Assembly (NCBI RefSeq): GCF_900110215.1
Contig: NZ_FOCX01000001.1
Span: 124,001-188,000, forward strand
Direction: 5' to 3'
DNA: 64,000 bases
DNA from: Halorientalis persicus
Lineage (GTDB): Archaea > Halobacteriota > Halobacteria > Halobacteriales > Haloarculaceae
Shown here: positions 1 to 64,000 of the stretch, one piece after another
Layout: every line of letters starts with the position of its first letter
Position numbering within the stretch: position 1 is the stretch's first letter
The notes under the pieces: model-generated
Seen by the model: only the letters and a program-made list of their open reading frames with translations
Databases searched by the model: none
What the model was told of the DNA's origin: nothing
Position numbers and translations under genes: made by a program

Positions 1-873
1 AAGCATGAACGCGGGGACGAAAAGCAGGATGACCAGCACCGGCCAGAGCGCGAACGTCCGCTTGAGGACCCGCTTCGAGCCGGCGACGAAAAAGCGCTGG
101 TTCACCTGCGGGAACATCGTCACGCCGAACGCGATGGAGACGGCCGTCGAGAGCATATACGCCGGGGTGTAGAGGCCGCCACCCAGCGCGAGGTGACCGG
201 GCGAGGCGGCCGCCAATTCGGCCGTGGCTGCGCCGGGCCCGCCGACCACCGCCAGGATCCAGGCGACCGCGACCCAGATCATCCCGAGCATGAAGATCCC
301 CTGCAACGTGTCGGTCCAGGCGACCCCGCGCATCCCCGACAGGACGACGTAGACGATCATGAAGAGTGTGATACCGCCGGCCCCCAACCAGTAGGGGACC
401 GCGCCGTCTGTCAGGGCCGCCAGCGCAGTGCCGGCACCCTGCTGCTGGAGCATCACGTACGGGAGCAGCCAGAACAGCGACACGCCGGCGACGAGCACGC
501 GGAGAACGGGCGAACCGAACCGATCGCCGAGCATCTCCCCGAGGGTCACGTAGCCGTTGATCTTCCCGACGAGCCACTGCTTGTAGCCGATCACGTACCA
601 GAGGATACCAAAGAGGACCCCGTCCATCAGCCCCATCACGAGGATCCACTCCGGCCCGGCCGCGTAGGAGACGTTCGGGCCGCCGAAGAACGTAAAGGCC
701 GACAAAAGCGTCGCGAAGGTCGTAAACAGCAGGACGACGGTGCCCAGCGTCCGACTCGCCAGGAAGTAGTCCTCGGCTGTGCGGTCGGTCAGCCGGTAGG
801 CCACCAGCCCGATCCCGAGCGCGAGCAGGAGGTAGCCGACGACGATACCGATCTGGAGACTGGTCTCAGCCAT
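1..873 (-). CDS. Sodium:solute symporter (SSS family), 3' end outside window
   Basis: Integral membrane Na+/solute cotransporter of the SSS (PutP/PanF-like) family, cut by the window edge so the C-terminal helices are missing. About 290 residues are visible with successive hydrophobic segments, beginning with a first helix after METSLQ-type start and the family-typical stretch around RTAEDYFLASRTLG near residues 30-45. The ATG at 873 overlaps the end of the upstream small DUF3311 membrane gene by 8 bp, the usual arrangement of these two genes in haloarchaea. Substrate cannot be read from the sequence; pantothenate, proline or an organic acid are all possible. Confidence 0.88.
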   Translation of the reverse strand, partial: MAETSLQIGIVVGYLLLALGIGLVAYRLTDRTAEDYFLASRTLGTVVLLFTTFATLLSAFTFFGGPNVSYAAGPEWILVMGLMDGVLFGILWYVIGYKQWLVGKINGYVTLGEMLGDRFGSPVLRVLVAGVSLFWLLPYVMLQQQGAGTALAALTDGAVPYWLGAGGITLFMIVYVVLSGMRGVAWTDTLQGIFMLGMIWVAVAWILAVVGGPGAATAELAAASPGHLALGGGLYTPAYMLSTAVSIAFGVTMFPQVNQRFFVAGSKRVLKRTFALWPVLVILLFVPAFML

Positions 874-1087
874 CGGAATCACCTCCGGCCGGTTCGATCC
901 CGAGGCCCCAGCCCCAGCGGGCGAAGGCGGCGAAGACGACGGCGGTCAGCCCCAGCCAGCCGACGTGCCACCAGACCCAGACCGGCAGTCCGGCGACGAC
1001 CCGGCTCGATCCCCACCAGAACCAGGGAATCGCCAGCGCGACCAGCAAGACCGCGACCGCGGCCCAGGCGTACGTCTCTCGATCCAT
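866..1087 (-). CDS. Small DUF3311-type membrane protein paired with SSS symporter
   Basis: A 73-residue protein with two hydrophobic helices (about residues 5-22 and 35-58) rich in Trp, matching the small DUF3311-like proteins that precede SSS transporters. The ATG at 1087 (MDRETYAW) is preferred; an in-frame upstream start at 1168 adds 27 residues that do not look like part of the family. Its stop overlaps the start of the symporter by 8 bp, so the two are probably translationally coupled. It may help assembly or function of the symporter, but this is inferred from position only. Confidence 0.8.
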   Translation of the reverse strand: MDRETYAWAAVAVLLVALAIPWFWWGSSRVVAGLPVWVWWHVGWLGLTAVVFAAFARWGWGLGIEPAGGDSDG

Positions 1088-1213
1088 GGTTGTCGAAGTC
1101 ATCCACTGGACGCAAATAGACGTGTCGATAGCGTTCAGAAGAAGCGTTCGAAGAGATATTTCCTTCAATTTCCGGCGGGCCGTCGCGTCGTCGGCTTCGA
1201 GTGTGGTTGGGAG

Positions 1214-1561
1214 TCAGTACAGCCGCGTCCCGTCGGGAACCTCGCGCTCGGGCTGGAGGTGGACCACGTCGCCATCGGCGTCGTCGACGCCGGTCACGAG
1301 ACACTGGCTCTCGAACCCCGCGATGTTCACCGTTCCGAGGTTGACGACGGCCAGGACCTGCCGGCCCACCAGCTCGTCGGGACCGTAGTTGTCGGTCAGG
1401 CCGGCCGCGGACTGCCGAGTCTCGGTTCCGAAGTCGACTTCGAGTTCGTACACGTCCTTGCGGGCGTCGGGGAACGGTTCGGCGGCGCGGACGGTGCCGA
1501 TCCGCATCTCCACGTCCTCCAGAAACCGTTCGGGGTCGATGTCGGCTTCCTCGATACCCAT
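1214..1561 (-). CDS. tRNA-binding domain protein (CsaA / MetRS-beta-like)
   Basis: A 115-residue OB-fold protein of the EMAP-II/CsaA tRNA-binding type. Seen: IRIGTV-like opening (MRIGTVRAAEPFPDAR), then YGPDELVGRQVLAVVNLG and a glycine/valine-rich end, the order found in stand-alone CsaA and in the C-terminal domain of methionyl-tRNA synthetase. Length fits the CsaA group. In bacteria CsaA is a chaperone-like protein, while MetRS-beta-like versions bind tRNA; the archaeal role is unclear. It stands alone, divergent from dnaG with 186 bp between the starts. Confidence 0.8.
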   Translation of the reverse strand: MGIEEADIDPERFLEDVEMRIGTVRAAEPFPDARKDVYELEVDFGTETRQSAAGLTDNYGPDELVGRQVLAVVNLGTVNIAGFESQCLVTGVDDADGDVVHLQPEREVPDGTRLY

Positions 1562-1747
1562 GGCCCACCCACCGCAGGGAAAGGTGAAGTGCGTTTCGTC
1601 GCCGCCGGGACCTGCTCGTTACGTGTCACGACGGTAGGTATATGACGCGAAGGCCGCTACGTCCAGCCGTATCCATGGGTGCGTTCATGGAGACATCATC
1701 ATCACGCGGTTCACATCATCGCCCCTACCCGGGGCAGTTCACCAGCT

Positions 1748-3091
1748 ATGCACGATTCAGCGAAATACTTGATTCACGCGGACATCGTCGCCGACGGGGT
1801 GGTAGAGCGGAGTGACGTCGTCGGTGCGGTGTTCGGACAGACAGAGGGATTGCTCGGCAGCGAACTCGACCTCCGAGCGTTACAGGAGTCCTCGAAGGTC
1901 GGCCGGATCGACGTCGAGATCGAGTCGGAGGGCGGCCGCTCCTACGGCGAGGTGACCATCGCCAGCGGCCTCGACAAGGTCGAGACCGCGATTCTCGCGG
2001 CCGCCCTGGAGACCATCGACCGGGTCGGCCCGTGCCGGGCGGACTTCCAGGTGTCGAAACTGGAGGACGTGCGCGCGGCCAAACGCCGCGAGGTCGTCGA
2101 GCGGGCGACGGACCTGCTCGCCGAATTCGAGGGCGAAGTCGCCCGGAGCGCGGACCTCGTCGAGGAGGTCCGCCAGGCAGTCCGGGTCGAGGACATCACC
2201 GAGTACGAGGGCCTGCCGGCCGGGCCCCGCGTCAGCGACAGCGACGCCATCATCGTCGTGGAGGGGCGGGCCGACGTACTCCAGTTGCTGAAGTACGGCA
2301 TCAAAAACGCCGTCGCCGTCGAGGGCACCGACGTGCCCGAGGCCGTCGCGGATCTCACGTGCAGGCGGACGGTGACCGCCTTCTTCGACGGCGACCGCGG
2401 TGGCGACCTCATCCTCAAGGAACTCGGGCAGGTCGGCGAGGTGGATTACGTCGCCTTCGCCCCCGAACACCGCTCGGTGGAGGACCTGGCGCGCGACGAA
2501 GTGATGACCGCGCTCCGTGAGAAGGTCCCGATGGAAGCCGTCGCGGGGGCAAGCTCGCCCCACGAGACCGTCGCGGCGACCGACGGGAGCGCCCGCCCCG
2601 CGCCGCCGGAGACGGCCGACGAACCCGAATCGACCGCGACAGCGGACGCGAGTGGGACGGCATCGGCCGAGCAGTGTGAGGGCGCGACGGTGGACGCCAC
2701 GAGGACCGACGACGACTCGGCCGACGATGGCGACGCGGCAGCAACCGACGACGCCACGACGCCGGCCGACAATGACGACACCGCGGACGCGCCGGCCGCC
2801 CCGGAGACACTGGCTGGCCACGTCGAGGCAGTCGTCGACGCGGACAGCGGCGAGGTCGTCCTGCTGGACAGTGAGTTTCAGGAGCTCGCGTCGGCCCCCG
2901 CGAGCGAGGCGTTCGACACCGTCGCCGACGCCGACGTGACGCCGACGACGGTCGTCCTCGACGGGGAACTCGACCAGCGGGTGCTCGACGTGGCCGCCCA
3001 GCGCGGCGTCGAACAGATCGTCCCGCGATCGACCGGCGAGTTCGTCAAGCAACCCACCGGCGTCCGCATCCGGACGGCCGATCAGTTCTGA
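1748..3091 (+). CDS. dnaG: Archaeal DnaG primase-like protein (Toprim domain)
   Basis: Archaeal DnaG, a Toprim-domain protein with primase activity in vitro that is also a component of the RNA-degrading exosome. Seen: conserved N-terminal region starting KYLIHADIVADGVVERSDVVG, Toprim core at about residues 165-240 with IVVEGRADV (invariant Glu) and FFDGDRGGD (DxD), then an acidic Ala/Thr/Asp linker (about residues 260-350) and a small C-terminal domain ending in VRIRTADQF. I take the ATG at 1748; an upstream in-frame start at 1679 adds a His-rich segment foreign to the family. The long acidic linker is typical of haloarchaeal versions. The 3' end overlaps the convergent acetyltransferase by 10 bp. 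Confidence 0.95.
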   Translation: MHDSAKYLIHADIVADGVVERSDVVGAVFGQTEGLLGSELDLRALQESSKVGRIDVEIESEGGRSYGEVTIASGLDKVETAILAAALETIDRVGPCRADFQVSKLEDVRAAKRREVVERATDLLAEFEGEVARSADLVEEVRQAVRVEDITEYEGLPAGPRVSDSDAIIVVEGRADVLQLLKYGIKNAVAVEGTDVPEAVADLTCRRTVTAFFDGDRGGDLILKELGQVGEVDYVAFAPEHRSVEDLARDEVMTALREKVPMEAVAGASSPHETVAATDGSARPAPPETADEPESTATADASGTASAEQCEGATVDATRTDDDSADDGDAAATDDATTPADNDDTADAPAAPETLAGHVEAVVDADSGEVVLLDSEFQELASAPASEAFDTVADADVTPTTVVLDGELDQRVLDVAAQRGVEQIVPRSTGEFVKQPTGVRIRTADQF

Positions 3092-3510
3092 AGCGGCCGG
3101 GCCAGCAAGAGCCCGTCCCCGTCCTCGTAGTGGTCCGGCAGTCGCTCCCGTTCGAGGAAGTCGTGGTCGTCGTAGAAGTCCCGGGCCCGGTCGTCCCCGG
3201 CCCTGACCGTGAGTTCCAGTCGCTCGAAGCCGTCCACTTCGAGCTGCTCACACAGCGCCGCCAGTAGTCGAGAGCCACGACCCTCGCCACGGTGACCGGC
3301 CGCGACCGCCAGCTCGGCGAGGTACGCGACCGTGTCCTGCGGGATCGCGACGGCGTACCCCACCGGCTCGTCGGTCTCGTCCGCGACGACGAGGACGACG
3401 GGTGGGCCGTCGATGGCAGGTTCGAGCAGCCCGTCCCAGGGTTCGGTCAGCGATGCCATCTGGATGGCCCGCAATCGGGCCAGATCGGCCGGTCGAGCCT
3501 GTCGGATCAT
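3082..3510 (-). CDS. GNAT family N-acetyltransferase
   Basis: A 142-residue GNAT acetyltransferase that would transfer an acetyl group from acetyl-CoA to an amine. Seen: N-terminal IRQARPADLARLRAIQ, the YLAELAVAAGHRGEGRGSRLL segment containing the R/Q-xx-G-x-G/A pyrophosphate-binding motif (about residues 68-82), and the C-terminal ARDFYDDHDF motif. It could resemble RimI-like enzymes but the substrate is not identifiable. Its ATG overlaps the stop of the upstream DUF92 gene (ATGA), indicating an operon. Confidence 0.88.
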   Translation of the reverse strand: MIRQARPADLARLRAIQMASLTEPWDGLLEPAIDGPPVVLVVADETDEPVGYAVAIPQDTVAYLAELAVAAGHRGEGRGSRLLAALCEQLEVDGFERLELTVRAGDDRARDFYDDHDFLERERLPDHYEDGDGLLLARPLQN

Positions 3511-4898
3511 ACCGCACCGAGCGCGAGCGCGACGCCGCCACCGGCGACGGCCGCGACGACCGTCGCGAGGAAGTTGACGACCTGATTGCCGAAGTACCGT
3601 CCCTCGACGGTCGCCCCGAGGAGGCTGTCGGCGGTCATCCCGAGGATGCCCGCGCCGACGATCACCAGCGCGCCCAGCGGCTGGACCGACTCGAAGGCGA
3701 CCGCGATGGCGGCGATCAATCCAGCGCCCGCGATCCCGGCGAGTTCGCCCTGCCAGGTCACGGCTCCGTCGGTGCCGGGCGCGACCCGCTCGAACGTCGT
3801 GATGAGCCGTGGCTCGTCGAAGAGCCCCCCGATCTCGCTGGAGAGCGTGTCACTCATGGCCGCGGCGACGGCCCCGGCGAAGGCGTAGAGGAACACGTCG
3901 GGCGAGACGGGGACGTGAGTCGGACTCGCCGCGAACCCGACGACGGCGACCAGCGCCATCAGTGAGTTCGCGAGGACGTTCCCGCTCCCGCGCGCCCCCT
4001 CGTTTTCCTGTGCGACACCGCGGTCGAGTTTCTCGTCGTATCTGAACTTCGAGGAGAGCGCGCCGACGCCGAAGAAGGTGATGAGCATCGCGAACCAGCC
4101 GTAATCGCCGAGGACGATCGTCAACAGCCCCAACAGGACCCCGGTGATCATCCCTGGGATCGAGGCCGCGTCGAGCCAGTAGGAGACGTAGCCGAAGATG
4201 CCGGTCACAGCCAGCGCGACCCCGACACGGACGGGCGAGACGGTGACGCCGAGGTCCGCGAACAGCCACAGCAAGAGTGCGGCCGAGACCATCACCAGCG
4301 GATCGTCACGGGCGAACAGCACCGCCCGCAACAGCGACGCGAGCAAGGCCCCACTGACCGCGAAGAATGCCAGCGTCGCCGGCGGGACGGACCCGGGCGT
4401 CAGCGCCACGGTCGCCAGCCCTGCGCCGAACCCCAGTACCGACCCGCCAGCGACGAACCCCGCCGTCGCTACCGCCGGGTCCGGCCGCCACGCCCTGACG
4501 AGGTGTTCGGCGAGGTTGCCGTACGAGAGGATGAACACCGCCGTCGAAAAGACCGTCATCGGGAGCGCGAACTGCATGGCCAGCAGTGCCAGCCCGGCGA
4601 TGGCGAGTGAAAAGCCCGCCAGCCCGTAGAGACGCCCGTCCTCGCGGTCGCCCGGGCGGGCGAACAACTCGAACACGAATCCCTCGTCGATCACGTAGAG
4701 GGCCAACACGGCAATCGCGATGAACGGGAGTGTCCCGGCGACGGTGGCCACCGCCTGCGACGTGAGCCGGTCGGTGAACGGCACCCTTCCGGCGACGGCG
4801 GCGACCAGCTGTGGAGTCGCCCGGCTGACGGCCGGGACGAGCAACCCGCCCGTCCCGACCAGCGCGAACGCCCCCGCTCGCCGGACTGTCGTCGTCAC
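3507..4898 (-). CDS. DUF92 (TMEM19/VTE6-like) multi-pass membrane protein
   Basis: A 463-residue polytopic membrane protein. The C-terminal half carries the DUF92 signature (AAAMSDTLSSEIG followed by an FFDEPRLIT-like segment and a GGLFD motif), the family containing TMEM19 and the plant phytyl-phosphate kinase VTE6. The N-terminal half adds a further set of helices, so the protein is about twice the length of short bacterial members, possibly a prenol/dolichol kinase-like module. A GTG at 4898 (VTTTVRRAG) is chosen because the long upstream extension of the frame runs through a hairpin-rich intergenic region and is not membrane-like. A role in isoprenoid phosphate metabolism fits the neighbouring cis-prenyltransferase genes but is inference. 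Confidence 0.85.
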   Translation of the reverse strand: MTTTVRRAGAFALVGTGGLLVPAVSRATPQLVAAVAGRVPFTDRLTSQAVATVAGTLPFIAIAVLALYVIDEGFVFELFARPGDREDGRLYGLAGFSLAIAGLALLAMQFALPMTVFSTAVFILSYGNLAEHLVRAWRPDPAVATAGFVAGGSVLGFGAGLATVALTPGSVPPATLAFFAVSGALLASLLRAVLFARDDPLVMVSAALLLWLFADLGVTVSPVRVGVALAVTGIFGYVSYWLDAASIPGMITGVLLGLLTIVLGDYGWFAMLITFFGVGALSSKFRYDEKLDRGVAQENEGARGSGNVLANSLMALVAVVGFAASPTHVPVSPDVFLYAFAGAVAAAMSDTLSSEIGGLFDEPRLITTFERVAPGTDGAVTWQGELAGIAGAGLIAAIAVAFESVQPLGALVIVGAGILGMTADSLLGATVEGRYFGNQVVNFLATVVAAVAGGGVALALGAV

Positions 4899-4942
4899 GT
4901 GCCGCCCGTTTTTCGGAGACGCACTTAACAACCACCTTTTTC

Positions 4943-5073
4943 GCGAGGGGGTCGCGGGGCGACCCCCTCGCCAAAAACGTCTCCAGAAATCGGAGATTTC
5001 TGACGGGCTCGCGAGAGCGTCGCTCTCGCGAACGTGGGCGAAACAGCGGAACTCACGCCCTGCGCGAGTTCCG
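4943..5073. repeat. Cluster of four short-loop hairpins
   Basis: Four separate inverted repeats follow each other: 4943-4971 (13-bp arms, 3-nt loop), 4984-5002 (8-bp arms, 3-nt loop), 5009-5031 (10-bp arms, 3-nt loop) and 5047-5073 (8-bp arms, 11-nt loop). They lie between the divergent starts of the DUF92 gene (4898) and the short cis-prenyltransferase-like gene (5187). The arms are unrelated to each other in sequence, so this is not one duplicated palindrome. Possible roles are a transcriptional boundary, RNA structure in a leader, or a haloarchaeal intergenic repeat family; none is shown. Confidence 0.75.
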
Positions 5074-5186
5074 TTGCTGTGCTGATGCTCCACCGCGACC
5101 GCACCCGCCCCGCCACCGCACCGCCACCGTCCCGCGGCCGCACGCCAACCCGTGACCTTCATACTTGGTGACGGGAAACCAGACCT

Positions 5187-5795
5187 GTGGGCATTTACGA
5201 CCGGTACCTCGCGGTCCGAACCCAGTGGGCCGACGAGGAGACGCCCGACAACGTCGCCGTCGTCATCACCGAGCGGGACCTGCTGGAGCAGGGCGCCTAC
5301 GACACCCTGGAGTCGTTTTTCGACTGGGCCGTCGAGTACGGTGCCGAGCGAGTCATGGTCTACGTCTCCGTCCTCGACGAGGAGGCCGTGCCGACGCTCC
5401 GGCGCGCGCTCGAAGACGTTGACGCCCCCCGCGAGATGGCCGTTCGCGGCCCCGACGACGACCAGCGAGCCGACGCACCCATTCAGGTGAGCATCGGTCT
5501 CGGCGGCAAACACGAGTTCGCCGCCGCCGTTCGGAGCGTCGCCGAGGAAGTCGACGACGGCGAGTTGACCCCCGGCGAGATCGACGAGGACGACATCGAG
5601 GAGCGGCTGGTCTTCCCGACCGATCCCGACCTCGTCATCAAGACCGGGGCCGAGCGGCTCTCGGATTTCATGATCTGGCAGTCGGTTTACTCCGAACTCT
5701 ACTTCACCGACGTGAACTGGCGTGACTTCCGGAAGCGGGAGTATCTCCGGGCGATCCGGGACTTCCAGGACCGCCAGCGGAGATTTGGCCAGTAG
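5187..5795 (+). CDS. Short cis-prenyltransferase-family protein lacking the catalytic Asp (Nus1/NgBR-like)
   Basis: A 202-residue protein, GTG start. The C-terminal half carries the UPP synthase signature: DLVIKTGAERLSDFMIWQ then SVYSELYFTDVNWRDFRK (about residues 148-181), matching the RTGG-E-R-S-NF-W-Q-ELYFTD block of the family. The N-terminal half lacks the substrate-binding Asp motif (MDGNGRWA/QDGNRR) present in the neighbouring full-length gene. This is the division of features seen in heteromeric cis-prenyltransferases (catalytic DHDDS plus NgBR/Nus1; also two-subunit methanogen enzymes). I infer it is the accessory subunit of the uppS product. The stop codon sits inside a hairpin loop (5783-5802). 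Confidence 0.82.
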   Translation: MGIYDRYLAVRTQWADEETPDNVAVVITERDLLEQGAYDTLESFFDWAVEYGAERVMVYVSVLDEEAVPTLRRALEDVDAPREMAVRGPDDDQRADAPIQVSIGLGGKHEFAAAVRSVAEEVDDGELTPGEIDEDDIEERLVFPTDPDLVIKTGAERLSDFMIWQSVYSELYFTDVNWRDFRKREYLRAIRDFQDRQRRFGQ

Positions 5796-5941
5796 GCCAA
5801 ATTACGTCGGGGAGCGACCGGTGGGAGCGGACCGACGGCGGTTTGGACAGTGACCGCAGGGAACTGTCCAAACGCCGGCAGTCGAGCGAAGCGAGTCTGC
5901 CGGAAGTTCGGCGAGTAGGCCGGATCACGTCGGAAAGCGAC
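5783..5941. repeat. Hairpins plus an imperfect 33-bp direct repeat
   Basis: Hairpin 5783-5802 (8-bp arms, 4-nt loop containing the start of the TAG stop codon of the upstream gene), hairpin 5841-5873 (11-bp arms, 11-nt loop) and hairpin 5875-5903 (7-bp arms). The block 5786-5818 recurs at 5909-5941 with 26 of 33 positions identical, the shared core being AGTAGGCC and ACGTCGG. The duplicated block and palindromes resemble a degenerate intergenic repeat element. It fills almost all of the 189-bp gap before the next gene. Confidence 0.7.
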
Positions 5942-5984
5942 ACCGACGCATACTACTAAGTTTCCCGATGCTGAACTGTCAACT

Positions 5985-6308
5985 ATGGAAATAGATCAGG
6001 AAGACCTCACGGGTGCGGTCGTGCTTGTCTTGCTCGCCGTGGCGCTGGGTCTCGTCGTGGCCGGAGTGGAAACCGTGGCGGGATTCGATGTCCTCGCGGC
6101 GGGCGAATCCGCGGTCGGATACCTCGCGGCCGGAAACTTCAGCGTCGGCGTCCTCTCGACCGGCATCTTCTCGGTCGGGATCTTCGCCGCGGGGATCTTC
6201 TCGGTCGGGGTGTTCTCGATCGGCGTGTTCTCGATCGGGATCTTCTCGTTCGGGATCTACGCCGCGGGCCTGTACGCGGCACAGCGTCACGTCAGGTCGA
6301 ACGGGTAG
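5985..6308 (+). CDS. Small membrane protein built of glycine-periodic five-residue repeats
   Basis: A 107-residue hydrophobic protein. After a first helix (about residues 10-30) come at least ten five-residue units of the type G-(I/V)-F-S-(V/I) or G-(I/L)-Y-A-A, from about residue 45 to 97, ending in a basic tail (QRHVRSNG). A strict period of five with Gly at one position and alternating large hydrophobics suggests a pentapeptide-like solenoid or a Gly-packed membrane structure rather than ordinary helices. A TATA-like element (5950-5960) lies about 30 nt before the ATG. Function unknown; the fivefold repeat is plain in both DNA and protein. Confidence 0.8.
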   Translation: MEIDQEDLTGAVVLVLLAVALGLVVAGVETVAGFDVLAAGESAVGYLAAGNFSVGVLSTGIFSVGIFAAGIFSVGVFSIGVFSIGIFSFGIYAAGLYAAQRHVRSNG

Positions 6309-6349
6309 GACCGACTCGCGCCGGGTGAGCGGTTCGCACGGGATGGCCC

Positions 6350-7282
6350 TCAGTCCGCGGCGGGTTCCAGTTCTGCCTCGAACTCCTCTTCGTCGAGTCG
6401 TTCGCGCTCGCTACTGGGCAGTGCGTCCCGGAACCGGCCGAGGATCGACCGGGCCTCGTCGAGTTCGGCGCTGCCCATCGCCCGAACCAACGCCAGCGCG
6501 CGCCTGGCGCGGGCGGTCCGCCAGGACTCCTCGCGGGACTCGTAGGTCCGGATCGCACGCAGGAAGTCGACTTTCCGGAACTCCGGCCAGTAGGGTGTAC
6601 AGAAGAAGACAGCGGCCTCGTTACCGTTGGCGTGCCAGGGCAGGAAGTTGCTGGTGCGTTCGGCCCCGCCGGTCCGGAGGATCAGATCCACGTCGCGGGA
6701 TGGTCCTTCGTAGAGACGCTCTTCGACGGTCTCGGCGTCGATCTCGTCGGGATCGAGGTCGCCGTAGACCACGTCGCGGGCCACGTCGCGGGCGGCCCCG
6801 AGCAGTTCCGCGCGGCCGCCGTAGGCCAGCGCGATGTTCAACTGGAGTTCGTCGTAGTCGCGGGTGCGCCCCTCGGCGTACTGGATGGCGGTGCGGACCC
6901 GCCCGGGGAGGTCCTGGGTCTCGCCGATGGCCCGGATCCGCACTTCGCCCTCGTGGACGCGGTCGGCGTCGGCGAACTCGTAGAGCTTCTCCTCGATCAG
7001 GTCGAAGAGGGCCTCCCGCTGGTTGACCGGGCGGTCGAAGTTCTCCGTCGAGAAGGTGTAAAGCGTTAGCTCCTGGACGCCGAGTTCGTCACACCAGTTG
7101 AGCATGGCCTCGGTCGTCTCGGCACCGGCGCGATGGCCTTCCGTGGCTCCCTCGCCCTTGTTCCGGGCGTATCGACGATTCCCGTCCTGAATGACGGCGA
7201 CGTGATCGGGCATCCCCGACAGCTCCCACCGTAACAGCCGTTCGTACCCCGACAGCGCCTGCTGGCGCACCCACGCGAGCAT
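6350..7282 (-). CDS. uppS: Cis-prenyltransferase / (di)trans,poly-cis-polyprenyl diphosphate synthase (catalytic)
   Basis: A 310-residue UPP synthase-family enzyme that elongates an allylic diphosphate with isopentenyl diphosphate to make the long-chain polyprenyl lipid carrier (dolichol precursor) used in S-layer and lipid glycosylation. Seen: HVAVIQDGNRRYARNKG with the catalytic Asp33, LTLYTFSTENFDRP, and DLILRTGGAERTSNFLPWH at about residue 200. The block after it (NEAAVFFCTPYWPEF) departs from the canonical ELYFTD, whereas the short neighbour at 5187 keeps ELYFTD, so the two proteins complement each other. ATG at 7282 is chosen: a promoter lies about 27 nt upstream, and the longer frame overlaps the divergent cold-shock gene. 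Confidence 0.92.
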   Translation of the reverse strand: MLAWVRQQALSGYERLLRWELSGMPDHVAVIQDGNRRYARNKGEGATEGHRAGAETTEAMLNWCDELGVQELTLYTFSTENFDRPVNQREALFDLIEEKLYEFADADRVHEGEVRIRAIGETQDLPGRVRTAIQYAEGRTRDYDELQLNIALAYGGRAELLGAARDVARDVVYGDLDPDEIDAETVEERLYEGPSRDVDLILRTGGAERTSNFLPWHANGNEAAVFFCTPYWPEFRKVDFLRAIRTYESREESWRTARARRALALVRAMGSAELDEARSILGRFRDALPSSERERLDEEEFEAELEPAAD

Positions 7283-7303
7283 TGTATGGAAATTCTCACC
7301 CCG

Positions 7304-7315
7304 TGATAAGTATCT
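7304..7315 (-). promoter_or_regulatory. TATA-type promoter of uppS
   Basis: On the minus strand the sequence reads GATACTTATCAC, 22-33 nt before the ATG at 7282. That spacing predicts a leaderless or near-leaderless transcript and supports the chosen start. Confidence 0.6.
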
Positions 7316-7354
7316 TGTCCTCCCCGGCGGTATTGGGTGGGGTGACCCGCAGGC

Positions 7355-7363
7355 TTTTAATAT
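7355..7363 (+). promoter_or_regulatory. TATA-type promoter of the tandem cold-shock genes
   Basis: TTTTAATAT lies 25-33 nt before the ATG at 7388, divergent from the uppS promoter about 40 bp away. Fits a leaderless transcript for the first cold-shock gene; the second gene starts 2 nt after the first stop and probably shares it. Confidence 0.6.
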
Positions 7364-7387
7364 GGTGACGTACTCTGATAGGGTGCA

Positions 7388-7582
7388 ATGGCGACCGGTA
7401 CGGTTGATTTCTTCAACGACACTGGCGGTTACGGATTCATCGATACCGAAGACGCGGACGAGGACGTCTTCTTCCACATGGAAGACGTCGGCGGCCCCGA
7501 CCTGGAAGAAGGTCAGGAGGTCGAGTTCGACATCGAACAGGCCGACAAGGGCCCCCGAGCAACGAACCTGGAGCGACTGTAA
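7388..7582 (+). CDS. cspA: Cold-shock domain protein (CspA family), first of a tandem pair
   Basis: A 64-residue single cold-shock domain that binds single-stranded RNA or DNA. RNP1-like GGYGFI (residues 12-17) and RNP2-like DVFFHM (about residues 24-29) are intact, and the length is standard. It begins MATGTVDFFNDTGG and ends TNLERL. The next gene is a near-identical copy starting 2 nt downstream; a third lies at 35197. Likely an RNA chaperone or translation-associated protein. Confidence 0.95.
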   Translation: MATGTVDFFNDTGGYGFIDTEDADEDVFFHMEDVGGPDLEEGQEVEFDIEQADKGPRATNLERL

Positions 7583-7584
7583 CC

Positions 7585-7779
7585 ATGGCGGAAGGCACAG
7601 TCGACTTCTTCAACGACACGGGCGGCTACGGCTTCATCGACACCGAGGACGCGGACGAAGACGTGTTCTTCCACATGGAAGACGTCGGCGGTCCCGACCT
7701 CGAAGAAGGGCAGGAAGTCGAGTTCGACATCGTGCAGGCCGACAAGGGCCCGCGCGCCGAGAACCTCACGCGCCTGTAA
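7585..7779 (+). CDS. cspA: Cold-shock domain protein (CspA family), second of a tandem pair
   Basis: A 64-residue cold-shock protein nearly identical to its upstream neighbour (most differences are at the first residues and the C-terminus, AENLTRL). Both RNP motifs are present. Two nucleotides separate it from the preceding stop codon, so the pair is one transcription unit made by a recent local duplication. The DNA also stays similar across the core, consistent with gene conversion or strong codon constraint. Confidence 0.94.
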   Translation: MAEGTVDFFNDTGGYGFIDTEDADEDVFFHMEDVGGPDLEEGQEVEFDIVQADKGPRAENLTRL

Positions 7780-7920
7780 CCGGGCACGTCAGTCGCGGTA
7801 CTGTGCGGGGCCGCTGGCCCCGAGACGCGAGTTTTCGAGCGGCTGCTCCGTCGGCGGCACGACCCCGTAGCCAGCCCGAGACCGTGAGAGGTATGTGGAC
7901 GGGACGGCCAGCATCGACCA

Positions 7921-8331
7921 ATGGAGACCGAAGACCCCATCGATCCGGACCTCTACCAGCGAGCCGAAGCGCTCCTCGAACCCGGCGAGATCGAACTCGT
8001 GGGTATCATCGTCCACACGGAACTGGGCAGCGACGACGAGGCCACGCTTCACGAGACGACCATCGAGATCGGCGAGTCGATCGCCGAGCACGCGGGCGTC
8101 GACCCCAAGGACACCTACGTCTACTCCGGGAACGACGACACCGAGTTCGGACTGAACCAGCATCAGGGGCGCACGCTCGACGACGACGAGTTCGTCTGGG
8201 AGTGTCAGCAGTTGCTCCGCGAGGAGGTGTTCAAGATCGTCTTCTACTACGAGGCCGACACCGATCAGGAGGCGCTGGTCGAGACAGTCCGAGAGGATGG
8301 GTACACGGTCGAGAGTGTCGCACCCCGTTAG
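7921..8331 (+). CDS. Conserved haloarchaeal protein (DUF5778-like)
   Basis: A 136-residue soluble acidic protein. It has two mixed alpha/beta regions: VGIIVHTELGSDDEATLHE at about residues 27-45 and a C-terminal FKIVFYYEADTDQEALVETV block, separated by a YVYSGNDDTEFG segment. I recognise it as one of the conserved haloarchaeal proteins of unknown function (probably DUF5778) but cannot assign a reaction. It stands between the cold-shock genes and a Tat-exported beta-propeller, with its own gap of about 140 bp upstream. Confidence 0.7.
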   Translation: METEDPIDPDLYQRAEALLEPGEIELVGIIVHTELGSDDEATLHETTIEIGESIAEHAGVDPKDTYVYSGNDDTEFGLNQHQGRTLDDDEFVWECQQLLREEVFKIVFYYEADTDQEALVETVREDGYTVESVAPR

Positions 8332-8376
8332 TCGGTCATCAACGCTTACAAGCCCGTGGTAGTCGTCGCCTCAGTC

Positions 8377-9741
8377 ATGGCAGACGACGGGCACGCGGTC
8401 ACACGTCGGTCGATGCTGGGCGTCCTCGGTGCGGCGGGCGTCGGCGGCACGGGTGTAGTCGGTCGCGTCGCGGCACAGGCCACGGGTGAGTCGTGGCCGA
8501 TGCACCGCGTGAACGCACGCAACACCGGGTGGCTCCCCGGTCCGGAGGGCGTCGCGACGGCGGTCGAAACGGACTGGGTGTTCGAGGCGTTCCACGGACC
8601 GAACGGGCTCTCGGTCGCGGACGGGACGGTGTACGTGACCGACGACAACGACGAGTCCAAGCCATACCGAGGGACCGTGTACGCGCTCTCGGCGGCCGAC
8701 GGGACCGAGCAGTGGCGATACGAGTTCGACCGCTGGGCACAGACGATGCCCGCGGTCGCCGACGGGCGGGTCTTCGTCACCACGAACGGGAACGGCGACG
8801 GGTACGTGTACGCCTTCGACGCCGAGACCGGCGACCGACTGTGGCGGTACGACGCCGAGAGCGAGATCGTCTGTGCGCCGACCGTCGCGGACGGGCAGCT
8901 CTATCTGGGACTGATCGGTGACGAAGTGGTTTCTCTGGACCCGGAAACCGGGTATCCGGACTGGCAGACGGGCGTCGACGGGAGGGTCTGGGGGTCGCCA
9001 GCAGTCGCCAACGGCTATCTCTACGTCGGGACCGATCCCAGACAGGGGCCGGACGAGCCGATTACGTCGCCAGCGACGGTCTACGCGCTCGACACCGACG
9101 ACGGCACGATCCAGTGGGAGTACGACGCCGGCGAAGTTCGGATCACGGCGTCGCCGGCCCTCGCCGACGGGACGGTGTTCGTCGCCGCGGACGACGGCGT
9201 CCTCCGGGCGCTCTCCGTCGTCGACGGTACTGTCGAGTGGACCCACACCGTCGGCTCCGAAGGGAACGAGACACCCGTAGTACACGACGGAACGGTGTAC
9301 GCCAACAGCCAGGGGTCGCTCGTCGCCCTCGACGCTGGCGACGGGACCGTGCAGTGGACCCACGACAGCGAGAACGTGGCCTCGCAACTGCTCGGAACGA
9401 CGGGCGCACTGTACGCGACGGCGGGAGACGGCCTGCTGGCGGTCGACGCGGCCGACGGGACCGGCCGCCGGCTCGGGACCGATGGACGGGAACTCGATCC
9501 CAAAGCCGTCGTGGGGGACGGGATCTACGGATTCGACCGCTCGCAGGGACGGGTGTTCGGGTACGAGATTACCGAACGGGAACGCGCGTCCGGGACGAGA
9601 ACGGGTGGATCGCCGACGCCGACTGCCGGCGGCGACGGGTCGAGCGGACTCCTGGGGAACGCCGGCCTGCCGGCAGGGCTGCTGGCGGCACTGCTCGGGG
9701 GCGTCGGTGCCTATCGCTGGCTGAGCAACGACGAGGAGTGA
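8377..9741 (+). CDS. Tat-exported PQQ-like beta-propeller protein with C-terminal anchor
   Basis: A 454-residue surface protein. The N-terminus carries a twin-arginine signal (TRRSMLGVLGAAGVGG) with a cleavage region near VAAQA. Then come repeated PQQ-like blades, each with the pattern VYALDxxDGTxQWxYD, VADGxVFV or LVALDAGDGTVQW, about seven in total. A Gly/Ser/Thr linker precedes a hydrophobic C-terminal helix (LPAGLLAALLGGVGAYRWL) and an acidic tail. No quinoprotein catalytic residues can be assigned, so it may be a structural or BamB-like propeller rather than a dehydrogenase. The ATG at 8377 is chosen over a GTG at 8356 because it begins the Tat signal properly. Confidence 0.88.
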   Translation: MADDGHAVTRRSMLGVLGAAGVGGTGVVGRVAAQATGESWPMHRVNARNTGWLPGPEGVATAVETDWVFEAFHGPNGLSVADGTVYVTDDNDESKPYRGTVYALSAADGTEQWRYEFDRWAQTMPAVADGRVFVTTNGNGDGYVYAFDAETGDRLWRYDAESEIVCAPTVADGQLYLGLIGDEVVSLDPETGYPDWQTGVDGRVWGSPAVANGYLYVGTDPRQGPDEPITSPATVYALDTDDGTIQWEYDAGEVRITASPALADGTVFVAADDGVLRALSVVDGTVEWTHTVGSEGNETPVVHDGTVYANSQGSLVALDAGDGTVQWTHDSENVASQLLGTTGALYATAGDGLLAVDAADGTGRRLGTDGRELDPKAVVGDGIYGFDRSQGRVFGYEITERERASGTRTGGSPTPTAGGDGSSGLLGNAGLPAGLLAALLGGVGAYRWLSNDEE

Positions 9742-9826
9742 TCGCCCGCGACGGGAGGGGACGCTGGACCCCAGACTCCGACCGGACAAGCGCGGATTTA
9801 TGCCGCCGCAGTCCCGAGATTCGGGT

Positions 9827-10900
9827 ATGAGCGAAGACCTCTCGCGGGTCGATCGGGCGGTCGTCAACGCCTTTCAGGGCGGGTTCCCGGTCGTCGAGCG
9901 CCCCTTCGAGCCGGCGGCCGCGGCGCTCCGGGATCGGGGCGTCGACATCGACGCCGACGCCCTCTTCGAGCACGTCAGGGACCTCGACGAGGACGGCGTC
10001 CTGACGCGCTTCGGCGCACTGATCAACGCCGAGGAGATCGGCGGCGCGGCCACGCTCGTCGCCATGCACGCCCCCGAAGACCGATACGACGAGGTGGCCG
10101 AGCAGGTCAATTCCTACGACGCGGTGGCGCACAACTACGAGCGCGAACACCCGCAGCTCAATATGTGGTTCGTCGTCAGCGTGCCCGACGCCGACGCGGT
10201 CGCGGACGTACTCGGATCCATCGAGGCCGACACTGGTCAGGAGACCTACAACCTGCCCAAACAGCAGGAGTTCCGGGTGGAAGCGAAGTTCCTGCTCGAC
10301 GGCCCGATTCCGGAGGGCGACGTGGACCTGTCCGATCTCGGTCCCGAGGTGACCCCGACCGACCGGACATCGCTGACACCCGCCGAACTGGAGCTAGTGC
10401 TGGAGATCCAGGACGGCCTCCCGATCTCGCCGACGCCGTACCGGGACGTGGCCGACGCGCTCGGCGAGGACGTGGCGTGGGTACTGGAGACGATCAAGCG
10501 GTTCGATCAGGAGGGGAAGGTCCGGCGGGTGGGCGTGATCCCGAACCACTACGCGCTGGGCTACACCGAGAACGGCATGACGGTCTGGGACGTGCCCGAC
10601 GAGGTGGTCGACGAGGTCGGGCCGGCCGTCGCGTCGCTGGGATTCGTCACCCACTGCTACGAGCGGCCGCGTCACGAGGGCGTCTGGCCGTACAACTTCT
10701 TCGCGATGACCCACGGACGTAGCGAGGAAGAGAGTGCCGAGCGGGTCGAGCAGGTCCGTGACAAGATGGCCGAGTTCTGGGACGTGGCCGACGAGGACTG
10801 GGACACGCTCTTTTCCACCCGGATCCTCAAGAAGACGGGCATCCGGATGGACGAGCGCGCGAAGGCCAACACCGTCGAACCGAACGAGGCCGACGACTGA
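9827..10900 (+). CDS. Siroheme decarboxylase, AhbA- and AhbB-like modules in one chain
   Basis: A 357-residue protein with two AsnC/Lrp-like modules in tandem. Module 1 (about residues 5-165) has AVVNAFQGGFPVVERPF, RFGALINAEEIGG and AHNYEREHPQLNMWF. Module 2 (about 180-345) has LEIQDGLPISPTPYRDVA, VRRVGVIPNHYALGYTENGM, THCYERP and WPYNFFAMTHG. Both match AhbA/AhbB, the two subunits that decarboxylate siroheme to didecarboxysiroheme in the alternative heme pathway. Next come precorrin-2 dehydrogenase and hemA, fitting heme/siroheme synthesis. The start at 9827 is family-like; ATG 9800 would add nine residues. A transcription regulator is the alternative, but the His/Tyr-rich motifs favour the enzyme. 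Confidence 0.86.
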   Translation: MSEDLSRVDRAVVNAFQGGFPVVERPFEPAAAALRDRGVDIDADALFEHVRDLDEDGVLTRFGALINAEEIGGAATLVAMHAPEDRYDEVAEQVNSYDAVAHNYEREHPQLNMWFVVSVPDADAVADVLGSIEADTGQETYNLPKQQEFRVEAKFLLDGPIPEGDVDLSDLGPEVTPTDRTSLTPAELELVLEIQDGLPISPTPYRDVADALGEDVAWVLETIKRFDQEGKVRRVGVIPNHYALGYTENGMTVWDVPDEVVDEVGPAVASLGFVTHCYERPRHEGVWPYNFFAMTHGRSEEESAERVEQVRDKMAEFWDVADEDWDTLFSTRILKKTGIRMDERAKANTVEPNEADD

Positions 10901-10913
10901 TGGACAGGGACCG

Positions 10914-11561
10914 ATGATTCCCTTGTTCCACGACTTCACGGGCGCGACCGTCCTCGTCTTCGGCGGCGGGTCGGTCGGCGCGCGGAAGGCCCGACGGTTC
11001 GCCCGCGAGGCCGACGTGGTAGTCGTCAGTCCGACGTTCGCGGACGCGGACTTCGGCGGGGCCGAGCGGGTCCGTGCCGCGCCGGACGCCGAGGCGGTCG
11101 GCGAGTGGATCGAGGACACCGATCCCGCCCTGGTGGTGGCCGCGACCGACGACGGCGGCCTGAACGCGGCCATCGAGGACGCCGCGCGGGCCGCGGGCGC
11201 ACTGGTCAACCGGACGGACGAACACGGCGAGCGCGATCCGGCGAGCGTCGTCGTGCCGGCCACAGTGCGAGACGGGCCGGTGACGGTCGCCATCTCGACG
11301 GGCGGGACGAGTCCGGCGCTGAGTCGATACCTGCGTCAGCAAATCGAGGTCGAGATCGACGGTGCCGGCGAGATGGCCGAGCTGACCGGGGCGTTGCGGG
11401 CCGAGTTACAGGCTGACGAGGTCGATCCGGAGCGGCGTCGGGATGCGATCCGGGCGGTCGTGCGATCCGGGCGAGTTTGGAAGCATTTAGATAGTGGCAG
11501 GACAAAGCCACGGCAAGTGGCCGAGGACGTGATCGCGGACGTGACGGGTGATTTACAGTGA
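10914..11561 (+). CDS. sirC: Precorrin-2 dehydrogenase (SirC / CysG-N / Met8-like)
   Basis: A 215-residue NAD-dependent enzyme that oxidises precorrin-2 to sirohydrochlorin. Seen: Rossmann motif VLVFGGGSVGARKARRF (about residues 12-28), VVAATDD, the conserved VNRTD segment, SVVVPATVRDGPVTVAISTGGTSPALSRYLR and a helical C-terminal domain. There is no methyltransferase domain, so it matches the short SirC type rather than full CysG. It starts 13 nt after the siroheme decarboxylase stop, and its TGA overlaps the GTG of hemA (GTGA), which indicates a single operon. Confidence 0.92.
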   Translation: MIPLFHDFTGATVLVFGGGSVGARKARRFAREADVVVVSPTFADADFGGAERVRAAPDAEAVGEWIEDTDPALVVAATDDGGLNAAIEDAARAAGALVNRTDEHGERDPASVVVPATVRDGPVTVAISTGGTSPALSRYLRQQIEVEIDGAGEMAELTGALRAELQADEVDPERRRDAIRAVVRSGRVWKHLDSGRTKPRQVAEDVIADVTGDLQ

Positions 11562-12889
11562 TAAACGGAGCCGGCGTGATTGCGGGTGTCAGTATCGCCC
11601 ACGGGCAGGCCAGTGTCGACGACATCGAGGCGGCCTGTACCGAAGACCAGCGTCGGGCCGTCGAGTCACTACTCGATCAGCCGGGCGTCGAAGAGGCGTA
11701 CGTCCTCCAGACCTGTAACCGCGCGGAGGCCTACGTCGTCGCCCCCGAGGCGTCGGTCGGCCGGGCCGCCCTGGAGCGCTACCGGGCGGCCGTGCCCGAC
11801 GATGCCGTCGTCGAGATGGGGCACGAGGAGAGCCTGCGCCACCTCCTGCGCGTGGCGGCCGGCCTCGAATCCATCGTGCTGGGCGAGGACCAGATCCTCG
11901 GCCAGGTCAGAGACGCCTACGAGGACTCCCGTGGCGTCGGTGCGATGGGGCCGGTACTCGAAAACGGCGTGACCAAGGCGATGCACGTCGGCGAGCGCGC
12001 CCGCACCGAGACCGCCATCAACGAGGGGACGGTCTCGCTGGGGAGCGCGGCCGTCAACCTCGCGGACCGGAAACGCGACCTCGAAACCGCGACGGCGCTC
12101 GTCGTCGGCGCGGGCGAGATGGGATCGCTCGTCGCCAAAGCCCTCGACGGCACCGTCGAGCGCGTCCTCGTCGCCAACAGGACGGTCCCCCACGCCGAAC
12201 ATCTGGTGGGCCGACTCGACGTCGAGGGCTCCGCCCTCGGACTCAACGGCGTCTCGACAGCCATCGAGCGGGCGGACCTGGTCATCACGGCGACGGGCAG
12301 TCCCGAACACGTCGTCACGGTCGACACGCTCGACCGCGCCGGTGACACCTTGGTGATCGACCTCGCCCAGCCGCGTGACGTGCCGCCGGCAGCCGACGAC
12401 CTCGACGCCGTGACGGTCAGGGACATGGACGCGCTGGAGTCGGTGACGGCGGCCTCCCGGAAGCGCCGGGAGTCGGCCGCCGAGAAAGTCGAGCAACTCG
12501 TCGACGAGGAGTTCGAACACCTGCTGACCCAGTACAAGCGCAAGCGGGCCGATCAGGTGATCGCGGGGATGTACGAGAGCGCCGAGCGGATGAAGGCCCG
12601 CGAGCTCTCGACGGCGCTGGAGAAGCTCGATCTGGACGAGGACGAACGCGAGGTCGTCGAGTCGATGGCCGACGCCCTGGTCGGGCAGTTGCTCGCGCCG
12701 CCGACCCAGAGCCTGCGCGACGCGGCCGAGGAGGACGACTGGACGACGATCAACACCGCACTCCAGCTGTTCGATCCGGAATTCGGGTCGGACGTGCCGG
12801 AGTTCGTCTCCAGCATGGATCCCGAGGAGATCCCCGAGGATATGAAAGCCGAGATGCCACAGGCTGTCCTCAACCAGCTCGACGACTGA
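11558..12889 (+). CDS. hemA: Glutamyl-tRNA reductase
   Basis: Reduces glutamyl-tRNA(Glu) to glutamate-1-semialdehyde, the first committed step of C5 tetrapyrrole synthesis. A 443-residue protein with catalytic Cys53 in LQTCNRAEAY, the ESIVLGEDQILGQVRDAYE block, NADPH-binding LVVGAGEMGSLVAKAL, VANRT, and a helical dimerisation domain at the C-terminus. A GTG start overlaps the preceding sirC stop, so translation is likely coupled. Length is slightly above the usual 400-430 because of an acidic tail. It completes the local set for siroheme-derived heme. Confidence 0.96.
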   Translation: MINGAGVIAGVSIAHGQASVDDIEAACTEDQRRAVESLLDQPGVEEAYVLQTCNRAEAYVVAPEASVGRAALERYRAAVPDDAVVEMGHEESLRHLLRVAAGLESIVLGEDQILGQVRDAYEDSRGVGAMGPVLENGVTKAMHVGERARTETAINEGTVSLGSAAVNLADRKRDLETATALVVGAGEMGSLVAKALDGTVERVLVANRTVPHAEHLVGRLDVEGSALGLNGVSTAIERADLVITATGSPEHVVTVDTLDRAGDTLVIDLAQPRDVPPAADDLDAVTVRDMDALESVTAASRKRRESAAEKVEQLVDEEFEHLLTQYKRKRADQVIAGMYESAERMKARELSTALEKLDLDEDEREVVESMADALVGQLLAPPTQSLRDAAEEDDWTTINTALQLFDPEFGSDVPEFVSSMDPEEIPEDMKAEMPQAVLNQLDD

Positions 12890-12892
12890 TTT

Positions 12893-14089
12893 TCAGGACT
12901 CGCGGGCTCGCGTCGCGATGCCCGGAATTCCCAGTTTGAGGAAGGCCGGCACGGCCAGCGTCGCGACGACGACCTCCATCCCACCGACGGTGAGAAAGGC
13001 GGCGAAGAAGCCGAACTGGTCGGCGACGGTGCCGCCGACGAGGACGCCGGCCAGAAAGCCCAGACTCCCGACGGCGTTGAACGCGGCCATCGCGACGCCG
13101 CGCTGGTCGTCGGCCGCCAGGTCCGTCACCAGCGCCATCGTCGCGGGGGCCATCAGCGCGCCGATCACGCCGACGGCGACCATCGCCGCGCCCGCGAGCG
13201 CGACCGTCGGCGCGAGGCCGACGCCGATCACGACGACGCCGTATAGCGTCGACCCTACGAGGACGGGGATGGTGCGCCCGATCCGATCCGAGAGGACGCC
13301 GAAGGGGTACTGGAAGATCGCGAACGGCGCGAAAAAGAGGGCGAGCATCAGCCCCGTCGCACCGGGCGAGAGTTCGAACACCTCCCGGAAGTACAGCGTG
13401 CCGACGAGGGCGAAAAAGCCCGCCGTGAGCCGATCGACGAAGCCGAACGCGCAAGGGACGAGGATGGCGGGCGTCGCCCGGATCGTCTCGCGGATGGCCC
13501 CGAGCCGGCCGCGGCGCTCGGCGGGGGCGCGGTCGGTGACCCGCGAGGCCAGGAGGCCGACGACGACGAGCAGGGCGCTGGCGGCCACGAGCGGCGCGAA
13601 GGGGCTGAGTTCGTACAGCTGGCCACCCAGCGGCGCGCCCAGCGCCGTCCCGCCGCCGATGGCGATACCCGCCGCGCCCATGTTCCGGCCGTGGCCCCCC
13701 TCCAGATCCATCAACATCGTGATCGACAGCGAGAACGCGCCGATGGTCGCCGCGCCCTGCAGGGTGCGCAGGCCCAGCACGGCGAGGAAGGGCAAGTCGA
13801 TCACCTGCGGGAGGCCGGCGAGCAGGGCGTAGCCGGCCGCGCCCGCGAGCGCGCCGGCGACGATGAACGGAACCCGGCGGCCGGCGGTGTCGCTGGCTGC
13901 GCCCCAGACGCCGGCGAAGCAAACGAACGCACCGAATTCGGCGGCGAGGAACCACATACTCGCGTCCAGCGTCGTGTCGGCACCCAGTGCCGTCACCAGC
14001 GTGTCGACGCCGGGGTAGAGCAACACCTGTGCCAGCAGGACGGCGAACACGACGGCTGCCAGGGCGGTACGAGCCGAACGGGTCGTCAC
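12893..14089 (-). CDS. MFS transporter
   Basis: A 398-residue major facilitator superfamily permease with about 12 hydrophobic helices. Family motifs: GVWGAASDTAGRRVPF between helices 2 and 3 (motif A-like, DxxGRR) and the counterpart GVLSDRIGRTIPVLVG in the second half. GTG at 14089 (VTTRSARTALA) is taken as start; 40 more codons upstream in frame give a Pro/Arg-rich, non-membrane segment. Substrate unknown. It is convergent with hemA (3-bp gap) and divergent from the pterin dehydratase. Confidence 0.87.
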   Translation of the reverse strand: MTTRSARTALAAVVFAVLLAQVLLYPGVDTLVTALGADTTLDASMWFLAAEFGAFVCFAGVWGAASDTAGRRVPFIVAGALAGAAGYALLAGLPQVIDLPFLAVLGLRTLQGAATIGAFSLSITMLMDLEGGHGRNMGAAGIAIGGGTALGAPLGGQLYELSPFAPLVAASALLVVVGLLASRVTDRAPAERRGRLGAIRETIRATPAILVPCAFGFVDRLTAGFFALVGTLYFREVFELSPGATGLMLALFFAPFAIFQYPFGVLSDRIGRTIPVLVGSTLYGVVVIGVGLAPTVALAGAAMVAVGVIGALMAPATMALVTDLAADDQRGVAMAAFNAVGSLGFLAGVLVGGTVADQFGFFAAFLTVGGMEVVVATLAVPAFLKLGIPGIATRARES

Positions 14090-14172
14090 AGCCTGGCTTC
14101 GAGCCCGCGCGTGGAAGGGATTTCGATGCCGGGAGCCCGGACTTTTTGGCCCGCCCGCCCGAGTGTACTCGC

Positions 14173-14451
14173 ATGGCGGATCTGCTCGACGATTCGGAGA
14201 TCGAGGCACAGCTTCCCGACGAGTGGGGCCAGGACGGCGACGAGATCGTCCGGACCTACGAGTTCGACTCCTATCTCCCCGGCGTCGGGTTCGCGTCGGG
14301 GATCGGCGGTATCGCCGAGGACGCCTGGCACCACCCCGAGATCACGATCACCTGGGGCGAGGTCGAGGTCCGGCTGACCACCCACGACGCCGGCGGCATC
14401 ACCCAGAAAGACATCGACCTGGCCGAGCGGTTCGACGACGTGTACGAGTGA
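14173..14451 (+). CDS. Pterin-4a-carbinolamine dehydratase (PCD/DCoH)
   Basis: A 92-residue protein that would dehydrate 4a-hydroxytetrahydropterin, or act in pterin metabolism. The PCD signature is clear: AWHHPEITITW with the HHPE block, then LTTHDAGGITQKDIDLAERFD. Length is typical. A TATA-like CTTTTTGGCC lies about 25 nt before the ATG. The stop TGA overlaps the ATG of the following, frameshifted gene by one base (TGATG), so the two were an operon. Confidence 0.92.
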   Translation: MADLLDDSEIEAQLPDEWGQDGDEIVRTYEFDSYLPGVGFASGIGGIAEDAWHHPEITITWGEVEVRLTTHDAGGITQKDIDLAERFDDVYE

Positions 14452-14872
14452 TGCCAGACGGCGGTGACGACACGACCGGCATGGGGACAGCAGGGGCCGC
14501 CGAGTACGTGCTGGGCTGTCGGTTCCGACTCGATCCGACCCCGGCGGAGCTCCGTGCCGAGCCCGCCGAGTTCGAGACGAAACTCTACCGGGAGGCGGAT
14601 CCGCCCGGCGAGGAGGGGTGGCTGTTCTTCCGGGACAACTGCTGGCGCGGCGAACTGAACGATCCCGAGTACATCCGTGACCTGACCGAGGATCGCTGGG
14701 CGTCACCGTGCTGTCGGTCGACTTCCGCGAACTCCGGACCGACGAGGCCTATCTGACGGCGTTGAAAGCCGAGATCGGCGACGACCTCGATCGGTTCAAC
14801 GCCGACGGCGTCCCGGAAGTCCTCTCGAAGTACCTCGGCTCGTCGATCCGCGTGGTCGACGGCGACGGCTAA
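14451..14872 (+). pseudogene. Frameshifted LWR-salt-type haloarchaeal protein
   Basis: From the ATG at 14451 the frame reads YVLGCRFRLDPTPAEL, EFETKLYREADPPGEEGW, LFFRDNCWRGELNDPEYIRDLTED up to about 14692. The +1 frame then continues LGVTVLSVDFRELRTDEAYL and later VPEVLSKYLGSSIRVV to the TAA at 14872. Joined, the two halves give a complete protein of about 140 residues resembling the small haloarchaeal LWR-salt family (WRGE motif near the middle). Total length is 3n+2, i.e. one base missing near 14691-14695. Either a young pseudogene or a sequencing error; without correction translation stops near 14756. Confidence 0.8.
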
Positions 14873-14925
14873 GTGAGAGCTGTCGAACCAGTACGCCTTT
14901 CTTTCAGAACCACACAGTTGCAAGC

Positions 14926-15174
14926 ATGGGCGAGTACGACGATACCACGACGATCGAGGTGGAACTGCCGACGGCGTTGCTGGCGGCGGTCGACGAGGCG
15001 GGTGCGGCCGGTGGGTACGACGGTCGCTCCGAGGCAGTGCAGGCGGCGCTCGTGGCCTGGGTCGACGCCATCGACGGAGAGAGCGAGGACAGTGGTGGGG
15101 CTCTCGGCGGGTTGTCGGATGGATTGAGCGACGTGGACGTCGATGTCGGTGTCGACGTCGGCGTCGACGAATAG
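14926..15174 (+). CDS. Ribbon-helix-helix (CopG/CdrS-type) DNA-binding protein
   Basis: An 82-residue protein with an N-terminal RHH fold: TTTIEVELPTALLAAVDEAG (strand and first helix) followed by GYDGRSEAVQAALVAWVD (second helix), about residues 7-50. The C-terminal 30 residues are low-complexity Asp/Val/Gly with an alternating DVDVDVGVDVGVD pattern, likely disordered or an acidic tail. Small RHH proteins act as dimeric repressors or antitoxins; no toxin gene is adjacent. The gene stands alone between the LWR-like pseudogene and the decarboxylase-like gene. Confidence 0.8.
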   Translation: MGEYDDTTTIEVELPTALLAAVDEAGAAGGYDGRSEAVQAALVAWVDAIDGESEDSGGALGGLSDGLSDVDVDVGVDVGVDE

Positions 15175-15230
15175 GTGATACGAGGGGTCCGGCGACAACG
15201 CTTTCCGCACGGGCAGTGACAGCCCCGCTC

Positions 15231-15986
15231 ATGGGGACGACGCCACAGCCGGGGGGTACAGTCGAGGCACCGATCACGCTGTCGACCGGGGAGACGGTAT
15301 CGGTACCGCTGTCGACGGCGGCCACGGTCTACGGCGCGATCTTCTCGGCCGACCGGGGAGCCGTCGCCGACCTGCTTCCCCGTGGATTGTCGCCGATCCG
15401 AGCCACGCCGCGGCGCGCGGCAGTGACCTTCCTCGCCGTCGAGTACCATCGTATCGGCGACGACGCCATGAAACCGTACGACGAGTTCAGCGTCATGTTC
15501 CCGGCCGTCGAGGCCGGGGACCGCTCCTGGCCGCTCGCGTCGCTTCTCACCCACGGCGCGTCGGGATACGTCTGGTACCTGCCGGTGACGACGGAACCGG
15601 CGAAGGCACTGGGCGTCGACATCTGGGGCTACCCGAAAACGGTGGCCGAGATCGACCACGACGACCACGTGGCCGGGCGACGGACCACGGTCCGGGCCGA
15701 CGGCCAGGACGTGATCACGCTGGACGTGGAGAAGACACCAGCAATCGATCAGGTGCAGGACGGAGCATCCTACACCGTCAAAGACGGGCGGCTCCTCCGG
15801 GAACCGCTGACGCTGGACGGGAAACTCGGGGCGTGGCCCTACTCGGGGCAGGCGGCGTGGACGCTCGGGGACCACCCGCGGGCCGACCGCCTCCGGGAAC
15901 TGGATCTGGGGTCGCGAGCGCTGGCCCGGCTCTGGTTCGACGGCGAGTTCGTGATCGGGGCCGGCGAGCCCGTCGGGACGGTCTGA
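15231..15986 (+). CDS. Acetoacetate decarboxylase-family protein
   Basis: A 251-residue protein of the ADC fold. Seen: DLLPRGLSPI, FLAVEYHRIG, DEFSVMFPAVEAG, YLPVTTEPAKALG and the key WGYPKTVAEID block, where the lysine (here in YPK) corresponds to the Schiff-base Lys of acetoacetate decarboxylase. The second lysine of the classical KK pair is Thr. Many family members are not decarboxylases but act on other carbonyl compounds, so the substrate is open. ATG at 15231 is preferred over GTG 15216. It lies 107 nt upstream of the HAD gene. Confidence 0.83.
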   Translation: MGTTPQPGGTVEAPITLSTGETVSVPLSTAATVYGAIFSADRGAVADLLPRGLSPIRATPRRAAVTFLAVEYHRIGDDAMKPYDEFSVMFPAVEAGDRSWPLASLLTHGASGYVWYLPVTTEPAKALGVDIWGYPKTVAEIDHDDHVAGRRTTVRADGQDVITLDVEKTPAIDQVQDGASYTVKDGRLLREPLTLDGKLGAWPYSGQAAWTLGDHPRADRLRELDLGSRALARLWFDGEFVIGAGEPVGTV

Positions 15987-16093
15987 TATGGGCGAGCGTC
16001 CCTTTCGTCCCCGTTTCGTCCGGTTGTCCGCGGCCCCGAAACGAGCAGAAGGCACTTACTAACTACTCCCATAGCGACACAATCCCGATTCAG

Positions 16094-16762
16094 ATGGTAT
16101 CGTACGACTTCTGGTTGCTCGATCTCGACGGTACGCTGGTGGACGTCGAGCCCGACTACGTCAGCGGCGTGTTCGACGAGGTCGGGGACCGCCTCGGTCG
16201 CGGTTTCACCGACCGGGAAGCCGAGATCATCTGGCACGGCCTCGGTGGGTCGCGCAACGAGCAGCTGGCCGAGTGGGGCGTCGACGTGGCGCGGTTCTGG
16301 GAGACGTTCCACGAGGTCGAGGACGCCCAGGCCCGGGCCGAACACACCTACCTCTACGACGACGCCGACTTCGTCGCCGACCTGGACGGCCCGGTGGGCC
16401 TCGTCACGCACTGCCAGCGGTACCTCACCGACCCCGTGCTGGACCGACTGGACATCCGCGACTGGTTCGACACCGTCGTCTGCTGTACCGAGGAGACCGG
16501 CTGGAAACCCGATCCAGGGCCGGTCGAGATGGCGATGCGGGATCTGGGAGTCGCACACGAGGGGAACGGCACCGCCGACGCGCGTCGGGCGGGCGTCCTG
16601 GCGGGCGACGGCCCACACGACATCGGCGCGGCGTGGAACGCCGGGCTCGACGGAATCCACGTCGAGCGCCACGGACCCCACCGCCGTGGACAGTGCGTGC
16701 TGGGCGACCGGCGGATCGAGAGCTTCACCGAACTCGGCGGCGAGTCGCCGGCGGGCGATTGA
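16094..16762 (+). CDS. HAD-superfamily hydrolase (phosphoglycolate phosphatase-like)
   Basis: A 222-residue HAD phosphatase. Motif I LLDLDGTLVD (nucleophile Asp near residue 10), motif II VGLVTHCQ (Thr), Lys in TGWKPDPGPVEMAM, and motif III LAGDGPHDIGAAWNAG are all present with a helical cap domain between I and II, as in the Gph/PGP subfamily. Probable substrate is a small phosphomonoester; it cannot be named. The gene is followed after 12 bp by a convergent membrane protein. Confidence 0.88.
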   Translation: MVSYDFWLLDLDGTLVDVEPDYVSGVFDEVGDRLGRGFTDREAEIIWHGLGGSRNEQLAEWGVDVARFWETFHEVEDAQARAEHTYLYDDADFVADLDGPVGLVTHCQRYLTDPVLDRLDIRDWFDTVVCCTEETGWKPDPGPVEMAMRDLGVAHEGNGTADARRAGVLAGDGPHDIGAAWNAGLDGIHVERHGPHRRGQCVLGDRRIESFTELGGESPAGD

Positions 16763-16774
16763 CCGACCCGGGCG

Positions 16775-17149
16775 TCAGCCAGCGGTCCGGGCCGCGACGA
16801 GCGGTCGAAGTGCAGCGCCCACCAGCGCGACCGCCACGACGCCCGCGACCGCGGCCAGCCCGTACGTGTACGGCGTCGGGTCGGAGACCCGTAGTAGAAC
16901 GGTCGTCACGACGCCACAGCCGACGCCACAGAGACCGACCTCCAGGGCACCGAGTTCGGTCTCGTACTCACGGGCCAGCGCCGGCCAGCCGATGTTCGTC
17001 ACGAGCGCCAGGATCGCGACCGCGAGCATGGTGACGTACCATCCGATCAGTAGCGCGGGCGAGAGCCGCGTTTCGACGACCAGCGGGATGTGTGCGAGGG
17101 CGGCGAAGACGACGAACTGCTGGACGCCGTAGAGCCGGTCCCAGTCCAT
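16775..17149 (-). CDS. Four-helix membrane protein of unknown function
   Basis: A 124-residue protein with four hydrophobic segments (about residues 8-25, 33-52, 68-86 and 96-120). Loops are short, with charges mainly in REYETE. It starts 28 bp downstream of the moeA-PBP stop on the same strand, so it could be the last gene of that operon. No family recognised. Confidence 0.72.
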   Translation of the reverse strand: MDWDRLYGVQQFVVFAALAHIPLVVETRLSPALLIGWYVTMLAVAILALVTNIGWPALAREYETELGALEVGLCGVGCGVVTTVLLRVSDPTPYTYGLAAVAGVVAVALVGAALRPLVAARTAG

Positions 17150-17176
17150 CGGGACGACGTTCGCGGGGCCGGTACT

Positions 17177-19081
17177 TCACTCCGGCCGGTAGCCCGGCAG
17201 AGCCGAAAGCACCGACTCGGCGTCGTCGACCGTGTCCGCCAGCGCCTCGACGCCCGATTTCTCGGTTCGATCCGGATTGGCCAGCACGCGCACGTCCTGC
17301 ACGCCCAGCGACACGAACCCGAGACCGAGTTTCGCGGCGGTCGCCCGCAGGCCCAGTCCCGCGTCGGCGTCGCCGGCCAGCACCTTCCGGGCGGGACTCT
17401 CGTGGGCCTTCACCGTGAGGTCGTAGCCGTCGATGGCGTCGGCCAGGTCGCGGCGGGCGGTCCCCCGTTCGTCGGCCAGCGAGTCCACAGCGTCGTCCAG
17501 TGCCGTGCGGAGCCCCGAGTTCGTCCCGCGGTTGATCAGCCGCAGTTCTCGATCCACGAGGTCGGCCACGCCGCTCACGTCCTCGGGGTTGTCCTCGGAA
17601 ACCACCAGGCCCCACTCGCGGGTCCAGCCGCCGAGGTCCTCGTGGTCGGCGGCGACCTCGGGGTCGCCGGCGGCGACGGCCGCGTCCGGCACGCCGTTTC
17701 GCAGGCGGCGCAGGCCCTCTCTGGTCCCCAGCGAGAGGTATCTCGGGCGGTCGAGGCGGTCGAGCAGTCGGGAGAGCGCGGGGTCGTCCTCGCCGACGGC
17801 GTAGAGCGAGGGGGCGCGCACGTCCGGCGAGAACAACTGGACCGTGACGGATTCATCCGCCGCGAGGTACTCGGTCTCGGCGGGTACCTCGACGATGCCG
17901 TCGGCCTCGACGAGACTCGTCGTCGCGCCGCTGCCCTTGTCGACGGGGTAGACGAGGGTGTCGCCAGCGGCGTCTTCGACTAACCCAACCGGCATCAGGC
18001 GTCGTCGGCCCTCCCCGTAGCGCTCCTCGACGGCCATCCGCCCGTCGACGGTCGCCGTCCGCGGTTCGGGCAGGCCCGCGGCCTCGCGGATCGCGGGCGC
18101 GACGAAGGTCCGGAAGATCGTCAGCGCGGAGACGGGATAGCCCGGCAGCCCGACGTACGCCGACGGGGAGTCGCCGGCATCGAGGCGGCCGATCAGCATT
18201 GGTTTACCGGGCTTGACCGCGACGCCGTGCAGGAGGAGTTCGCCCCGCTCCTCGATGACGCGATAGATCACGTCGACGGCGGAGGCGCTGGTCGAGCCCG
18301 ACGAGAGGACGAGATCGCACTCGCTCGCGGCCTCCGTGAGAATGTCCTCCATCTCCTCGTAGTCGTCGCCCGCGTGGGGGTAGAGGACCGCCTCGCCGCC
18401 GGCCTCCTCGACGGCCGTGGCGGTCGTGTAGCTGTTCACGTCGTAGATCTGGCCGGCGTCGGAGTTCAGGTCCGCGCCGGGCCGGACGAGTTCGTCGCCC
18501 GTCGAGATGATGCCGACTCTGGGCTTCGCGCGGACGGGCACTTCGTCGACGCCAAGGGCCGAGAGCAGGCCGATCTCGCGGGGCGTGAGTTCGGTACCGG
18601 GGCCGAGGGTCCGCTCGCCGGCGGCCACGTCCGCGCCCGCGAGCATCACGCTGTCGCCGGGCGCGAGGGCGGTGCGGACCAGCACTTCGTCGCCATCGTC
18701 CGACTCGTCTGTTTTCTCCACCATCACCACCGAGTCCGCACCGGGCGGCATGACCGCGCCCGTCGAGATCTCGGCGGCGGTGCCCTCGGTGACGGTCACG
18801 TCGGGTTCCGCGCCGGCGTGGACTTCGCCCACGAGGTCGAGGTGGGCGGGGTCGGCCTCGTCCGCGCCGAAGGTGTCGCGGGCACGGACCGCGTAGCCGT
18901 CCATCGACGCGCGGTCGAATCCGGGTACGTCCAGTTCGGCGTCGACCCGTTCGGCGAGGACACGGCCCCGTGCTTCCCGGAGCGGGACGGTCTCGGTACC
19001 GCCGCCCAGGTCGAGCGAGGCGATGGCGTCGTGGGCGTCCTCGGGCGGCGCGAGGTCGCGGAACTCTTTTCTTTCAGTCAT
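17177..19081 (-). CDS. moeA: Molybdopterin molybdenumtransferase MoeA fused to a PBP-like domain
   Basis: A 634-residue fusion. Residues 1 to about 400 are MoeA, which inserts molybdate into adenylated molybdopterin: DRASMDGYAVRARDTFGADE, ISTGAVMPPGADSVVMVE, GIISTGDELV, LSSGSTSASAVDVIY and VGLPGYPVSALTIF. The remaining 220 residues (SPDVRAPSLYAVGEDDPALSRLL onward, ending GVEALADTVDDAESVL) form a periplasmic-binding-protein-like module as found fused to archaeal MoeA; it resembles ModE/LysR-type molybdate sensor domains. It overlaps the stop of the second moeA by 4 bp (ATGA), forming a two-gene operon. Confidence 0.93.
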   Translation of the reverse strand: MTERKEFRDLAPPEDAHDAIASLDLGGGTETVPLREARGRVLAERVDAELDVPGFDRASMDGYAVRARDTFGADEADPAHLDLVGEVHAGAEPDVTVTEGTAAEISTGAVMPPGADSVVMVEKTDESDDGDEVLVRTALAPGDSVMLAGADVAAGERTLGPGTELTPREIGLLSALGVDEVPVRAKPRVGIISTGDELVRPGADLNSDAGQIYDVNSYTTATAVEEAGGEAVLYPHAGDDYEEMEDILTEAASECDLVLSSGSTSASAVDVIYRVIEERGELLLHGVAVKPGKPMLIGRLDAGDSPSAYVGLPGYPVSALTIFRTFVAPAIREAAGLPEPRTATVDGRMAVEERYGEGRRRLMPVGLVEDAAGDTLVYPVDKGSGATTSLVEADGIVEVPAETEYLAADESVTVQLFSPDVRAPSLYAVGEDDPALSRLLDRLDRPRYLSLGTREGLRRLRNGVPDAAVAAGDPEVAADHEDLGGWTREWGLVVSEDNPEDVSGVADLVDRELRLINRGTNSGLRTALDDAVDSLADERGTARRDLADAIDGYDLTVKAHESPARKVLAGDADAGLGLRATAAKLGLGFVSLGVQDVRVLANPDRTEKSGVEALADTVDDAESVLSALPGYRPE

Positions 19082-20328
19082 GGATACACCTCCCAGTCCT
19101 GCACGGCGACGTGTTCACCCTCGGGGATCCCCTCGCGTTCCTCGGGAACGACGACCCAGCCGTCGGCCAGCGCGACCGACGAGAGGACGCCCGCGCCGCT
19201 GGCTCTGGTTGGGACGGCTCTGGGTGATTCGGCCGGGTCTTCGATCGCGGGGCCGTCCCGGTCGAGTTGCACGCGGGCGAACGTCCGGACGCCGGGCTCG
19301 CTGGCGATCTTCCGATCGAGGACGGCCTCGGTCGCGGGATGGGCGGCGACGGGCATATGCCCGGCCCACTTCGTCGCGGGGCGCAGAAACTGGACGGCGT
19401 TGACGATGCAGGCCACGGGGTAGCCCGGGAGCATGATCACGGGGGTGTCCTCGACGACGCCGAAGCCGACAGGATGGCCGGGTTTGACCGCGACGCCGTG
19501 GACCAGCACCTCGCCGAGGTCGTCGACGACCGAGGGGATGAGGTCCCGTTCGCCGACGGAAGAACCACCGGTGGTGACGATCACGTCTTTCGTGAGGTCG
19601 CGCTGGATCGCCGCCCGGAGCGCGTGTTCGTCGTCGGTGACGATGTTGCGATACTCGGGGACGCCGCCCCAGCGCTCGACGTACTGGGCGACGGTCAACC
19701 CGTTGGTCTCGATGATCTCGCCGGGTGCAGGGTCGGTCTGGACGAGTTCCTCACCGGTCGGGATCACGCCGACCGTCGGCGGCTGGTAGCACTCGATCTC
19801 GGTGACGCCGGTCGATTTGAGCAGGCCGATGTCGGAGGGACGAAGCTGGTGGCCCGGTTCGTAGAGGGCACGGTCGGCTTCCACGTCTTCGCCGGCCGGC
19901 GCGACGTTTTCTCCCTCGGCCACGGCGTCGAATATCTCCACGTCGTCGGCGACCGTATCAGTTTGCTCGACCATCACGACCGCATCCGCGCCGGGCGGGA
20001 GTTCACTGCCGGTGTGGACGCGGACGGCCTCGCCGGGAACGACCTCGTCGCCGTCCTCGGCGTGGCCGCCCAGTCGCAGGACAGCGGGTGATCGGTCGCC
20101 GGCCCCGAACGTGTCCTCGGCGCGCACGGCGAACCCGTCCATGGCCGCGCGGTCGTAGTGGGGGACGGCGCGGCGCGCCGTCACCGCCTGTGCGACGGTG
20201 CGGCCCGCGGCCGTCGACAGCGGGACGGTCTCGGTCCGGTCGTGTGGCGAGACCGCCTCCCGGAGCCGCTGGCGTGCCTCGGCGAGCGGCGTCACGTCCT
20301 TGAATCCCGACTCGCGTGGGTCAGTCAT
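19078..20328 (-). CDS. moeA: Molybdopterin molybdenumtransferase MoeA, second copy
   Basis: A 416-residue stand-alone MoeA. Motifs: VPHYDRAAMDGFAVRAEDTFG, VRVHTGSELPPGADAVVMVEQTD, VGVIPTGEEL, IVTTGGSSVGERDL and VIMLPGYPVACIVNAV, ending in the small beta-barrel domain. It is the upstream gene of the pair; the downstream one is the MoeA-PBP fusion. Two paralogous MoeA proteins are common in archaea and may serve different metal or ligand forms (Mo or W), which the sequence does not tell. Start at ATG 20328; ATG 20355 would add nine residues. Confidence 0.93.
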   Translation of the reverse strand: MTDPRESGFKDVTPLAEARQRLREAVSPHDRTETVPLSTAAGRTVAQAVTARRAVPHYDRAAMDGFAVRAEDTFGAGDRSPAVLRLGGHAEDGDEVVPGEAVRVHTGSELPPGADAVVMVEQTDTVADDVEIFDAVAEGENVAPAGEDVEADRALYEPGHQLRPSDIGLLKSTGVTEIECYQPPTVGVIPTGEELVQTDPAPGEIIETNGLTVAQYVERWGGVPEYRNIVTDDEHALRAAIQRDLTKDVIVTTGGSSVGERDLIPSVVDDLGEVLVHGVAVKPGHPVGFGVVEDTPVIMLPGYPVACIVNAVQFLRPATKWAGHMPVAAHPATEAVLDRKIASEPGVRTFARVQLDRDGPAIEDPAESPRAVPTRASGAGVLSSVALADGWVVVPEEREGIPEGEHVAVQDWEVYP

Positions 20329-20437
20329 ACCGCTCCGTTGGGACGGGGTGGGCAAAAAGCGTCGGGCGAGCGGGTGTGGAACGTGGACACGGGGCGCGAC
20401 CGCGGGCTTTTTCGCCTATCAGTCCCTAGTCGTCGCT

Positions 20438-20800
20438 ATGTCAGCGCTGCGCGATGCGTTGCGGGACCTCCCCGAGACGGTGTTTGCAGACCTGCTGGAG
20501 AGCGACGACGCCTACCTCCTGGTGATCGACCTGCCGGGAGCGACGGCCGAGACCGTCGACGTGCGGATCTCGGCCGGCCGGCTGGAGATCGAGGCGCGGC
20601 GCGAGAAGGACCTCCCGACGGAGTTCCGGTACGTCGAGGAGGAACGCGCGCTGTTTCTGGACGCCGAACTCCCCCTGCCCCCGGACGCGACGGGTGCCGA
20701 CGCCGAGGGGACCGTCGACCGGGGCGTCCTCGAACTCCGTCTGCCGAAGGCGGGGGCAAAGCCCGAGACGTCCATCCCCATCGAGGACGCCGAGGCCTGA
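20438..20800 (+). CDS. Hsp20/alpha-crystallin family small heat-shock protein
   Basis: A 120-residue protein with an alpha-crystallin-type domain: YLLVIDLPGATAETVDVRISAGRLEIEARRE (strands 2-5) and a C-terminal DRGVLELRLPKAG, the counterpart of the GVLTVxxPK motif. The C-terminal IxI-like tail (SIPIED) is present. The N-terminal arm is short. It precedes a UbiB-like gene by 18 bp, so co-transcription is likely, which is an unusual partner for a small heat-shock protein. Confidence 0.84.
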   Translation: MSALRDALRDLPETVFADLLESDDAYLLVIDLPGATAETVDVRISAGRLEIEARREKDLPTEFRYVEEERALFLDAELPLPPDATGADAEGTVDRGVLELRLPKAGAKPETSIPIEDAEA

Positions 20801-20818
20801 TCCCGGGGTGGCCGCTCG

Positions 20819-22687
20819 GTGAATCTTCGCGCGTACCGACGGTTCGTCACCGTCGCACGCCAGTTCCTGCCGCTGTTGCTCGCCTACGCCCGCGACCGCA
20901 ACCGGTTCCTGCTGTTCGGCAAGTCCCGGGAGGTCTCGGCCGAACAGCGCCGCAAGCGGGCCGCGACGCTACTCGACTCGCTGTTGACGCTCGGCCCGAC
21001 CTTCATCAAACTCGGGCAACTGCTGTCGACCCGGCCGGACATCCTGCCCCCCGAGTACATCGACGAGTTCACCAAACTCCAGGACGAGGTGCCCCCGGCC
21101 CCCTGGGACGAGGCCGAGCAGGTCCTCGAATCCGAGTTGGGGCCGGTCGAGGAGAACTACGAGAACTTCGACACCGACTCGATCAGCGGTGCGAGTCTCG
21201 GCCAGGTGTACTACGCCGAGACCGAGAACGGCCCCGTCGCCGTGAAGGTCCGCCGGCCCGGCATCGAGGACCTCGTGGAATCCGACCTCCGGGTGATCCG
21301 GTGGTCGGTGCCGATCATCATGCGGTTCGTCGACGAGACGCGGTCCTTTTCCCTGGAGACGCTGGCCGACGAGTTCGCCAAGACGATCCGCCAGGAGATG
21401 GACTACGGCCGCGAGCGACAGATGCTCGAAGAGATCAGCGAGAACTTCGCGGAGGACCAGCGCGTCCGGATCCCGGACGTGGACGAGTCCCGCTCGACGG
21501 GACGGGTCCTCACGATGGAGTACGTCCCGGGGACGAAGATCTCGAACATCAGCGAACTCGACGATCTGGGCGTCGACCGGACCGAGATCGCCGAGACGCT
21601 CCAGCGGGTCTACCTCCAGATGATCGTCGAGGACGGCGTGTTCCACGCCGACCCCCACCCGGGGAATCTGGCCGTCCAGGAGGACGGCACCCTCGTGTTC
21701 TACGACTTCGGAATGAGCGGGTACGTGGACGCGTTCATCCAGGAGAAGATCATCGACTTCTACATGGCGGTGGCAGAGCAAGACACCGACGCGATCCTCG
21801 ACACGCTCATCGAGATGGGCACTTTGAGTCCGGAGGCCGACCGCCAAGTGATGGGCGAGGTGATGGAGTTGGCCATCGCGGACGCCCGCGGCGAGGACAT
21901 CGAACAGTACCGCGTCCAGCAGATCGTCCAGCAGGTCGAGGACACCATCTACGAGTTCCCGCTGCGCCTGCCCGCGAACCTCGCGCTGGTCCTCCGCGTG
22001 GCGACGGTCGTCGAGGGCGTCTGTGTCACGCTGGATCCCGACTTCGACTTCATCTCGGTCGCGACCGACTACCTCCGGGATAGCGGCTACGTCGAGGCGG
22101 GCGTCCGCCAGTTCGTGGAGGATCGGGCCGACGAGGTCCAGCAGGCGGCCCAGTCGGCGTTGCGAACGCCGCCGAAACTGGAGCGGACGCTCGACCGCAT
22201 CGAGCGCGACGAACTCCGGGTCAACGCCGACATCGAGGATTCGGACGGGTTGCTCGCGACGCTGGCCAAGCGACTGGTCTACGGGATGGCGCTGTCGGCC
22301 GGCATCGTCTCGACCGCCGTGTTGTATGCGTTCAGCACCGTCGAAGCCGCCGGCGTGGCCGGCGGGGCGACGGTCCTCGTGGCGGGCCTGCTGTACTGGT
22401 CGTTCCGGAGCAAGAAGGGCATCCGCGCCCAGCCCCAGTTCACCCGCCAGAGTATGCGCGAACAGCAGGGGGGCCCGGGTGAGGACGGGTCGGCCGTCGG
22501 CGAGATCGACCTCGGCGGCGGGTTCGGGCCGGACGCGGCGGGCGGAGACGAGGTCGGTGCGGCCGAGGACGACGACGCCGATCGTTCGAGCGCCACCACC
22601 GTCGCGGTCGAGGACGGCGGCGGTGAGGACGAGGCAGGGACCGACATCGACGTGACCACCGCCGACGAGGACGAGTCCCGGTCCTGA
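20819..22687 (+). CDS. ABC1/UbiB atypical kinase-like protein, membrane anchored
   Basis: A 622-residue member of the UbiB/ADCK family, ATP-binding proteins linked to quinone lipid metabolism. Seen: the KxGQ motif FIKLGQLLSTRPD (about residues 62-75), PAPWDEAEQ, the ATP-loop SGASLGQVYYAE (an Ala-rich loop replacing the kinase Gly-rich loop), VAVKVRRPG, FHADPHPGNLAV and YDFGMSG. Two hydrophobic C-terminal helices (about residues 495-530) and a long acidic tail follow. GTG start at 20819. It may support menaquinone synthesis or stability, inferred from bacterial and mitochondrial relatives. Confidence 0.92.
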   Translation: MNLRAYRRFVTVARQFLPLLLAYARDRNRFLLFGKSREVSAEQRRKRAATLLDSLLTLGPTFIKLGQLLSTRPDILPPEYIDEFTKLQDEVPPAPWDEAEQVLESELGPVEENYENFDTDSISGASLGQVYYAETENGPVAVKVRRPGIEDLVESDLRVIRWSVPIIMRFVDETRSFSLETLADEFAKTIRQEMDYGRERQMLEEISENFAEDQRVRIPDVDESRSTGRVLTMEYVPGTKISNISELDDLGVDRTEIAETLQRVYLQMIVEDGVFHADPHPGNLAVQEDGTLVFYDFGMSGYVDAFIQEKIIDFYMAVAEQDTDAILDTLIEMGTLSPEADRQVMGEVMELAIADARGEDIEQYRVQQIVQQVEDTIYEFPLRLPANLALVLRVATVVEGVCVTLDPDFDFISVATDYLRDSGYVEAGVRQFVEDRADEVQQAAQSALRTPPKLERTLDRIERDELRVNADIEDSDGLLATLAKRLVYGMALSAGIVSTAVLYAFSTVEAAGVAGGATVLVAGLLYWSFRSKKGIRAQPQFTRQSMREQQGGPGEDGSAVGEIDLGGGFGPDAAGGDEVGAAEDDDADRSSATTVAVEDGGGEDEAGTDIDVTTADEDESRS

Positions 22688-22728
22688 TCGGCGAAAGGGC
22701 TACGGGTCGCGGCCCAGTTCTCGGTTCT

Positions 22729-23106
22729 ATGTCAGCCATCGCCGAGGGCAAGGTCGTCACCTACGAGCGCACCTTCTCGGAATCGGACGTCCGGACGTTC
22801 GCCGACCTCTCGAACGACCGCCAGCCCCGCCACCTCGAACCGGACGCGGACGGCCGGCTGATGGTCCACGGCCTCCTGACCGCGACCCTGCCGACGAAGA
22901 TCGGCGGCGACCACGAAGTGCTGGCGAGTCGGATGGAGTTCGATTTTCGGCGGCCGGTCTACACGGGCCAGCAGGTCCGGTGTCGGGTGGAGTTCACCGA
23001 CGTAAGCGAGGACACCGACCGCGATGAAGTGGCGGCCGACATCGAGTGCACGGTGGAGGGGGAGACGGTGCTGTCCGGTGCGTTCGAGGGTATCGTGTTG
23101 CGGTGA
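22729..23106 (+). CDS. MaoC-like hot-dog fold protein
   Basis: A 125-residue single hot-dog domain. It starts with VVTYERTFSESDVRTFADLSNDRQPRH, the MaoC-type pattern (F-S-E-x-D-V-x-x-F-A), followed by MVHGLLTATLPTKIGG, the hydration motif (H-G near residue 46), and FRRPVYTGQQVRCRVEF. In MaoC hydratases the catalytic pair is Asp/His; the sequence LSNDRQPRHL keeps an Asp. It may act as an enoyl-CoA hydratase or thioesterase. It lies 67 bp before the aIF5A gene but has no obvious link to it. Confidence 0.8.
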   Translation: MSAIAEGKVVTYERTFSESDVRTFADLSNDRQPRHLEPDADGRLMVHGLLTATLPTKIGGDHEVLASRMEFDFRRPVYTGQQVRCRVEFTDVSEDTDRDEVAADIECTVEGETVLSGAFEGIVLR

Positions 23107-23143
23107 GATTCGGCGCGAGCGGTGGCGGCGCTTTTCCAAACCG

Positions 23144-23150
23144 TTTATAC
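23144..23150 (+). promoter_or_regulatory. TATA-type promoter of the aIF5A-agmatinase operon
   Basis: TTTATAC lies 24-30 nt before the ATG at 23174, with a purine/pyrimidine-poor CCAAACC element directly upstream. The spacing fits a leaderless transcript. Confidence 0.65.
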
Positions 23151-23173
23151 TCGTACACTGAATACCGCGGGAC

Positions 23174-23557
23174 ATGGCGAGACAGCAGACCGAGGTTCGC
23201 GAACTCGACGAGGGAAGTTACGTGATGATGGACGACACACCGTGCAAGATCGACTCCTACAGCACGGCCAAGCCGGGCAAACACGGCAGTGCGAAGGCCC
23301 GTGTCGAGGGCAAGGGCGTCTTCGACGGCAAGAAGCGCAACCTCTCCCAGCCGGTCGACGCCAAGATCTGGGTCCCGATCATCGAGCGCAAACAGGGCCA
23401 GGTCGTCAACGTCGAGAGCGACGACGTGGCACAGGTCATGGACCTGGACACCTACGACACGATCACGATGAAAGTGCCCGAGGACGTCGACCTGTCGCCC
23501 GACGACGACATCGAGTACCTCGAGTACGAGGAACAGCGCAAGATCGTCCGCAGCTAA
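23174..23557 (+). CDS. eif5A: Translation factor aIF5A (hypusine/deoxyhypusine-carrying)
   Basis: The archaeal orthologue of eIF5A/EF-P, 127 residues, which helps peptide-bond formation at difficult sequences. The modification loop [17 protein letters not shown] is intact and the modified lysine is Lys36 (second Lys, in PGKHG). An SH3-like N-terminal domain and an OB-fold C-terminal domain follow. The stop TAA overlaps the ATG of the agmatinase-like gene (TAATG). Deoxyhypusine synthase lies about 5 kb downstream, so the factor and two of its modifying enzymes are in the same window. Confidence 0.97.
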
Positions 23558-24366
23558 TGTTTCCCGGCGCGCTGGCCCATCGGGATGCAGCCGCATACGT
23601 CGTCGTCGGCGCACCGCTCGACGCCTCGACGACGTTCCAGCCCGGCACCCGGTTCGGCCCGCGCCGCGTTCGCCACTTCGCCGAATCCTTCGACGATTAC
23701 GATCACCACACCGACCAGCAGTTCACCGACCTCGACGTGGCGGATCACGGCGACATCGGTCCGACCGACGACACGAGCGAGTATCTGGACTTTCTCCGCG
23801 GGACGCTCGAAGACGTGCGCGAAGACGGCGCAGTCCCGCTCACGATCGGCGGCGAACACACCGTCACCGTCGCGGGCGTTCGCGCCGTCGACCCCGACGT
23901 GTTCGTCTGTCTCGACGCACACCTCGATCTCCGTGAATCCTACGCGAACAACCCGTTGAGCCACGCGACCGTCACGCACCACGCCCTGTCGGTAGCCGAC
24001 GAAGCCATCGTGCTGGGCGCACGCACCGGGAGCGAGTCCGAGTGGGACCGCGCCGACGAGGCCGACGTGACGGTCGTCCCGCCCGAAGGAGTTGCCGACT
24101 GGGAGCCCCCGGAGGCCGTACGGGCGGGGCGGACCTACCTGAGCGTGGACATCGACGCGGCCGACCCCGGATTCGCGCCGGGGACGGGGACGCTCGAACC
24201 GTTCGGGCTGGACCCGGCCGAGATGCACGACGCGGTTCGGGCGGTCGCGCCTCACGCCGCGGGATTCGACGTGGTGGAGGTCAACGACCGCGACGACGGG
24301 CAGGCGGCGACGCTGGCGGCGAAGCTACTGCGCGCGTTCGTCTTCGCCCACGCTGCCGGGGAGTGA
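23557..24366 (+). CDS. speB: Agmatinase/ureohydrolase-like enzyme
   Basis: A 269-residue ureohydrolase that would split agmatine to putrescine and urea, or an agmatine-derived adduct. Metal-binding motifs: GGEHT (about residue 99), CLDAHLDLR (about 120) and SVDIDAADPGFAPGTGTLEPFG (about 195-215; DxD plus APGTGT). It follows aIF5A with overlapping stop and start codons. In Haloferax an agmatinase-like protein encoded next to aIF5A takes part in an agmatine-based deoxyhypusine route; the same gene order here supports that role. Confidence 0.92.
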   Translation: MFPGALAHRDAAAYVVVGAPLDASTTFQPGTRFGPRRVRHFAESFDDYDHHTDQQFTDLDVADHGDIGPTDDTSEYLDFLRGTLEDVREDGAVPLTIGGEHTVTVAGVRAVDPDVFVCLDAHLDLRESYANNPLSHATVTHHALSVADEAIVLGARTGSESEWDRADEADVTVVPPEGVADWEPPEAVRAGRTYLSVDIDAADPGFAPGTGTLEPFGLDPAEMHDAVRAVAPHAAGFDVVEVNDRDDGQAATLAAKLLRAFVFAHAAGE

Positions 24367-24420
24367 CCGACGGCGACCCGGCACGTAGCTTTTAGACGGT
24401 GGCGCGAGTGGGTGTCGAGC

Positions 24421-25302
24421 ATGGCCGAATTCGCGTCGTGTTACTTCTGCGGCACAGCGCTTGACGCACAGATCGATCCCTATCCCGTGGTTCCGGACGA
24501 CGCCGGGACCGACGACCGGCCGACGGTCGACCTCTGTCCGGTCTGTCGCCGGAAACTCTCGAAGGTGCTGGATGTGGCGCTGTCGGCCGCCGAGGGTGCC
24601 GAGACCACCGCCACGCCGCTGGCCGCCGGGCCCGACCCCGCACCGCTTTCGGCCGACCACGAGGACCCGACGGCAGATCTGGGGAGCGAGGACCACGAGG
24701 AGGAACCCGCATACGCCGTCGAACCCAGCGGTGAGGCGACGGCGGTCGAAGACACAGCGGAGGCCGAAGACGACGGGAGTGGGGACGACGAGGGCGACGT
24801 GGACAGCGCGGGCGGTGACGACGGAGAAGCCGACGCAGTCAGTGAGGCCGACGAGGCCGAAGACGGAGACGCCGTGGCGAATGCCGAAGCGCCGGAAACC
24901 GAGGACGAGTCGGCGGACACGACGGGCGACGGCGCGTCCGCGAGCGCCGCGTCGGCGGCCGAGGCGGACGACGCGGTCGCCAACGGCGAGGCACCCGGAA
25001 CGGCAGCCGACGACGGAGCCGAATCCGAAGAGTCAGCGGCGGACGACCACACCGACGCCGACGATGCAGAGACGGCCAGAAGCGAGTCCGACCAGCCGTC
25101 GATCCTCTCGACACCCGCGGCCCAGAAGATCATCAAACTGCTCCAGAACCGCGATTTCCCGGTCGAGCGCGAGGAGATCGAGGTCGTCGCCTCGAACGCG
25201 TACGAGATTCCGCACCAGGACTGTGACGACGTGATCGAGGCGCTGGTCAGCGAGGGGTACGTCGGCGAGCGCGAGGGGCAACTCGTCAGACCCGAGGGGT
25301 GA
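24421..25302 (+). CDS. Zinc-ribbon / acidic linker / winged-helix protein
   Basis: A 293-residue protein with three parts. The N-terminus has a zinc ribbon with CYFC (residues 7-10) and CPVC (about residues 39-42). Residues about 60-225 are extremely acidic Asp/Glu/Ala/Thr low complexity. The last 65 residues (AQKIIKLLQNRDFPVEREEI to the end) look like a winged helix with DVIEALVSEGYVGEREGQLVR. The layout suggests a DNA-binding or adaptor protein with a long disordered linker; nothing indicates an enzyme. ATG 24421 is preferred to a GTG three codons earlier. Confidence 0.72.
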   Translation: MAEFASCYFCGTALDAQIDPYPVVPDDAGTDDRPTVDLCPVCRRKLSKVLDVALSAAEGAETTATPLAAGPDPAPLSADHEDPTADLGSEDHEEEPAYAVEPSGEATAVEDTAEAEDDGSGDDEGDVDSAGGDDGEADAVSEADEAEDGDAVANAEAPETEDESADTTGDGASASAASAAEADDAVANGEAPGTAADDGAESEESAADDHTDADDAETARSESDQPSILSTPAAQKIIKLLQNRDFPVEREEIEVVASNAYEIPHQDCDDVIEALVSEGYVGEREGQLVRPEG

Positions 25303-25352
25303 GGTGGACGGCGTGACGTAACCACTACCACCCGGGGCCGCGAAGGGCGGCC

Positions 25353-26120
25353 ATGGACTGTGCCGAGTTCTGCGCGCGACTGGACGAGGAGTTACGGACC
25401 GACGCGTACGCCGACCTCGACGCCAGCCCGAACGGGCTCCAGGTCGGGTCGGCCGAAGGGGAGATCGACCACGTCGCGTTCGCGGTCGACGCCGCCGCGG
25501 CGACCGCCGACGCCGCGGTCGAGGCGGGCGCGGACATCCTCGTGACCCACCACGGCTACGTCTTCGGCAGCGTCGAGCGGGTGACCGGCCGCCTGTACGA
25601 CCGTCTCGAACCGCACTACGAGCACGACCTGCCGTTGTACGTCTCCCACCTCCCGCTGGACGGCCATCAGGAACTGGGCAACGCCGCAGGCGTGGCCGAC
25701 CTGCTGGATCTGGCGGATCGGGACCCGTTCGGTGAGCTGGGACCCGAGTACGTCGGCCAACGCGGCACCGCGGCCGAGTCGTTCACCGCCGATGGACTTC
25801 GGGACCTGCTGGGCGCGGAACTCGATCACGGTGGACAGGGCGTGCAGGTGCTGGATTTCGGCCCCGACGAAATCGAGGAGGTCGCCATCGTCACGGGCAG
25901 CGGCGTCGACTGGCTGGACGAAGCCGAAGCCGTGGGCGCAGACGCCCTGATCACTGGCGAGGGCAAACAGCAGGTCTACCACGAGGCCCGCGAGGCCGGG
26001 ATCACAGTCGTGCTGGGCGGCCACTACGGTACGGAGACCTTCGGCGTGCAGAATCTGGCGGAGTTGGCCGAATCCTGGGGCCTGGAGACCACGTTCGTGG
26101 ATCACCCGACGGGGCTGTGA
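25353..26120 (+). CDS. Nif3-like dinuclear metal centre protein (DUF34)
   Basis: A 255-residue member of the Nif3/DUF34 family, toroidal hexamers with a two-metal site. Seen: LDASPNGLQVGSAEGEIDHVAFAVDA, ILVTHHGYVFGS (metal-binding His pair HH), YVSHLPLDGHQELGNA and the C-terminal ITGEGKQQVYHEA plus VVLGGHYGTETFG (the HYxTE motif). All metal ligands appear intact. Function in cells is disputed (hydrolase on GTP-type substrates proposed); it is found in all domains. It stands alone between a winged-helix protein and a CBS protein. Confidence 0.92.
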   Translation: MDCAEFCARLDEELRTDAYADLDASPNGLQVGSAEGEIDHVAFAVDAAAATADAAVEAGADILVTHHGYVFGSVERVTGRLYDRLEPHYEHDLPLYVSHLPLDGHQELGNAAGVADLLDLADRDPFGELGPEYVGQRGTAAESFTADGLRDLLGAELDHGGQGVQVLDFGPDEIEEVAIVTGSGVDWLDEAEAVGADALITGEGKQQVYHEAREAGITVVLGGHYGTETFGVQNLAELAESWGLETTFVDHPTGL

Positions 26121-26273
26121 ACTGACCGAGCGGATCGAAGAACCGGCCCGAACCATCGCACGACATCAGTGTCCGGGGATCGTCGTTACGAGTACCGTCG
26201 CGTCGCGAAAACTGCTCGTTGGTTGCCGTTTCGTACCAGTAGACATTAGCGGCCGACCGTCGAGCGTGGGGGT

Positions 26274-26678
26274 ATGGACGATATCTTCGTCGCCCGCCTG
26301 ATGTCGTCGGGTACGATTACCGTGTCGCCGGACACGCTCGTCGAGGAGGCTGCCGATATCCTGCTCGAAAAGCAGATCGGCTCGCTCGTCGTCGTCGACA
26401 GTCACAATCAGTTGAAGGGGATTCTCACGAGCACGGACTTCGTCCGCATCGTCGCCAAGAGCCAGCCGAAGGCGAACACGACAGTCGAGAAGTACATGAC
26501 CGACCAGATCGTCACCGTCGGCGCACAGGACTCCATCCGCGACGCTGCGGACAAGATGATCACGTACGATATCCACCACCTCCCAGTCGTCGACGACGAG
26601 GAAGGTGTCATCGGAATGCTCTCGACCACGGATCTCACGGCCTACCTCTCGGACGTCGAGGACCCCTCGCCCGCGTAA
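26274..26678 (+). CDS. Two-CBS-domain protein
   Basis: A 134-residue stand-alone CBS pair (Bateman module) that senses adenine nucleotides or related ligands. CBS1: VARLMSSGTITVSPDTLVEEAADILLEKQIGSLVVVDSHNQLKGILTSTDFV; CBS2: VEKYMTDQIVTVGAQDSIRDAADKMITYDIHHLPVVDDEEGVIGMLSTTDLTAYL, both read in pieces. No additional domain exists, so it probably regulates a partner protein. It has its own 150-bp upstream gap and is followed by a hairpin. Confidence 0.92.
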   Translation: MDDIFVARLMSSGTITVSPDTLVEEAADILLEKQIGSLVVVDSHNQLKGILTSTDFVRIVAKSQPKANTTVEKYMTDQIVTVGAQDSIRDAADKMITYDIHHLPVVDDEEGVIGMLSTTDLTAYLSDVEDPSPA

Positions 26679-26699
26679 GATCGACTGTACGTGTCAAAC

Positions 26700-26715
26700 C
26701 GGTCCGTTCGGACCG
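26700..26715. terminator. Hairpin downstream of the CBS gene
   Basis: CGGTCCG-TT-CGGACCG, 7-bp arms with a 2-nt loop, 21 nt after the CBS-gene stop codon. No T-tract follows, so it may end transcription weakly, act as an RNA-processing site, or be chance. Confidence 0.4.
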
Positions 26716-26814
26716 CCACAGTGAGACCGTTCGACCGTCACCGATCACGGCTACGGTGCCGACACACGTTTCGACTGCGAGGGATTCTCACGCAGAACAT
26801 ATCGGATTCAAAAC

Positions 26815-26821
26815 CATTTAG
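26815..26821 (+). promoter_or_regulatory. TATA-like promoter of the YchF-type GTPase gene
   Basis: CATTTAG lies 25-31 nt before the ATG at 26846, in an A-rich context. Spacing fits a leaderless mRNA. Confidence 0.5.
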
Positions 26822-26845
26822 CGCGGCTCGGTCGTACGAGGGGTA

Positions 26846-28033
26846 ATGAGTTACCGGATCGGTCTCGTCGGCAAGCCCTCCGTGGGGAAGTCGACGTTTT
26901 TCAACGCGGCGACGATGAACGACGTGCCCGAGGGGGCCTATCCCTTCACGACCATCGACCCGAGCGTGGGGGAGGCCTACGTGCGGGTCGAGTGTGCGGC
27001 CCCGGAGTTCGGCCACGAGTGCACGCCCAACCACGGCTACTGTCGTGCGGGGACCCGCTACGTTCCCGTCAAGCTGGTCGACGTGGCGGGGCTGGTCCCG
27101 GGAGCCCACGAGGGGCGCGGGCTGGGTAACCAGTTCCTCACGGATCTGAACGAGGCGGACGTGCTGGTCCACGTCGTCGACTTCTCCGGTGAGACCGACA
27201 TCGAGGGCGAACCGACCGAGGATCACGACCCACGGGATGACATCGACTTCCTGGAGAACGAACTCGATATGTGGTATCTCGACGTGCTGGAGAAGGGCAT
27301 CGAACGCTACCGCTCGGGGTATCACGGTGAGGACGGCGATATCGAGGTCGAACTGGCCGAGCAGATGAGCGCCTTCCGCACCAACGAAGACGAGATCAAA
27401 CAGATCATCCTCGCACTGGATCTGGAACTCGACCCGGACGCGTGGGACGAGCAAGACAGAGAGGACCTCGCCCGGGAGATCCGCAAGCGGACCAAGCCGA
27501 TGGTGATCGCGGCGAACAAGATGGACACGCCCGCGGCACAGGAGAATTACGAGGCGATCACCAGCGACCCCGACTACGATCACCTGACCGTGGTTCCGGT
27601 GTCGGCCCACGCCGAGAAGGCGCTGAAGACTGCCGACGAGGGCGGTGCCGTCGAGTACCGACCGGGCGCGACGAACTTCGAGATCGTCGGCGACCTGAGC
27701 GACGAGCAGGCCGCCGGCCTCGAACAGATCCGATCGTTCGTCGAGGACTTCGAGGGAGCCGGCGTCCAGACGGCCCTGGAGACGGCACTGTTCGAGGAGT
27801 TCGGTGCGAAGGCGATCTTCCCCGGCAACGGGAGCCCCCGGGATAACGGCGAGTTCCTGCAGGACTGTTTCGTCCTCCCGGAGGACGCCACGGCCGAGGA
27901 GTTCGCGTACTTCCTGCACAGCGACATCGGCGAGGGCTTCCTCCACGGGGTCGACGCCCGATCGGGCCGGCAGGTCGGGGCCGACACGGAACTGGATCAC
28001 CGGGACGTACTGGAGGTCGTCACGACGAACTAG
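26846..28033 (+). CDS. OBG-type GTPase, archaeal YchF-like
   Basis: A 395-residue GTPase of the YchF/OLA1 group in the archaeal form. G1 is [18 protein letters not shown] (P-loop, residues 6-23), G3 is [10 protein letters not shown] with the Hx-type replacement, and G4 is ANKMDT. A helical insert follows, then a C-terminal TGS domain ending [25 protein letters not shown]. These proteins bind ribosomes and hydrolyse GTP or ATP. It converges with the small membrane protein at 28030, overlapping by 4 bp. Confidence 0.95.
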
Positions 28034-28539
28034 ACGAGTATCCAGACCAGCAGGCCGGCGATCAGCAGTTTCTTGAACAGGATTACGCCGACAATGAGCT
28101 GACGGGTCGAGGCGGTCCGCATCGCCTCGATGCCCCGGCGCGGAAGGTTGGGCGCGCGAGCGAGTTCGCGGGCCAGCAGGCGCAACTCGGTTCGGAAGGT
28201 CTCGACGGCCGACCCCTCGCCCTCGACCTGCGCCCGGTGGGCGCTGGGCACCCACTCGTCGCCGGCGTAAGTCAACTCGACGGTCTCGCCTTCGAGGAAC
28301 GCGACCTGCTCGAAGTCGAAGCCAGCCGTCTCGGTCAGCCGTTCGAGTTTCAGCACGTCCCGGTCGTCGTCGAGATCGTAGGCTAGTTCCACGGGATCTG
28401 GGGACCACTCGAACGTGGCCGTCAGGACCACGCGCTCGCGGCCGACGGCCACGTCGGTCACCGTCGCCAGTTCGGCGTTGCCCTGACGCTCGCGTTTCTT
28501 CGCGGCGAGGTGTTCGTACTCGGTGACGGTCTCGGCCAT
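28030..28539 (-). CDS. Conserved haloarchaeal protein with C-terminal membrane helix
   Basis: A 169-residue acidic protein. The first 115 residues form strand-rich cytosolic structure with YEHLAAKKRERQGNAELATV near the N-terminus and repeated hydrophobic beta segments. A basic helix (RRGIEAMRTASTRQL) leads into a C-terminal hydrophobic segment ([21 protein letters not shown]) that would anchor it as a tail-anchored protein. No family function known to me. Confidence 0.72.
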   Translation of the reverse strand: MAETVTEYEHLAAKKRERQGNAELATVTDVAVGRERVVLTATFEWSPDPVELAYDLDDDRDVLKLERLTETAGFDFEQVAFLEGETVELTYAGDEWVPSAHRAQVEGEGSAVETFRTELRLLARELARAPNLPRRGIEAMRTASTRQLIVGVILFKKLLIAGLLVWILV

Positions 28540-28697
28540 ACGCTCACTCGGGTGCGGGCCGACATAAGTTTACTTTTTGTCACGTTCGATGATACGAAAA
28601 GCCGCCCGATACGTCGGACTCGAAAGGAATCCGGAGAGGACCGGCGGGCCGACGACAACCGCGGAGTTGAAGCGCCTCGGGCGGTCAGAGAGGGGCA

Positions 28698-29732
28698 ATG
28701 AGCGACGACGGGAGCGCAGACGACGAGACAGGGCACGAACAGCCACCACGCGAGGCCTTCGACCACGACCCCATCGGCCACGCCGAGGCGCGGGCGGGCA
28801 TGACCGTGGGCGAACTGGCCGACGAGTACGGCGAGGCGGGCGTCGGGGCGGCCGATATGCACGAGGCCGTCGACATCTACGCGGAGATGCTCGCCGACGA
28901 CGTGACGGTCGTGATGGGGCTGGCGGGCGCGATGGTCCCCAGCGGGATGCGTCGGATCGTCTCGGACCTGATCCGTGACGGGCACGTCGACGCGCTGGTG
29001 ACCACCGGGGCGAACCTCACCCACGACACCATCGAAGGGATCGGCGGCAAACACCACCACGGAACGGTGCCCGACGAAGAACACGAGCGCGAACACGACG
29101 AGCAGTTGCGCGAGGAGGGCGTCGACCGGATCTACAACGTCTATCTTCCCCAGGAGCACTTCGCACTGTTCGAGTCCCACCTCCGCGAGGAGGTGTTCCC
29201 GCCGCTGGCCGAGGAGGGCACCGTCGGTATCCAGCGACTGACCGAGAAACTCGGCGAGGCCAACGCCGCGGTCAACGAGCGCGAGGGAGTCGACGAGGAT
29301 CCAGGTATCGCCGCGGCGGCATACGAGAACGACGTGCCGATCTACTGCCCGGCAGTCCAGGACTCGGTGCTGGGCCTCCAGGCCTGGATGTACAACCAGA
29401 CCTCCGACTTCTCGCTGGACGCGCTGGCGGACATGGACACGCTCACCGACCAGGCCTTCGACGCCGACCGGACGGGGGCGCTGGTCGTCGGCGGCGGCGT
29501 TCCGAAGAACTACACCCTCCAGACGATGCTGGTCGCGCCCGACGCCTACGACCTGGCGGTCCAGTTGACGATGGACCCGCCCCAGACCGGCGGCCTCTCG
29601 GGTGCGACCCTCGACGAGGCCCGCTCGTGGGGGAAACTGGAAACAGCGGCCCGCAACGTCTCCGTCTACGCCGACGCGACGATCACGCTCCCGCTGCTGG
29701 TCGCCGCAGCCCGCGAGCGGGTCGCCGACTGA
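28698..29732 (+). CDS. dys: Deoxyhypusine synthase
   Basis: Transfers the aminobutyl group (from spermidine in eukaryotes, or via an agmatine route in haloarchaea) to a lysine of aIF5A. A 344-residue protein. Seen: MGLAGAMVPSGMRRIV, VTTGANLTHD, GGKHHHG, YCPAVQDSVLGLQ, ALVVGGGVPKNY, and the active-site segment RSWGKLETAARNVSVYADATITLPL containing the catalytic Lys313. Its N-terminus carries a short acidic extension. It sits about 4.3 kb after the agmatinase-like gene, completing a local hypusine gene set. ATG 28698. Confidence 0.95.
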   Translation: MSDDGSADDETGHEQPPREAFDHDPIGHAEARAGMTVGELADEYGEAGVGAADMHEAVDIYAEMLADDVTVVMGLAGAMVPSGMRRIVSDLIRDGHVDALVTTGANLTHDTIEGIGGKHHHGTVPDEEHEREHDEQLREEGVDRIYNVYLPQEHFALFESHLREEVFPPLAEEGTVGIQRLTEKLGEANAAVNEREGVDEDPGIAAAAYENDVPIYCPAVQDSVLGLQAWMYNQTSDFSLDALADMDTLTDQAFDADRTGALVVGGGVPKNYTLQTMLVAPDAYDLAVQLTMDPPQTGGLSGATLDEARSWGKLETAARNVSVYADATITLPLLVAAARERVAD

Positions 29733-29939
29733 TCGGCTCCGGATCGGTCACCCCATCTCGCCGCTCGGCTGCCGGCTGCTGGGTCCGTACGACTCGATTC
29801 TGTCCCCTTGCCATGTTTTGGTTTCCAACTAATCACGCGAAAAAATTAATGACTATGGTAGCATATGTAGGTCCCATTGCGGTACGTCCGGCTACAGTGG
29901 GCGCATCGACGGACAGCTATCCGCGGTATCACCGTCACC

Positions 29940-30281
29940 ATGGTCACCGTCCTGTACACCTTCGACCGGCAGTTCATGCGGAAAACGTTCGCCGCCATCG
30001 ACACACACCTCACCGACGACTCCGCGGTACTGTGGCTGGATGCCGACGACGCGGACGACGTAGCCGGCGGCGGAAATCTGGTGTCGGCTAACCAGCCCAT
30101 CGCGTCGGCGGCTGGACTCGACGCCGCTATCGAGGAGATCAACCCCGACGTGGTCGAGGCGGCCCACCGCGAGGGACTGGACGTGATCGCCTGGAAAGCC
30201 GCCAAGACCCGCGAGGAGATCGCCAACCTGCGGGCCGCCGGCGTCGACGGCGTCACCGCCGACCGCTGGGACATCGCGTGA
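29940..30281 (+). pseudogene. 5'-truncated glycerophosphodiester phosphodiesterase-like fragment
   Basis: About 113 residues that match only the C-terminal half of GDPD-type TIM barrels: VLYTFDRQFMRKTFAAIDTHL in the middle (a SFD-like motif), then PDVVEAAHREGLDVIAWKAA and the closing LRAAGVDGVTADRWD, the counterpart of the VDGIxTDxP end. The N-terminal catalytic HRG motif and metal Glu/Asp residues are missing and the frame is closed by a TAG at 29868. It looks like a truncated remnant, though it has AT-rich upstream sequence with a possible promoter and could be expressed. First base of the conserved part is near 29940. Confidence 0.65.
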
Positions 30282-30367
30282 GTCAAAGGGGTGGCCGCTG
30301 TACCTTCGCCCGGCCGATGACGAAGCCGCGGTTCCGAGCCGGCCTGACGACCCGGCCGTGACGAACC

Positions 30368-30592
30368 CTATGAGTGCCGAGGCCCCTTTACTGGTACCCG
30401 TTCGTCTCGATCGTCGATCACGATATCCGAAACCTGCTTCCCGTCGGAGACCGCTTCGCGAAGCTCTTCGAGGGGTACGTCGGAGTCGTGTTCCGAAACG
30501 AATTCTCGCATCCGTTCCCGTAAGGAATGTGTCTTCCCTTCGTTCAGCAACTGCTTCGCATCGAAGCCGAACCCGTCCGCAGTGTCGCTCAT
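30368..30592 (-). CDS. Small charged protein, function unknown
   Basis: A 74-residue hydrophilic protein with an N-terminal FGFDAKQLLNEGKTHSLRERMREFV segment (helical, basic/acidic mix) and an acidic C-terminus. Size and charge resemble small antitoxin or regulator proteins, but no family is recognised. Its ATG overlaps by 4 bp (ATGA) with the end of a decayed upstream reading frame, so it was the second gene of a two-gene unit. Downstream to 30282 I see no further gene. Confidence 0.55.
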   Translation of the reverse strand: MSDTADGFGFDAKQLLNEGKTHSLRERMREFVSEHDSDVPLEELREAVSDGKQVSDIVIDDRDERVPVKGPRHS

Positions 30593-30814
30593 GAACAGAG
30601 ATAGCGCGCCAATTCTTCAATCAGTTTGTCCGTGCACCCTCCAAGCGCGAGGAGACCCCGAGTCAAACTCAGTTATCTCCCAAAAGAAAACCGGTGGACG
30701 AACTCCTACCCAAGACCCGCGAACGAGTTCGATCAACTGGAGAACAGGAACGACGCTCTTACGTAGTTCATTGTTGATGGCGCGCTGTCGTTCGGTTTTG
30801 ATGTTTGGACCTGG
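30589..30814 (-). pseudogene. Decayed gene coupled to the 74-aa protein
   Basis: On the minus strand a frame runs from just after a TGA at 30815 with PNIKTERQRAINNELRKSVV, VPVLQLIELVRGSWVG, PPVFFWEITEFDSG and VHGQTD, then stops at 30617. Another frame continues the same C-terminus as KLIEELARYLCS and ends with a TGA at 30589 that overlaps the ATG of the next gene. The two pieces therefore look like one protein broken by a frameshift near 30625, and there is no good start codon at its 5' end. Codons are less GC-rich at third positions than in neighbours. Family unknown. Confidence 0.5.
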
Positions 30815-31259
30815 TCACAGAACCCATCTCTGAACACCATCGTAACCGATTCAGACAGCAGCCGATATCTGTCCCAGAAACGCAAAATGAGATATCAACG
30901 ACCTGTTTCACAACAGCGACAGGAAAAAGACGGCCACGACGAGCCCGACGAGAATTCCCGCGACTGCGATGCGATTCCCGCCGAGAACGAACCAGTGCAT
31001 GGTTCGTTCCCTGACGCCGTCGATGGTCCGGACCGAACTCCTGTCGACACGCGCTCGCTCATGGGTTCCCCGGACGAGTCGATGGTGGGTTGCTGGGTCG
31101 AAACACGCGTGCCGTCACGTTTCGAGACGGGGCCTCATAGACGTGCCCCCAGAAGTGACCGCGAGCGCAAATCGACCCGTCGGCTGTGCGTTCACATTAC
31201 GATGTTTCTGCCACCGGACGGCGGGTCTATTGCTTGTGGCCATCGAAATCGATGCCCGA
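30593..31259. other. Gene-poor accessory stretch
   Basis: About 670 bp without a convincing intact gene. It contains the decayed frame (30589-30814), the 30-codon membrane ORF (30908-31000) and AT-rich segments (for example 30860-30910). Longer open frames on the plus strand here are Ser/Arg/Thr-rich, lack motifs and look like chance. No transposase, integrase or attachment repeat was seen. Confidence 0.55.
30908..31000 (-). CDS. 30-residue single-helix membrane ORF
   Basis: ATG at 31000 begins MHWFVLGGNRIAVAGI and continues LVGLVVAVFFLSLL to a TGA at 30908: a short basic N-terminus and one hydrophobic helix. Upstream the same frame stays open for about 37 codons to a TGA, rich in Arg/His, without a start codon, so this may be the C-terminal remnant of a longer gene. 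Kept as a candidate because the composition is typical of membrane microproteins. Confidence 0.35.
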   Translation of the reverse strand: MHWFVLGGNRIAVAGILVGLVVAVFFLSLL

Positions 31260-31586
31260 TCAGACCGCCTCGTCGGGGTCGTGCCGGTCGGCCATCCGCG
31301 CGGCTTCCGACGCGTAGCGGTCCCGATCCCCGGGATCCTCGACGGGTTCCAGCCGGTCGGCGGGGACGGTGATCGCCGCGGTCACCTCCGGCCCCGGTGT
31401 GGAGCCGAAACGGTTGAACGCGCGCTCTTTCTGGAGGTACCGCGAGCCGTCCGGCGTCGCGTAGATCACGACGAGGATGTGTGGCGAGTCCGCCGAGAAC
31501 GTCCGCTCGACCATCCAGACCTGTTCGGTCGGTTCGTCCCCGTCGGTCGCGTCGTCGCCCTCGGCGCGGGTGTCGTCGATGCTCAT
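31260..31586 (-). CDS. Htur_1727-family-like protein (candidate rSAM-partnered peptide)
   Basis: A 108-residue protein. After an acidic N-terminus it reads VWMVERTFSADSPHILVVIYATPDGSRYLQKERAF and ends in the family-like stretch VTAAITVPADRLEPV, then ARMADRHDPDEAV. The pattern W-x-VER, VIYATPDGxRxxxxERA and a C-terminal EAARMA-x-HDP resembles a haloarchaeal family described as radical-SAM-partnered candidate RiPP (Htur_1727). No radical SAM gene is within the window nearby. Identification is from memory of the pattern, so treat as likely but unproven. ATG 31586 is chosen. Confidence 0.55.
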   Translation of the reverse strand: MSIDDTRAEGDDATDGDEPTEQVWMVERTFSADSPHILVVIYATPDGSRYLQKERAFNRFGSTPGPEVTAAITVPADRLEPVEDPGDRDRYASEAARMADRHDPDEAV

Positions 31587-31672
31587 ACCGGTCCGTCGGC
31601 GATGGACGAACTTGTACACCGGCGGGGGTTCCCAGCAGGTGAAAAACGGACCGCGGGGAGTCGGACAGAGAC

Positions 31673-32296
31673 TCAGGTGTCGGTCGGTGTGTCGGGCGCG
31701 CGGAAGGCGCGAACGGTGTCGCGCTCGCCCGGGTTGGCGTCGATCTGCTCGAATCCACGGTCGGTGAACACGCGATTCCAGTCCCGGTAGTACAGCGGGA
31801 AGTCGTCGTGGACGTAGTTCACGTCGGCCTCGTCGCCCTCGTCGCCTTCGTTCTCGACGGTGACCAGCAGGTCGGCCGTGATCCGGGCGAGTTCGGCGAA
31901 CACCCAGTCGGCGTCGGGGTGGATGTGCTGGAGCGTCTCGACGGAGAAGACGGCGTCGAAGCGATCGTCCGGGAACTCCGTGATCACGTCCTCGATGGCG
32001 TCACAGTAGAAGGTGCCGTCGGCCGCGAGATCGGGGTAGGTGTCGTCCATCGTCTCGAAGGCCTCGGCGTTGATCTCGATGCCCGCGAGGTTCTCGAAGC
32101 CGTGCTCGGCGAGGTGTGCGAGGTGTCGGCCGGAGCTACAGCCCAGTTCCAGCACGCGGGCGTCCCGATCGAGGTGGTCCTCGAAGATGGCCCGAATCGT
32201 CTCGCTGGTCTCGTCCGGGCCGTAGTAGGCGTAGTACTCCGGGGAGTACTCGCCCGAGCGGTCTGCCCACTGTCGGCGAACCTCGTTAGAATCCAC
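31673..32296 (-). CDS. Class I SAM-dependent methyltransferase
   Basis: A 207-residue Rossmann methyltransferase. SAM motif I is VLELGCSSGRHLAHLAEHG; motif II region NLAGIEINAEAF; motif IV DAVFSVETLQHIHPDAD. It resembles small-molecule or UbiG-like methyltransferases; the YYRDWNRVFTDRGF near the end is typical of group-2 members. Start taken as GTG 32296 (VDSNEVRRQW); a TTG upstream is possible. 86 bp separate its stop from the start (31586) of the RiPP-family gene downstream on the same strand, so they could be one transcript. Confidence 0.83.
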   Translation of the reverse strand: MDSNEVRRQWADRSGEYSPEYYAYYGPDETSETIRAIFEDHLDRDARVLELGCSSGRHLAHLAEHGFENLAGIEINAEAFETMDDTYPDLAADGTFYCDAIEDVITEFPDDRFDAVFSVETLQHIHPDADWVFAELARITADLLVTVENEGDEGDEADVNYVHDDFPLYYRDWNRVFTDRGFEQIDANPGERDTVRAFRAPDTPTDT

Positions 32297-32416
32297 ACGT
32301 ACCAACGACTGCGCACACGTATAGCCTCGTCGGAGTCGCGAGCGCCTGCGGGTCGCGAGCGGTCACGAGAGCTGTCGCTACGGGCAGCGAGCGTCCAGAT
32401 ACGGGATGGTAGAAAT

Positions 32417-32701
32417 CTACTGGATGTGGCCTTCAGCGCGGAGCTGATCGGCGTCCTGACTGTCGTACCGCCACTCGATGTTGGCCTTCTCGTCCTGCCA
32501 GTCCCAGGGTTCGACGAGGACCACGTCGCCCTCGTTGATCCAGGTCCGGTATTTCATGCGGCCGGGGATCCGGCCCATGCGGTTTTCACCGTCTTCACAC
32601 TGCACGCGGACGTGGTTCCCACCGTTGTGTTCTGTCACGACCGCGAACAGCTCGTCGTCGTTGGGCATTCGGAGATTCCGTCGCCCTGTTTCTTCACTCA
32701 C
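32417..32701 (-). CDS. eif1A: Translation initiation factor aIF1A
   Basis: A 94-residue S1-like OB-fold factor that assists 30S start-codon selection. Seen: [44 protein letters not shown] and [27 protein letters not shown], all family positions. The start is a GTG at 32701; a TATA box 22-29 nt upstream supports it, with a leaderless transcript. A downstream in-frame ATG (MPNDDELF) would remove the conserved basic N-terminus. Confidence 0.95.
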
Positions 32702-32722
32702 AGTTTAAATACGAACCGAACA

Positions 32723-32730
32723 CATTAAAG
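32723..32730 (-). promoter_or_regulatory. TATA-type promoter of aIF1A
   Basis: CTTTAATG on the minus strand, 22-29 nt before the GTG start at 32701. This fixes the unusual start codon choice. Confidence 0.6.
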
Positions 32731-32787
32731 TGATCCGGAAGATGCGATAGCGTGTACCACGACCGTTTCGCCGGACGGAACCCGTCT

Positions 32788-33438
32788 CTAGCGGCCGTAA
32801 GCGGGCCGGAACGACCGGACGACTCGATCCGTGACGTACGTGTACGCCTCGGGGCAGGGGTCGCCGCCCGAGACGGTGGCTTTCGCTTCGAGTTCGTAGA
32901 CCCCATCGGGTCCCGCGACGCCGAACAGTTTGATCTCCCCGCCCTCGTACCGGAGGACCGCCACCGTGCGCTCGCTCCCGTCGTAGCTGACGGTCCCGCC
33001 GTCCGCGTAGCGATCCTGCTCCAGGGAGATCGCGCCGCGATCTGGATCGCCACCGTACGGGCCACGCTGTGCCACCGTCAGCAGGGAGTGGTACTGGTCA
33101 TCGACCGCTCCCGGATACCCGACGGCCAGAACCGTCCCCGACTCGCTCTCGTCCGCGTAATCGACGGTCCCACCCATCGGGATACCGAAGGTGGCCACCG
33201 CGACCGGGCCGGTGTAGCGCTCGTCGGTGTCGCCGAAGACGCTCCCGCAACCCCCGGCGAGACTCGTGCCGGCGTCGGTCCCGTCCGGCAGGTCGCCGCC
33301 TGACCCGTCGCCCGTGTGCGTGCCGCCCGCCGCGCCCTCGTCGGCGGTGTCGGCGCTCGTACACCCGGCCAGCGCCCCGACGGCGAGCCCGGTCAGCGCG
33401 TGCCGGCGCGTGAACCGAGGCCCGCTCGATTCGTCCAT
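32788..33438 (-). CDS. Tat-exported lipoprotein of unknown function
   Basis: A 216-residue protein with a twin-arginine signal (FTRRHALTGLAVGALAGC) ending in a lipobox, so Cys26 would be lipid-modified and the protein anchored outside the cell. A Gly/Asp-rich linker precedes a beta-rich domain with VAVATFGIPMGGTVDYAD and later VAVLRYEGGEIKLFG. Two further cysteines occur in GGCGSVFG and DPCPEAY and could form a disulfide. No family recognised. Confidence 0.8.
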   Translation of the reverse strand: MDESSGPRFTRRHALTGLAVGALAGCTSADTADEGAAGGTHTGDGSGGDLPDGTDAGTSLAGGCGSVFGDTDERYTGPVAVATFGIPMGGTVDYADESESGTVLAVGYPGAVDDQYHSLLTVAQRGPYGGDPDRGAISLEQDRYADGGTVSYDGSERTVAVLRYEGGEIKLFGVAGPDGVYELEAKATVSGGDPCPEAYTYVTDRVVRSFRPAYGR

Positions 33439-33513
33439 GCTCTCCCGAGAGCGCGAGCCAAAATAAGCCTATCTCGTCCGCGGACGCTCGGTTGGGGAAG
33501 ACGCCCCCAACAC

Positions 33514-33873
33514 TCACTCCGCCGAGGCTTCCTCGCCGTAGTAAGCCTCGTATCCCTCTAGCGTCGCCTGTCGCCGTTCCCGGGCGGCGTCGGTCATCAT
33601 GTCCGGCGTCCACTGCATTCCATTGTCCGTGTCGACGGTGACCGATTCGACGCCCGCCATGGGTTCGACGCGGGACTCGATCTCCTCTATGAAGTACGGC
33701 ACCATGTGGCAGGCCGGCGTCGTCAGCCGGAACGCGACCCGAACCTCGCCGTCGGCCACCTCGACGGCCTCGACCAGACCCATCTCGACCACGTCGAGGT
33801 TCGAGCCGGTCGCGGCGGTGCAGGGATCGACGATCTCCCGGAGTGCCTCGCGGACACGGGCTTCGGTCGTCAC
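33514..33873 (-). CDS. MIP18/SufT-like (DUF59) Fe-S assembly factor
   Basis: A 119-residue DUF59 protein: VREALREIVDPCTAATGSNLDVVEMGLVEAVEV, then FRLTTPACHMVPYFIEEIESRV with the conserved TTPxC-xxx and a C-terminal tyrosine-rich tail. Family members help load Fe-S clusters onto target proteins. Its ATG overlaps the stop of the upstream amidohydrolase gene (ATGA), indicating an operon, so it likely matures that enzyme or works with it. Confidence 0.88.
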   Translation of the reverse strand: MTTEARVREALREIVDPCTAATGSNLDVVEMGLVEAVEVADGEVRVAFRLTTPACHMVPYFIEEIESRVEPMAGVESVTVDTDNGMQWTPDMMTDAARERRQATLEGYEAYYGEEASAE

Positions 33874-34934
33874 GCCACCACCTCGAACGGCGTCGTCGAG
33901 TAGGGTTCTTCGAGATCCCCCGAATACTCGTCGTCGCCGATGCTGTCCTGCAGTTCGTCCACGTCGAACCCGTGGGCCTCCGCGAGGTTCGCGCCGACCA
34001 TCTTGCGTTTGTCGTCTTCGGTGATCGTGAACTTGCCGTCACGGGAGTCCATCTCCGGGAAGTCGAGGTTCCAGAACGATTCCAGCAGGAGTCGCGGGTG
34101 GTACTGGGGCGTCCCACAGCCCCACATGATCTTGTCGGTGGCCTCCTTCCCGCCGGCGTAGAGGAGATTCTCCATCGTCTCGACGAAGGCGTCGGGCCGG
34201 GTGGCGGCGTCGGCCGCGGTAATCTCGAGGTTGACGTAGACGTTGTCGTGTTCGGCGATCCGGTAGCCGGTCTCCTCGGCGAGGATGAACCCGCCGTGGA
34301 CGATCTCGAAGTTGAGGTCGGGGAAACTGGCGGCGGCCTCTTTCACGTCCTCGACGCGGTAGGGGTCGAGGGGGACGTTCCCGAACGGGACGGCCTTGTG
34401 GACCGCGATCACGTCGAGGTCCAGGTCGGCGGCCCGCTCCCAGAGCGGGAACGCCTGCTCGGGGTCGTCCATCTGGAACCCGTGGTGGCCGTCGTCGCTC
34501 CAGTAGGAGGGGTACACCTTCACGCCGTGGGCCCCGAACCGCTCGACCTGCCGTTCGAGTTCTGCACCCGGGTCGTCCATGCCGATGATGTCGACGCTGG
34601 CGAGCGGAGCGCTCCGATCCGGATGCTCGGAGACGAACCGCTCGCCTTTCTCCAGGGCGGTCAGGCCGTCCTCGAAGATGGTGATCGACTGGGGGTGAAA
34701 GACGGTGAAGTCGACCTGGCTCTCGCGAAAGAGCATATTCGCGGTCACCTGGGGGTCCCAGTCGGTCAGGAACGACTCCTCGGTCCGCTGGTAGCCATCC
34801 GGCATCGCCTTCTCCTGGCCAGTCATCAGGTCGACCACGGGCTGGGCGTACCGCTCGATGGCGTAGTTCGACGGGTGCAGGTTGTACGCGTGTGAGACCG
34901 CGTCGGCGACGAACACGTCGTCCAGAGATGTCAT
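33870..34934 (-). CDS. Amidohydrolase-family metalloenzyme
   Basis: A 354-residue TIM-barrel protein of the amidohydrolase 2 group. Seen: SHAYNLHP near the N-terminus (in place of a strict HxH), VKVYPSYWSDDG, VIAVHKAVPFGNVPLDPY, FEIVHGGFILAEETGY and a late IMWGCGTPQYHPR segment, with scattered His/Asp metal candidates. In some actinobacterial gas-oxidation operons a related amidohydrolase is found with small DUF59 genes; here it is operonic with a DUF59 protein. Substrate unknown. ATG 34934 chosen over 34949. Confidence 0.82.
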   Translation of the reverse strand: MTSLDDVFVADAVSHAYNLHPSNYAIERYAQPVVDLMTGQEKAMPDGYQRTEESFLTDWDPQVTANMLFRESQVDFTVFHPQSITIFEDGLTALEKGERFVSEHPDRSAPLASVDIIGMDDPGAELERQVERFGAHGVKVYPSYWSDDGHHGFQMDDPEQAFPLWERAADLDLDVIAVHKAVPFGNVPLDPYRVEDVKEAAASFPDLNFEIVHGGFILAEETGYRIAEHDNVYVNLEITAADAATRPDAFVETMENLLYAGGKEATDKIMWGCGTPQYHPRLLLESFWNLDFPEMDSRDGKFTITEDDKRKMVGANLAEAHGFDVDELQDSIGDDEYSGDLEEPYSTTPFEVVA

Positions 34935-35163
34935 GACCGAAGGTAACACAGCTAGTCCCGTTAAGCGCTCCCCGCGAAGCGTGAGGGCTACTAAACCGGC
35001 CGGTCATCGAGAACTATCGATCCCCCGGGATTTTCGGTTCGTTGTGGCGGATCGAACATCTCTCACCGCAGAACCGACCATATGCCTCCGTTCATCCACC
35101 AGACGAGTTTTTGTCCCACCATTCGTATGGAAAACAGTAAATTTAGAAAACAGATGCGGAACC

Positions 35164-35170
35164 CTTATCC
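35164..35170 (+). promoter_or_regulatory. Promoter of the third cold-shock gene
   Basis: CTTATCC lies 27-33 nt before the ATG at 35197, and a second AT-rich stretch (AATTTAGAAAA) lies 30 nt further upstream. Either could be the TATA element; the nearer one fits leaderless spacing. Confidence 0.45.
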
Positions 35171-35196
35171 GTGTACTCGGCGTTCGTTTGGTTGCA

Positions 35197-35391
35197 ATGG
35201 CAAACGGTAAGGTTGATTTCTTCAACGACACAGGCGGTTACGGCTTTATTGACACAGAGGACGCGGACGAGGACGTTTTCTTCCACATGGAGGACGTTGG
35301 CGGCGAGGACCTCACCGAGGGGACCGAGATCGAGTTCGACATCGAGCAGGCCGAGAAGGGCCCGCGCGCGTCGAACGTCGTTCGGACGTAA
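35197..35391 (+). CDS. cspA: Cold-shock domain protein (CspA family), third copy
   Basis: A 64-residue cold-shock protein. MANGKVDFFNDTGGYGFIDT, DVFFHMEDVGG and the C-terminal PRASNVVRT show both RNP motifs. Its core is almost the same as the pair at 7388-7779, including long stretches of identical DNA. Its own promoter and dispersed position suggest separate regulation. Confidence 0.95.
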   Translation: MANGKVDFFNDTGGYGFIDTEDADEDVFFHMEDVGGEDLTEGTEIEFDIEQAEKGPRASNVVRT

Positions 35392-35485
35392 CTCGTTTCG
35401 TACTGTCGCCACACGGCGACACATCGTTTTATCACTTCTTTCGACGCTTTAGTTCGAGCGGCGGCTCCGACGCTCACTCAGAGTT

Positions 35486-36655
35486 CTAGACACCGACGCC
35501 GGCGAACGGGCTCGTCGAGCCCTGTTCGGCCCGCGGGAGCGAGACGACGAACACGGAGCCCCGCGGCTGGTTGTTCTCGATGTGGATCGACCCGCCGTAG
35601 TGGTCGATCATCGTGCGGACGAAAAACAGGCCGAAGCCGCCGCCACTGGAGCTGTAGCCCTGCTCGAACACCGCTTCTTTCTCCGGGTCGGGGACGCCGG
35701 GGCCGTTGTCGCGGACGCGGACCTCGACCGACTCGGCACCGACACGGACGGCGATGTGAATGCGCCGGTCGTCGGCGTCGTTGTGCTGGACGGCGTTGGA
35801 AAGCAGATTGCCGAAGACCGCGGGCAGCATCTCGTCAGCCTGCACGACCACGTCGTCGGGCACGTCGGCAGTCACGCTGAGGGTGTCGTAGGTCGAGCGG
35901 ACGGTCGCCACCTCCTCACGAAGCACCGCCGAGAGGTCGACCGGTTCGGGCGTCACGTCCGCGTCGGCCGCCAGCGCGTTGACCGTCGCTCGCGCCCGCT
36001 GTGAGAGGTTGATGACGCTCTCGGTCTGGTTGTGGATGGCATCTAGCGATTCCTGATGTTGCCCGTCGAGTTGCTGATCGAGGTGTTCGGCACGGGCCCG
36101 GACCACGGTCATACTGTTGAGCACGTCGTGCCGGAGAATGGAGTGCATGAACTCCAGTTGTTGCCCGACCTGACGGGCCTGCTGGGCGTCCCGTCGAGCC
36201 TTGACGTAGAGGAGGCCGATCAGGTAGCCGGCGACGGCACCGGCGTGGGCGCTGGCGAGCAACTGGATCGTCGGCCCGCCGAGGCGCAAGCCGACCGAGG
36301 GGCGGACGAAGACGGTGAAGTACATGACGAGGTAGACGAAGCCGATGCCGGCCAGCGCGGCCGCCGCGACCTGCCAGCGCTGTCGGGACGTGTACGGCGT
36401 CCCCTGGAGGTAGATCGCCCCGTAGACGATGACGGCCGACAGCCACGCGCCCAGCAGGACCGCCGCGACCTGTGGCCATCCGAACCCGAACTGTCGGAGT
36501 TCCCGGAAGAAGTTGAGCAGGGTGATCAGGAACAGCGCGACCCCGATGGCACCGACGACAGCGGGGCCACCTCGCGTCGACGTTACGAGTCGCTCGACAC
36601 GCGCCCGAACGGCGTCGGCCACGCGGCTGGCGACGCCGGAATCGGAGTCGGACAT
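35486..36655 (-). CDS. Membrane sensor histidine kinase
   Basis: A 389-residue kinase. The N-terminal part holds about four membrane helices (residues 28-150), then HisKA with SILRHDVLNSMTVVRARAEHL (phospho-acceptor His in RHD) and a HATPase domain with NLLSNAVQHND (N box), DNGPGVPDPEKEAVF (G1) and GGFGLFFVRTMID. No extracytoplasmic sensor domain is apparent. No response regulator is adjacent. ATG 36655 is used because the longer frame adds a short non-membrane tail. Confidence 0.92.
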   Translation of the reverse strand: MSDSDSGVASRVADAVRARVERLVTSTRGGPAVVGAIGVALFLITLLNFFRELRQFGFGWPQVAAVLLGAWLSAVIVYGAIYLQGTPYTSRQRWQVAAAALAGIGFVYLVMYFTVFVRPSVGLRLGGPTIQLLASAHAGAVAGYLIGLLYVKARRDAQQARQVGQQLEFMHSILRHDVLNSMTVVRARAEHLDQQLDGQHQESLDAIHNQTESVINLSQRARATVNALAADADVTPEPVDLSAVLREEVATVRSTYDTLSVTADVPDDVVVQADEMLPAVFGNLLSNAVQHNDADDRRIHIAVRVGAESVEVRVRDNGPGVPDPEKEAVFEQGYSSSGGGFGLFFVRTMIDHYGGSIHIENNQPRGSVFVVSLPRAEQGSTSPFAGVGV

Positions 36656-36751
36656 CCCCCCGTTGTCCCCGGACCGATCCGCGACGACCACACGGCAAGG
36701 TCAGTGTATCATCACTTATAAGATATACTACTCGGACAGGTATCGCGGTGA

Positions 36752-37159
36752 CTACTCCGACGGGTCGAAGTCCAGCGCGGCCGAATTGATGCAGTACCGT
36801 TTCCCCGTCGGGTCCGGTCCGTCCTCGAACACGTGGCCGAGGTGGCCCTCGCAGGTGGCACAGATCACTTCCGTCCGGGACATTCCGTGACTCGTGTCCA
36901 GTCGCGTCTCGACGTTGTCGCCCGCGGCGTCGTAGAAGCTCGGCCACCCGGACCCGGACTCGAACTTCGTGTCCGAATCGAACAGTTCCGTCCCACACCC
37001 GGCACAGACGTAGGCGCCGTCTGCTTTCTGGTCGACGTACTCGCCGCTGAACTTCGGTTCCGTCCCGGCTTCCCGGAGGATGCGATACTCGTCGTCGTCG
37101 AGGACCTCGCGCCACTCCGCGTCGGTCTCGGGCAGGTCACGCTCGGCGTCCTGTGACAT
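36752..37159 (-). CDS. msrB: Peptide-methionine (R)-S-oxide reductase
   Basis: A 135-residue SelR/MsrB enzyme that repairs methionine-R-sulfoxide. Seen: zinc-binding CAGC and CATC pairs, FESGSGWPSF, SHGMSRTEVICATCEGHLGHVFEDG, and the catalytic RYCINSAALDF near residue 125. The catalytic Cys is present (not Sec). Length and motifs are standard. The region upstream contains a terminator-like poly-T of the following MTH865-like gene. Confidence 0.95.
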   Translation of the reverse strand: MSQDAERDLPETDAEWREVLDDDEYRILREAGTEPKFSGEYVDQKADGAYVCAGCGTELFDSDTKFESGSGWPSFYDAAGDNVETRLDTSHGMSRTEVICATCEGHLGHVFEDGPDPTGKRYCINSAALDFDPSE

Positions 37160-37235
37160 ACCAACGGGTAGGGGCTGGACGTTGATACCGGTTCTGCCCC
37201 ACTGGACCGACGCGTCGCTGGTCGGTCGGGTCGTC

Positions 37236-37241
37236 AAAAAA
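37236..37241 (-). terminator. Poly-T terminator after the MTH865-like gene
   Basis: Six T residues on the minus strand, about 20 nt after the stop codon of the MTH865-like gene. Haloarchaeal intrinsic termination uses such U-rich stretches without a strong hairpin. Confidence 0.5.
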
Positions 37242-37261
37242 TCGCGGTCGGTTTGCGGGCG

Positions 37262-37513
37262 TTAGATGTAGCCTTCGTCTTCGAGACCTTCGAGGATGTC
37301 GTCGACGAGGGTCTCGACGTCGTCGTAGGGGAAGTCCCCGCCGCCGCCCTTCTGGTTGAGCTCCATGGCGGTGAAGCTCACGTCACCGGACTCGAACGTG
37401 GTGGACGGACCGTTCGGCAGCGCCGGAACGAGGTCCATCGGGCTGTTGACCGGGAAATCTGCGCCTTCGAAGCCGTCGATCAGCTGCTCTCGCAGGTCGT
37501 CTTTGTCGACCAT
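37262..37513 (-). CDS. MTH865-like family small protein
   Basis: An 83-residue protein resembling the MTH865 family (EF-hand-like small archaeal proteins). Seen: LREQLIDGFEGADFPVNSPMDLVPALPNGPST with the characteristic FP and PxGP elements, then VSFTAMELNQKGGGGDFPY and a C-terminal helix LVDDILEGLEDEGYI. Role unknown. It stands alone with a poly-T terminator. Confidence 0.85.
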   Translation of the reverse strand: MVDKDDLREQLIDGFEGADFPVNSPMDLVPALPNGPSTTFESGDVSFTAMELNQKGGGGDFPYDDVETLVDDILEGLEDEGYI

Positions 37514-37687
37514 ATACTCCTTGTCGTAACCCTCCTTACTAAAATTGGTGGTTCTTTCGTGAAGAAATGGCTCCTCACGGGCTAACAGTGTAAACTCTTA
37601 CTTTGTTGCGTGAAGTTGTGTCACACGCCTCTCGGGGGCTGGGACTGGACCGGTAATTCAAGTGCGAGGCCGGAGAACGGCGTCGAT

Positions 37688-38131
37688 ATGTACGATCGCA
37701 TACTCGTACCGACCGACGGCAGCAGCGGAACCGACGAGACACTCGATCACGCCTTCCACATCGCGGCCGACAACGACGCGACGGTCCACGCGCTGTACGT
37801 CGTCGACCGCCGGCTCTTCCTCGCGGCCGACGAGGACACGCAGGACGACGTGATCGCCACGCTGGAGGAGGAGGGCGACGCGGCGCTGGACGCAGCGGAG
37901 ACTGCCGGCGCGAACGAAGGCGTCGAAGTCGTCGGCGAGCGCCGGGAGGGGATCCCACACACCGAGATCATGAGCTACGCCGAGGAGATCGAGGCCGACC
38001 TGCTCGTGATGGGGACTCACGGCCGGACCGGCCGGGACCGGCTGGCATCGCTTGGCAGTGTCACCGAACGCGTCGTCGAGAACGTCGGCCGCCCGACACT
38101 CGTAGTCGACATCGGCGACGGCGAGGAGTGA
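37688..38131 (+). CDS. Universal stress protein (UspA family)
   Basis: A 147-residue UspA protein: MYDRILVPTDGSSGTDETLDHAF, then a helix-rich centre, and LLVMGTHGRTGRDRLASLGSVTERVVENV with the complete G-x2-G-x9-G-S ATP-binding motif. Single-domain UspA proteins are abundant in haloarchaea. The ATG at 37688 is supported by the family start (MYDRIL). Confidence 0.95.
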   Translation: MYDRILVPTDGSSGTDETLDHAFHIAADNDATVHALYVVDRRLFLAADEDTQDDVIATLEEEGDAALDAAETAGANEGVEVVGERREGIPHTEIMSYAEEIEADLLVMGTHGRTGRDRLASLGSVTERVVENVGRPTLVVDIGDGEE

Positions 38132-38149
38132 GGGGGCCGGACAGCGCTG

Positions 38150-38869
38150 CTACTGTTTCTCGCCGATCGTGTTTTCGAGGGTGCCGATGCCCTCGTAGCG
38201 GATCTCGACCTCGTCGCCGGGTTCGACCAGGCCGGGGTTGGCAGGCGACCCGAAGGAGATCACGTCGCCCGGACGGAAGGTGTACCGCTCGCTGAGGAAG
38301 GCGACGGTCTCGCGGGGTTTGTTGAACATATTCTCGGTGTTGTCGTGCTGGCGGCGCTCCCCGTTGATGTGGGTCTCCATCTCCTTACCGACGGGCTCGT
38401 AGTCGGTCTCGATCCACGGCCCGAGCGGCCCGGAGCCGTCGAAGGCCTTGCGCGCGGTCCGGCGTTCCTGGTCGAGCGCGTCCATGTCGTTGAGGATGGT
38501 GTAGCCACGGAGTACGTCGTCGACCTCGTCCTCGTCGATATCGTGACAGGGCTCGTCGATCACGGCGGCGAGTTCCCCCGCGTATGTCAGTTCCGCGGTC
38601 CACTCGGGGTAGGGGATCGGCTGTTCGGGCGGGTGGAGACTGTGTGGCGGTTTGATGAACCAGTCCGGCACGTCGGGGATGTCGTAGTCCATCTGGTCGA
38701 CCTTCTCGCCGAAGTTTCGGCCCACGCAGAACAACGCGTCGGGATCACAGGGTGCGAGTAGCGTCGCCTCGTCGCCTACTCCGTAGGTCGCGTCGTCGGT
38801 CTCGATCACGCCGTCGACGTATTCGCCCTCGACCACTCCGTCGGGTGTGTCAGCACGTGCGAGTTTCAT
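38150..38869 (-). CDS. Fumarylacetoacetate hydrolase-family protein
   Basis: A 239-residue FAH-domain hydrolase acting on beta-keto or acylpyruvate compounds. Seen: LFCVGRNFGEKV (GxNY-like opening), DVPDWFIKPPHSL, ELTYAGELAAVID (metal Glu pair), GYTILNDMDALDQERR, FGSPANPGLVEPGDEVEIRYEGIGTLENTI. ATG 38869 gives the family start; a longer frame runs into an intergenic segment. Divergent from the carbonic-anhydrase-like gene. Confidence 0.9.
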   Translation of the reverse strand: MKLARADTPDGVVEGEYVDGVIETDDATYGVGDEATLLAPCDPDALFCVGRNFGEKVDQMDYDIPDVPDWFIKPPHSLHPPEQPIPYPEWTAELTYAGELAAVIDEPCHDIDEDEVDDVLRGYTILNDMDALDQERRTARKAFDGSGPLGPWIETDYEPVGKEMETHINGERRQHDNTENMFNKPRETVAFLSERYTFRPGDVISFGSPANPGLVEPGDEVEIRYEGIGTLENTIGEKQ

Positions 38870-38951
38870 CGGCCGGGGGTTTTCCCCCCGCGCATTTACC
38901 GCTCCCGGTCTCGGCCGATCCCCCACCGCCGGGGTCCGGGCCGCCGCCGGG

Positions 38952-38958
38952 AATATAA
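38952..38958 (+). promoter_or_regulatory. TATA-type promoter of the hexapeptide protein
   Basis: AATATAA lies 24-30 nt before the ATG at 38982. Leaderless spacing. Confidence 0.55.
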
Positions 38959-38981
38959 CGAATGGGGCCGAGTAACACACC

Positions 38982-39497
38982 ATGGCGGACAGTCGCCAGT
39001 ACGCGTTCGAGGGGGAGCGACCAGCAATCGACGAGACGGCCAGTGTGAGTCGCGAGGCGACGGCCGTCGGGGACGTGACGGTCGCGGCCGACGCCAGCGT
39101 CTGGCCCGGCGTCGTCTTGCGCGGGGACGTGGGGCCGGTCCGGGTCGGCGCGCAGTCTCACGTCGGGGACAACGCCGTCCTCCACGGATCGACGGTCGGC
39201 GAGCAGGTGATGGTCGGCCACGGCGCGGTGCTGAACGAAACGATCGTCGATGACGGCGCGCTCGTCGGCTTCAACTCGACAGTAACGGAGTCGGTCATCG
39301 GTGAGGGGAGCATCGTCGCTTCCGGCACTGTGGTTCCCGAGGGGTACGAGGTCCCGGCCCACTCGTTCGTCCGCGGGATGCCGGCATCGGTCACACCACT
39401 CTCGGAGACGACCATCGATCCCGACGCCGTCTTCGAGGCGTACAGTTCCGGTGACTACACGAACCTGGCCCAGCGCCACGAGGACCTCTTCGGGTAG
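38982..39497 (+). CDS. Gamma-carbonic anhydrase-like hexapeptide-repeat protein
   Basis: A 171-residue left-handed beta-helix protein. Repeat turns read VSREATAVGDVTVAADASVWPGVVLRGDVG in pieces, then VRVGAQSHVGDNAVLHGS, VMVGHGAVLN and the C-terminal helix SGDYTNLAQRHEDLF. Of the metal histidines of gamma-class enzymes, those in VLHG and VGH are kept, but the position expected in a third LHGC-like turn reads LNET, so Asn replaces His. Zinc binding and anhydrase activity are therefore uncertain. Confidence 0.85.
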   Translation: MADSRQYAFEGERPAIDETASVSREATAVGDVTVAADASVWPGVVLRGDVGPVRVGAQSHVGDNAVLHGSTVGEQVMVGHGAVLNETIVDDGALVGFNSTVTESVIGEGSIVASGTVVPEGYEVPAHSFVRGMPASVTPLSETTIDPDAVFEAYSSGDYTNLAQRHEDLFG

Positions 39498-39593
39498 GCG
39501 GCCCTGCCGCCCCGTGATCGACCGGTAGCGGCCTTCGAGAGACGAACTCGGCCACAGGTTTTTGTGCGAAACTCCGGTATGTGGTGACATCGC

Positions 39594-42098
39594 ATGAAGG
39601 AGGGTCGGGTCGTGCTGTACGTCGGGACCGACAGTGCCCGGGCGTCGTCGTTGCAGGGGGAGAGTGGCGACGCGACGAGCGTCGAGTGCGTCGAGACGCT
39701 GACGGACGCTATCGACCGACTCAGAGATGTCGTCTGTGTCGTCAGCGAGGTGGAGCTGGCCGACGGCACGGGCGTCGATCTCTGCCGGACGGTCAGGCGG
39801 CGGTTCGACGACGTGGCGTTCGTCCTCGTGCCCGAATCGGGCAACGACGACCTGGCCCGGGACGCGGTCTCTGCCGGCGTCGACGAGTACGTCCCGGCGG
39901 GGACGATCACCGGCGTGGCCGACCTCTGGGAGCGCGTCCTCGCGGCCATCGAGACGGTCAGCACCGAACAGCGGCGCTACCGCAAACTGGTCGAACAGGC
40001 GACCGACGCCATCGCGATCATCGATCCGGACGCGACGATCCGGTACATCAGCCCCAGTGTCGAGCGGATTCTGGGATACGCCCCCTCCGAACTCGTCGGG
40101 CGGCGCGGCACCGAAATCGTCCACCCGGAAGACTGCGACGACGTACTCGACACACTCGCGAGCAGTCTGGCGAATCCCGACGACACCGTCGACGCAGTGT
40201 ACCGCGCCGAACACGCGGACGGCGGGTGGCGCTGGGTCGAGAGCCGGGGGCAGAGCTTCGTGGACGACCCCGCAGTCGGCGGCACGGTGATCAGCATCCG
40301 GGACGTGACCGACCGCGAGGAGCGCGAGCGTGAGCTCCGGATGTACGAGACCATCGTCGAGGCCGTCGACGACATGGTGTTCGCGCTCGACGAGGACGGC
40401 CGGTTCACCTTCGCGAACGAGGCCCACGAGTCCCGGACCGGCTCGTCGGCCGAGGAGTTGATCGGCGAGGATCCCTCGAAGATTGTTCCCGACGACGTAG
40501 AGGCCCAGGGCAGGGAGGTCCTCGAGAACCTCCGTTCCGATCCCGACCGAGACAGCGCGACCTTCGAGACGGAACTCCCCGACAGGGACGGCGAGACGAT
40601 CCCGTGTGAGGTCCACATCGCCACACTGACCGAGGACGGCGAGTTCCGGGGGACGGCCGGCATCGTCCGGGACGTTTCCGACCGGAAGGAACAGGAACAG
40701 CTCTACTCGACGCTGTTGACCGAGGCCAACGACGGCATCGCGATCACACAGCAGGGACGCCTCCAGTTCGTCAACGAGCAGTTGGCGGCGCTGGTCGGCG
40801 GTACCCGCACGGAGATCGAGGGGACGAACGTGTTCGACCTGATCGCCCCAGCGGACCACGGCGTCGTTCGGCGCAACTACGAACAGCGGCTGGGCGACGA
40901 GACCGAAACCGGCCGCTACGAGATCGAACTGGAGACGCTCGACGGCGAGCGGGTGCCGGTGGAAGTCAGCACGACGTTCGTCCAGTACCAGGGCGAGCGG
41001 GGCGAGATGGCCATCGTCCGGGACATCGCCGCCCGCAAGGAGCGCGAGCGGGAACTGGAGCTGTACGAGGAGATGCTCAACGCAGTCCCCGATGGCGTCT
41101 ACGCCATCGACGAGGACGGGCGGTTCGTCGCGCTCAACGACACCGCCTGTGAGACCATCGGCCTGCCCGCGGACGACCTCGTCGGTGCGCACGTCTCGAT
41201 CTGTATGGACGAGCGCGACATCGAGCGCGGACAGGACCTGATCCGCGATCTGCTCACCAGCGAGCAGACCAAGGGGATCTACGACATGGATCTGGAACCG
41301 GTCGACGGCGAGCCGATCCCGAGCGAGAATCACGTCGCCCTCCTGACCGACGAGGACGGCGAATTTCGGGGTTCGGTCGGCGTCCTCCGGGACGTGACCG
41401 ACCGCAAGGAACGGGAGCGGCGGTTGACCGTCCTCAACCGGGCGCTCCGGCACGACCTGCGCAACAGTATGCACGTCATCATGGCCAACGCCGAACTCGT
41501 CGCGCGGACCGTCTCCGATGCACGGACACGGGAGAAACTCGACACCATCGTCGACCGGGCCGAGGGGATCAACAGTCTGAGCGAGAAGGCCCGCGAGATC
41601 GAACAGACCCTGGCGAATCACGAACAGACACGCAAGCCGATCGACCTCGGGGAGTTACTGGCGACACAGGTCGCGCGGTTCCGCGACCAGTACCCCGACG
41701 CGACCTTCGAGACGGACCTGCCCGCCCACGCCTGGGTCGAGGCGACGCCGCTGATCGACACGGCCGTCGAGAACCTCATCGAGAACAGCGTCGAACACAC
41801 CGAGCAACCCCTGATTCAGGTGTCGGTGTCGGCCGACGAGGACGCGGTGACCGTGACCGTGGCCGACGACGGCCCGGGTATCCCCGAGAAGGAGCGACGC
41901 ATCGTCGGGAAAGGCAGCGAGACGCCGCTGGACCACGCCAGCGGACTCGGGTTGTGGCTGGTCGCCTGGATCACGCGCGATTCCGGCGGCGAGGTCGTCT
42001 TCGAGACGCCCGAGGAGGGCGGCAGCGTCGTCCGCCTCGTCCTCGACAGCGCCCGTCCACCCCTCGACGACGAACCGGATCGGGCCGGCGTCCGGTGA
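39594..42098 (+). CDS. Multi-PAS sensor histidine kinase
   Basis: An 834-residue soluble kinase. Order: receiver-like domain without phospho-acceptor Asp (residues 1-115; VVSEVELADG where an Asp is expected), four PAS domains (starting RYRKLVEQATDAIAII, RELRMYETIVEAVDDMV, LYSTLLTEANDGIAIT and LYEEMLNAVPDGVYAI), a HisKA with NRALRHDLRNSMHVIMANAE, and a HATPase with VENLIENSVEH, DDGPGIPEKERR and GLGLWLVAWI. The four PAS repeats are similar to each other, each ending in a DVTDRKE-type linker. Signal unknown. Confidence 0.95.
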   Translation: MKEGRVVLYVGTDSARASSLQGESGDATSVECVETLTDAIDRLRDVVCVVSEVELADGTGVDLCRTVRRRFDDVAFVLVPESGNDDLARDAVSAGVDEYVPAGTITGVADLWERVLAAIETVSTEQRRYRKLVEQATDAIAIIDPDATIRYISPSVERILGYAPSELVGRRGTEIVHPEDCDDVLDTLASSLANPDDTVDAVYRAEHADGGWRWVESRGQSFVDDPAVGGTVISIRDVTDREERERELRMYETIVEAVDDMVFALDEDGRFTFANEAHESRTGSSAEELIGEDPSKIVPDDVEAQGREVLENLRSDPDRDSATFETELPDRDGETIPCEVHIATLTEDGEFRGTAGIVRDVSDRKEQEQLYSTLLTEANDGIAITQQGRLQFVNEQLAALVGGTRTEIEGTNVFDLIAPADHGVVRRNYEQRLGDETETGRYEIELETLDGERVPVEVSTTFVQYQGERGEMAIVRDIAARKERERELELYEEMLNAVPDGVYAIDEDGRFVALNDTACETIGLPADDLVGAHVSICMDERDIERGQDLIRDLLTSEQTKGIYDMDLEPVDGEPIPSENHVALLTDEDGEFRGSVGVLRDVTDRKERERRLTVLNRALRHDLRNSMHVIMANAELVARTVSDARTREKLDTIVDRAEGINSLSEKAREIEQTLANHEQTRKPIDLGELLATQVARFRDQYPDATFETDLPAHAWVEATPLIDTAVENLIENSVEHTEQPLIQVSVSADEDAVTVTVADDGPGIPEKERRIVGKGSETPLDHASGLGLWLVAWITRDSGGEVVFETPEEGGSVVRLVLDSARPPLDDEPDRAGVR

Positions 42099-42186
42099 CC
42101 CGTCGTCGCCCGACCGTCGATCACTGGACCGCCGTCCCGGCCACGTACTTAAAACGGAAGGCGACGTAGAGGGAGGTGAGCGCGGC

Positions 42187-42585
42187 ATGACAGTCGAGGA
42201 CGACCCCTTCGCCATCCCGAGTCGCCCGAAGCGGCGCTACCCGCGGGGTGGTGGCGTCGAGTACGAGGGCGGCACGACGTTCTCGCTCGCCCCCGACTCC
42301 GAACGGGAGGACGCCTGGCTCCGCGGGGTCGTCGAGGGCGTCCTCGACGGCGAGGGGTACACCTACGGCGACTGGTTCGACCTGCCGATGCCGCTGTATC
42401 TGGTCCACGACGAGGGGACCGGTGACGTGTTCCGGATCAGCGTCCGGGACGGGACCATCCGGTTGCACGTCCTGCCCGCGACGGAGTCGGGCGGGCTCCG
42501 GCAGTTCTTCGACCGGCTTCAGGATAGCGCCGACGGCGTCGAGTGGGACGTGAGCCGGCGTGTCGAGAGCGCGGGAGAGGGGTGA
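42187..42585 (+). CDS. Conserved haloarchaeal protein
   Basis: A 132-residue acidic protein. Tyr/Trp-rich segments YGDWFDLPMPLYLVHDEGTGDVFRISVRDG and IRLHVLPATESGGLRQFFDRLQ suggest a compact alpha/beta fold. The N-terminus has a basic PSRPKRRYPRG segment. No family recognised and neighbours (a kinase, an ornithine cyclodeaminase-like protein) give no lead. Confidence 0.72.
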   Translation: MTVEDDPFAIPSRPKRRYPRGGGVEYEGGTTFSLAPDSEREDAWLRGVVEGVLDGEGYTYGDWFDLPMPLYLVHDEGTGDVFRISVRDGTIRLHVLPATESGGLRQFFDRLQDSADGVEWDVSRRVESAGEG

Positions 42586-42658
42586 CGGCGGGAGGCGTTC
42601 CGGCCCGGACAACTGCGGACACGTAATCGACTTGTCACCGGGTATCCATTGCTCGACC

Positions 42659-43888
42659 ATGACTGTCTCCCGTGAAGTCGAGTTGCAGGGACACATCATC
42701 GACTCGGGGATGATGCAGACGTGTTTCGGCGTCATCATGGATATGGGCGGCTCCTTCGAGGTCGAAGAGTTCGACATCGGCCGGCACGAGGACGAACGCT
42801 CCTACGCGAAACTGCTCGTGAGCGCCGACGACGAGGAGCAACTCCAGTCCATCGTCCACGAACTCCACCAGAACGGGGCCAACCCGGCCGACCCCAACGA
42901 CGCCCACCTCGAACCCGCCCCGGCCGATCAGGTCGTCCCCAAGGGCTTCTACTCGACGACCAACCACCCCACCGAGATCCGCTACGACGGCGAGTGGATC
43001 GACGTCGAGGACATCGAGATGGACTGTGCCGTGGTGGTGGAGGACGGGGAGAATCCGTACGCCTACACCAAGGTCCTCAACGCCGTCGAGGAGGGCGACC
43101 TGATCGTCACCGGTGAGGCGGGCATCCGCGTCAGCCCGCCCGAACGACCCCGCGGTTCCGAGGGTGCCTTCGGGTTCATGCAGGGCGGTGTCTCCTCCGA
43201 GCGACCCTCCGAGACGACCATCGCCAACATCGCCGAGGCCATCGAGGAGACCAAAAGCGAGGGCGGGAAGGTGCTGGCCGTCTGTGGCCCCGCGCTGATC
43301 CACTCCGGCGCTCGGGAGGACCTCGCCCGCCTGGTCCGGGAGGGCTACATCGACATGATCTCCGCGGGCAACGGGTTCGCCGTCCACGACATCGAGCGAG
43401 ACCTCTACGGCACCTCGCTCGGGATGGACACTGAGAGCCTGGATCACCCCCGGAAGGGCCACAAACACCACATCTACACAATCTCGGAGGTAATCCGGGA
43501 GGGCGGCATCGAGGAAGCCGTCGAGAGCGGCACGATCGAGTCCGGCGTCATGTACGAGTGCGTCGACAACGACCGGCCGTTCGTACTGGCGGGGTCGATC
43601 CGCGACGACGGCCCATTACCCGACACGATCACCGACGCCGTGGAGGCACAGGACGCCATCCGCGAGCAGGCTCACGAGGCTGACATGGTACTCATGCTCT
43701 CGACCATGCTCCACTCCGTCGCCGTGGGTAACTGCCTGCCCTCGACGACCCGGGTCGTCTGTGTCGACATCAACCCCGCGACCGTGACGCAGTTGCTCGA
43801 CCGTGGGAGCGCGCAGGCCGTCGGGATGGTCACCGACATCGGAACGTTCGTGCCGCTTCTGGCGGAGGAGGTGCTGGACGAGGAGTAG
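42659..43888 (+). CDS. TIGR00300/LOR-SDH-type protein (archaeal ornithine cyclodeaminase-like)
   Basis: A 409-residue protein of the TIGR00300 family. The N-terminal LOR/SDH-like domain begins SREVELQGHIIDSGMMQTCFGVIMDMGGSF. The C-terminal part carries EGGKVLAVCGPALIHSGAREDLARLV, a GNGFAVHDIE segment and VVCVDINPATVTQL, resembling an NAD-binding domain. An archaeal member (methanogen) has been shown to have ornithine cyclodeaminase activity, making proline from ornithine; the same is likely here, but the haloarchaeal role is unproven. ATG 42659 is chosen. Confidence 0.85.
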   Translation: MTVSREVELQGHIIDSGMMQTCFGVIMDMGGSFEVEEFDIGRHEDERSYAKLLVSADDEEQLQSIVHELHQNGANPADPNDAHLEPAPADQVVPKGFYSTTNHPTEIRYDGEWIDVEDIEMDCAVVVEDGENPYAYTKVLNAVEEGDLIVTGEAGIRVSPPERPRGSEGAFGFMQGGVSSERPSETTIANIAEAIEETKSEGGKVLAVCGPALIHSGAREDLARLVREGYIDMISAGNGFAVHDIERDLYGTSLGMDTESLDHPRKGHKHHIYTISEVIREGGIEEAVESGTIESGVMYECVDNDRPFVLAGSIRDDGPLPDTITDAVEAQDAIREQAHEADMVLMLSTMLHSVAVGNCLPSTTRVVCVDINPATVTQLLDRGSAQAVGMVTDIGTFVPLLAEEVLDEE

Positions 43889-43948
43889 TTGCCGCGAGCG
43901 GCCACCGGAAGCGAGCGGAGGTGAGTGTAGTGAACCACCCGAACGAGC

Positions 43949-43963
43949 GGGGATATATACCCC
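43949..43963. promoter_or_regulatory. GGGG-ATATATA-CCCC near-palindrome
   Basis: A 15-bp near-perfect palindrome with a TATA core, about 60 bp after the TIGR00300 gene. It lies about 35-45 nt before an ATG at 43995 and 90 nt before the ATG at 44044. It could be a promoter/operator for the small membrane protein. Confidence 0.4.
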
Positions 43964-44043
43964 CCAATAGACGCGCTTTCCCGCCCCAGACGGTATGGAT
44001 AGCACATATACAGCCACTTCCGACGCCGACTGGATCCGAGGGT

Positions 44044-44262
44044 ATGCGGAACCCGCGAATGATGGGTCTCCCCCCGTTCGTGCTGGGGGTCACGATGTTT
44101 GCGTCGTCCGTCGGAACGCTCCTCCAGACACCATCTTCGTGGGCGGACCCGTCCTGGTTGCTGAGCATTCCCGGAACGGTGTTTGGCCTCGCAGCGACGC
44201 TGGTCGGTGCTATCATCGTTCTCGGGTTGAGCGATTTCGTGTTCACCAGAACCGAGGCGTGA
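44044..44262 (+). CDS. Small two-helix membrane protein
   Basis: A 72-residue protein with two hydrophobic helices (about residues 9-28 and 38-60) ending FVFTRTEA. A nearby out-of-frame ATG at 43995 (MDSTYTATSDADWIRG) begins closer to the upstream TATA palindrome; a single extra base near 44043 would join the two into one protein, so a frameshift cannot be excluded. No family recognised. Confidence 0.55.
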   Translation: MRNPRMMGLPPFVLGVTMFASSVGTLLQTPSSWADPSWLLSIPGTVFGLAATLVGAIIVLGLSDFVFTRTEA

Positions 44263-44394
44263 GGATCCGGCACGGTTCGTATCTCTCTATCGCCACGTCG
44301 ACGGGGAACTATCCCGCGAGTGGGCTTTTCCGTGTAGACCGCTGTCCGGGCGCTGTTGACCGAGGAGAAGTGGTGGCGCCACGGGACGCCCGCC

Positions 44395-44400
44395 TTTTTA
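44395..44400 (+). promoter_or_regulatory. TATA-type promoter of the SDR gene
   Basis: TTTTTA lies 25-30 nt before the ATG at 44425; leaderless spacing. Confidence 0.5.
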
Positions 44401-44424
44401 GGCCATCGCAGTAGTACGCTGACT

Positions 44425-45156
44425 ATGCCGACACTCGAAGACGAGGTGATAATCGTGACCGGGGCGAGCCGCGGACTCGGCGCGTCGATGGCGAAGCGGT
44501 TCGCTCGCGAGGGCGCGGCCGTCACGGTGACCGCACGCAGCGAGTCGGAGCTGGAGGCGGTCGCCGACGACGCCGAGGGCGAGATACTCGTCGCCCCCGC
44601 CGACGTGACCGACGAGGACGCAGTCCGGGCCGTCGTGGAGGCGACGGCCGAGGAACACGGGTCGGTCACTGGACTGGTGAACAACGCCGGCATCGGCCTC
44701 CTGAATATGTACGGCGAGGGCAGTGTCCTCCACGAGGTCGACACCGCGGACTTCCGGCGGATTTTGGACGTGAACGTCACCGGCGTCTTCCTGTTCTCGA
44801 AGTACGCCGTCCCGGAACTGATCGAGGCCGGTCGCGGGAACGTCCTCAACGTCTCGTCGGGTCTGGGTCGCCGCGGATCGGCACGGTGGGGCCCGTACGT
44901 CGCCTCGAAGTGGGCACTGGAGGGGATGACCCGAACCCAGGCCCAGGAACTCGACGACCACGGGATCAACGTCAACGCACTCGACCCGGGCGGGCGGGTC
45001 GAGACCGGCTTCTGGGACCACCTGCCCGAGGCCGAACGGGACGGGATTCTCGACCCCGACGTGATGAACGACGCCGCGACGAGCCTGCTCGCACAGGGCC
45101 CGGACGGCATCACCGGCGAGTCGATGCCGGTCCAGGAGTGGGAAGACCGGCTCTGA
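44425..45156 (+). CDS. Short-chain dehydrogenase/reductase
   Basis: A 243-residue SDR. Cofactor motif VTGASRGLGASMAKRFA, the NNAG motif (LVNNAGIGLLN), active-site Ser in NVLNVSSGLG, and the YVASK catalytic Tyr/Lys. NADPH preference is suggested by TARSESEL after strand 2. Product family resembles 3-oxoacyl-ACP reductases, but substrate is unknown. Confidence 0.9.
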   Translation: MPTLEDEVIIVTGASRGLGASMAKRFAREGAAVTVTARSESELEAVADDAEGEILVAPADVTDEDAVRAVVEATAEEHGSVTGLVNNAGIGLLNMYGEGSVLHEVDTADFRRILDVNVTGVFLFSKYAVPELIEAGRGNVLNVSSGLGRRGSARWGPYVASKWALEGMTRTQAQELDDHGINVNALDPGGRVETGFWDHLPEAERDGILDPDVMNDAATSLLAQGPDGITGESMPVQEWEDRL

Positions 45157-45211
45157 TACCGTTCGAGCACTGGCACCCACACTTATTTCGAGCGCCTGCG
45201 TCGGTTCGATT

Positions 45212-45742
45212 ATGGGGAACGCGGACGCCCAATCTTCGGAGACGGGGACCGGAACCGGGACGAGTACGGCGGAGGGGGCCGGGGCGGTCGACGGGTGGTC
45301 GTCGGGTAACTGGCTACTGATCGGTGCGCTCACGGCGCTGACGCTCGTCGGGATCGTGCTCTCGGCGGGTTTCGTCCCGGTCGAGGGGTGGCTCACGGCG
45401 TCGGACGGGGCGGTGATCGTCCCGCCGTACGTCTACCTCTACGCGTCGCTGGGCGCGCTGGGGTACGTGTTCACCAAGCTGATGACGAACGTCGAGGCTT
45501 ACGACGAGTACGACGAGATCGAGGAACTGGCCGAGATGGCCCTCCGGATTCCGGCGGCGTGGGTGCTGGCGGCAGGCATCTACCTGCTGTTCGTGGCCGG
45601 GACCGCCTTCACGAGCGGCGGGTCGGGCCAGCAGTACGCGGCCGGGCTCTCCTTTCTGGTGGGCCTGTACGTCAACGTCGCGATGAAGTCACTCGGGAGT
45701 CTGGCGGACCGCCTGCTCGGCCGTGGGTCGGCTAACTCCTGA
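45212..45742 (+). CDS. Multi-pass membrane protein, function unknown
   Basis: A 176-residue protein. After a Thr/Gly-rich low-complexity start come four hydrophobic segments (about residues 34-52, 68-88, 110-130 and 142-160). The central VYLYASLGALGYVFTKLMTNVEAYDEYDEIEELAEMALRIPAAWV resembles membrane proteins with a conserved acidic loop. No family recognised. Confidence 0.72.
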   Translation: MGNADAQSSETGTGTGTSTAEGAGAVDGWSSGNWLLIGALTALTLVGIVLSAGFVPVEGWLTASDGAVIVPPYVYLYASLGALGYVFTKLMTNVEAYDEYDEIEELAEMALRIPAAWVLAAGIYLLFVAGTAFTSGGSGQQYAAGLSFLVGLYVNVAMKSLGSLADRLLGRGSANS

Positions 45743-45760
45743 ACGGGTCGGTCGCCGTTC

Positions 45761-46342
45761 TCAGTCCGCCGAGACCGACGCGTCGGCGGAATACTCAGTC
45801 TCGACGGCCTCGGCGATGGGGTCGATCCCGTCGTGTGCTTCGAGGTTGTCGAGGCCGGCCACCAGCGTTCCCTCGACGAGATCGTCGGCGTACCCCTCCG
45901 CGATGGCGCGCTGAACGACGTAGACGACGGTCTCCGCCACGAGGTCGTCGGCGTGCCCGCCCTCGATCAGTTTCTCGACGATCACGTCACCGACGCCCTC
46001 GACGACCCGATCCGAGCGCCCCATCAACCCCTTCACGATACGCCTGACCGCGCGTTTGATCAACATCCCGCCGAAAGGGAGTTCGTCCATGACGATGTCG
46101 GCGACCTCTTGGACGATAGCGTCGGAATGGCCACCCTCGACGAGGTGATGAACGATGCGGTCCCCCACTGCCGAGACGACGGCGTCGTCGTCGTCGGCAT
46201 CGTGAATGCGCGCGGCGATCAGCGCGCCGACCGCTTCGACCATCTCGTCGTCGTCCAGTTGATCGCCGATCCCCGCCTTGATCGTGTCGGCGACGCCGTG
46301 TCGTTCCGTGCCGTCGAACTCGATCTGATACGTGTCCCCCAT
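45761..46342 (-). CDS. Helical repeat protein, paralogue of the next gene
   Basis: A 193-residue acidic protein built of repeated helical units of about 30 residues. Each unit pairs VGDxIVxxLxEGGHxDxxV with VADIVMDELP or VVYVVQRAIAEGYADDLV. The central VADIVMDELPFGGMLIKRAVRRIVKGLMGRSDRVVEGVGDVIVEKLIEGGHADDLV (read in parts) aligns with the neighbouring paralogue at 46406. No transmembrane segment and no known motif. ATG 46342 preferred. It might form a repeat scaffold. Confidence 0.75.
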   Translation of the reverse strand: MGDTYQIEFDGTERHGVADTIKAGIGDQLDDDEMVEAVGALIAARIHDADDDDAVVSAVGDRIVHHLVEGGHSDAIVQEVADIVMDELPFGGMLIKRAVRRIVKGLMGRSDRVVEGVGDVIVEKLIEGGHADDLVAETVVYVVQRAIAEGYADDLVEGTLVAGLDNLEAHDGIDPIAEAVETEYSADASVSAD

Positions 46343-46405
46343 GTGTACGGGCGAGAGAGAGGCGAACAAAAATGTTCCCGCGCATATGTGAGGGGGTAGC
46401 AGCCG

Positions 46406-46948
46406 TCAGGCGGTCTCGGCTCCGTCTTCCTCGATGATCTGTGTGACGCCGTCGTCGAAGATCTCCTGGATCAACTCCTCGGCGTAGCCGCCCTCGATGG
46501 CGGCCTCGATGGCGATTTCGAGCGAGGCATCGACCAGCGCCTCGGCGTGGCCGTTCTCGATCAGGATCGCGACGATCTCGTCGCCGACCTGCTGGACGAT
46601 CGCCTCCGAGCGACCGCTGGTGAGCCGTCTGACGATCCGGCGCACCGACTGGCGGATCACGACCGAGTGTCTGAGGCCAGGCAGGTTGTCCATCACGATA
46701 TCGGCGACGGCCTCGACGACCTCGTCGGCCGTCTCGCCCTCGAGTTTGTCGACGATCTCGTCGCCGACGGCGGCGACCAGTTGCTCGGCGTCGTCCTCTC
46801 GTTCGACGTACTCGCTGATGACGCGGGCGACGCTCCGTGCGATCTGTGCTGCCTCGTCGTCCCCCAGTTCGGCGGCGATGACGGCCCGCACCCGCTCGGC
46901 GATCTCCTCGCGGTCACGGCCCGTGATCCCCTCGTCACCCTCGGACAT
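46406..46948 (-). CDS. Helical repeat protein, second paralogue
   Basis: A 180-residue relative of the gene downstream. Matching parts: VGDEIVDKLEGETADEVVEAVADIVMDNLP, SVRRIVRRLTSGRSEAIVQQVGDEIVAILIENGHAEALV and AIEGGYAEELIQEIF, each read in pieces. The N-terminus (residues 1-60) is a charged helical segment not found in the other copy. Both genes are on the same strand, 63 bp apart, so they form a duplicated pair. Function unknown. Confidence 0.75.
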   Translation of the reverse strand: MSEGDEGITGRDREEIAERVRAVIAAELGDDEAAQIARSVARVISEYVEREDDAEQLVAAVGDEIVDKLEGETADEVVEAVADIVMDNLPGLRHSVVIRQSVRRIVRRLTSGRSEAIVQQVGDEIVAILIENGHAEALVDASLEIAIEAAIEGGYAEELIQEIFDDGVTQIIEEDGAETA

Positions 46949-47024
46949 GAGCGCGGGTAGTTCGTCGCGAGTACAAAAGTCCCCCGGATAGCCAGATCGG
47001 CGGTGCCGCGACCGGCGCGCGGTC

Positions 47025-47291
47025 TCAGTCGGCCGATTCGCTGTAGGGTGTCAACAGTGTCCGGGCACGACCGATAGCGGCGCGCACGTCGGGGTGCGAG
47101 TCGCGGCCCACGGTGCGGAGTTGCGTTTCGATGGTCCGGATGGCCTCGTGGTTCGGGCTGTCGGCTGACAGGTCGCCGACCTGATGGGCCAGATCGGCCA
47201 GCCGTTCGGCCAGGGCGCGGTCGACGGTCAGTTCCGATGCGAGCAACAGCTGGCGATGTGCTTTCGAGATCCCCGTCAGTTCGTGTCGCAT
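47025..47291 (-). CDS. Small helical protein
   Basis: An 88-residue protein predicted all-helical: MRHELTGISKAHRQLLLASELTVDRALAERLADLAHQVGDL, then a linker SADSPNH and a second helix pair ending LLTPYSESAD. Resembles the next small helical gene in composition but I cannot align them confidently. No function known. Confidence 0.65.
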   Translation of the reverse strand: MRHELTGISKAHRQLLLASELTVDRALAERLADLAHQVGDLSADSPNHEAIRTIETQLRTVGRDSHPDVRAAIGRARTLLTPYSESAD

Positions 47292-47343
47292 ACTCCCCTC
47301 TACCAGAGGGATCCGTCAGGCACGAGCAAAGAAGTTGCGGGAC

Positions 47344-47613
47344 TTAGACGCCCTCGATGGTCTCGCGGTAGGCGTTGATGGCGTCGTCGGCGTCGTCGAT
47401 AGCGTCAGCGGCGTCGGCACCCACCTCGTCGTCGAGGTCGGCCAGCGCGGACTGGATGCGTGCCAGGCGGCCGTGATCGGGACCCGAGTCCCGCGTCGCG
47501 AGGTCGTGGAGCTGGTCGGCCAGGTCGTCGAGACGGTCGCTCGCCTCGTCGGCCGTCGCGTCGCTTGCTGTCCGGAGATTCGTCGCCGCGGTTTCGAGTT
47601 GTTGTCGAGCCAT
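47344..47613 (-). CDS. Small coiled-helical haloarchaeal protein (DUF7553-like)
   Basis: An 89-residue protein: MARQQLETAATNLRTASDATADEASDRLDDLADQLHDLATRDSGPDHGRLARIQSALADLDDEVGADAADAIDDADDAINAYRETIEGV read in parts, with two amphipathic helical hairpins. I recognise the type as a conserved haloarchaeal small protein (probably DUF7553). ATG at 47613 is chosen since the longer frame crosses the intergenic region before crtB. Confidence 0.65.
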   Translation of the reverse strand: MARQQLETAATNLRTASDATADEASDRLDDLADQLHDLATRDSGPDHGRLARIQSALADLDDEVGADAADAIDDADDAINAYRETIEGV

Positions 47614-47801
47614 AGGTATCCCTTCGACCAACGTCGGCAAAAACACTTTCCGAACGGATACGGGACGAAATGTGTCTGGTACCAACCAGTAAGGTACCGT
47701 CGTTAAACCAGTCCGGCCCGTACATATAAGCACGTGTACGATTCCCACTGCCGTCCCCCCAGCGAGCGCGCCGTCTTCCGAACTATACGAACGATCAGAG
47801 A

Positions 47802-48758
47802 ATGGTAACGAACGACTCACTCGAGGAGAGCCGGCAGATCCACCGGCGGACGGGTAAGACGTTCTACTACGCGACGCGGTTGTTGCCCGAGCGGATCCGG
47901 CACAAGACCTACGTCCTGTACGCGTTCTTCCGGATCGCGGACGAGGTCGTCGACGACGAGGACAACGACCTCACGCCCACCGAGCAACGCGAGCGCCTGG
48001 AGCAGTTCCGCGAGGCGGCGCTGGGTCGCCGCGAGACCGACGACCCGGTCCTCCAGGCGTTCGACGACGTGCGCCGCGAGTCCGACATCACAGAAGGGGA
48101 CGTGGAGTTGTTCGTGGACGCGATGGCCACCGACATCGACAAGAGCCGCTACGAGACCTACGACGAACTCGAAGCCTATATGCGCGGCTCGGCGTCGGCG
48201 GTCGGGTACATGATGACCGGAATCATGGACGTCGAGGACCCGGCGGTAGCGCGACCCCACGCCAGGGCGCTCGGGGAGGCGTTCCAGCTCTCGAATTTCC
48301 TGCGAGACGTGCGCGAGGATATCGTCGACCGCGACCGGATCTACCTGCCACGGGAGACGCTACAGCAGTACGGGGTCACCGAATCCGAGATCGAGAATCT
48401 GGAGATGAACGACGGGTTCCGATCAGCGATGATCCACGAGATGGCCCGGGCCGAGAAGCTCTACCGCGAGGGGGTCGCCGGGATCAAGTACCTGCCCGAG
48501 GACTGCCAGTTCGCCGTCCTGCTGGCAGCGGTGCTGTACGCCGACCACCACCGGCTGATCCGGGAACGGGACTACGACGTGCTCTCGGAGACGCCGAGTC
48601 TCTCGACGACGCGAAAGCTCTGGCTGATCGCCAAGACGCGCTGGCACTGGCACTGGAACAAGGACCCCGAGGCGGTGTTCGAGCGCGTCTCGACCATCGG
48701 GGACGCGCCGACCCCCTCGCCCGGGCCGGAACCGCCCGAGTGGACCCCCACCCAGTAG
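47802..48758 (+). CDS. crtB: Phytoene synthase
   Basis: Condenses two geranylgeranyl diphosphates to phytoene, the first step of carotenoid synthesis. A 318-residue trans-isoprenyl diphosphate synthase-like protein. Asp-rich motifs: DEVVDDED (about residue 46) and NFLRDVREDIVDRDRIYLP (about residue 165), plus YVLYAFFRIAD. C-terminal helix and Pro-rich tail are haloarchaeal. It faces the crtD-lyeJ-cruF operon tail to tail, with a small membrane gene between. Confidence 0.95.
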   Translation: MVTNDSLEESRQIHRRTGKTFYYATRLLPERIRHKTYVLYAFFRIADEVVDDEDNDLTPTEQRERLEQFREAALGRRETDDPVLQAFDDVRRESDITEGDVELFVDAMATDIDKSRYETYDELEAYMRGSASAVGYMMTGIMDVEDPAVARPHARALGEAFQLSNFLRDVREDIVDRDRIYLPRETLQQYGVTESEIENLEMNDGFRSAMIHEMARAEKLYREGVAGIKYLPEDCQFAVLLAAVLYADHHRLIRERDYDVLSETPSLSTTRKLWLIAKTRWHWHWNKDPEAVFERVSTIGDAPTPSPGPEPPEWTPTQ

Positions 48759-48759
48759 C

Positions 48760-48987
48760 TCACTCGATCAGCGGGAGGACGATGCCGAACAGGATGGGCG
48801 AGAAAAACCCGATGAGCAGGCCGGCGAACTCGGCACCGACGAACAGGGTGTTCTCCCAGGCGGGGAGCGGTTCGAAGAAGGCGTGGCCGACGACGGAGCC
48901 GACGACGCCGATCAGGAGGAGGGCGAGGCCGAGGAAAAAGCCCCGTTTGGCGTACGTCTGGTAGTCTATCGACGCGGTCTGTGACAT
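48760..48987 (-). CDS. Two-helix membrane protein beside the carotenoid genes
   Basis: A 75-residue protein with two hydrophobic segments (about residues 15-35 and 45-72) and a short polar N-terminus. It follows cruF on the same strand by about 50 bp, so it may be the last gene of the carotenoid operon. No family recognised; possibly related to membrane organisation of the pathway. Confidence 0.65.
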   Translation of the reverse strand: MSQTASIDYQTYAKRGFFLGLALLLIGVVGSVVGHAFFEPLPAWENTLFVGAEFAGLLIGFFSPILFGIVLPLIE

Positions 48988-49039
48988 ATTCGAGGAACCG
49001 ATACTGAGTGTTGAATTTCTTTCGGTCCCGCTCCGACCC

Positions 49040-49894
49040 TCACCACCGACCGGAGCGGCCGGGGACCGTTCGCAGGACCCGGAAGTCGAACCGCTCGATC
49101 TTCACGAGGCCGGCGAAAAACAGGCCGGCGAGCGCCACGGGCACCCAGTTGCCGAAGTAGGCATTGATGAGGCCCCAGAGGATCACGAAGCTCACCAGAT
49201 CGTCGAGCATGAACGCACACGACTGGACGCGAGCGACCAGTTCCGTCCAGTCGAACGCGATGTCGAAGAGGGCCACGGCCACGGTGGCCGAGAGGACCCA
49301 GCCCAGATAGTTCGACCACGGGACGCCGTAGTAGGCACCGCCGCCGTCGTAGGCCCAGAAGCCCAGCGCCACCGCGCCGGGATCCAGCACCAGATCGACC
49401 AGCAGGACGGTCGCGATGACTGCCGGCAGCCGGATCGCCCAGCGGCTCGCCCGATCACCGAGCAAGAGCAGACAGAGCAGGTAGCTGTTCAGCACCAGCG
49501 GGAAGAAGAAGATCGGGAGGCCCAGCGGCACGGTGTCTAAAAGCATCGGCCCGAGTTCGACGCCGTACTCGAAGAAGCCGTAGGGCCAGCCGGTGGTCAC
49601 CCCGACGTACTCGATGCCGTAGGAGTACGCCGTCAACGCGAGCAGAGCGACGGCGGCCCGGCGATCGACCAGCGGCGCGACGCCGGCGATCAGCGGCAGG
49701 CGCATCACGAAGGTCCCGAAGAGGACCAGATAGGGGTTGAAGTTGATCGGGGCGGGAAAGAGGGCCTCGGCGCTGGCGAGCAACATGACCGCGCCGACGG
49801 CGGGGAAGAAGACGGCGATGGTGAAGCGGTTGTCCCGGACCAGACGGTCCAGCCGGGCCTCGACAGCCGCCCGCGTAGGCGTCTCAACCGCCAT
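49040..49894 (-). CDS. cruF: Bisanhydrobacterioruberin hydratase (CruF-like)
   Basis: A 284-residue membrane protein with several helices that hydrates the end groups in the last step to bacterioruberin. Seen: LVLFGTFVMRLPLIAG, LTAYSYGIEYVGVTTGWPYGFFEYG (the GWPYG region), FFFPLVLNSYLL and WAYDGGGAYYGVPWSNYLGWVL. The order crtD-lyeJ-cruF and overlapping starts match the characterised haloarchaeal C50 cluster, which fixes the assignment better than similarity alone. Its start overlaps the lyeJ stop by 11 bp. Confidence 0.88.
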   Translation of the reverse strand: MAVETPTRAAVEARLDRLVRDNRFTIAVFFPAVGAVMLLASAEALFPAPINFNPYLVLFGTFVMRLPLIAGVAPLVDRRAAVALLALTAYSYGIEYVGVTTGWPYGFFEYGVELGPMLLDTVPLGLPIFFFPLVLNSYLLCLLLLGDRASRWAIRLPAVIATVLLVDLVLDPGAVALGFWAYDGGGAYYGVPWSNYLGWVLSATVAVALFDIAFDWTELVARVQSCAFMLDDLVSFVILWGLINAYFGNWVPVALAGLFFAGLVKIERFDFRVLRTVPGRSGRW

Positions 49895-50786
49895 AGCCGA
49901 ACAGGAGGACCCAGAGACCGCCCATTGTCATCGTCATGCCGATCAGGGTGTTGATGGCGGGGTACCACCAGTAGGCGTCGTCGACGTCGATTCCGGAGAA
50001 GGCGATACCGAACACCAGCACGGGGTAGGCCAGCAGGAGGGCGGTGAACAGCCAGTGGACGCCCGCGAAGGCGACCGCGGCCGCCAACCAGCAGGCCGCA
50101 CAGTAGTAGTAGGTCCGTCGCTTGCCCAGCACCGTGGCAGTGGTTCGGATGCCGGCCTCGCGATCGGGTTCGATGTCCGGGATGGCCGAGAAGGTGTGCA
50201 TCCCCATCGTCCAGAGCCAGCCGCCAGCGATCGCCAGCAGGGGCGGTAACTCGCCGGCGACAGCGGTGAACGCGATCACCCCGGGGAGGATGTACAGCCC
50301 GTTCGAGATCGAATCGAGCAACGGTGTGGTCTTGAACCGAAGCGGTGGCGCGCTGTACTCGACGGCCAGCAGGAACCACAGCGCCAGCACCTGCGTCCCG
50401 GCGGATGGCAACAGGAAGATGAACATCCCGCCGAGCGCGCCGCTCAGGGCGACGGCCATGATGACCCAGATGTCGTCGCGATAGCGCACCTCCTTGTCGT
50501 CTTTCTTCGGATTCTCCTCGTCGACGTCGGCGTCGAAGGCGTCGTTGACGCCGTAGAGGAAGACGTTCGCAGGGATAGTGAAGTACGCGAGCAGGAGGAC
50601 AGCGATGGGAGCGAACAGTTCGGCCACGCTGTCGGCGGCGAAGGTCGCGCCGACGATGACGGGGCCGCCGAGGTAGAGCCAGAACCGGGGCCGGGAGAGC
50701 CAGAACAGATAGCCCAGCCGCGTCTCCTCGGAGGGGAGGTAGCCGGCGACCGATTCGAGACGGGTTCGGACGGCGTTGTCGCTCAT
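49884..50786 (-). CDS. lyeJ: Lycopene elongase / 1,2-hydratase (LyeJ), UbiA-type
   Basis: A 300-residue UbiA-superfamily prenyltransferase that adds C5 units to both ends of lycopene to make C50 precursors. Aspartate motifs: VNDAFDADVDEENP (N-D-x2-D-x3-D) at about residue 86 and DIEPDREAGIRTTATVLG at about 200, with seven or more helices. Flanked by crtD upstream (4-bp ATGA overlap) and cruF downstream. ATG 50786. Confidence 0.9.
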   Translation of the reverse strand: MSDNAVRTRLESVAGYLPSEETRLGYLFWLSRPRFWLYLGGPVIVGATFAADSVAELFAPIAVLLLAYFTIPANVFLYGVNDAFDADVDEENPKKDDKEVRYRDDIWVIMAVALSGALGGMFIFLLPSAGTQVLALWFLLAVEYSAPPLRFKTTPLLDSISNGLYILPGVIAFTAVAGELPPLLAIAGGWLWTMGMHTFSAIPDIEPDREAGIRTTATVLGKRRTYYYCAACWLAAAVAFAGVHWLFTALLLAYPVLVFGIAFSGIDVDDAYWWYPAINTLIGMTMTMGGLWVLLFGYGG

Positions 50787-52297
50787 CTGTCGTCGATGAC
50801 GGCGTTCGCGGTGTGTTGGCCGCTGATGAGACACATCGGGACGCCGATGCCGGGGGTCGTGAACGAGCCCGTGAAGTAGAGCCCGTCGACGGCCGAGGAC
50901 CGGTGGGGCGGGCGCAGGAGCGAGGTCTGTCGCAGGGTGTGGGCCAGACCCAGCGCCGTCCCCTGGATGGAGTTGTACCGCTCGCCGAAGTCCGACACCG
51001 AGAACTGTTTCTCGAAGGCGATCCGATCCCGGAGGTCGACCCCGGTGTTCTCGGCGATGTCGGTCAGGACTTTCTCGCGGTAGCGCTGACGGGTCGCCTC
51101 GTCGTCGTCCAGTCCGGGCGCGATGGGCACCAGGACGAACAGGTTACTGTAGGCGTCGGTGTCGCCCTCGGGCACCGTGGTCTCGTCGGTCTCGGAGGGG
51201 ACACAGATGTAGTAGGCCGGATCGTCGGGCCAGGTCGGCTCGTCGAAAATCTGCTCGAAGTGGGGGTCCCAGTCCTCGGGGAGGACGAGCGTGTGGTGGG
51301 CAAGTTCGTCCACGTCGCCCTCGATTCCCATGTAGAGCAGGAAGGCGGAAGGTGCGTAGGTCTTTGACTCCCAGTAGTCTTCGTCGTACTGTCGCTCGTG
51401 TTCGGGCAGGAGTTCCTGCTCGGTGTGGGCGTAGTCGGCGTCGCTCACCACGAAGTCGGGGTGGTACTCGGTGCCGTCCTCGGTGGCGACGAGAAAGCCC
51501 TCCTTCCGGCGGGTGATCTCGGCGACCGGAGCGTCGGTGACGTACTCGACGCCGAGTTCCGCGCCCAGGTCGACCACGGCGTCGACGACCGCGCCGAGGC
51601 CGTTGTCCCGACCGTCCTTGCCGACGGGGTAGTGGACGCCGAGGTTGAAGTCGACGTGGCTCATCATGTTGTACAGCGCCGGCGTGTTGTGGGGCGCACC
51701 GCCGAGGAAGACCAGCGTGTACTGCATGATCTGCTGGAGCTTTGGGTTCTCGAAGTACTTCTCGACGTGGCCCTGCATATTTCCGAGGAGTTTCAGCCCG
51801 ACCGGGGCCGCTTTCATCACGTCCAGATCCACCCAGTCCCGGAGGCGGGGGCGGTCCTCGTAGACGAAGTTCTCCATGGCGAGTTCGTAATTGGACTCGC
51901 TCTCCTCGAGGTAGGCGTCGAAGGCCTCGCCGCCGCCGGTCTCGTACTCGGCGAACAGTTCCCGGACCTCGGCGCGGTCGGCGGATACGTCGACCCGATC
52001 ACCGTCCTTGAAGAAGATCCGGTAGTGTGGATCCAGCCGTTCGAGGTCGTAGTAATCGTCGGTGGACTTCCCGAAGTGGCCGAAGAAGCGCTCGAACACG
52101 TCGGGCATGAGGTACCACGAGGGACCCATATCGAAGCGGAAGCCGTCGACTTCGAGTCGGCTGGCACGGCCGCCCAGTTGCTCGTTCTTTTCGAGCACGC
52201 GCACGTCCGCACCGGCGTCGGCGAGATAGCACGCGGTCGACAGTCCCCCGAACCCACCGCCGACGATATCGATGGTCGTTCCAGCGAGCGAACTCAT
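50783..52297 (-). CDS. crtD: Carotenoid 3,4-desaturase (CrtD-type, CrtI family)
   Basis: A 504-residue FAD-dependent carotene desaturase. FAD motif IDIVGGGFGGLSTACYLADAGADVRVLEKNEQLGGRAS is read in parts at residues 8-45; C-terminal VDGLYFTGSFTTPGIGVPMCLISGQ is the family end signature. The order upstream of lyeJ and cruF matches characterised CrtD in the bacterioruberin cluster; a phytoene desaturase (CrtI) role cannot be excluded from sequence alone. Divergent from an SDR gene with about 107 bp between. Confidence 0.9.
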   Translation of the reverse strand: MSSLAGTTIDIVGGGFGGLSTACYLADAGADVRVLEKNEQLGGRASRLEVDGFRFDMGPSWYLMPDVFERFFGHFGKSTDDYYDLERLDPHYRIFFKDGDRVDVSADRAEVRELFAEYETGGGEAFDAYLEESESNYELAMENFVYEDRPRLRDWVDLDVMKAAPVGLKLLGNMQGHVEKYFENPKLQQIMQYTLVFLGGAPHNTPALYNMMSHVDFNLGVHYPVGKDGRDNGLGAVVDAVVDLGAELGVEYVTDAPVAEITRRKEGFLVATEDGTEYHPDFVVSDADYAHTEQELLPEHERQYDEDYWESKTYAPSAFLLYMGIEGDVDELAHHTLVLPEDWDPHFEQIFDEPTWPDDPAYYICVPSETDETTVPEGDTDAYSNLFVLVPIAPGLDDDEATRQRYREKVLTDIAENTGVDLRDRIAFEKQFSVSDFGERYNSIQGTALGLAHTLRQTSLLRPPHRSSAVDGLYFTGSFTTPGIGVPMCLISGQHTANAVIDDR

Positions 52298-52404
52298 TGG
52301 CAAGAATACGGTCCGGAACCGGGATAAATGGGATGGCTGACCAGTGTGGTTCGGGAGCCGGTCACGCGAAACCGGGATGTGGGTCACGCCCCAAAGACGA
52401 GAGG

Positions 52405-53097
52405 ATGGACGGGCACACAGCCGTCGTCACCGGCGCGAGCAGGGGTATCGGTGCCGCAGTCGTCCGCGAGTTTGCAACGGCAGGCGCACACGTCGTCGCC
52501 TGTGCACGCGAGGCCGACGCACTCGACGACCTGGCGGCGACGGTCGAATCGGCCGAAGGGAGCGTGACGACACGACGCGCGGACGTGCGCGACGAGTTCG
52601 ACGTGGAGCGACTGATGGAGACGGCGGCCCGCGAGGGCGGCGGGATCGACACCGTCGTCGCGAACGCCGGCGTCTACCACGGACAGCCGGGCGAGACGCC
52701 GCTCGCGTCGGAGTCGTACGCGGCCTTCGACGATCACCTGCGGACGAACGGGCGCGGCACCTTCACCACGATCCGTGAGTCGCTCCCACACCTCGCCGCC
52801 GACGCGCGCGTCCTCGTCACCTCCGGGAGCGTCGCCCGCGAGGCGAAGCCGGGCTATGGCTCCTACGCCGTCTCGAAGGCGACCGCCGAGGCCGTCGCCC
52901 GCGGGTTCGCCGTGGACCTCGATCACCCCGTCGGCGTCGTCGATCCTGGCGTGGTGGCGACCGACCTCACTGGGGGGACCGGTCGGGAGCCCGACGAGAT
53001 CGCACCCCTCTTTCGCTGGGCGGCGACCGACGCCCCCACCGAGGACCTGGACGGCGAGGTCCTCGATCTGAAGGCCTGGAAACGCGCTACCCGCTGA
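52405..53097 (+). CDS. Short-chain dehydrogenase/reductase
   Basis: A 230-residue SDR. Cofactor motif VTGASRGIGAAVVREFA, the NAG motif (VANAGVYHG), the Ser in VLVTSGS and the YAVSK pair (Tyr and Lys). Substrate unknown; the position next to carotenoid genes gives no proof of a link. Start ATG 52405. Confidence 0.88.
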   Translation: MDGHTAVVTGASRGIGAAVVREFATAGAHVVACAREADALDDLAATVESAEGSVTTRRADVRDEFDVERLMETAAREGGGIDTVVANAGVYHGQPGETPLASESYAAFDDHLRTNGRGTFTTIRESLPHLAADARVLVTSGSVAREAKPGYGSYAVSKATAEAVARGFAVDLDHPVGVVDPGVVATDLTGGTGREPDEIAPLFRWAATDAPTEDLDGEVLDLKAWKRATR

Positions 53098-53127
53098 GAA
53101 CCGAAGACTCGGCCCGCGGATCGGAGC

Positions 53128-53140
53128 TTTTATTATTATC
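53128..53140 (+). promoter_or_regulatory. TATA-type promoter of the ZIP gene
   Basis: TTTTATTATTATC lies 21-33 nt before the ATG at 53161; leaderless spacing. Confidence 0.55.
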
Positions 53141-53160
53141 ATCGCTAGTTCTATAGCCAG

Positions 53161-54024
53161 ATGTCTAATAACATGGGGGCAGGTATTATTAACATCGGCG
53201 AGCGTCCGTCGCTGGTCGGCCTGGTCGGCGTGGGACTCTTGTTGGCGTTTTCGGGGCTCGCAGTGGTCTCGGAGCTGTGGAAGGTGCTGGTGATCTCGTG
53301 GGTGGCGTTCGCGGCGATGGCGGGGTCGATCCCGCTCGGCGTCCGGGCGGCCGAGGTCGGCGGCGCACGCCGACTGGTCTGGGGTTACGGACTGGCCAGC
53401 GGCGCGATGATCACGAGCGCGGCCGTGTTTCTGGTGCCACAGGCGATGGGATTCGATCCGCGGGTCGGCGGGTTCGGCATCGCCGCCGGCATCCTCGTCG
53501 GGTTCGGCTCGCACGTACTGGGCCACCGGCTCTCACACGTCAACGCGACGTTCGACAACACGGCGGTCCAGCTGTCGGCGCACGCGCTCTCGGCGGGCGC
53601 GATCATCGGTCTCGTGTACGGGGCGATGCCGGAACTGGGCCTCCTGCTCGGGCTGGCCATCGTCTCGCACAAGGGCCCGGCCGGCTACGCCGCGGCGCGC
53701 CGGCTGGCCGCCGGCAACCGGTCGGCCTCGGTCATCCTGCTCCCCGCGGCGGGCGTCGGCATCACGGCCATCCCGGCCGCGCTCCTCGACCTGCCGGCGA
53801 TCCCGGCCGTCAACGCGGCCGTCTTCGGCTTCGCCGCCGGTGTGTTCCTCCACGTCGCCATGGACTTTCTCCCGCGCTGTGAAGTCGGCGGCGAGGTCGG
53901 CGAAGTGGCACAGGTCTCCGGCCACGCCCACGAACTGCTCGACCGACTCCGGGTCCACGCCGTCGCCAGCACCGCACTCGGCGGTCTCGCCGTGTTTCTC
54001 GCCTGGTTCGCGGTCGGTCCCTGA
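53161..54024 (+). CDS. ZIP-family metal transporter
   Basis: A 287-residue membrane protein with about eight helices that would import divalent metal (Zn, Fe or Mn). Seen: metal-site motif region AHALSAGAIIGLVYGAMPELG, IVSHKGPAGYAAARR (the HKxPxG-like helix), and AAVFGFAAGVFLHVAMDFLP. A charged loop with His precedes the last helix. It has its own promoter. Substrate unknown. Confidence 0.85.
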   Translation: MSNNMGAGIINIGERPSLVGLVGVGLLLAFSGLAVVSELWKVLVISWVAFAAMAGSIPLGVRAAEVGGARRLVWGYGLASGAMITSAAVFLVPQAMGFDPRVGGFGIAAGILVGFGSHVLGHRLSHVNATFDNTAVQLSAHALSAGAIIGLVYGAMPELGLLLGLAIVSHKGPAGYAAARRLAAGNRSASVILLPAAGVGITAIPAALLDLPAIPAVNAAVFGFAAGVFLHVAMDFLPRCEVGGEVGEVAQVSGHAHELLDRLRVHAVASTALGGLAVFLAWFAVGP

Positions 54025-54168
54025 CGCTCGTTTGATGTCATCTGTCCGAGCGGTTTTACTGAACTTCGAATTGTCCACGTCACAATAGCACGTCCGTAGT
54101 CCTGCCTCGGAGAATATAAGGACAATATATCTATTCTGAGGTCTATTGGTGTACATTCAGGAGAAGAT

Positions 54169-54179
54169 TTTTACTATAC
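54169..54179 (+). promoter_or_regulatory. TATA-type promoter of the zinc-finger gene
   Basis: TTTTACTATAC lies 23-33 nt before the ATG at 54202. The surrounding 54110-54180 is unusually AT-rich for this genome. Confidence 0.55.
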
Positions 54180-54201
54180 CAGGACAGTCGTTGTAGTAAG
54201 C

Positions 54202-54531
54202 ATGGTAGAATGCGACGCCTGTGAAGACGAGGTACTTCACGTATGGAGACACCGCGCGATCACCGAGACCGTCACCCACAGGGAACAGCGCTGGGTCTGT
54301 GCGGACTGCCACCCGAAACTGGCCAGTACGCTCCGGACCGAAACCACGGCGGAGACGGACACGGAGGCCGGGACCGAGGCGACGGCCGAACCCGAAACCA
54401 GCGGAACCCCGGAGGAGCAGGTGGTCGTCACCGACGGTGGGCAGTTCGCCTGCCCGACCTGTGGCGGCGAGACGGTCAACGGGCAGGGTGTGTTCGGCTG
54501 TCTGTCCTGTAGCTGGACGGGCGTCAGCTGA
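54202..54531 (+). CDS. Small double zinc-ribbon protein
   Basis: A 109-residue protein. The first ribbon has CDAC (residues 5-8) and CADC (about 33-36); after an acidic Thr/Glu-rich linker a second has CPTC (about 89-92) and CLSC (about 103-106). Haloarchaea encode many such zinc microproteins; some act in regulation of motility and biofilm. Function here unknown. Confidence 0.78.
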   Translation: MVECDACEDEVLHVWRHRAITETVTHREQRWVCADCHPKLASTLRTETTAETDTEAGTEATAEPETSGTPEEQVVVTDGGQFACPTCGGETVNGQGVFGCLSCSWTGVS

Positions 54532-54617
54532 GCGAGTGGCTCGACGGTTGCGCGCGTCGGGCCGTCCAACGCTCTGTGGGGTGTACTTACAAGGCCGTGC
54601 CGTACCAAGGTTCGAGT

Positions 54618-55076
54618 ATGACCATGGACACGACCGGTCAGTGGATGGGGACGCCGATGGACCAGCGCGACATCGACGACCTGCTCGAAGCGAGCGGCTA
54701 CGGCATCCTCTCGCTGGCCAGCGACGACGAGCCGTACAGCCTGCCGATCTCGTTCGGCTACGACGGGTCGGACGTGTACTTCGTGTTCCTCGAAGACAGC
54801 CCGGATGGCCGGAAGTTCGACTTCGTCGAGGAAGGTGGGACGGCGCGCCTGCTCGTGACCGACATCGGGAGCCGGTTCGACTGGCAGTCCATCGCGGTGA
54901 CCGGCCCGGTGCGCCGGGTCCCGACCGACAGCAAGGACTGGGACCGCCTGGTCGAGACGCTCGAAGACAACGCCTGGTTCTCCAGTGACTTCCAGCGCGC
55001 GGGCGACATCGAGGAAATGTACGGATTCCGCCTCGAACCCGACGAGGTGCGCGGGCTCGAAGTCACAGAGAGCTGA
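54618..55076 (+). CDS. Pyridoxamine 5'-phosphate oxidase-like flavin-binding protein
   Basis: A 152-residue split-barrel protein of the PNPOx-like/Rv1155 group. Seen: ASGYGILSLASDDEPYSLPISFGYDGSDVYFVF (read in parts), RLLVTDIGSRFDWQSIAVTGPVRRV and a C-terminal YGFRLEPDEV. Such proteins bind FMN, F420 or heme; cofactor cannot be fixed. ATG 54618; another in-frame ATG two codons on. Confidence 0.85.
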   Translation: MTMDTTGQWMGTPMDQRDIDDLLEASGYGILSLASDDEPYSLPISFGYDGSDVYFVFLEDSPDGRKFDFVEEGGTARLLVTDIGSRFDWQSIAVTGPVRRVPTDSKDWDRLVETLEDNAWFSSDFQRAGDIEEMYGFRLEPDEVRGLEVTES

Positions 55077-55182
55077 GGTGTAGCCGACCGCGGCGACGCC
55101 ACGCAGTCCCTCCGGAATCGTCGGTCCGGCGTCGCCGGTCGGACACCACACTTATCCGCCGTCCGGGAGTCGGGTGATTGGA

Positions 55183-55416
55183 ATGGGACTTCTCGATTCG
55201 TTCGGTGCGCTCGTCGGTAGTATCGTCGCGTCACTCGTCTTGCTCGTCTTCGCGATCCTCAGTTACTTCGTCACGGTGTTCATCGTGCAGGCGGGGGCCG
55301 GCCTGGCCGGGTACTCGCCGAGCGGCGACTTCGTCGCCCTGGCGGCCGCAGTCCTCGCGGGCGCTGCGATCGTCGGCGGTGCGTCACCGCTGACCGCCCT
55401 CGGCGACGAATCCTGA
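55183..55416 (+). CDS. Small membrane protein
   Basis: A 77-residue protein with two hydrophobic helices (about residues 7-37 and 50-68), a short polar end LTALGDES. No family recognised. ATG 55183 is preferred over one three codons earlier. Confidence 0.65.
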   Translation: MGLLDSFGALVGSIVASLVLLVFAILSYFVTVFIVQAGAGLAGYSPSGDFVALAAAVLAGAAIVGGASPLTALGDES

Positions 55417-55522
55417 ACCAGTCGCCGTGGAATCGGGGGCTGGTCGGACTCGTGGCTTCCGCAGTCCTGACACGCGAGCCCACGTTGAAAATACGTATAT
55501 AAACAGCACGTAACTGTAGGCC

Positions 55523-56047
55523 ATGAGACGAGCGAACGGGCTCACGAGACGAGACGTTGTCGCGGGTCTGTCTACTATCGGTTCCCTGGGGATCGCTGGA
55601 TGTGTGAGCGATGACTCGACCCCAGATGGCAGTACGTCCGGCACATCGACGCCAGATAGCAGCAGTTCTGGACCGCCGGAACCCGAGGAACGGTGGCAAC
55701 GTGGGCTGCCACACTGCTCGACTGGGGAACACAGGTTCGAGATACGGGGGTTGGTCCGTGACGAGTCTGCACAGACGGTGACCGTCAGTATCGTGAATAC
55801 CGGTGTCGAGGCACGCGAAATCGAGTCGGTCGGTATCGATTTCGAGTACCTGACGGATGGCAGAAAGAACACGATCTACGACGAACTGTATCGCACCTCG
55901 TTTTCCGGCAGTCTCGAGGGCGGTGACAGCGAGAGCTACGAGGTCTCCGATTTCAACAGAGTGTTCTGGGAAGATGCCGCCATCGAGGATGTGCGCCTGT
56001 TTCTTTCGCCGGAAGAGAGCGTCCAACCCTGCTGGGAAGCGGGTTAG
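55523..56047 (+). CDS. Tat-exported lipoprotein
   Basis: A 174-residue lipoprotein. The twin-arginine signal LTRRDVVAGLSTIGSLGIAGC ends in a lipobox, followed by a Ser/Thr/Pro-rich linker and a beta-sandwich-like domain with VTVSIVNTGVEAREIESVGIDFEYL. A late Cys (VQPCWEAG) may pair with PHCSTGEH. Convergent with the tfs gene, overlapping by 4 bp. Function unknown. Confidence 0.8.
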   Translation: MRRANGLTRRDVVAGLSTIGSLGIAGCVSDDSTPDGSTSGTSTPDSSSSGPPEPEERWQRGLPHCSTGEHRFEIRGLVRDESAQTVTVSIVNTGVEAREIESVGIDFEYLTDGRKNTIYDELYRTSFSGSLEGGDSESYEVSDFNRVFWEDAAIEDVRLFLSPEESVQPCWEAG

Positions 56048-56367
56048 TTGTACTCGCGCCAGCGGTTCCCACAGTCCTGGCATTTGAAAAAGCGCGTCGG
56101 CGGTTCGTCGGCCGAGCCGGTCTGTTTGATCGTATACCAGGCTTTGCCGTGGCCACACTCCTCACAGGTCACGTCGTCGGCGGTCGGTTTCCCCTCGAAA
56201 CTGTCGCCCTCCTCGGTCTCGATCAGTTCGTCGCCGCTCTGTTCCTCCGTGGAGACGAACTTCTCGGCGGCGTCCTCGTCTTTCGCCTGTTCCGCGCCAC
56301 ACGAAGAGCAGACCATCACGTCGCCGTCGGCGTGCATCATCGAACCACACTCGTCACAGAATTGCAT
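56044..56367 (-). CDS. tfs: Transcript-cleavage factor TFS (TFIIS-like)
   Basis: A 107-residue archaeal TFS that stimulates RNA polymerase to cut backtracked transcripts. N-terminal zinc ribbon: CDEC and CSSC; C-terminal ribbon: CEECGHGKAWYTIKQTGSADEPPTRFFKCQDCGNRW read in parts, with the catalytic DE (in SADEP) of the hairpin tip intact. ATG 56367. Length is standard for the paralogue group. Confidence 0.95.
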   Translation of the reverse strand: MQFCDECGSMMHADGDVMVCSSCGAEQAKDEDAAEKFVSTEEQSGDELIETEEGDSFEGKPTADDVTCEECGHGKAWYTIKQTGSADEPPTRFFKCQDCGNRWREYN

Positions 56368-56420
56368 ATTCGGGGTTGCCGAAACTCGGCCGCCAACCAC
56401 ACTTGGCTCTTTCGACTGGT

Positions 56421-57434
56421 TCAGAGCGGCTGGAGCGACTCGACATCCCGGACCTCGAACCGTGCCCCGCCAGTGTCGCCCTCGCTCACCGCGACCGTCC
56501 AGCCGTGGGCCTCGACGACTCGCTGGACGATGGCGAGGCCGAGGCCGGTCCCGTCCTGATCGGTCGTGACGCCGGGCTCGAACACGTCCTCGCGCTCCTC
56601 GTCGGGAATGCCGGGGCCGTCGTCTTCGACGAAGAAGCCGGTGCCGTCGGCGTTGCCCAGGGTACCCACCCGGATGGTAGCGTCGGTCCCGCCGTGTTCG
56701 AGCGAGTTTCTGAAGAGGTTCGCCAGCGCCTGCCGGAGGCGGTCGGGGTCGGTCCGGAGGGTCGCCTCGCCGTTCTCGACGGTCAGCGTGGCCTCACCGC
56801 CGTCGACGGTTTCCCAGGCGGCAGTAGCGACCGATTCGAGCGTCGTTCGCTCCCGGTCGTCGATCACCCGGCCCTCGCGGGCGAGTTCGAGCACGTCCTC
56901 GATGAGGGTTCGCATCCGGTCGAGCGCCTGGGCGACGCGGTCGAACTGTTCGTCCTCACCGGTCTCGCGGGCCGTCTCGAGATAGGTCTCGGCGACTTCG
57001 AGGGGGTTCCGGAGGTCGTGGGAGACGACGCTGGCGAAGGTCTCCAGCCGGTCGTTGCGCTCGGTGAGTCGGTCGACTTCCGCCTGCAGTTCCGTGTGGC
57101 GTTCGTGGCCGTCGCCGAGGGCGGTGTAGAGCAGGTAGCCGCCGTCGTCGGTCGGGACGTTGCGCAGTCGGAAGCGCTGGTCGCCCTCGGTCGTGTCACA
57201 GACGGTCTCGCGGTCGAGGGAGTCGCCGGACTGGATCGCGCCCGCGACGGCCGCCAGGGCGTCGTCGTCGGCCAGCGTGGCCCGGAGGGACACGTCGGCC
57301 CCGTCGACGGCGAAGGTCTCCCGGAACGCGGGGTTGATCGCCTCGACGACGATGCCCTCGGCCCCTCTCCCGTACTTGACCACGGGGTCGGGGTGGGCGC
57401 TGAGCAGGTCGTCGGCTCCGTCCCCCTCGACCAT
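56421..57434 (-). CDS. PAS sensor histidine kinase
   Basis: A 337-residue soluble kinase: a short PAS-like N-terminal domain (residues 10-110), HisKA with SVVSHDLRNPLEVAETYL and HATPase with LANLFRNSLEHGG, DDGPGIPDEERED and GTGLGLAIVQRVV. Divergent from a HalX response regulator with 130 bp between starts, so they may form a two-component pair. Confidence 0.92.
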   Translation of the reverse strand: MVEGDGADDLLSAHPDPVVKYGRGAEGIVVEAINPAFRETFAVDGADVSLRATLADDDALAAVAGAIQSGDSLDRETVCDTTEGDQRFRLRNVPTDDGGYLLYTALGDGHERHTELQAEVDRLTERNDRLETFASVVSHDLRNPLEVAETYLETARETGEDEQFDRVAQALDRMRTLIEDVLELAREGRVIDDRERTTLESVATAAWETVDGGEATLTVENGEATLRTDPDRLRQALANLFRNSLEHGGTDATIRVGTLGNADGTGFFVEDDGPGIPDEEREDVFEPGVTTDQDGTGLGLAIVQRVVEAHGWTVAVSEGDTGGARFEVRDVESLQPL

Positions 57435-57564
57435 GTATGTCGCTCCGAAATTCGGACAGCCCCTTGGAGTAGCTGTCGGCCGTTACGAGCGATGAGCCGA
57501 CGACTCGGTGCCCGAAACCGCGCAAAGGTATTTCAGCGCGCCTCCGATACGATTTACTGCGACT

Positions 57565-58152
57565 GTGTCCCACGAGTCCAGTACCGCGCCGAACGTTCTC
57601 GTCGTCGACGACGAAGAAGACGTCGCGGAGGCCTACGCCCTGAAGCTCCGCGCCGACTACGATACCGAACTGGCGTTCGGCGGCGAGGCGGCCCTCGAGA
57701 AGGCCGACGCGACCACCGACGCCATGCTGTTGGACCGGCGAATGCCGGACATCCACGGGGACGAAGTCCTCGAGAAGCTACGGGCCCAGGGCTACGAGTT
57801 CCCGATCATCATGGTGACCGCGGTCGATCCCGACCTCAACATCCTGGAGATGGACTTCGACGACTACCTCTGTAAACCGGTCGACAAGGAGACGCTCCGG
57901 GCGACGCTCGACCAGCACGTCGACCGGACCGGCACCGACCCGAAACTGGACGAGTTTTTCAGTCTGCTGTCGAAACTCTCCGTGCTGGAGTCGGAACTCC
58001 AGCCGAGCGAACTCGAAGACGACGAGGAGTTCCAGCGACTCAAGCGCCGCGCGGTGAAACTGAGCGAAGAACTCCGGGAGTCGATGGACGACTTCGAGGA
58101 GATCGTCGAGACCCACCGGTCGGTCGACCGTGGCTCTCGCACCTCACTCTGA
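57565..58152 (+). CDS. Response regulator with HalX domain
   Basis: A 195-residue protein, GTG start. Receiver domain: NVLVVDDEEDVAEAYALKL, MLLDRRMPDIHGDEVLEKL (phospho-acceptor Asp), IIMVTAVDPDL (Thr) and YLCKPVDKETL (Lys). The C-terminal part (KLDEFFSLLSKLSVLESELQPSELEDDEEF) is the haloarchaeal HalX dimerisation/output helix. Likely partner of the divergent kinase at 56421. No DNA-binding domain is present. It converges with the gene at 58144, overlapping by 9 bp. Confidence 0.92.
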   Translation: MSHESSTAPNVLVVDDEEDVAEAYALKLRADYDTELAFGGEAALEKADATTDAMLLDRRMPDIHGDEVLEKLRAQGYEFPIIMVTAVDPDLNILEMDFDDYLCKPVDKETLRATLDQHVDRTGTDPKLDEFFSLLSKLSVLESELQPSELEDDEEFQRLKRRAVKLSEELRESMDDFEEIVETHRSVDRGSRTSL

Positions 58153-58791
58153 GTCGGTCTCACCGATCTCCACGCCGCTCCCCTCGAGCGCGCGTTGTTC
58201 GGCGACGATGGGACAGTTCAAGAGCCGAACCGTCTCCGTGTCCAGAAACTCGACGATAGCCGCGCCCTCGTAGGTACACTCGATATCGGGCGGCGGACTG
58301 AAGTGTTCACACCCTTCACAGAAGCGGTGTTTCGACACCTCCGAGTACGTCCGTTCCTCGGCCTCGGGACCGCCGCTCTCCAGGTCGTCCCAGACGGCGT
58401 CGGGGTCGATCTCGTCGACGCCGGCCGACTCGAACGCGTCGAACGGGTCGTCTCCCTCGTCCCGGCGGGCCGTCGAGAACGACGCGAAGGGGTCGTCCGT
58501 GGGTTCCTGTGGGGCGTCGCCACCCGCGTCGTCGGGCGTCGGCGACGCGACTTCGTCGGCACCGCCAGCGTCGGCGCTGTCGTCGGCCGAGGCCGTGGTA
58601 TCGAATGGGTCGTCACGGAGCCGGCCCGGTGGCGATTCGTCGGCAGGCGTATCGTCCAGAGCGTCTTCGGGCGGGTGGTCACCGCTGGTCTCCCCGTCGT
58701 CGGCGTCGGCAGGGCTCAGGTCCTCGAACGGGTCGTCCTCGTCCTCGGGCGCGTCGAAGGCGTCGAAGGGGTCGTCTTCGTCCTCAGCCAT
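58144..58791 (-). CDS. Acidic DDPF-repeat protein with C-terminal zinc motif
   Basis: A 215-residue protein. Five short linear motifs of the type DDPF(D/E/A)(A/T/S/D)(F/T/L) occur in an otherwise acidic disordered region (about residues 5-125). The C-terminal 70 residues have four Cys (CEGC near residue 158, ECTY, NCPI), probably one zinc site. It is the second gene of a pair (8-bp overlap with the upstream coiled-coil gene). The DDPF motifs suggest binding to a partner, unknown. Confidence 0.75.
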   Translation of the reverse strand: MAEDEDDPFDAFDAPEDEDDPFEDLSPADADDGETSGDHPPEDALDDTPADESPPGRLRDDPFDTTASADDSADAGGADEVASPTPDDAGGDAPQEPTDDPFASFSTARRDEGDDPFDAFESAGVDEIDPDAVWDDLESGGPEAEERTYSEVSKHRFCEGCEHFSPPPDIECTYEGAAIVEFLDTETVRLLNCPIVAEQRALEGSGVEIGETDSE

Positions 58792-59728
58792 CGTCGTCCT
58801 CCGGGGCCTCGATGCTCTGGGCCTTGACGAGTTTCGGACTGCCGAAAAAGCCGTCCTTGGGTTCGACGTCAGTGACGACGGCCTCGCAGTGGGGACACTC
58901 GGGCTCGGTCATGAGTCCGATCTGGACGCCCTCGCCACAGACGCCACACTTCGCGCGGTCCACGTCGAGTTCGGCCGCGGCGCGTTTGATCCCCTCGACG
59001 GACGTGGCCCGTTTCGAGCCCGTCCGGGCGTCGTCCCGCAGGTCGCGGACGACGTGGGCCACCGTCCGGACCTTCTCTTCGAGATCGCCGACCGTTTCGT
59101 CGAGGTCGTCGACCCGGGCCGACGTGTCGCCGGTCCGCTGGTCGAGTTGGGCCCGGAGCGTTTCGATTTCGTCCTCGACCGTCTCGATATCGGTGGCGAG
59201 TCCGTCGATGCGGTCGGCCAGGTCGGGGTGGCCGTGATCGGCCGGTGCCTTGCTGTCGGCCTCCTGTTTGACCTGGATGACGCGCTGGCGAACGTCCTGG
59301 ATCTTGTCCATGTAGTCGTCTTCGACCGCCTCGAGCCGGTCGTCGAGTCGGTCCCCGACCTGCTCGGTGGCCCGGTCGGCGGCGGACTTGGAGACTTCCG
59401 CCAGCTGGTCTTCGAGAGCGTCCTGCAGGTGTCGCTCGACGGCCTCTTGCACCTGGGTCTCGACCTCCAACTGGTCCGTGACGGCGTCGACGATGTCGGG
59501 AAGCCTGTCGGCGAGCACGTCGTCGACGGCGGCTGCCACGTCGACGACCTCGGTCAGCGCCTCGGGATCCTCGGCGTCGAGGTCGTCGGCGGCGCGGTGG
59601 GCGGCGAGCAACTGGGCGAGGACGGTATCGCGGTCGGTGCCGCGGTCGGCGGCCTGCTCGTCGACCCACGCCGCCACCTCCGGCGGGAGCGACACCGTCA
59701 CCGGCTCGTCCGTCGGCTCACTGGCCAT
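58784..59728 (-). CDS. RHH / coiled-coil / zinc-ribbon protein
   Basis: A 314-residue acidic protein. N-terminal ribbon-helix-helix-like segment VTVSLPPEVAAWVDEQAADRGTDRDTVLAQLLAAHRAADDL (about residues 9-50), then a long heptad coiled coil (about 60-240, with VDDLDETVGDLEEKVRTVAHVVRDLRDD), then a zinc ribbon CGVC and CPHC (about residues 261-282). Layout suggests a DNA- or protein-tethering scaffold. Starts 132 bp after the RecA-like ATPase stop and overlaps the DDPF gene. Confidence 0.78.
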   Translation of the reverse strand: MASEPTDEPVTVSLPPEVAAWVDEQAADRGTDRDTVLAQLLAAHRAADDLDAEDPEALTEVVDVAAAVDDVLADRLPDIVDAVTDQLEVETQVQEAVERHLQDALEDQLAEVSKSAADRATEQVGDRLDDRLEAVEDDYMDKIQDVRQRVIQVKQEADSKAPADHGHPDLADRIDGLATDIETVEDEIETLRAQLDQRTGDTSARVDDLDETVGDLEEKVRTVAHVVRDLRDDARTGSKRATSVEGIKRAAAELDVDRAKCGVCGEGVQIGLMTEPECPHCEAVVTDVEPKDGFFGSPKLVKAQSIEAPEDDDG

Positions 59729-59860
59729 CTACTCGCAGTTGGCCCCTTCCGCAGTTAAGGGTTTGCCACAGTTTATCAGCTCGTAAAACAACGGACGGTC
59801 GGGAAAGCGGTGCGCTCACGTCGAAAATCGAGTGCGAGCGGGAGAGGGATCGAGAAGATG

Positions 59861-60697
59861 TCAACGAATCTTCCGAACGTCGCTGATGTCGAAGCCGGCG
59901 TCGCCGATCTCGGTCTCGAAGCGAATGATGTTCTCGTCTTCGATGCGGGAGAGGACGCCGCGGAACTTCTTGAACACGAGTGTCCGGGCGCGTTCGGAGC
60001 CACCCTGTTCCCACTCGAAGGTCATCGTCCCGTTGGCAGCGTCGACGAGCTGGCCGTGCTGTTCGGGCGTGACCGTCTCGTGGTTGACGTGAACGAGGAT
60101 CAGCCCGTTCCAGGAGTGGGCGGCCTTCTGGAGGCCCTTGACGAGGTAGACGATGTCGGACCAGTCACGGTCGTCACCGATGGCGCTGATGAGGTCCGAC
60201 AGCGAGTCGAGGACGATCAGGTTGCCCGGGGCGTGTTCGTTGAGGTAGTGCCCGAGTGCGGCGAAGAGATCCTCACGGTCGTGGCGGCCGGCCATGTCCC
60301 GGATGTGGCCGGTCTCCTCGGCGTACCAGTCCCGGGGGACGCTGCTGGTGTGGAAGTACGACTCGGCCATGTCGATGAACTCGACGGCGTCGAAGCCAGA
60401 TTCCACGATCTCGGTGTCCATCGTCCGGTCCATCTCGCGGTAGAGCTGATCGCTGTCGGCGGTAAAGGAGACGTAGTGGATCTCGTCGGTGACGCTCGCG
60501 CCGGCCGCGACGTCGCCGTAGTAGAGGTCGTGGAGTTCCCGGTCGGTGTTTGCGAGTCCGTTGATGATCGCACTCGTGTACATGAACTCCCGCGAGCCGG
60601 CCCCCGCTTCCCCGGACAGCAAGACGACGTTGCCCGGCGGAGCCCCCCCGTCGATGATCGTATCCAGCTGCCGGATACCGAAGGGGATGCGGTCCAT
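59861..60697 (-). CDS. RecA/RAD55-like ATPase, non-canonical Walker A
   Basis: A 278-residue RecA-superfamily protein of the RAD55/KaiC-like haloarchaeal group. N-terminal RIPFGIRQLDTIIDGGAPPGNVVLLSGEAGAGSREF has the P-loop at residues 29-36, but reads GAGSR where the catalytic lysine (GKT/GKS) should be. Walker B-like NLIVLDSLSDLI (about residues 158-166) is present, with an AGILVHVNH-like strand later. ATP binding is therefore in doubt; it may be a structural or regulatory relative. The next genes downstream on the same strand are the coiled-coil and DDPF proteins. Confidence 0.82.
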   Translation of the reverse strand: MDRIPFGIRQLDTIIDGGAPPGNVVLLSGEAGAGSREFMYTSAIINGLANTDRELHDLYYGDVAAGASVTDEIHYVSFTADSDQLYREMDRTMDTEIVESGFDAVEFIDMAESYFHTSSVPRDWYAEETGHIRDMAGRHDREDLFAALGHYLNEHAPGNLIVLDSLSDLISAIGDDRDWSDIVYLVKGLQKAAHSWNGLILVHVNHETVTPEQHGQLVDAANGTMTFEWEQGGSERARTLVFKKFRGVLSRIEDENIIRFETEIGDAGFDISDVRKIR

Positions 60698-60760
60698 GGC
60701 CCCACCAAACGGGCGGGCCCGTTTACTACTTGCGACGGGTTCGACCGTCGAAACGCGCGG

Positions 60761-61726
60761 TCAGGGGTCGATCCACAGTCCGTCGTTGGCCGGGGCGGTC
60801 ACGACGATTCGGCCGTCGACACCGACCGCGTCGAGGGCGTCCCGTGCGGCAGTTCGGGCGTCCTCGGCCAGTTCGGCGTCGGTCAGGGCGTAGACGGCGG
60901 GCCCCCACGAAGACTGGCCCGTGCCGGTGATCGCGGGACAACTGGAGAGGTCATCGACGATCCGGCCCGCGGGGGGGCGGTAGACACCGCCCTGCTCGTC
61001 GGCGTACCAGGCCCCGTTGAGCCGGCCGAGTTTGGCGACACCGGCCCCGAAGGTGGTCCGGTCGCCCTCGGCGGCCGCCGGGAGGACCCGCCGGAGGAGG
61101 ACACCGCCGATCTCGTCGGCGATACCCGGATCGGCACGTTCGACCACCGTGCGCATACTCTCGTCTTCCGCGTCCCCGCTCCGGCCCGGGTCAGCGTCGG
61201 GGACGACGACGACGAACCGCCAGTCGGTCGGGAGTTCGTGGCGGGCGGTCACCGGCGGCACCGTCCACGCGCCGTCGGCGGGCGGCGCGGCCGTGAACAG
61301 TTCGGTGGGGTGGCCACCGTCGACGACGAATCCCCCCATCTCGGCGGCCGCGACACCGACACCGCTCCGGCCGCCGCGTCCCAGCGCTGGCGCGTAGGCA
61401 CGGAGTTTCGGGTCGCAGTCGTGGGCGGCCGCGACCGCCGCGAGCGTCGCCATCGCGAGTTGGGTCCCGCTGCCGAGGCCGACGTGGCGGGGCAGGTGCT
61501 CGACGACGGTCAACTCGACGCCCGGCACGCCGAGCAGGTCGACCGCCGTCCGGGCGTGGGTGGCCACGGTCGCGTCGTCGCAGTGGACGCCCTCGGCAGG
61601 GTCGGCCTCGATCACCACCCGCGGCTCGTCCAGGGCGACGCCAACCCCGCCGTAGAGACGTTCCCGGGCCAGCGAGAGGTTCTGGAAGCCAAAGTGCAGG
61701 CGTGCACCGGCGGCGACGCGAGTCAT
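60761..61726 (-). CDS. Beta-ribofuranosylaminobenzene 5'-phosphate synthase-like (GHMP family)
   Basis: A 321-residue GHMP-superfamily protein. Seen: [17 protein letters not shown] (the ARLHFG start), the glycine-rich loop [45 protein letters not shown] and the closing [20 protein letters not shown]. In methanogens this enzyme joins PRPP and p-hydroxybenzoate or 4-aminobenzoate in (tetrahydro)methanopterin synthesis. Haloarchaea use folate-type C1 carriers, so the role here is open. ATG 61726 preferred over 61753. Confidence 0.85.
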
Positions 61727-61838
61727 GGAGCGAGCTATTCGCTCGGCCGGCATGGCAGTTGCGGGTCAGAGCGAGCGGCCCGACCGCGGACGCACAGCCA
61801 CCGATCTCAGACGTGTCGAGGACGCCGAAACGATCCAC

Positions 61839-62180
61839 CTATGCCGAGGCCACGTCCGCGTTCCCCCGCGTTCCGCCGACGATCGCGAGAACGCCGCCGA
61901 CGACCCCGATGAGCATACCGACGAAGAGTCCACCCAGCGCACCGATCAACGAGAGGACGGAAAACAGCACGCCCATCACCCCAGCGTAGAGGCCGTACTC
62001 CGGGAGGAGCGCGGCGACCAGCCCGCAGAGACCGACAAGTGCAGCGAACACGAGACCCACCAGAACGAAACTCCCGCCGATGATCGCCAGTTCGGTCCCG
62101 AACTGGATCGGTACCCACCCGATCACGACGGCACCGAGACAGAGCAGTCCCCCACCAATCCGCGTCAGCGTGTCACCCAT
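61839..62180 (-). CDS. Multi-pass membrane protein, function unknown
   Basis: A 113-residue protein with four hydrophobic segments separated by short loops (about residues 5-24, 30-50, 66-84 and 86-104) and a charged tail RGNADVASA. Gly-rich helices suggest close packing. It ends 113 bp upstream of the GHMP gene on the same strand. No family recognised. Confidence 0.68.
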
Positions 62181-62315
62181 ACCGGACCCTCCAATCGGAC
62201 TGGAATAAGTGTTGTCACTTCTGAGACGGAGTCGGACGAGCGGATTCGGACGGCGGCGGGACTATCGATCCGGGAATCCGGGAAGTTAAAGCGCCAGGGT
62301 GGCAATCCTACGGCC

Positions 62316-64000
62316 ATGAGCCAGCAACCGCAGGATCCCGAGCGCGAGGAGGGGAAACCCGACGACCTCCCGAGCAACGAGGTCACCGAAGGGACCGAGA
62401 AAGCGCCCCACCGCGCGATGTTCCGCGCGATGGGCTACGACGACGAGGACCTGTCCTCGCCGATGGTCGGCGTCGCCAACCCCGCGGCCGACATCACGCC
62501 CTGTAACGTGCATCTGGACGACGTGGCCGAGTCCGCCTACGAGGGGATCGACGACGGCGAGGGGATGCCAATCGAGTTCGGCACGATCACTATCTCCGAC
62601 GCCATCTCGATGGGGACCGAGGGGATGAAGGCCTCGCTGATCTCCCGGGAAGTGATCGCCGACTCCGTCGAGCTCGTCGCCTTCGGCGAGCGCATGGACG
62701 GGCTCGTCACCATCGGCGGCTGTGACAAGAATATGCCCGGGATGATGATGGCCTCGATCCGGACGGACCTGCCCTCCGTCTTCCTGTACGGCGGGTCGAT
62801 CATGCCCGGCGAACACGACGGCCGGGAGGTCACCATCCAGAACGTCTTCGAGGGCGTCGGTGCGGTCGCCGACGGCGACATGAGCGAGGACGAACTCGAC
62901 GACCTCGAACGCAACGCCTGTCCCGGCGCGGGGTCCTGTGGCGGGATGTTCACCGCCAACACGATGGCCTCGATCTCCGAGGCGCTCGGGTTCGCGCCCC
63001 TCGGCTCCGCGTCGCCGCCCGCCGAGGACGAATCTCGCTACGAGGTCGCCCGCGAGGCCGGCGAACTCGCCGTCGAGGTGGTTCGGGAGCGACGCAAGCC
63101 CTCCGATTTCCTCACGCGGGAGTCCTTCGAGAACGCCATCGCCCTGCAGGTCGCGGTCGGTGGCTCGACCAACGCCGTCCTCCACCTGCTGGCGATGGCC
63201 GCCGAGGCCGGCGTCGACCTGGACATCGAGGACTTCAACCGCATCAGCGCTCGCACGCCCAAGATTGCCGACCTCCAGCCCGGCGGCGAGAAGGTGATGA
63301 ACGACCTCCACGAGGTCGGCGGCGTGCCGGTCGTCCTCCGCGAGTTGCTGGACGCCGACCTGCTCCACGGCGACGCCCTGACCGTGACGGGCGAGACGAT
63401 GGCCGAAGCCATCGAGGCGTACGACCCGCCCGCGATCAGCGATCTGGACGCCGACTTCCTCGAAACCGTGGCCGATCCGATCCACGAGCGCGGTGCCATC
63501 CGCATCCTGACGGGCAACCTCGCGCCCGGGGGCGCGGTCATCAAGATTACCGGCGAGGACCACCTCCACCACGAGGGTCCCGTCCGGATCTTCGAGGACG
63601 AGGAGAACGCCATGGCGTACGTCCAGGAGGGCAACGTCGAGTCCGGTGACGTGATCGGCATCCGCAACGAAGGCCCACGCGGCGGCCCCGGAATGCGGGA
63701 GATGCTGGGCGTCACCTCCGCGGTCGCCGGCCAGGGCCACGCCGAGGACGTGGCGCTGTTCACCGACGGCCGGTTCTCCGGTGCGACGCGAGGCTTCTCT
63801 ATCGGCCACGTCGCGCCCGAAGCGTACGTCGGCGGCCCCATCGCGGCGCTGGAGGACGGCGATACCATCACCATCGACATCGACGACCTCGAACTGTCGG
63901 TGGACCTCTCCGACGAGGAGATCGAGCGCCGCCTCGAGGAACGCGATATGCCCGAACCGAACTACACGAACGGCGTGCTGGCCAAATACGGCGAGATGTT
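62316..64000 (+). CDS. ilvD: Dihydroxy-acid dehydratase, 3' end outside window
   Basis: Dehydrates 2,3-dihydroxy-isovalerate or -methylvalerate in branched-chain amino-acid synthesis. About 560 residues are present and only a short C-terminal piece is missing. Fe-S ligands and signatures: [32 protein letters not shown] and [12 protein letters not shown], plus [13 protein letters not shown] near the end. Start ATG 62316. Nothing upstream links it to other ilv genes. Confidence 0.95.

Follow-up and report, generated by a model that had tools for sequence, protein, structure and literature searches.

Described cis-prenyltransferases are the product of either one gene or two. In the one-gene enzymes, the arginine of an RxG motif coordinates Mg2+ via water, while the backbone of its glycine holds the beta-phosphate of the acceptor (PMC8131916). 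The homodimeric bacterial UppS, represented by E. coli IspU, carries this motif as an RRFG tail together with the catalytic DGN motif in a single gene. In the human enzyme, the catalytic, DGN-bearing DHDDS subunit relies on a partner, the inactive NgBR, whose tail ends in RxG and reaches over the interface to complete the active site of DHDDS; pairing with NgBR raises the activity of DHDDS about 400-fold (PMC7573591). The yeast counterpart combines Rer2 or Srt1 with Nus1, and Nus1 is without a canonical RxG (PMC7573591). The noncatalytic subunits of such DHDDS-type enzymes show family likeness in the C-terminus only (PMC7839719). Among archaea, MM_0618 and MM_1083 of Methanosarcina mazei together make up a heteromeric cis-prenyltransferase with C45-50 products that serve a glycosyl carrier lipid (Emi et al. 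2019, as cited in PMC8131916), and MM_0014 is an active homodimer with TLGG in place of RxG (PMC8131916). For haloarchaea, we found no report of a heteromer or of the biochemistry of the proteins described here in the literature searched, with most subscription papers outside its reach.

Two PF01255 genes with complementary motifs

The window, that is the whole 64,000-nucleotide stretch that was analysed, contains two genes of the PF01255 family, and a search of the whole genome recovered these two only, with no one-gene cis-prenyltransferase among them. The long gene (6350..7282, minus strand, ATG start) encodes a UppS/DHDDS-like protein of 310 aa that covers the entire PF01255 profile (E = 2e-66). 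Its full catalytic and substrate-binding set consists of DGN (residues 33-35, codons at 7178..7186, minus strand), FSTEN and RTGGAERTSNF (pattern RTGG...R.SNF), in agreement with the original prediction of a catalytic DGN motif with Asp33 and a normal RTGG block. At the position of RxG, the aligned sequence reads SREESWR and then runs on into a helical C-terminal extension of about 60 residues, so that the protein has no RxG tail. The VFFCTPYW segment, which had been called odd, is no peculiarity of this protein and was dropped as such: the cysteine is found in 48 of 53 long proteins across the phylum, and FFCTPYW is what long proteins normally have at this place.

The short gene (5187..5795, plus strand) opens with a GTG start that is consistent with the common N-terminus of its family and encodes an NgBR/Nus1-like protein of 202 aa, which is 99% identical to its H. 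regularis counterpart, placing the genome near Halorientalis. It matches PF01255 with an E-value of 4.5e-27 at profile positions 115-219 only, and this restriction to the C-terminal half is exactly the pattern of the noncatalytic DHDDS-type subunits (PMC7839719). It had been described as lacking the catalytic Asp motif and keeping the segment ELYFTDVNW, and this is what the alignment shows: T28-E29-R30 stands at the place of DGN, that of FSxEN is degenerate, and ELYFTDVNW occupies residues 170-178. According to the alignment and the model, the short protein lacks a portion of the stretch that, in complete enzymes, forms the wall of the chain tunnel; this role of the stretch is established for the cis-prenyltransferase family. 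The C-terminus reads ...DRQRRFGQ and aligns with the RRFG tail of E. coli UppS (IspU), and the codons of R198-R199-F200-G201, which include the RxG motif R199-F200-G201, lie at 5778..5789 on the plus strand. By analogy with NgBR, this tail is predicted to reach into the active site of the long subunit (PMC7573591). The presence of an RxG tail on the short protein and its absence from the long one is the strongest sign at this locus and had been overlooked in the original prediction. A membrane-anchored N-terminal extension of the NgBR/Nus1 type is missing from the short protein: about 20 residues precede the first strand of its cis-prenyltransferase domain, and they include no hydrophobic segment.

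The two genes are convergent and do not form one operon. Between them lies a gene (5985-6308, plus strand) for a 107-aa protein with repeated FSVGIF-type units (GLTT repeat, PF01744), for which phmmer gave no match in 80 named haloarchaeal loci. Elsewhere around the pair we noted a tandem pair of closely alike 64-aa cold-shock domain proteins (PF00313; 7388-7582 and 7585-7779, plus strand) and a DnaG-like Toprim-domain protein (1679-3091, plus strand) with a long acidic Ala/Thr/Asp-rich stretch ahead of its C-terminal part.

The motif split holds across haloarchaea and the wider phylum

The distribution of the two motifs was followed in a haloarchaeal sample made up of the 80 named loci and the window. 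A C-terminal RxG was present in 81/81 short proteins and DGN in 0/81, and DGN was present in 67/68 long proteins, the single exception being a 219-aa fragment; with counts of this kind the split is not due to chance. Among representatives from the whole phylum, the short proteins had an aligned [RK]xG in 46 of 46 cases (Arg in 44) and DGN in none, and the long proteins had DGN in 53 of 53 and an aligned RxG in none, although three long proteins from the methanogen side contain an unaligned RxG close to the tail. The RRFG ending persists even in three highly divergent short proteins, 164-196 aa in length. In the same alignment, E. coli UppS has both DGN and RxG. The active-site halves that a one-gene enzyme combines are divided between two genes, with no exception in the sampled phylum. 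Neither protein of the pair carries DGN and RxG on one chain, as a homodimeric UppS does. Instead, as in a heteromer, we find a catalytic PF01255 subunit with DGN and the substrate-binding residues and a second subunit of PF01255 fold that lacks the catalytic Asp and resembles the family mainly in its C-terminal half, with the RxG tail on the noncatalytic subunit and none on the catalytic one.

These counts bear on two other explanations. The long protein might work on its own as a UppS-like homodimer, with the short protein being a diverged paralogue that does something else, for example regulation. Every catalytic and substrate-binding residue does sit in the long protein, and both the lack of a canonical RxG in Nus1 and the activity of homodimeric MM_0014 with TLGG (PMC8131916) mean that a long protein without RxG is not proof of inactivity alone. 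However, an aligned RxG is found in 0/53 long proteins, while the short family keeps exactly this motif at its extreme end, and the two genes co-occur near-universally and are frequently adjacent (see below), and we consider a self-sufficient long enzyme unlikely. The second explanation, in which the short protein would be an independent, truncated enzyme with altered chemistry that acts as a homodimer, draws on its core fold and on the R157-L-S block that it keeps. It is scarcely credible, as the short protein lacks the Asp, Asn and Arg of the DGN loop as well as FSxEN and the Arg after it, and as the tunnel region is shortened in all members of its family.

The two genes co-occur and are often convergent neighbours

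At least two PF01255 genes were detected in 291 of 292 Halobacteria, and the short gene was found in 97 of the 97 Halobacteria in which we looked for it. In the wider phylum (197 genomes), 187 genomes have at least two copies, four have one and six have none, which means that both subunits are missing together in these six. Within family f18, a PF01255 gene is absent from all five of the genomes G298, G307, G316, G325 and G332. Copy number can also be higher: in the haloarchaeon G195 the complete pair occurs twice (at L221 and L230), which suggests joint duplication or transfer of the pair, and a second long gene beside a single short one is present in at least two genomes. In another haloarchaeon (G002, L233:1489-3354, minus strand) we observed a third, highly diverged PF01255-like ORF, in which DGH replaces DGN and the tail is unusual. 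In the tree, the short genes form one clade (SH-aLRT 99); since this was a quick search with long branches (the three very divergent short proteins and one odd paralogue), the deep order and the root are unsure.

Wherever a haloarchaeal long gene lies no more than 8 kb from the short gene, the two are convergent (67/67 loci, with a median gap of 153 bp), and convergent adjacency also occurs in eight non-haloarchaeal families (f14, f21, f22, f23, f25, f28, f29 and f30). Whereas the haloarchaeal pair thus mostly consists of convergent neighbours, the sampled pairs of f13, the family with MM_0014-like genes, are far apart. The sampled genomes that hold a TLGG-tailed MM_0014-like gene have, in addition, a single gene of the present short family and one or two of the long family, and by elimination the M. 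mazei pair is therefore very likely orthologous to the long and short families. That pair likewise consists of two PF01255 genes, which give one enzyme (as cited in PMC8131916), and comes from the same archaeal phylum as the present genes.

On its other side, the short gene has a conserved divergent neighbour, which in the window is a gene for an integral membrane protein of the DUF92 family (PF01940; 3507..4898, minus strand, start codon inferred). DUF92 occupies this place in 69 of 80 haloarchaeal loci. Outside the haloarchaea, where 18 genomes with one DUF92 gene each were sampled, it does so in 8, and G306 and G315 have the same three-gene order as the window. The proposed link between the DUF92 neighbour and the pair is supported as conserved synteny. 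With one DUF92 gene per about 1-4 Mb, chance would be expected to place it beside the short gene in well under 1% of genomes.

Structural models of both proteins adopt the cis-prenyltransferase fold

In AlphaFold2 single-chain models, the short and the long protein (pLDDT 86.6 and 79.4, respectively) adopt the cis-prenyltransferase fold. The short model aligns with the NgBR chain with Z 13.5 over 177 of 198 residues and fits catalytic cis-prenyltransferases equally well. The long model aligns with DHDDS with Z 25.1 over 245 residues, and with bacterial enzymes alike. Judged from these models, the fold alone would leave the pairing partners undecided. The C-terminal extension of the long protein, which tends to be longer in the haloarchaeal members of the family, is predicted with modest confidence to form helices at residues 275-287 and 290-305. 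These do not align with the C-terminal helices of DHDDS, where a helix-turn-helix serves tetramer formation: the model shows no alignment to DHDDS past residue 262, and the sequence of the extension gave no DHDDS match when searched alone. We therefore do not claim a shared tetramer architecture.

Discussion

Taken together, the motif split, the near-universal co-occurrence, the lack of a one-gene enzyme in the genome, the fit to NgBR and the M. mazei precedent support the earlier proposal of a heteromer. We put at roughly 0.88 the probability that the products of the two genes share an active site as the subunits of a single heteromeric cis-prenyltransferase, whose product is the polyprenyl diphosphate from which dolichyl phosphate, the long lipid that brings sugars to proteins, is derived. 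In such an enzyme, the long protein would bind the allylic diphosphate and IPP and catalyse chain growth by means of its DGN, FSTEN and RTGG motifs. The short protein, from which the loop with the catalytic aspartate and a large part of the chain-tunnel region have been lost, would be inactive alone and would take the place that the second monomer has in homodimers, bound to the long protein. Its C-terminal RRFG tail would be lent across the interface into the long active site, where the arginine and glycine may help to hold Mg2+ and the diphosphate of IPP, so that activity would need both subunits. The pair would thus resemble DHDDS/NgBR in having a catalytic DGN subunit that is completed by its partner, and it shares fold, catalytic residues and the RRFG tail with IspU, unlike the pair a one-gene enzyme.

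A heteromer whose product or purpose is something other than dolichyl phosphate, for example membrane polyprenols, is very unlikely. Product length and use are not readable from sequence; against such a product, haloarchaea N-glycosylate on dolichyl phosphate, and this pair comprises the only PF01255 proteins of the genome. The M. mazei heteromer is likewise tied to a glycosyl carrier lipid (as cited in PMC8131916).

The function of DUF92 is a lead only. The family is linked to prenol or phytyl-phosphate kinases (VTE6), and the neighbour in the window is a candidate polyprenol or polyprenyl-phosphate kinase. Dolichol kinase homologues have been reported from few prokaryotes only (PMC5088576). 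More tentatively, DUF92 and the short and long genes may constitute a dedicated dolichyl-phosphate module that is kept across the phylum, with DUF92 as the archaeal polyprenol or polyprenyl-phosphate kinase and with a two-gene enzyme that goes back to a duplication and complementary losses earlier than the diversification of the phylum, either as the ancestor of the eukaryotic split or in parallel to it; we regard this scenario as possible but rather doubtful.

The proposed dolichyl-phosphate heteromer is a well-supported further member of a kind already reported from M. mazei, with a range that takes in practically every one of the Halobacteria and a large share of the phylum. The matched genes come under generic labels of the UppS type. 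The DUF92 neighbour offers a testable candidate for the missing kinase step. Should the two proteins indeed be one enzyme, studies of how archaea make dolichol would have to express the two genes together, and soluble, salt-stable archaeal pairs could then be simple models of human DHDDS/NgBR, an enzyme in which a mutation in RxG leads to disease.
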